This document shows positions 1 through 16,166 of a stretch of DNA of 16,166 bases, one piece after another. The notes under the pieces were generated by a model. The model was not told the DNA's origin, searched no databases, and worked only from the letters and a program-made list of their open reading frames with translations. Source of the DNA: Candidatus Poribacteria bacterium (GTDB lineage Bacteria; Poribacteria; WGA-4E; WGA-3G); assembly GCA_028818995.1 (NCBI GenBank), contig JAPPMR010000399.1, positions 1 to 16,166 of the forward strand. The letters run 5' to 3'. Each line of letters begins with the position of its first letter. The first letter of the stretch is position 1. Position numbers and translations under genes: made by a program.

Positions 1-1
1 T

Positions 2-1003
2 TATAGTACAGGTGGTGGTGTTTGCCCGAAAATTGAACTCTACGGTGGGACGCGAGATGTCCTGAAAGATACAGAGTACACAGCGTGCATTACACGGGAA
101 AAAGCGGAACACATACTTATACAGAAATTCTACAAATCACAGAGAATTAAATGGTTACCATTTGATGAAGCATTGGAAATAGCACAAGCAGAGCAGAAAC
201 CGATTCATGCTATTTCAATTGCTGGTCCTCTTGACGATGAAGCGTGCTGAGGAAGCGGAAAAAACATGAGGGCAGTTGTCCTCTCCGATGAACGAATTAT
301 CAATTTACTAAATGATAATTATATTAACACATGGATACGTAGTGTTGAGTTGAAACGCTTGTGTGATACATTGGAATATAAGCAAATGTCACCTTTAGCG
401 CGTAGTATCATCTGCAATAAATGGCGTAGAGGTCCAGTAGATACATGGATAATTACTCATCAACTTGAAACTATTGGACATGTAGATATCAATGAGTATC
501 TTGGAAACAACAGACGTAAAGACGGCACTCTTGAAAGTGAGAATTACTTGTTGTTTCTCAAGGATTCTTTAGCAGGAAAACTTCCTGGATTAGGAAATAT
601 TGTTCTTACTCCCGATCAACCTTCACAAACAGTATTAGATGTTTTTCGCACGCCAGAATATGGACATCAGGATTACACCGTTGTCGTGATTGATACGACT
701 GCGTTTGAAAACGGTGGAACACTCACGATTGATCTGGAATTGGGAATCGATAAAGCGTATGGTTCATTCTTTCTGCTTGATGCAGAACATAAACTCTCCT
801 TTGATGCTGGTAAAAAACGACCAGGAATAAATATGTTCAATGATGCACACGATATTGGTTGGTATGATCCTTACGAAATTGGGCAGATGACACATCGTTT
901 TGAACAGGGACAAATCTATAAACTGGTTGGCATGGGATGGGGATCTAACGAAAAGGGAAGCATCAACGCTTTTCAAGCGACGCTCTCTATAGAGGAAAAT
1001 TGA
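2..1003 (+). CDS. Selenoprotein with thioredoxin-like Cys-Sec domain, copy 1 (5'-truncated; UGA 248-250 read as Sec)
   Basis: The 5' end lies outside the window; reading opens at base 2 and runs to TGA 1001-1003, giving 333 residues if TGA 248-250 is selenocysteine (residue 83 of the fragment). A standard gene caller would instead give a C-terminal scrap ending at 250 and an ORF from ATG 266. The TGA lies between Cys 82 and Gly-Ser-Gly-Lys, and the five codons before ATG 266 are in frame and conserved in the other two copies, so ATG 266 is an internal Met. The segment before the UGA (IKWLPFDEALEIA then QKPIHAIS) matches the start of thioredoxin_7/DUF255-like folds; the segment after it supplies the first helix, a Gly-Pro-Val-Asp loop like the cis-Pro loop, and a beta-rich C-terminal domain. 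Reaction unknown; a cytoplasmic thiol/selenol redox role is inferred. The stop is one base before the next copy's ATG. Confidence 0.85.
248..283 (+). promoter_or_regulatory. UGA (Sec) codon and bacterial SECIS-like hairpin, copy 1
   Basis: TGA at 248-250 follows a Cys codon. Bases 268-273 (GAGGGC) pair with 278-283 (GTCCTC), with one G-U wobble, closing the loop AGTT at 274-277. The loop starts 23 bases after the TGA and has G as its second base. This fits the described bacterial SECIS pattern: a short hairpin inside the coding region, loop about 16-37 bases after UGA, with a G among the first two loop bases, as in E. coli fdhF. The stem also codes for the Arg-Ala-Val-Val-Leu stretch. Confidence 0.75.
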
Positions 1004-1004
1004 A

Positions 1005-2600
1005 ATGAACACGTTATCAAACAAAATCACACTTAACCTTGACAGGAACACAGAAGTCAACGTCAAAGGGTTCATCGCGCCGATTGAATACACACAATAT
1101 AATTTTCACGTGGAGTGGGACGAATTAGCGAACTTTCGGGTAGCTGAACCGGAGAAGCAGTACCCATCATCGGTTTTTCAAGCATTTCTGCCATCGGAAT
1201 CGGTTTCAGTGGGTGAATGTTGGCAGATTCAAGAAGAAGCTGCATTAACACTCCTACAACAACTCTATCCCAATCCAAAACTGAGACTGCAGAATGATGA
1301 CGAGGAATACACTGGAATATGGGCATGTCTACGTTCTTACAATGATACACTCGCTGAAATCGCGTTCCGCGTTCACGCAGAATTTATCATGGAGAAGGGC
1401 AAGTTCACGCCATCACAGTTTGCGGGGCATTTAGTGATAGACCGAATTCAGCAGAAAATTGTGTCTTTCAAAATGTTCGTTCCGTCAACAACACTGAACT
1501 TTGATGCCGGTTGGAAACAAGAAGATGGGAACTATTTTGCGGAGATCGGTTATTGCCCACAACTTCAGCTCTGTACTGGCATATATCCGACTGATGTGGA
1601 ATACAAAACATCAATCACACAGAAAGAAGCAGAACGCATGCTAATATCACATTATTACATGTTCCACAAAATCAACTGGATATCGCTTGCAGAAGCGTTT
1701 GAACTGGCTCCTGTTCAACAGAAACCGATCCATGCTGTCTCATTAGATGGGCCGCTTTTTGATGAGTCGTGCTGAGGCACCGGCAGAATCCTGAGAACAG
1801 GTGTTCTCTCTAAAAACGCAATTATTGAATTTCTGAACGAAAATTTCATCAACACCTGGGTGGAAAACGCAGAATTGGGACGGACAGGCAGCTTGCAAGA
1901 CCCTATTGCAAAAAGACGTAAGCGGGAAGGAAAAACTTTCAATACAAACCACGCCTTAGCCAGAACTATAATGAAAGGATGGGTAAAAGGTTCACCAGTA
2001 GACTGTTTCGTTATCTCACACGATTTTGATTTGATAGGAAGTGTTGACTTCAATGAATTCCTTGACAACCTGCAACGCCCTGAAGATGAACCTGTGACAT
2101 ACATGCAATTTCTCAAGGATTCCTTAGAAGGAAAACGTCCTGGCTTGGGAGACATCATCCTTACACCTGAACAACCTTCACAGGAAGTTCTTGACACTAT
2201 TCACACTCCGAAAATGGCACATCAGGACTACACAGTTGTCGGTATCAACACCACAGCATTTCAAGATGGTGGCACACTTACTATTGATATCAAAGTCGGT
2301 AGAGATGATGCAATCGGATTATTTTTTCTACTGGATGGAAATAAAAAATTGCCAACTGAGAAAGTGCCAGAAGGAATTGATCCCACAGAATGGCACAGTC
2401 AAGAAAGTAATGAATATGAGAAGGCACTTGATGCACTTGCTAAGCTCTGGGGTGTATTCCCTGGTCAAGCTGGGCGAATTACCTATCAGTTTAATCGTGG
2501 TCAACGTTTCAAATTGTGTGCAACTGGAGACCAATGGGGCGGTGTTGGCGGCATAAACGCATTCCATGTAAAAATATCTGTAGAGGAGAATAATAATTGA
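1005..2600 (+). CDS. Selenoprotein with thioredoxin-like Cys-Sec domain, copy 2 (UGA 1773-1775 read as Sec)
   Basis: The ATG at 1005 is one base after the previous stop, with an AGAGGAA Shine-Dalgarno inside the previous gene, so translation is probably coupled. Read through TGA 1773-1775 it is 531 residues with Sec at 257 after Cys 256. Regions by eye: an unrecognised N-terminal domain (about 1-215, containing GECWQI, GIWACLRSYND and FTPSQFAG blocks shared with copy 3); a thioredoxin-like domain (about 220-375) with strand KPIHAVS, motif C-U-G-T-G-R, helix LSKNAIIEFLNENF, and Ser-Pro-Val-Asp with Pro 331 as candidate cis-Pro; and a beta-rich C-terminal domain (about 405-531). No signal peptide, so cytoplasmic. 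Without recoding, the second half would have to begin at CTG 1791 or GTG 1860, neither with a ribosome-binding site. Function unknown; selenol-based peroxide or disulfide chemistry is inferred from the motif. Confidence 0.85.
1773..1808 (+). promoter_or_regulatory. UGA (Sec) codon and bacterial SECIS-like hairpin, copy 2
   Basis: TGA at 1773-1775. Bases 1793-1798 (GAGAAC) pair perfectly with 1803-1808 (GTTCTC) around the loop AGGT at 1799-1802, which begins 23 bases after the TGA, exactly as in copies 1 and 3. The fourth stem pair is A-T here but G-C in the other copies. Both bases are third codon positions (Arg AGA/AGG and Val GTT/GTC), so this is a synonymous compensatory pair change supporting an RNA structure. 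Confidence 0.8.
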
Positions 2601-4192
2601 AAACCCCACCAAACAAAATTATACTCAATCTTAAGAACGATGAAAAAGTATCCGTTAAAGGTTTCGTCGCACCAATTGAGTATACACTCTCCCATTTTCA
2701 TATAGAGTGGGATGCGTTAGCAAATCTGCATGTTACTGATCCGGAAAAGGAACATCCTACATCAGTTTTTCAGTCTTTTCTTCCAACAAAGGCGGTTTCA
2801 ATAGGTGAATGTTGGCAGATTGAAGAAGCAGGTATAATGGAGCTGCTTCGGCAACTGAATCCTGAGCCGAATCTGGATCTGGAAATGGACAATGGAGATT
2901 CCCACGGTTTATGGGCATGTCTGCGTGCTTACAACGATAGGTTTGCTGATATCCAGTTTCGCATTCATGCAGATTTCAAGTTAGAAGACGGCTGGTTTAC
3001 ACCTTCCCAATTTGCAGGAAATCTCATTATCAACCGAATTGAGCAGACGATTGCATTTTTCAAAATGTCCGTGCCCGAAGGCACGGTAAACTTTGACGTG
3101 AATTGGCACGAGGACAAAAACGTTGACTATACTATTACGGATGCCGGTTTCTGCTCCCAAATGGAACTTAAGGCAGGCATAGAAGATGTGGTACAAAATA
3201 CCGATTTCACAGAATCAATAACCGAAGAAGAGACAGAACGCGTGCTGAGTTTGCGCTTTTACAAGTCAGCACAAATCAACTGGGTATCGCCATATCAAGC
3301 AGTGGAGATGGCAGAAGAACAGGTTAAGTTAATTCATGTTATTTCAATAGACGGGCCATTGGCTAATGAGGCTTGCTGAGGGAGCGGCAAAGACTTGAGG
3401 GCAGGTGTCCTCTCTGATAACCAAATTATTGAATTCTTGAATGAAAATTTTATCAACATCTGGGTTTCCAATGTCCAATTAGAACGCACTCCCAGAAAAC
3501 AAGCATATATGGCGCAAAGACGAAAGGAAATATCCAATGCGTTTGACAGAACGCATCCCTTAGCAAAAGCCATTATGGAAGGGTGGCAAGAGCATTCACC
3601 GGTGGATTGTTTGGTGATTTCACCGGAATTTGATGTAATGGGGAAACTTCCGTTTAATGATTTCTTTGGTGACTGCACACGAAGGGGTATCACGGAAGAG
3701 GAAGGTTACCTTGCATTTCTGAGCGATTCCTTAGATGCAAAGTTCCCTGGATTTGGTGAAGATACATCAGATCCTCTTTTGACTGGTTCAAACATTGTCC
3801 TCAATGAAAAACATCCTGAGCAAGAGGTATTGCACATTCTTCGCGCGCCAAGGCACGGCGACCAAGACTACAATGTCATTACAATAGATGTCACAGCATT
3901 TAAAAATGGTGGGGTGCTTATCATTGATATTCGGATGGGAAGTGCCAAATCTGGCGGATCGTTTGATCTGTTTGATGACGATACCGAATTGCCTACAAAA
4001 GGAATTCCTACCGAAGCACGGACCTCAGTATGGGATATCCCATCCGGACAGATAGGAACAATACGACATCTCTTTGACGAAGGTAAAGTCTTTAAGTTAG
4101 GTGCAACGGGAACTTGGTTCAGTGGAAAAGGAAACGTCAATGCTTTTCATGCAAAGATTTCTGTAGAGCCAGCAGAAAAGAATGAAAAGTGA
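2597..4192 (+). CDS. Selenoprotein with thioredoxin-like Cys-Sec domain, copy 3 (UGA 3377-3379 read as Sec)
   Basis: The start is TTG 2597, overlapping the previous stop as TTGA, with a clear GAGGAG Shine-Dalgarno at 2583-2588; start choice is supported by alignment with copy 2. Read through TGA 3377-3379 it is 531 residues, the same length as copy 2, with Sec at 261 after Cys 260. Domain order is as in copy 2: N-terminal unknown domain, thioredoxin-like domain with strand KLIHVIS, motif C-U-G-S-G-K, helix LSDNQIIEFLNENF and SPVDCLVIS loop, then a beta-rich C-terminal domain. About half the residues match copy 2 by eye. Aligned with ordinary W-C-x-x-C-K active sites, Sec falls on the attacking Cys, the resolving Cys is Gly, and the Trp position is Cys. 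The gene ends 14 bases before the secreted WD40 gene, suggesting one transcript. Confidence 0.85.
3377..3412 (+). promoter_or_regulatory. UGA (Sec) codon and bacterial SECIS-like hairpin, copy 3
   Basis: TGA at 3377-3379. Bases 3397-3402 (GAGGGC) pair with 3407-3412 (GTCCTC), including one G-U wobble, around the loop AGGT at 3403-3406. Loop position, stem length and loop sequence match copy 2 although the stem bases differ. Confidence 0.8.
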
Positions 4193-4206
4193 CATAGATA
4201 GTTACG

Positions 4207-6147
4207 ATGAAAACAACACTTTTTTCTTTTTTGACGCTATTGATAATTCTAAGTCTCATCCCATCAATCGGTTCTGCTGAGTATGAACCGAGCACTCAAA
4301 TTGCACTCCCTGAAGGTGCACTTGCCCGACTTGGAAAAGGTCGTGCAGAGGCGGTAGCGTTCTCTCCAGATGGAAACATGCTCGCGGTTGCAGGTTCAAT
4401 CGGTATTTGGCTTTATGATGTCCGCACCTACGAAGAGGTTTCACTGCTTACCGGGCACACGGCAAATGTTCAATGTGTAGCATTCAGTCCAGATGGTAGG
4501 ACGCTTGCCAGTGGTAGTTGGGATGATACGGTGCATTTGTGGGATGTTTCCACGAGAAAACGAGTTGCTATTCTCAAGCATACAGGAAGTGTGTTAAGTA
4601 TAGCGTTTAGTCCTAATGGAAAACTACTTGCAACTGGATGTGGGTATACTATGACCCCTGAAAGGTCTACTCCTCGGGACGATCAGGACACAGTGAGACT
4701 ATGGAACGTTCGCACAAAAAAGCATATCACCACATTTAATGGACACACTGCTTATGTTAACAGCGTAGCATTCAGTCCTGATGGGAAAACACTCGCAACT
4801 GGCAGTCGTGATAAGACAGTGCGGTTATGGAGTGTTACTAAGAAAAAGAATATCGGTATCCTCAAAGGACACACGGGTAATGTTTGTAGTGTAGCGTTTA
4901 GTCCAGATGGCAAAATTATCGCAAGTGGCGGCGGCTATGAAGGCGATAATTCAATTAGATTATGGGATGCTGACCCAAAAAAACACAAGAAAACTCTCAT
5001 AGGACATACAGACTCTGTTAATAGTATCGCTTTTAACTCCGATGGCAAACTACTCGCAAGTGGGAGTAGTGACAAAACAGTAAAGGTATGGGATACCAAG
5101 ACAGGTAAACATAACATAACACTAACTGGACACACAGATGATATTAAATGTGTAGCGTTCAGTCCTGATAACAATACACTTACAAGCGCGAGTAAAGATG
5201 GAACAATTCGGTTATGGGATGCAACAACAATCACAGGATATACCGATTATGTCGTGAGTGTTTCGTTCAGTTCAGATAGCAACATACTTGCGAGTGCAAG
5301 TTGGGACAATAAGATTCATCTGTGGGATGTAAACACAGGAAAACATAAGAAAGAACTCATAGGGCATACGGATAGAGTCTTAAAAGTTGTATTCAGTCCT
5401 AATCTCAATACTCTCGCAAGCGGTAGTGCTGATAAAACGGTGAGACTATGGGATATTGCCACCGGAAAGACAATCAAAACGTTTAAAGAACAGACATCTG
5501 CTATAGCATTTAGTCCGGATGGCAACACACTCGTAAGTGGTAGTCAAAATAATACGTTACAACTATGGGACATCACTACAGGAGAACGCAAAAATACACT
5601 CACAGGGCATACGGACGTTGTCATTAGTATGGCGTTTAGTCCAAAAGGCACTCTAATTGCAACCAGTAGCAATGACAACACAGTCTGTCTATGGGACGCT
5701 ACAACTGGCAAGTTGAAAAATAAATTAGTTGGCAACACTATATCTGTTGGAAAGGTGGCATTTAGTCCAGATGGTAATACCCTCGCAAGTAGTAACTACG
5801 ACGAGATTTACTTATGGGATATTACCACAGGAAAACACATAAATACATTCAAACACAAAAAACTATACGAACGAATAACAACATCTAAACAGAAAACAAT
5901 AGTTGAATCAAGTACAGATTACGCTTGGAATGTTATCTTCAGCCCCGATGGAAATACACTCGCGACTTGTAGTCTGTTCGGTAAGGTTCACTTGTGGGAT
6001 ATTGCCACAGGAACGTATAAGAAAGTTCTTACAGGACATATAGGAAACGTAAAGTCTGTTGCGTTTAGTCCGAACGGTAAACTGCTTGCAAGCTGTAGTA
6101 TGGATGGCACAATTCTTCTATTCGGACCAGTTTGGAAAGAACGATAG
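4207..6147 (+). CDS. Secreted WD40-repeat protein, 14 blades
   Basis: A 646-residue protein. Residues 1 to about 24 form a signal peptide (Lys-Thr start, Leu/Ile-rich core, Gly-Ser-Ala cleavage site), so it is exported. The rest is about 14 WD40 repeats, each with AFSPDG, LASGS, a DKTVRLWD-type strand and a GHT turn, from about residue 47 to the end; this would make two seven-bladed propellers. Repeat 7 is shortened between its WD dipeptide and GYT, and repeats 3, 5 and 12 carry insertions. WD40 propellers are protein-interaction scaffolds; no catalytic domain is visible. The ATG at 4207 has no strong Shine-Dalgarno, but gives a complete signal peptide and lies 14 bases after the selenoprotein array, so it may depend on upstream translation. 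Why cytoplasmic redox proteins would share a transcript with an exported propeller is not evident. Confidence 0.9.
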   Translation: MKTTLFSFLTLLIILSLIPSIGSAEYEPSTQIALPEGALARLGKGRAEAVAFSPDGNMLAVAGSIGIWLYDVRTYEEVSLLTGHTANVQCVAFSPDGRTLASGSWDDTVHLWDVSTRKRVAILKHTGSVLSIAFSPNGKLLATGCGYTMTPERSTPRDDQDTVRLWNVRTKKHITTFNGHTAYVNSVAFSPDGKTLATGSRDKTVRLWSVTKKKNIGILKGHTGNVCSVAFSPDGKIIASGGGYEGDNSIRLWDADPKKHKKTLIGHTDSVNSIAFNSDGKLLASGSSDKTVKVWDTKTGKHNITLTGHTDDIKCVAFSPDNNTLTSASKDGTIRLWDATTITGYTDYVVSVSFSSDSNILASASWDNKIHLWDVNTGKHKKELIGHTDRVLKVVFSPNLNTLASGSADKTVRLWDIATGKTIKTFKEQTSAIAFSPDGNTLVSGSQNNTLQLWDITTGERKNTLTGHTDVVISMAFSPKGTLIATSSNDNTVCLWDATTGKLKNKLVGNTISVGKVAFSPDGNTLASSNYDEIYLWDITTGKHINTFKHKKLYERITTSKQKTIVESSTDYAWNVIFSPDGNTLATCSLFGKVHLWDIATGTYKKVLTGHIGNVKSVAFSPNGKLLASCSMDGTILLFGPVWKER

Positions 6148-6163
6148 AGCTGCTTTTTCTTGT

Positions 6164-6180
6164 AGGTTTTAGTCAAACCT
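6164..6180 (+). terminator. Weak hairpin after the WD40 gene, possible terminator
   Basis: AGGTTT at 6164-6169 pairs with AAACCT at 6175-6180 around a 5-base loop, 17 bases after the WD40 stop. There is no downstream T-run, so an intrinsic terminator is doubtful. Confidence 0.2.
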
Positions 6181-6281
6181 GCTATCATTCAAATTACACA
6201 AACAAAATACAACATATTGGGCTGGTAGTTTTCACAACTATTGCCGCTTCATAATTCAACATATCACTGAGAGGAACAAAA

Positions 6282-7010
6282 ATGCAAAGCCACGAGGTAG
6301 ATTACGAAATATTCGGCAACGATATGCAAGTCGTTGAAGTTGAACTCGACATGGGCGAGACAATTATCGCGGAAGCCGGCGCTATGAACTGGATGGAAGA
6401 CGATATCGTCTTTGAGGCAAAGATGGGGGATGGTTCCGGTGGTGATGAGGGTTTAATGGGCAAACTCTTTAGTGCTGGCAAGCGTGCACTCACTGGTGAA
6501 TCACTGTTTTTGACTCACTTTACCAATACGGGTAGTAATAAAAGACGGGTGGCTTTCGCTGCTCCTTATCCCGGTCATATTATCCCCATTGATCTTTCTC
6601 AAATGGGTGGAGAACTGCTCTGCCAAAAGGATGCCTTTCTATGTGCCGCCTTAGGTACCGAACTCAACATTGCCTTCTCACGCAGATTGGGCGCAGGTTT
6701 TTTCGGTGGTGAGGGTTTTATCCTCCAGCGATTACTCGGAGACGGCATGGCTTTTGTGCATGCTGGTGGGTCAGTCATCAAAAAGGAACTTGTTAATGAT
6801 ACGTTCCGTATTGATACAGGTTGCCTTGTTGCCTTCACGTCTGGTGTTGATTATAACATTGAAATGGTCAAAGGTTTAAAGTCAATGTTCTTCGGTGGTG
6901 AAGGACTTTTCTTGGCGACCTTGCAAGGCACAGGTACTGTTTACCTCCAAAGTTTACCTTTTTCAAAACTTGCCGACCGTATCATAGCACAAGTGCCAAG
7001 CAGTAACTGA
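6282..7010 (+). CDS. AIM24 / TIGR00266-family protein
   Basis: A 242-residue protein matching the AIM24 (formerly DUF124, TIGR00266) family in length and layout. Recognisable stretches are [24 protein letters not shown] near residues 26-50, the glycine-rich [38 protein letters not shown] near 147-159, and [24 protein letters not shown] near the C-terminus. The family forms a beta-rich repeat fold; mitochondrial homologues affect cristae organisation, while the bacterial role is undefined. No signal peptide. ATG 6282 has a good GAGAGG Shine-Dalgarno at 6269-6274. It stands 134 bases after the WD40 gene and probably has its own promoter, although I could not identify a convincing one. Confidence 0.9.
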
Positions 7011-7108
7011 TATTTGGACTGTATCCACTGAAAAGAATACACGTTCAATTTAGAGATAAATTTGATTGGTAAATCGTGCAATACAGAATGAAATAATTGG
7101 AACAAAAC

Positions 7109-8089
7109 ATGAAGGCAGATACGTTCACTAACACTATCATAGTTGATGATACAATAAAGATATTGCCACGGTTAATCAAGACTGGCAAGCAGTATCAGGT
7201 GATTATTGCTGATCCGCCCTACAACATCGGTAAAGATTTTGGGAACGATACTGAAGTGATGCCGATAGACAATTATGTTGAATGGGCAGAGGCGTGGATA
7301 AAAGACTGTCTTCAACTCTTAACAGATGACGGTTTACTTTATCTGTATGGTTTCCCAGAAATTATAGCAAGAATATCTGTTTGCTTCCCTATCCACGAGC
7401 AACGTTGGTTGGTGTGGCATTATACCAATAAAACAGTGCCGTCATTGAAGTTTTGGCAAAGGTCTCACGAAACAATATTGTGTCTATGGAAACCGGATAT
7501 GCCGCGCACCAATTTGGAGATAGACCAAATCAGAGAACCTTATACCGAGAGTTTCTTAAAGAACGCTGCAGGAAAAGAGCGAAAAGATACGCCATCTCGC
7601 TACGGTTCACCAGGGAAAATAACAATCTACAATGCCCATAAAAACGGGGCTTTGCCGAGAGATGTCATCAAAATTCCTGCTTTAGCTGGTGGTGCTGGTC
7701 GTTCTGAAAGATGGTTTGTTTGTAGGACATGTGGGTCTCAAATTTTTCCACCTGCCAATTTATCCGAACATCGCGAACACGATATATTGAAGCATCCTAC
7801 TCAAAAGCCAATGGAATTGACGAGACGACTCATCCTATCTCGTATCAATGGAGCAGATGGCAGAGTACTTGTGCCGTTTGCCGGTTCGGGTTCTGAATGT
7901 GTCGTGGCACAAGCATTGATGACTGAATATCTTGGTATAGAAATAAACCCTGAGTTCGCTGATTTCGCAATGAAGTGGTTGGAATATGATTGTGAGGGAC
8001 TGAGAAAACAATTGTCTCTTTTTCAACAAACAAACGAGACAAAGGATAAAAATGAACCAATTAACGAATGTTTTTGCGTTCCTATTTAG
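7109..8089 (+). CDS. Solitary beta-class DNA methyltransferase (N6-adenine or N4-cytosine)
   Basis: A 326-residue S-adenosylmethionine-dependent DNA methyltransferase. The catalytic motif IV DPPY is at residues 35-38 and the SAM-binding motif I FAGSG at 257-261, followed by YLGIEINPEF; catalysis before SAM binding is the beta-class order. A KHPTQKP box near 228-234 is typical of the N6_N4_Mtase family. DPPY favours N6-adenine, but N4-cytosine is not excluded. Cys 205 and Cys 208 (CRTC), followed by two His residues before HPTQKP, look like a zinc-knuckle insertion. I chose ATG 7109 over the in-frame TTG 7097 because ATG is the better codon and a GGA lies 7 bases upstream. No restriction endonuclease gene lies nearby, so it may be an orphan or regulatory methylase. 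Target sequence cannot be read from the protein. Confidence 0.9.
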   Translation: MKADTFTNTIIVDDTIKILPRLIKTGKQYQVIIADPPYNIGKDFGNDTEVMPIDNYVEWAEAWIKDCLQLLTDDGLLYLYGFPEIIARISVCFPIHEQRWLVWHYTNKTVPSLKFWQRSHETILCLWKPDMPRTNLEIDQIREPYTESFLKNAAGKERKDTPSRYGSPGKITIYNAHKNGALPRDVIKIPALAGGAGRSERWFVCRTCGSQIFPPANLSEHREHDILKHPTQKPMELTRRLILSRINGADGRVLVPFAGSGSECVVAQALMTEYLGIEINPEFADFAMKWLEYDCEGLRKQLSLFQQTNETKDKNEPINECFCVPI

Positions 8090-8151
8090 ATAATCCATTT
8101 ATGTATGGCAGTGAAGAGTGTAAATAATTGTCCTTTACGTCTGGAGTTTAT

Positions 8152-9255
8152 GTGAAAATTCGTAGTATAAAAGCATATCAAGTTGACCTTCCACTCCACG
8201 AAGGCAGCTACAATTGGTCGGGTGGGAAATCTGTATCCGTTTTTGATAGCACAATTGTTGCTGTTGAAACAGATGAAGGTGTCACTGGCTACGGTGAAGT
8301 TTGTCCGCTTGGACCATTCTATCTCCCCGCTTATGCAGAAGGTGTTCGTACCGGCATTGCGGAACTTGCACCACACCTTATTGGCAAAGACCCGACACAA
8401 CTTCTTCCGCTCAACCAACTTATGGATACAGTGCTCAAAGGACATCCTTATGTAAAAACTGGAATTGACATCGCGTGTTGGGATATTCTCGGCAAGGTTT
8501 CAAAACAATCTGTTTGCACATTACTCGGTGGAAGATACGGTGAGGATTTCATGCTCTATCGTGCGATTTCCCAACAATCTCCCGATGAGATGGCAGAAAA
8601 AGTGGCAACCTATCGCGCGGAAGGGTATCGCAAATTCCAGTTGAAAGTGGGAGGCGACCCAAACACTGATATTGAACGTATTCATGCTGTCGCCGAATTG
8701 ATGGAACCGGGAGATGTGCTCATTGCAGATGCGAATACAGGCTGGTTGATGCACGATGCTGCCCGCGTTGTTCGTGGTGTCCGCTATGTGGATGTCTATA
8801 TTGAACAACCCTGCCTCTCCTACGAAGAATGCCTTGCCATTCGTGAACGAACAGATCACCCCTTTGTTCTTGATGAGACGATTGATAGCATTCATGCGTT
8901 GTTACGCGGTCATGCAGACCGAGCAATGGATGTTGTGAACATAAAAATCAGCAAATTCGGTGGGTTGACCAAAGCTAAACTTGCAAGAGATCTCTGCGTT
9001 GAACTCGGAATTGCGATGACGATTGAAGACAGTTGGGGTGGGGACATTACAACTGCCGCGATTGCTCATCTTGCTCACAGCACACCGACAGAATTTCTGT
9101 TTACAGCAACCGATTTCAACAGTTATGTCACCGTCAGCACAGCGGAAGGCGCACCGCAGCGAGTCAATGGCAAAATGGCGGCCTCAAAGCAACCTGGCTT
9201 AGGTATTATACCTGATATGGACGTTTTAGGCGAAGCGGTTGTGCAAGTGGAATGA
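8152..9255 (+). CDS. Mandelate racemase / muconate lactonizing enzyme-family protein (enolase superfamily)
   Basis: A 367-residue enolase-superfamily enzyme with a capping domain (about 1-125) and a TIM-barrel domain. Predicted catalytic lysines are Lys 165 (FQLKVGG) and Lys 265 (NIKISKFGG); predicted Mg2+ ligands are Asp 193 (IADAN), Glu 218 (IEQP) and Asp 241 (LDET). Two facing lysines fit racemase, epimerase or dehydratase chemistry through an enediolate-type intermediate. The GTG at 8152 is preferred over TTG 8128 because GGAG sits 5 bases upstream and the family usually starts with a short Met-Lys-Ile segment. Four bases downstream lies an ornithine cyclodeaminase-family gene. Enzymes of this superfamily with cis-3-hydroxy-L-proline dehydratase activity are known and make the imine that such reductases use, so that activity, or hydroxyproline-betaine or dipeptide epimerisation, is a candidate. 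Substrate remains inferred. Confidence 0.92.
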
Positions 9256-9259
9256 TCGT

Positions 9260-10264
9260 ATGACTATTAGAATCCTCTCTGCCACAGATGTCCGAGCAGC
9301 CTTACCTATGCCCAAAGCGATTGATGCGATGCGGCACGCCTACAGTCAACTTTCAGCAAACAAAGCGATTGCACCACCACGACAACATATCTCCACCGGC
9401 AAAGGTGTTACGCTCATTATGTCCGCCTATCTGCCTGAACGCAGCGATTTTGGAATCAAAGTCGTCTCTGTTTATGACGACAATCCGAACCTCAATCTAC
9501 CCCCAAATCAACGGTATGAAGGACATTTAGTCCTTCCCCGCATTACAGCAACAGTTTTAGTGCTTGACCCAGAGACAGGCTCGCCAAAATCATTTATGGA
9601 CGGTGCCAGCCTTACTGCTATTCGAACAGGGGCAGGTGGTGGTGTGGCATCCGATCTGCTTGCACGAAAGGACGCAAAAAAAGTTGGATTGTTCGGCGCA
9701 GGTGTACAAGCACGGGCCCAGTTGCGGGCAGTGATGGCAGTTAGAGACATAGAACATGTCAACCTCGTCAGTCGCACACAAGCCTCCGCACAACGACTCG
9801 CTGCTGAGATTTCGGAGTGGACAGATGCCCCTGAAGTCAATCTCGTCCCTACGGCACAAGAGGTCGTAGCGGATGCTGATATTGTTATTTGTGCGACAAC
9901 ATCGTCAACTCCACTTTTTGATGGCAATGACTTACAATCGGGAACGCATATCACAGCAGTCGGTACGTTTGTGCCAGAAAAACGGGAAGTAGATACAACG
10001 ACAATCACACGTGCAAACCGAATTGTGGTAGATTCGCGGGAAGCTTGTTTAGAGGAGGCGGGGGATCTGATTATTTCGAACGCTCAAATTGATGCTGAAA
10101 TAGGCGAAATCGTCAACGGTGATAAGCAAGGGCGCGAGTTTGATGATGAAATCACTTTTTTTAAGTCCGTAGGTGTCGCGGTGCAGGATGCCGTTGCAGC
10201 ATCAGCGGTACTTGCAGAGGCAGAGGCAAAAGACTTCGGCATTGTCGTTGAGATGGTTCAATAG
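9260..10264 (+). CDS. Ornithine cyclodeaminase / mu-crystallin-family NAD(P)-dependent enzyme (candidate pyrroline-2-carboxylate reductase)
   Basis: A 334-residue protein of the ornithine cyclodeaminase/mu-crystallin family. Conserved features are Arg 41 and Lys 67 (FGIKVVS) in the substrate domain, AIRTGA with Arg 122, the Rossmann nucleotide loop GLFGAGVQAR at 143-152, and the C-terminal FFKSVGVAVQDAVAA. Members include ornithine cyclodeaminase, alanine dehydrogenase, ketimine reductases and delta-1-pyrroline-2-carboxylate reductase. Position directly after an enolase-superfamily enzyme (gap of 4 bases) suggests it reduces a cyclic imine from that enzyme to a proline-like amino acid. I chose ATG 9260 over TTG 9239: GTGGA lies 8 bases upstream, and the longer form would add 7 residues overlapping the upstream gene. 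It ends convergently 45 bases from the lipoprotein gene; no clear terminator lies between them. Confidence 0.92.
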   Translation: MTIRILSATDVRAALPMPKAIDAMRHAYSQLSANKAIAPPRQHISTGKGVTLIMSAYLPERSDFGIKVVSVYDDNPNLNLPPNQRYEGHLVLPRITATVLVLDPETGSPKSFMDGASLTAIRTGAGGGVASDLLARKDAKKVGLFGAGVQARAQLRAVMAVRDIEHVNLVSRTQASAQRLAAEISEWTDAPEVNLVPTAQEVVADADIVICATTSSTPLFDGNDLQSGTHITAVGTFVPEKREVDTTTITRANRIVVDSREACLEEAGDLIISNAQIDAEIGEIVNGDKQGREFDDEITFFKSVGVAVQDAVAASAVLAEAEAKDFGIVVEMVQ

Positions 10265-10309
10265 TCTATTCTGACAGATGAGCGTCTTGTATAGGCAATC
10301 TGCTTGATC

Positions 10310-11170
10310 CTATTGCGTTAAGAGATAGTTGATTATCTGTGCAGCAACTTCGGCTTTCGGATTATTTTTATACAGGGTATGAAAAACAATCGCTAATCTA
10401 CCACGATCACCATCTCGCACAATGATGGGATCTGCCAAGGTTGCCTGCTGGGTATTCCCAGTATTACTCGCAAGTATCTTTTCAGCAAACCACTTATCCT
10501 CAAGTTGATCTAAAGGAAAAGGTCTGTCAGAATTAAAATGTACCAAACTTGGAGCTAATCTACTACCTTCTGCTGTAACATACATAGGTACGTTGTGTTC
10601 ATATACATCAATCTCAATTTCAGGGAGGTCCATTAAGTTTTGCATAGCACCACGTTCGTTGGCTGTGCCTTCTGAACTGTTATACCCAAAATAATCCGCG
10701 TGATTCAATATTGTATCACCATCCGTTGATTCAATCCAATTTTCGGCGACAGAACCATCGGGTTGCGCATTTCCCGAGGGATAAATCGTGGAAGGTAAAA
10801 TACCGTAAAGGATGCAAACATTGACGACACCGTTTGCGGTTGTTTGCAGCATCCAATCTCTGACGGATTCCTTACTTTTTGTTATCTCCACTTGCATACT
10901 CTCTGATTCTAAGAGAAATTTTGTCATTTCTGCTTCATTTTCTGCATTTTCCGGACTTATCCATAAGGTTTTACCTATATAAATCAAAACATCTACTGAA
11001 CCGTCTATAGGATCAACTGGTATAATATCTGTTGTTTCCTGTTTCACTATTTCTGCAGGTTCTACATCCGGTACAACCGATACCTTTAATTGCTGCGTCT
11101 TACTACAACTGGCAAAGGAAACTATACAACCAATTAAAACGATAATTACTGACCATTGATATTTTACCAC
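10310..11170 (-). CDS. Predicted lipoprotein, paralogue 1 (family not recognised)
   Basis: A 286-residue protein with a short positive N-terminus, a hydrophobic stretch and a lipobox-like Phe-Ala-Ser-Cys ending at Cys 22, so probably a membrane-anchored lipoprotein. The mature part opens with a strand VDVLIYIG, then has VNVCILYGILPSTIY, ENWIESTDGDTILN, APSLVHFNSDRPFPLDQL and TLADPIIVRDGDRGRLAIVFHT. The alternating strand/helix pattern and GxLP loop recall class I glutamine-amidotransferase-like (ThuA-like) folds, but no clear nucleophile triad is visible; that is only a suggestion. The GTG start at 11170 has a strong AAGGAG 8 bases upstream. It is paralogous to the lipoprotein at 12269-13081, with the same leader. 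Confidence 0.85.
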   Translation of the reverse strand: MVKYQWSVIIVLIGCIVSFASCSKTQQLKVSVVPDVEPAEIVKQETTDIIPVDPIDGSVDVLIYIGKTLWISPENAENEAEMTKFLLESESMQVEITKSKESVRDWMLQTTANGVVNVCILYGILPSTIYPSGNAQPDGSVAENWIESTDGDTILNHADYFGYNSSEGTANERGAMQNLMDLPEIEIDVYEHNVPMYVTAEGSRLAPSLVHFNSDRPFPLDQLEDKWFAEKILASNTGNTQQATLADPIIVRDGDRGRLAIVFHTLYKNNPKAEVAAQIINYLLTQ

Positions 11171-11201
11171 TAATAATTCTCCTTAAATAAATGTATATGA
11201 A

Positions 11202-11230
11202 ATTATACTATGCAATACAGTCAGTAGCAA
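11202..11230 (-). promoter_or_regulatory. Sigma70-type promoter of lipoprotein paralogue 1
   Basis: On the minus strand a perfect TATAAT (11207-11202) is preceded by TTGCTA (11230-11225) with a 17-base spacer. It lies about 30 bases upstream of the GTG and just before the AAGGAG ribosome-binding site. Confidence 0.6.
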
Positions 11231-11286
11231 ATTTTTATGATGGCACGTTTTATAGTGGATTCTACAATTAACTTTACACCTGATCT

Positions 11287-11349
11287 GTAGGAGGGAACTC
11301 CGATTCCCGACTAACATTGGTTTCGTCGCGATTCGGAGATCGCTCCTAC
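11287..11349. repeat. Inverted repeat of two 25-base units (P then Q'), REP-like
   Basis: Unit P at 11287-11311 (starts GTAGGAGGGAACTCCG, ends CCCGAC) faces unit Q' at 11325-11349 (starts GTCGCGATTCGG, ends GCTCCTAC) across a 13-base spacer. The reverse complement of Q' matches P at most positions, so the RNA could fold into a long imperfect hairpin. Both units recur at 13203-13270 in opposite orientation. Confidence 0.85.
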
Positions 11350-11476
11350 AGAATATATGTAAACTTATTTACATAATTTACTATAACACGATTCGCTACG
11401 TCTCAAACATATGAGATTTTATCGCTCCTTATGCCGTATTTCAAAAGAACCATCCGAATTTTTTAATGTGAAAAAT

Positions 11477-12199
11477 ATGATTAAAGCAGTATTTTTTGAT
11501 CTTGATAACACACTCTGTGACTCTGATACAGCATGGAACATCGCAGTAAAGGAAACATTTCAACTTTTTCGGAAGCATGAACCGGAAGTTTCGCAAGAGG
11601 CACTTACAAAGGCATGGGCAAAAGTTCATCAGAATCTCTTTCAGCAACTTGACGCAGGAAAATGCTCTATGGCAGAAGTGAGAGACTCACGTTTCCCACA
11701 TTTATTTAAAGAACTTAATCTGTCCCTAAGTAAATTTACAGAAGAACTCAACGACTTTCTCAGTACGCTCTATATCACGAGTTTATCCCTTTACGAAGAT
11801 GTTGCAGTGCTTGAAAAATTACATGCATACCATGTCGGTATCATTACAAATGGGGCACACGATGAACATATCGACAGTCAACTTTCTAAAGTCCAACACC
11901 TGGGACTAACTAAACGTATTCAGTCGTTGACAATTTCTGGTGAAATTGGTGTTCGGAAACCGAAATTTGAAATCTTCAAAGTGGCCTGTGACCGTGCTGG
12001 TGTTTTGCTGCGAGAGGCCATGCTCGTGGGAGATTCCATCCAAAATGACATCATTGGTGCTAATCGGGCAGGTATGACAAGCGTTTTGATAGACCGAAAA
12101 TCTGATGTATCCATACCGAAAATAGCGGATGCACAACCAGACTATTTGATCTCAAATCTATATGATGTTTTGTCTTGTTTGGAGTATAAACAGGATTAG
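11477..12199 (+). CDS. HAD-superfamily hydrolase (subfamily IA phosphatase-like)
   Basis: A 240-residue HAD hydrolase of the YjjG/haloacid-dehalogenase type. Motif I is DLDNT with nucleophile Asp 8 and acid/base Asp 10; motif II Thr 124 is in IITNG; motif III Lys 161 is in RKPKFEIF; motif IV GDSIQND gives Asp 186 and Asp 191. A helical C1 cap lies between motifs I and II (about 15-105). The likely reaction is phosphate-ester hydrolysis of a small metabolite, such as a nucleotide or sugar phosphate; the substrate cannot be read. I chose ATG 11477 because the family begins within a few residues of motif I. The alternative ATG 11411 adds 22 residues without a ribosome-binding site; neither start has a strong one. 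It lies between two paralogous lipoprotein genes on the other strand, ending convergently 69 bases from the second. Confidence 0.9.
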   Translation: MIKAVFFDLDNTLCDSDTAWNIAVKETFQLFRKHEPEVSQEALTKAWAKVHQNLFQQLDAGKCSMAEVRDSRFPHLFKELNLSLSKFTEELNDFLSTLYITSLSLYEDVAVLEKLHAYHVGIITNGAHDEHIDSQLSKVQHLGLTKRIQSLTISGEIGVRKPKFEIFKVACDRAGVLLREAMLVGDSIQNDIIGANRAGMTSVLIDRKSDVSIPKIADAQPDYLISNLYDVLSCLEYKQD

Positions 12200-12268
12200 A
12201 ATCGTCCTGAATGAAGATCATAGTTTAATTTTATCAGATAAGTAGTTTGGATAGTATTATACTTAAAC

Positions 12269-13081
12269 CTATTTAGCTAATAGGTAGTTGATGATTATCT
12301 CCGCCGCGACTGCCCCTTTCGGATTATCCCCATGATGTGTTTGGTGAACCATCGCGAGTCTACCTCGATTGCCATCTCGAAGAATTATAGGATCTGCCAA
12401 TGTCGCCTGAATATCTCCTGTATCACTTGCAAATATCTTTTCAGCGGACCATTCAGCTCCGAGTTGTTCCAAAGGGAAGGGTCTGTCCGATTCAAAATTG
12501 GCTAAACTTGGGGTTAATGTTCTGCCACCCTCAGTGACCTGCATAAGTAGGTTCTCAAAATGTTCAACATTAATATCAATATTAGGAAGGTCCATAAGGT
12601 TTTGCAGAGGTGCCTTGTAGTTAGGTGTCTCGTCTGAACTGTAATAACCTAAATAATCTGCCTGATTCAAAATCGTATCACCATCTGTTGTTTCAATCCA
12701 GTTTTCAGCGATTGATCCGTCGGGTTCGGTATTTCCTGGGGCATAGATTGTTGCGGGTAAAACGCCATAAAGGATGCAGACATTCACCGCACCGTTTCCT
12801 GTTGTCTTCACCATCCAGTTCTTAAGTGTTTCATCACTTTCTGTAATTGCTATTCGAATTCCCTTGGATTCTAAATGTCCCTTTGCCGTTTTCGCCTCAA
12901 GTCTTGCAATTTCCAATGTTATCCATGAAGCACTACCTGTATAAATCAATACATCCACCGGTTTTACATTCAATACACCAGAGACAACTGGTATAGACTT
13001 TTTTTGCACTTTCGTGCAACTCGCAAAGGAAACCGCCCAGCCAATTAGGAGGATAATAACAATCCATCGGTATTTTCGCAC
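12269..13081 (-). CDS. Predicted lipoprotein, paralogue 2 (family not recognised)
   Basis: A 270-residue paralogue of the product at 10310-11170. The lipobox Phe-Ala-Ser-Cys again ends at Cys 22. It shares NVCILYGVLPATIY, ENWIETTDGDTILNQADYLGYYSS, LQNLMDLP, SDRPFPLEQL and TLADPIILRDGNRGRLAMV with paralogue 1, but has a shorter linker after the lipid anchor, which accounts for most of the length difference. GTG 13081 is preceded by AAGGAG at the same 8-base spacing as in paralogue 1, and the bases from AAGGAG to GTG are identical. Function is unknown; the divergence suggests an old duplication with both copies kept intact. Confidence 0.85.
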   Translation of the reverse strand: MRKYRWIVIILLIGWAVSFASCTKVQKKSIPVVSGVLNVKPVDVLIYTGSASWITLEIARLEAKTAKGHLESKGIRIAITESDETLKNWMVKTTGNGAVNVCILYGVLPATIYAPGNTEPDGSIAENWIETTDGDTILNQADYLGYYSSDETPNYKAPLQNLMDLPNIDINVEHFENLLMQVTEGGRTLTPSLANFESDRPFPLEQLGAEWSAEKIFASDTGDIQATLADPIILRDGNRGRLAMVHQTHHGDNPKGAVAAEIIINYLLAK

Positions 13082-13117
13082 TAATAATTCTCCTTAAGTA
13101 GGAACGTGAATCCGACT

Positions 13118-13147
13118 ATTAGAGCCTGCAGTAGTAGCGCTTGACAA
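13118..13147 (-). promoter_or_regulatory. Sigma70-type promoter of lipoprotein paralogue 2
   Basis: On the minus strand TTGTCA (13147-13142) and TCTAAT (13123-13118) are separated by 18 bases, each one base from consensus, and lie about 37 bases upstream of the GTG. It is in roughly the position of the paralogue 1 promoter, though the sequence between is not conserved. Confidence 0.45.
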
Positions 13148-13202
13148 TCTGTTTCACAATACTATTAGTCTGTCCAGTCTAAAATTATAAGTATCAGCAG
13201 TA

Positions 13203-13270
13203 GTCGGGAATCGGAGTTCCCTCCTACAAAGAGAAGGCGATATTGGCAGGAGCGATCTCCGAATCGCGAC
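13203..13270. repeat. Inverted repeat of two 25-base units (P' then Q), REP-like
   Basis: P' at 13203-13227 is the exact reverse complement of P at 11287-11311. Q at 13246-13270 is the reverse complement of Q' at 11325-11349 with one change (C for T at its second base). The spacer is 18 bases and unrelated to the other site's spacer. The units meet at their other ends compared with the first site, so the hairpin is closed from the opposite side. Confidence 0.85.
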
Positions 13271-13361
13271 CTTTACCTGCAAAATTTCGGTAAACACTCC
13301 ACTATTCCAGTTATTTAGGAATAATACCAAATTAACGGAATTTATCTTTTTTCAACGGTAG

Positions 13362-13381
13362 GTGCGGTTTCCTAACCGCAC
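13362..13381. repeat. Perfect 8-bp hairpin downstream of the PSCyt1-WD40 gene
   Basis: GTGCGGTT (13362-13369) and AACCGCAC (13374-13381) close a TCCT loop 20 bases past the stop of the minus-strand gene. On that strand it is followed by an A-run rather than a T-run, so it is not a standard intrinsic terminator. It may be another dispersed hairpin repeat or an mRNA 3'-end stabiliser. Confidence 0.6.
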
Positions 13382-13401
13382 ACTTAGCAAGACGAATCAC
13401 G

Positions 13402-14754
13402 TTATTTGGGAATAACCTGTTTGATTTGTCCGTTCTGTCCACCGATAACGATGCTACCGTCCGTGGGGTGAACGCTCAGGGAATAAGCCCAACCCTCAAG
13501 TGCAGATATCTCAGTTGTAACCTCTACTGAATCCGGATCAATGATATAGATTCTGCCATTGTTGCAGGCTGCAGCAATCTTTGAACCATCGTTTAACCAT
13601 GCGACACTCAGCAGGGGCGTTTTAAGTCTTGCGAACTTAACCATACGTCCGATAGTTGGCTGCCAAAACCTTACGGTACGATCATCACCTGCGGACGCGA
13701 TCATTGGAAGTCCTCCATCAACCGGGCGCAGTGCAAGGTCATGCACGGGCAGCGTATGATTGTTCATACTTCGGATCAACTCACCAGATGTCAAATCCCA
13801 AACGCGGACACTCTGATCTATTCCCGTACTCACAAGTTTTTCTTTATCATTCAGGAAACAGAGAGATGACACCCCTTTTGAATGTCCTTTCAGGTCTTGA
13901 ATCTGAGTTCCAGTGTGCAGGTCCCAAAGAATAATGCGTCGGTCTAAACTTGCTGATGCAAGCGATGACGTATCCCGCCACGCCACTGCCGTGACTGAAT
14001 CGCGATGCTTCTTAAGAACATGGAGTGATTTTACTTCAGGCCATGAAAAAATCTCTATGATGCCTTCGGTTGCAGGATTTCCGCCGCCAACAGCTAACTG
14101 ATTTCCATCAGGTGAAAACGCAAGATCGTGAATGTTATTGGCTTGCACTTTAATGATCTTCTGTAGGTTGAGTGCTGGCCAATCGTAAACGTGCAACCCC
14201 GCTTGCGAACATGCCACAACAGATTTTCCATCAGGAGAAAATGCAAGAGAGGTAATCGGTGGCATGATGGGAGGTTGGTGAGGATTGTTACCGGCACTTG
14301 ATGGTTTGTGCTGCGATTGATTTCCATTCCATTTACCGTAGTTTGCCCCATCTTCAATCCACTTTCGGTAAAGGTCGGTTTGCTGCTCTGTTAAGGGGGC
14401 GCCTTCCTCTGACGGTGGCATAATGCCAGTTTCTCCTTCGGGTAACGTGATACGTTGGTAGAGAAGGGAATCCTCAGGTTCACCAGCGATAATCACTTCT
14501 CCGTGTCTACTCTCCTCAATACCTTTTACACTATCCAGTTGGACATCAGCTTTCGGCTTCGTGACGTTCCCATCGGCATCAATCTTTGGGGCACTGTGGC
14601 AACTAAAGCAGCGATTCTGGAGGATAGGCAAAATCTGCTTTTCAAAATCAATTTCAGCTTTATAATCTGCTGAGATAGCAGGTGGAGCAAATATCAAGAT
14701 AAATATGAAACTAAAAATAGGTATTACTAAATTTGGGGGCAGTTCCCGCTTCAT
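13402..14754 (-). CDS. Planctomycete-type cytochrome c (PSCyt1) domain fused to a seven-bladed WD40 propeller, exported
   Basis: A 450-residue exported protein. Residues 1 to about 29 are a signal peptide (basic start, Ile/Phe-rich core, AISA cleavage site). Residues about 35-140 are a PSCyt1-type (PF07635) cytochrome c-like domain with heme motif C49-F-S-C52-H53, GEPEDSLLYQRI, and GIMPP with Met 112 as candidate distal ligand. Residues about 165-450 contain seven WD40-type blades, enough for one propeller. The family is common in Planctomycetes and allied phyla near DUF1549/DUF1553 proteins, as here; roles in extracytoplasmic electron transfer or polymer breakdown have been suggested but not proven. 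I chose ATG 14754 over the adjacent TTG 14757: GGAG lies 8 bases before the ATG. It lies 228 bases downstream of the DUF1549/DUF1553 gene on the same strand, with a long inverted repeat between. Confidence 0.9.
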   Translation of the reverse strand: MKRELPPNLVIPIFSFIFILIFAPPAISADYKAEIDFEKQILPILQNRCFSCHSAPKIDADGNVTKPKADVQLDSVKGIEESRHGEVIIAGEPEDSLLYQRITLPEGETGIMPPSEEGAPLTEQQTDLYRKWIEDGANYGKWNGNQSQHKPSSAGNNPHQPPIMPPITSLAFSPDGKSVVACSQAGLHVYDWPALNLQKIIKVQANNIHDLAFSPDGNQLAVGGGNPATEGIIEIFSWPEVKSLHVLKKHRDSVTAVAWRDTSSLASASLDRRIILWDLHTGTQIQDLKGHSKGVSSLCFLNDKEKLVSTGIDQSVRVWDLTSGELIRSMNNHTLPVHDLALRPVDGGLPMIASAGDDRTVRFWQPTIGRMVKFARLKTPLLSVAWLNDGSKIAAACNNGRIYIIDPDSVEVTTEISALEGWAYSLSVHPTDGSIVIGGQNGQIKQVIPK

Positions 14755-14872
14755 CAATTTATCTCCATTATTTAAATTCAGTAAATATAAGAGGGAAAAT
14801 TCGTTTTACTACAGACGGTTCTAAATTTTAAGAAATTTATACCATTTCTATATGAAAATATTGTATTATTTC

Positions 14873-14959
14873 GTAGGTCGGGTAGAGCAACGCGAAACCC
14901 GACATGTTGGCTCTGAAACCTTGATATTGTCGGGTTTCGCTACGCTCTACCCGACCTAC
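14873..14959. repeat. Large inverted repeat with 32-base arms
   Basis: The left arm 14873-14904 (starts GTAGGTCGGGTAGAGC) and right arm 14928-14959 are reverse complements at 29 of 32 positions, with three adjacent mismatches in the middle. The spacer is 23 bases. It lies just after the stop of the DUF1549/DUF1553 gene and before the PSCyt1-WD40 gene, so the transcript could form a strong hairpin that ends, slows or protects the message. No T-run follows on the minus strand. Its sequence is unrelated to the 25-base units, apart from a shared GTAGG start. Confidence 0.9.
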
Positions 14960-14982
14960 AAACCAACCTTCCTTTGAACTTG

Positions 14983-16166
14983 CTAATTATTGTTCACAAA
15001 CTCATTACAAGTTAGCAAACTCCAGACCATATCTTCAAGGACTGCTTGTTGGGAATTGGCAGATGCCTCAATATCAATGTGCTGTTTCCAGAACTGCTGC
15101 TCTTTATCTGTTGGTTGCCGACATAACGCTGCGAGATAAAATTCGTTCACAATCTCCATCGGTGATTTCCCATCCGACATCAGCTTATCAAGTCGACTAT
15201 TCGGAACACCGATGCGGGCGTTGAGAAGGTCGCCATTGAACAGATGCAGTTTACGTTGAAGTTCATCCGTTGCTTCAGCAGAACTCTCGCATGAAGTTTC
15301 ACGCGAACATCTCCCAAGAATATCCAGTGCATCGGATTCGGTATTCGGATTAAACAGAGACACAGCGCGTGTCCCTTCTGGTTCATCACCATAAATATCG
15401 GACACACCGAGCACATCTGAAATGGCATCAGCCAACACCTCTGGCGCAAGCGGTTTTTGTAGTGCATGAGAATAGAAGCGATCATCCGCTCTGTTTTGCG
15501 GGAGTGCATTTGAACTACGCGCGTAAGCCTCACTGAGCGCGATCCGTCTAAGTGTATGCCGTAGGTCGTAGCCGTGTTCTACAAAATCAGTTGCCAATGT
15601 TGTCAGTAACTCAGGATGCGTGGCAGGATTGGTGGAGCGAAAATCGTCAACAGGTTCAACCAATCCGCGTCCCATCATCGCCTTCCATAACCGATTGACA
15701 ATCGCTTTGGCGAAATATGAGTTATCAGAACTTGTTAGCCAATCTACCAATTCGAGACGACCATCAGGGACATCAATAGGCAAAAACTGACTACCGGGGA
15801 TCCGCGGTACCGCTTTTTCACGTGTTGCAGGATGGATAACTTCACCAGACGTTTTTACTTTGACGACCTGTTCAGTTTCCATCTTGGCAAAAATCGCCGC
15901 TAATCCGTGATAGTCGTCTTGTGTCCACTTGTCAAGCGGATGGTTATGGCAGTTTGCACATCGCAGTCGCGCTCCCATAAAGAGTTCACTCACAAATTCA
16001 GCTTGTTCACGAGGTCCATCAACGGTGCGGTAAAAATTCGCCGGACCAACTTCATGGGAATCACCTGTTGCCAAAATAACCGAACGTGCCATCTGGTCAT
16101 ACCCAACACCTTCGCGAATCTGTTCCGATAGCCATTTGTGGTAGACAAACGCGCCTTGTGTGTTTC
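14983..16166 (-). CDS. DUF1549/DUF1553 (PSCyt2/PSD1) protein, C-terminal part, 5'-truncated
   Basis: The reading frame is open from the window edge (16166) down to the TAA at 14985-14983, giving 394 complete residues; the N-terminus lies outside. The visible start (YHKWLSEQIREGVGYDQMARSVILATGD) is the end of a DUF1549 (PF07583) domain, followed by LRCANCHNHPLDKWTQDDYHGLAAIF with a heme-like C-x-x-C-H motif. The DUF1553 (PF07587) domain follows: RLELVDWLTSSDNSYFAKAIVNRLWKAMMGRGLVEPVDDFR, HPELLTTLATDFVEHGYDLRHTLRRIALSEAYARSS, ending with VLEDMVWSLLTCNEFVNNN. Such proteins are usually exported and found in Planctomycetes, Verrucomicrobia and allied phyla beside PSCyt1 proteins and DUF1501 sulfatase-like partners. 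Biochemical function is unproven. The Met at 16092 is internal, since homologous sequence continues upstream. Confidence 0.92.
   Translation of the reverse strand, partial: NTQGAFVYHKWLSEQIREGVGYDQMARSVILATGDSHEVGPANFYRTVDGPREQAEFVSELFMGARLRCANCHNHPLDKWTQDDYHGLAAIFAKMETEQVVKVKTSGEVIHPATREKAVPRIPGSQFLPIDVPDGRLELVDWLTSSDNSYFAKAIVNRLWKAMMGRGLVEPVDDFRSTNPATHPELLTTLATDFVEHGYDLRHTLRRIALSEAYARSSNALPQNRADDRFYSHALQKPLAPEVLADAISDVLGVSDIYGDEPEGTRAVSLFNPNTESDALDILGRCSRETSCESSAEATDELQRKLHLFNGDLLNARIGVPNSRLDKLMSDGKSPMEIVNEFYLAALCRQPTDKEQQFWKQHIDIEASANSQQAVLEDMVWSLLTCNEFVNNN

What the first reader, a model, noticed from the sequence alone, without database searches (positions are those of the whole stretch)
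2..4192. Tandem array of at least three selenoproteins hidden as six split ORFs
Three A-type ORFs each end in a Cys codon followed by TGA, and each is followed by a B-type ORF in the same frame with no intervening stop. The five codons between TGA and the apparent start are conserved as protein (Gly-Ser/Thr-Gly-Lys/Arg-x). The apparent starts are ATG, CTG and TTG without ribosome-binding sites, as expected if they are internal Met or Leu codons. Read through, copies 2 and 3 are both exactly 531 residues. Elsewhere in the window TGA is a normal stop.
Basis: partly seen in the sequence, partly recalled or inferred. Interest (0 to 1): 0.95.

Follow-up and report, generated by a model that had tools for sequence, protein, structure and literature searches.

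The report
Hidden tandem selenoproteins in sponge symbionts
A row of genes, likely from Candidatus Poribacteria (bacteria known as sponge symbionts), that the standard genetic code cuts in two at a UGA "stop" codon is predicted to make whole thioredoxin-like proteins carrying the rare amino acid selenocysteine at that codon, and members of this likely unrecognised selenoprotein family were found in 64 of the 84 genomes searched from that phylum.

Summary
By similarity the window is Candidatus Poribacteria. Three tandem copies (the first cut by the window edge) each carry one in-frame TGA inside a predicted thioredoxin fold. In 210 distinct homologous contexts the codon is TGA in 205, Gly in 4, Ser in 1, never TAA or TAG. 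A bacterial-SECIS-type hairpin follows the TGA in 204 of 205, and synonymous codons are most constrained just there. The nearest held genome has tRNA-Sec, SelA, SelB and SelD, and its SelD has an in-frame TGA too. Database relatives with one continuous frame have Gly (13), Cys (5), Trp (2) or Thr (1) at the site. The family is in 64 of 84 genomes of the phylum, up to 13 site-pattern matches each, with runs of 5 and 8 genes. No Pfam or NCBIfam model reaches its cut-off and Table 1 of the 2026 catalogue lists no such family. The usual resolving Cys of CxxC is Gly; an adjacent Cys precedes Sec. Selenium incorporation and function are untested.

The parts
2..1003 (+). Copy 1 of the array, 5' end cut off by the window edge; read-through product 333 aa from the edge; predicted Sec at TGA 248-250
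   Evidence: aligned with copies 2 and 3
248..250 (+). In-frame TGA of copy 1 (motif DEAC-U-GSGK)
268..283 (+). bSECIS-type hairpin of copy 1: 6-bp stem GAGGGC/GTCCTC, loop AGTT starting 23 nt after the TGA
86..583 (+). Thioredoxin-fold domain of copy 1 spanning the TGA (by alignment with copy 2)
992..996 (+). GAGGA ribosome-binding-site-like stretch before the ATG of copy 2, inside the 3' end of copy 1
1005..2600 (+). Copy 2, complete: 531 aa with predicted Sec at residue 257
   Evidence: 97% identical relative with one TGA in G001
1611..2138 (+). Thioredoxin-fold domain of copy 2 (residues 203-378), DsbH/Thioredoxin_7-like, with Cys256-Sec257
   Evidence: AlphaFold models; fold searches; profile comparison
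1773..1775 (+). In-frame TGA of copy 2 (motif DESC-U-GTGR)
1793..1808 (+). bSECIS-type hairpin of copy 2: GAGAAC/GTTCTC, loop AGGT starting 23 nt after the TGA
2127..2588 (+). C-terminal beta-sandwich domain of copy 2 (about residues 375-528), jelly-roll / pre-peptidase-C-like fold
2583..2588 (+). GAGGAG ribosome-binding-site-like stretch before the TTG of copy 3
2597..4192 (+). Copy 3, complete: 531 aa from TTG (start overlaps the TGA stop of copy 2), predicted Sec at residue 261
3215..3745 (+). Thioredoxin-fold domain of copy 3 (by alignment with copy 2)
3377..3379 (+). In-frame TGA of copy 3 (motif NEAC-U-GSGK)
3397..3412 (+). bSECIS-type hairpin of copy 3: GAGGGC/GTCCTC, loop AGGT starting 23 nt after the TGA

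Best explanation
The window holds part of a tandem run of paralogous genes, likely from Candidatus Poribacteria, each with one in-frame UGA that is predicted to be read as selenocysteine, which would join the two apparent ORFs into one protein of about 530 residues. Shown by the calls: the frame is under purifying selection on both sides of the UGA; a conserved hairpin of the bacterial SECIS type begins 17 bases after it; and the Sec machinery is in the nearest held genome and in most of the phylum. Predicted by models: the UGA lies inside one thioredoxin fold. Inferred: SelB, carrying Sec-tRNA, binds the hairpin loop (A-G-G/U-U) and delivers Sec at the UGA, so translation continues to the real stop and restarts on the next gene from a ribosome-binding site in the 3' end of the previous one. 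Inferred and untested: Sec sits where thioredoxins have their attacking cysteine, the usual resolving cysteine is a glycine, and the neighbouring conserved cysteine is the likely partner, so the protein is most likely a thiol/selenol oxidoreductase (disulfide or peroxide reduction) working through a Cys-Sec selenenylsulfide. The N-terminal and C-terminal beta domains probably place it on different partners, which would explain the many copies.
Against: No protein or selenium data exist here. The window's own assembly is not held, so the machinery is shown in a relative and not in this very genome. Five of 64 carriers lack SelB above cut-off (G004, G011, G051, G061, G062); these assemblies are 73-83% complete. 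Cys homologues are few (5), and Gly is the commoner replacement, unusual for a redox-active Sec. All five non-TGA contexts still form the 6-bp stem, though two have lost the loop G, so the hairpin alone does not mark Sec. The stem is intact in its standard register in only 172 of 205; most others fit with a shifted or larger loop. Covariation is limited: several pairs never vary, and pair 24-31 pairs in 83 of 91 against a shuffle maximum of 84. SD-like bases lie upstream of the first possible start after the TGA in 93 of 205 sites. In 5 of 14 control genomes the tRNA-Sec model also passes its cut-off. Synonymous constraint is also high at a few codons far from the hairpin (-30: 1.31, +117: 1.50 bits). 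The role of Sec257 and its pairing with Cys256 rest on a model and an alignment only, and two database homologues lack that Cys (P0053, P0125).
Confidence: 0.92

Rival explanations
1. Each pair is two separate proteins: translation ends at the TGA and restarts at the ATG/CTG/TTG six codons later (termination-reinitiation), and the halves assemble.
For: TGA is a normal stop elsewhere in the window. A YTG/ATG codon sits six codons downstream in most sites (positions 18-20), and SD-like bases precede the first possible start in 93 of 205 sites. Databases hold the halves as separate proteins.
Against: The first ATG/GTG/TTG is 10 or more codons away in 89 of 205 sites, and in 31 of 91 representatives the sixth codon is CTG. 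The TGA cuts one predicted thioredoxin fold between strand 1 and helix 1. Continuous-frame homologues exist. TAA/TAG never replace TGA in 210 contexts. Residues between TGA and the apparent start are conserved as protein.
Confidence: 0.04
2. The UGA is read through, but by a standard amino acid (for example Trp by tRNA-Trp, or an altered code), not by Sec.
For: Two homologues have Trp at the site (P0054, P0125). Read-through as such fits all the frame data.
Against: Thirteen homologues have Gly and five have Cys there. UGA also ends genes in the window. The conserved feature is a hairpin that fits the published bSECIS spacing and loop rule, in a phylum where SelB is above cut-off in 75 of 84 genomes, and SelD has an in-frame UGA in all 35 above-cut-off hits among 39 relatives.
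Confidence: 0.03
3. The genes are pseudogenes or carry assembly errors.
For: Some other copies carry further in-frame stops (for example G017:C123:11404-12996 with a TAA and G026:C4:93428-94627 with a TAG); these were not examined one by one.
Against: The same TGA is kept in 205 of 210 distinct contexts from many assemblies, and dN/dS of copy 2 is 0.10-0.16 on both sides.
Confidence: 0.01

Closest known systems
Thioredoxin_7 / Trx7-type selenoproteins (for example Trx7/PDZ, NF041199, in the 2026 catalogue; UGAC-type copy L180 in G021)
   Same: Thioredoxin fold; Sec aligned with the N-terminal residue of CxxC; same phylum
   Different: Here the motif is C-U-x-x-G: no resolving Cys at the fourth position, a conserved Cys directly before Sec, an insert before the motif, extra N- and C-terminal beta domains, and no Pfam or NCBIfam match above cut-off
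DsbH oxidoreductase (2ju5) and the AGR2/AGR3 and DsbD-gamma group of thioredoxin folds
   Different: 14-16% identity; those are thiol proteins without Sec (motifs recalled); the parts outside the domain differ
Known bacterial multi-selenoprotein operons (SAO, Tso, frhA-frhD-hdrA; PMC13188914, section 9)
   Same: Several selenoprotein genes in one operon
   Different: Those join different families as described there; here 5 to 8 paralogues of one family stand in a row
Vicinal Cys-Sec (GCUG) tail of mammalian thioredoxin reductase (recalled)
   Same: Adjacent Cys and Sec flanked by a small residue and Gly
   Different: There it is a mobile C-terminal tail of a flavoprotein; here it lies inside a thioredoxin fold; no homology is claimed
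Selenoprotein-rich bacteria (Olavius algarvensis Delta 1 endosymbiont, at least 57 genes; a Methylomirabilota MAG, 63 genes; PMC13188914, section 10)
   Same: Large selenoprotein gene sets; the first is also an animal symbiont
   Different: Here one lineage-specific family is expanded (up to 13 site-pattern matches per genome); total selenoproteome size was not counted here

Membership tests
Bacterial selenoprotein (any family) | In-frame UGA inside a conserved coding frame | tested here: met
   205 of 210 distinct contexts TGA; both halves under purifying selection
Bacterial selenoprotein (any family) | bSECIS hairpin: loop 3-9 nt, stem 4-16 bp, G in the first two loop positions, 16-37 nt from the UGA, MFE at most -7.5 kcal/mol (model as quoted in PMC13188914) | tested here: met
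   Geometry met in 204 of 205 with at least 5 bp. Energy of a 30-nt piece holding the hairpin: -8.9 in copies 1 and 3, -7.1 in copy 2, so copy 2 just misses the limit in that piece; the 54-nt folds of the three are -10.7 to -13.1, but there the minimum-energy fold of copies 2 and 3 is not this hairpin
Bacterial selenoprotein (any family) | Sec machinery in the genome (tRNA-Sec, SelA, SelB, SelD) | tested here: met
   All four above cut-off in G001, the nearest held genome; own assembly not held
Bacterial selenoprotein (any family) | Homologues with Cys in place of Sec | tested here: met
   P0256, P0292, P0302, P0308, P0344; few, and their DNA was not seen
Bacterial selenoprotein (any family) | Selenium shown in the protein | not testable with these tools
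   needs mass spectrometry or 75Se labelling
Thioredoxin_7 / Thioredox_DsbH families | Thioredoxin fold | tested here: met
   predicted models and fold searches; hhalign probability 95.5%
Thioredoxin_7 / Thioredox_DsbH families | CxxC (or UxxC) active site | tested here: not met
   motif is C-U-x-x-G; Gly260 aligns with the second Cys
Thioredoxin_7 / Thioredox_DsbH families | Profile score above the curated Pfam cut-off | tested here: not met
   no match for copies 2 and 3; PF03190 15.2 bits against cut-off 27 for copy 1; 1 of 48 alignment members hits PF03190, E 0.021
The 119 catalogued prokaryotic selenoprotein families (PMC13188914, Table 1) | Match to an NCBIfam/Pfam model of the catalogue, or same motif and architecture | tested here: not met
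   NCBIfam scan of three copies: 0 families; Table 1 read and no entry has this motif and architecture; entries without a model were judged by name and motif only

The most novel reading that the evidence does not exclude
Poribacteria have evolved a lineage-specific, multi-copy selenoprotein toolkit in which the thioredoxin active site was rebuilt: Sec is the attacking residue, its resolving partner has moved from the fourth position to the residue directly before it, and the family is nearly Sec-obligate, decaying to Gly (or Trp, Thr, Ser) more often than to Cys. Because its pieces stop at Cys and Cys homologues are rare, discovery methods built on Cys homology overlook it, so selenium use by sponge symbionts is larger than annotated.
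Probability: 0.6. Interest if true: 0.82.

Novelty: new variant of a known kind. Interest (0 to 1): 0.74.

Why it matters
It would add a selenoprotein family, spread over 64 of 84 searched genomes of one phylum, that is not in Table 1 of the 2026 catalogue. It explains many broken hypothetical proteins in public databases: of 228 relatives listed end exactly at the Cys before the UGA. It shows a thioredoxin active site rearranged around a vicinal Cys-Sec pair, with natural Gly, Cys, Trp, Thr and Ser variants that make the role of Sec testable. It also shows tandem expansion of one selenoprotein family in bacteria of marine sponges (habitat from PMC5649159 passages and recall), whereas the richest selenoproteomes are described as mainly anaerobic (PMC13188914, section 10).

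Tried and rejected
Rfam at gathering thresholds: no match in the window, so no catalogued RNA family covers the hairpin. PDB sequence search: one match at E 0.42, none. tRNA scan of the window: none. Promoter/terminator scan of 1-6400: no excess over shuffles. A first impression that Cys homologues do not exist was wrong: one search found five. In one search, 33 of 205 TGA contexts break the standard 6-bp stem; all but one of 205 have a qualifying hairpin, 8 with the loop at 24 nt, 15 with a 6-nt loop, 15 with a loop at 18 nt. Multi-Sec polyproteins: one database protein (P0068) is a B-half fused to a following A-half, but all 241 read-through chains in my loci had exactly one UGA, so this was not pursued. 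In one search the row 'copy 3 vs L041:6588' was in the wrong frame and was dropped; the remaining copy 3 row (L047) gives dN/dS 0.15 and 0.19. In one search, two of the 194 unique TGA contexts (L040 position 80, L016 position 40) were mis-registered at locus ends; one search leaves out sites within 120 nt of a locus start or 183 nt of its end. Fold matches of the C-terminal domain include bacterial toxin and virus capsid domains; these share a common beta-sandwich and are read as nothing more. Only three Foldseek matches of the Sec domain reach E 0.001.

Papers: PMC13188914 (abstract, outline, sections 5, 9, 10, section 7 parts 1-2 of 3, passages); PMC12013277, PMC5649159, PMC9999580, PMC12879404, PMC1794560 (passages only); others only in search listings. 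Claims that this is not in print rest on the searches in an open-access library only.
Full report
WHAT IS THERE. The window opens inside a tandem array. Three copies of one gene follow each other on the + strand, with almost no space between them: copy 1 (2-1003, 5' end missing), copy 2 (1005-2600) and copy 3 (2597-4192, its TTG start overlapping the TGA stop of copy 2). Each is split in the standard code by one in-frame TGA (248-250, 1773-1775, 3377-3379), directly after a Cys codon and directly before Gly-Ser/Thr-Gly-Lys/Arg. Read through, copies 2 and 3 are both 531 residues and 50% identical. TGA ends all three copies and 2 of 10 other window genes checked, so it is not reassigned wholesale.

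WHERE IT COMES FROM. All 70 loci returned from the GTDB species collection (the best 80 of 127 matches) are titled Candidatus or uncultured Poribacteria; the best covers copy 2 at 98% identity. The window's own assembly is not held; the nearest genome, G001, shares 53% of the window's 31-letter words. It holds copy 2 at 97% and, after copy 3, the start of the same following gene.

THE CODON. A profile built with TGA read as Cys found 210 distinct homologous contexts in the fetched loci: 205 TGA, 2 GGA, 2 GGC, 1 TCA, and no TAA, TAG, TGC or TGT. Many contexts are related; clustering at 85% nucleotide identity leaves 91 of the 205. A stop that ended translation would be free to drift among TGA, TAA and TAG; none of the 210 does. 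Purifying selection is similar on both sides: for copy 2 against five relatives (98% and 84-76% protein identity) dN/dS is 0.10-0.16 in each half; for copy 3 against one relative 0.15 and 0.19.

THE RNA ELEMENT. Seventeen bases after the TGA begins a 6-bp hairpin, in the window GAGGGC or GAGAAC, a loop AGTT or AGGT, then GTCCTC or GTTCTC, with the loop starting 23 nt after the TGA. This fits the published bacterial SECIS geometry (PMC13188914 section 5). A qualifying hairpin of at least 5 bp is present in 204 of 205 TGA contexts, with the loop at 23-24 nt in 199 of 205; the same scan at eight other offsets gives 8 to 54 of 205, and mononucleotide shuffles 1184 of 4100. In the standard register the 6-bp stem is intact in 172 of 205, and the second loop base is G in 201 of 205. 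On energy the picture is less clean: a 30-nt piece with the hairpin folds at -8.9, -7.1 and -8.9 kcal/mol in copies 1, 2 and 3, and the minimum-energy fold of the 54-nt stretch of copies 2 and 3 is another one. The strongest independent sign is in the synonymous codons: 11 of the 12 codons from +3 to +36 show 0.9-3.3 bits of constraint, against mostly 0.1-0.6 elsewhere (exceptions include -30 at 1.31, -3 at 1.04, +117 at 1.50). Arg at +21 is AGG or AGA in 91 of 91 although 75% of nearby Arg codons are CGN; Leu at +33 is CTC in 84 of 91 although CTC is 10% nearby. The one pair that links two third codon positions (23-32) is GC in 64, AT in 12 and GT in 3 of 91; 79 pair, against a maximum of 75 in 500 shuffles. 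Pair 24-31 does not stand out (83 against a maximum of 84) and several pairs never vary. All five non-TGA contexts also keep the stem; remnant SECIS-like structures in Cys homologues are described in PMC1794560 (passage). A 47-base pattern of the site, with up to 3 mismatches, matches 339 times in 64 of 84 genomes of the phylum, its reversed control 0 times; at least one match is the TCA copy, so the matches are not all TGA.

THE MACHINERY. Among G001 and its relatives (39 genomes), tRNA-Sec is above the Rfam cut-off in 35 (34 of them at 70 bits or more, G039 at 48), SelB in 35, SelA in 33, SelD in 35; of 14 control genomes 5, 2, 1 and 2 pass. G001 has all four. ARAGORN calls tRNA-SeC (tca) in all eight tRNA loci fetched. 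All 35 SelD hits above cut-off contain one in-frame TGA; in G001 the motif is VKCAG-U-ASK and a GCTC-CGGGT-GAGC hairpin follows. SelD is in the catalogue as an experimentally verified selenoprotein family, so UGA is very likely read as Sec in these genomes. In the phylum, 75 of 84 genomes have SelB above cut-off and 64 carry the family. Five carriers lack SelB (G004, G011, G051, G061, G062), all 73-83% complete; of 20 non-carriers, 16 have SelB.

THE HOMOLOGUES. In the protein database the family is mostly broken. Of 228 relatives listed (lists capped at 120 each), 114 end exactly in [x][EDQ]xC, and most of the 99 in the last class begin at scattered Met positions of the second half. Of 347 database proteins from all three searches, 21 are continuous across the site: 13 Gly, 5 Cys, 2 Trp, 1 Thr. 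Gly, Trp and Cys can each arise from TGA by one base. TGA relatives of one Cys protein (P0344) are 80-83% identical in four genomes. A set of close relatives (L111-L123) has TGA in some genomes and GGA/GGC in others; two of the Gly copies have lost the loop G (AACT), two keep it. Caveats: these sequences are related and not independent events, and I did not see the DNA of the five Cys proteins.

HOW IT LIKELY WORKS. Shown: frame, codon, hairpin, machinery in relatives. Predicted: fold. Inferred: SelB-dependent Sec insertion at each UGA; translation of the next gene from a GAGGA-type site in the 3' end of the previous one (window junctions). Inferred and less certain: a redox reaction at Sec257 with Cys256 as partner, since the usual resolving Cys is Gly. 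I put about 0.92 on Sec and about 0.5-0.6 on the Cys-Sec redox pair.

RIVALS. Separate halves by reinitiation is disfavoured: the first possible start is 10 or more codons away in 89 of 205 sites and the predicted fold is cut. Read-through by Trp is disfavoured by the Gly/Cys spectrum and the SECIS-type hairpin. Pseudogenes are very unlikely given the conservation.

NOVELTY. Table 1 of the 2026 catalogue (119 families; PMC13188914) has no such motif and architecture, and 'Poribacteria' with 'selenoprotein' gives no paper in the open library; with 'selenocysteine' two, of which one reports SelA/SelB in sponge symbiont bins and the other holds the word only in a cited title. Other searches. Current SECIS-independent methods lean on Cys homologues (PMC12013277 passages), which may be why it was missed. 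I rate it a new variant of a known kind: a selenoprotein family with a rearranged thioredoxin active site and unusual tandem expansion (five genes in a row in G001, eight in G021).

Noticed in passing
L145 position 1068 (G001:C112:62937-63863); 35 of 39 relatives: SelD itself carries an in-frame TGA (motif VKCAG-U-ASK), so it is predicted to be a selenoprotein in this lineage; served as an internal control.
   Followed up: yes
L180 (G021:C11:137890-138138); G001:C123:167179-167436; G001:C107:41176-41433; G082:C1:727162-727413: Thioredoxin_7 proteins with in-frame TGA; L180 reads TDW-U-GAC, a canonical UxxC site. G082:C1:727162 has two TGAs. Further selenoproteins are likely in these genomes.
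   Followed up: partly
P0068 (database protein, 541 aa): A B-half continues in frame into another A-half ending ...FDDESC, which suggests a fused protein with two UGA sites; none of 241 chains in my loci shows this.
   Followed up: partly
L113, L114, L115, L120 and P0053, P0125: Relatives with Gly (the L loci, P0053) or Trp (P0125) at the Sec site; in P0053 and P0125 the preceding Cys is lost as well, suggesting copies that may have given up redox chemistry.
   Followed up: partly
window 4207-6147: A 646-aa WD40-repeat protein with a signal-like N-terminus; its ATG lies 14 bases after the stop of copy 3, and the same start follows the array in G001.
   Followed up: partly
window 10310-11170 (-) and 12269-13081 (-): Two 56% identical lipoprotein-like paralogues without any Pfam match at E 0.001, separated by a HAD-type hydrolase on the other strand.
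   Followed up: partly
window 13402-14757 (-) and 14983-16164 (-): A WD40 protein with an N-terminal CFSCH stretch next to a DUF1549/DUF1553 (PSCyt2/PSD1) protein, a pairing I recall from Planctomycetes.
   Followed up: no
L143 3491-5497; L144 9955-11961 and 15062-17086; L146 10199-12277: Some array members have a longer second half (404-419 aa after the UGA against mostly 250-290); proteins of this type such as P0005 and P0007 seem to hold the C-terminal beta domain twice.
   Followed up: no
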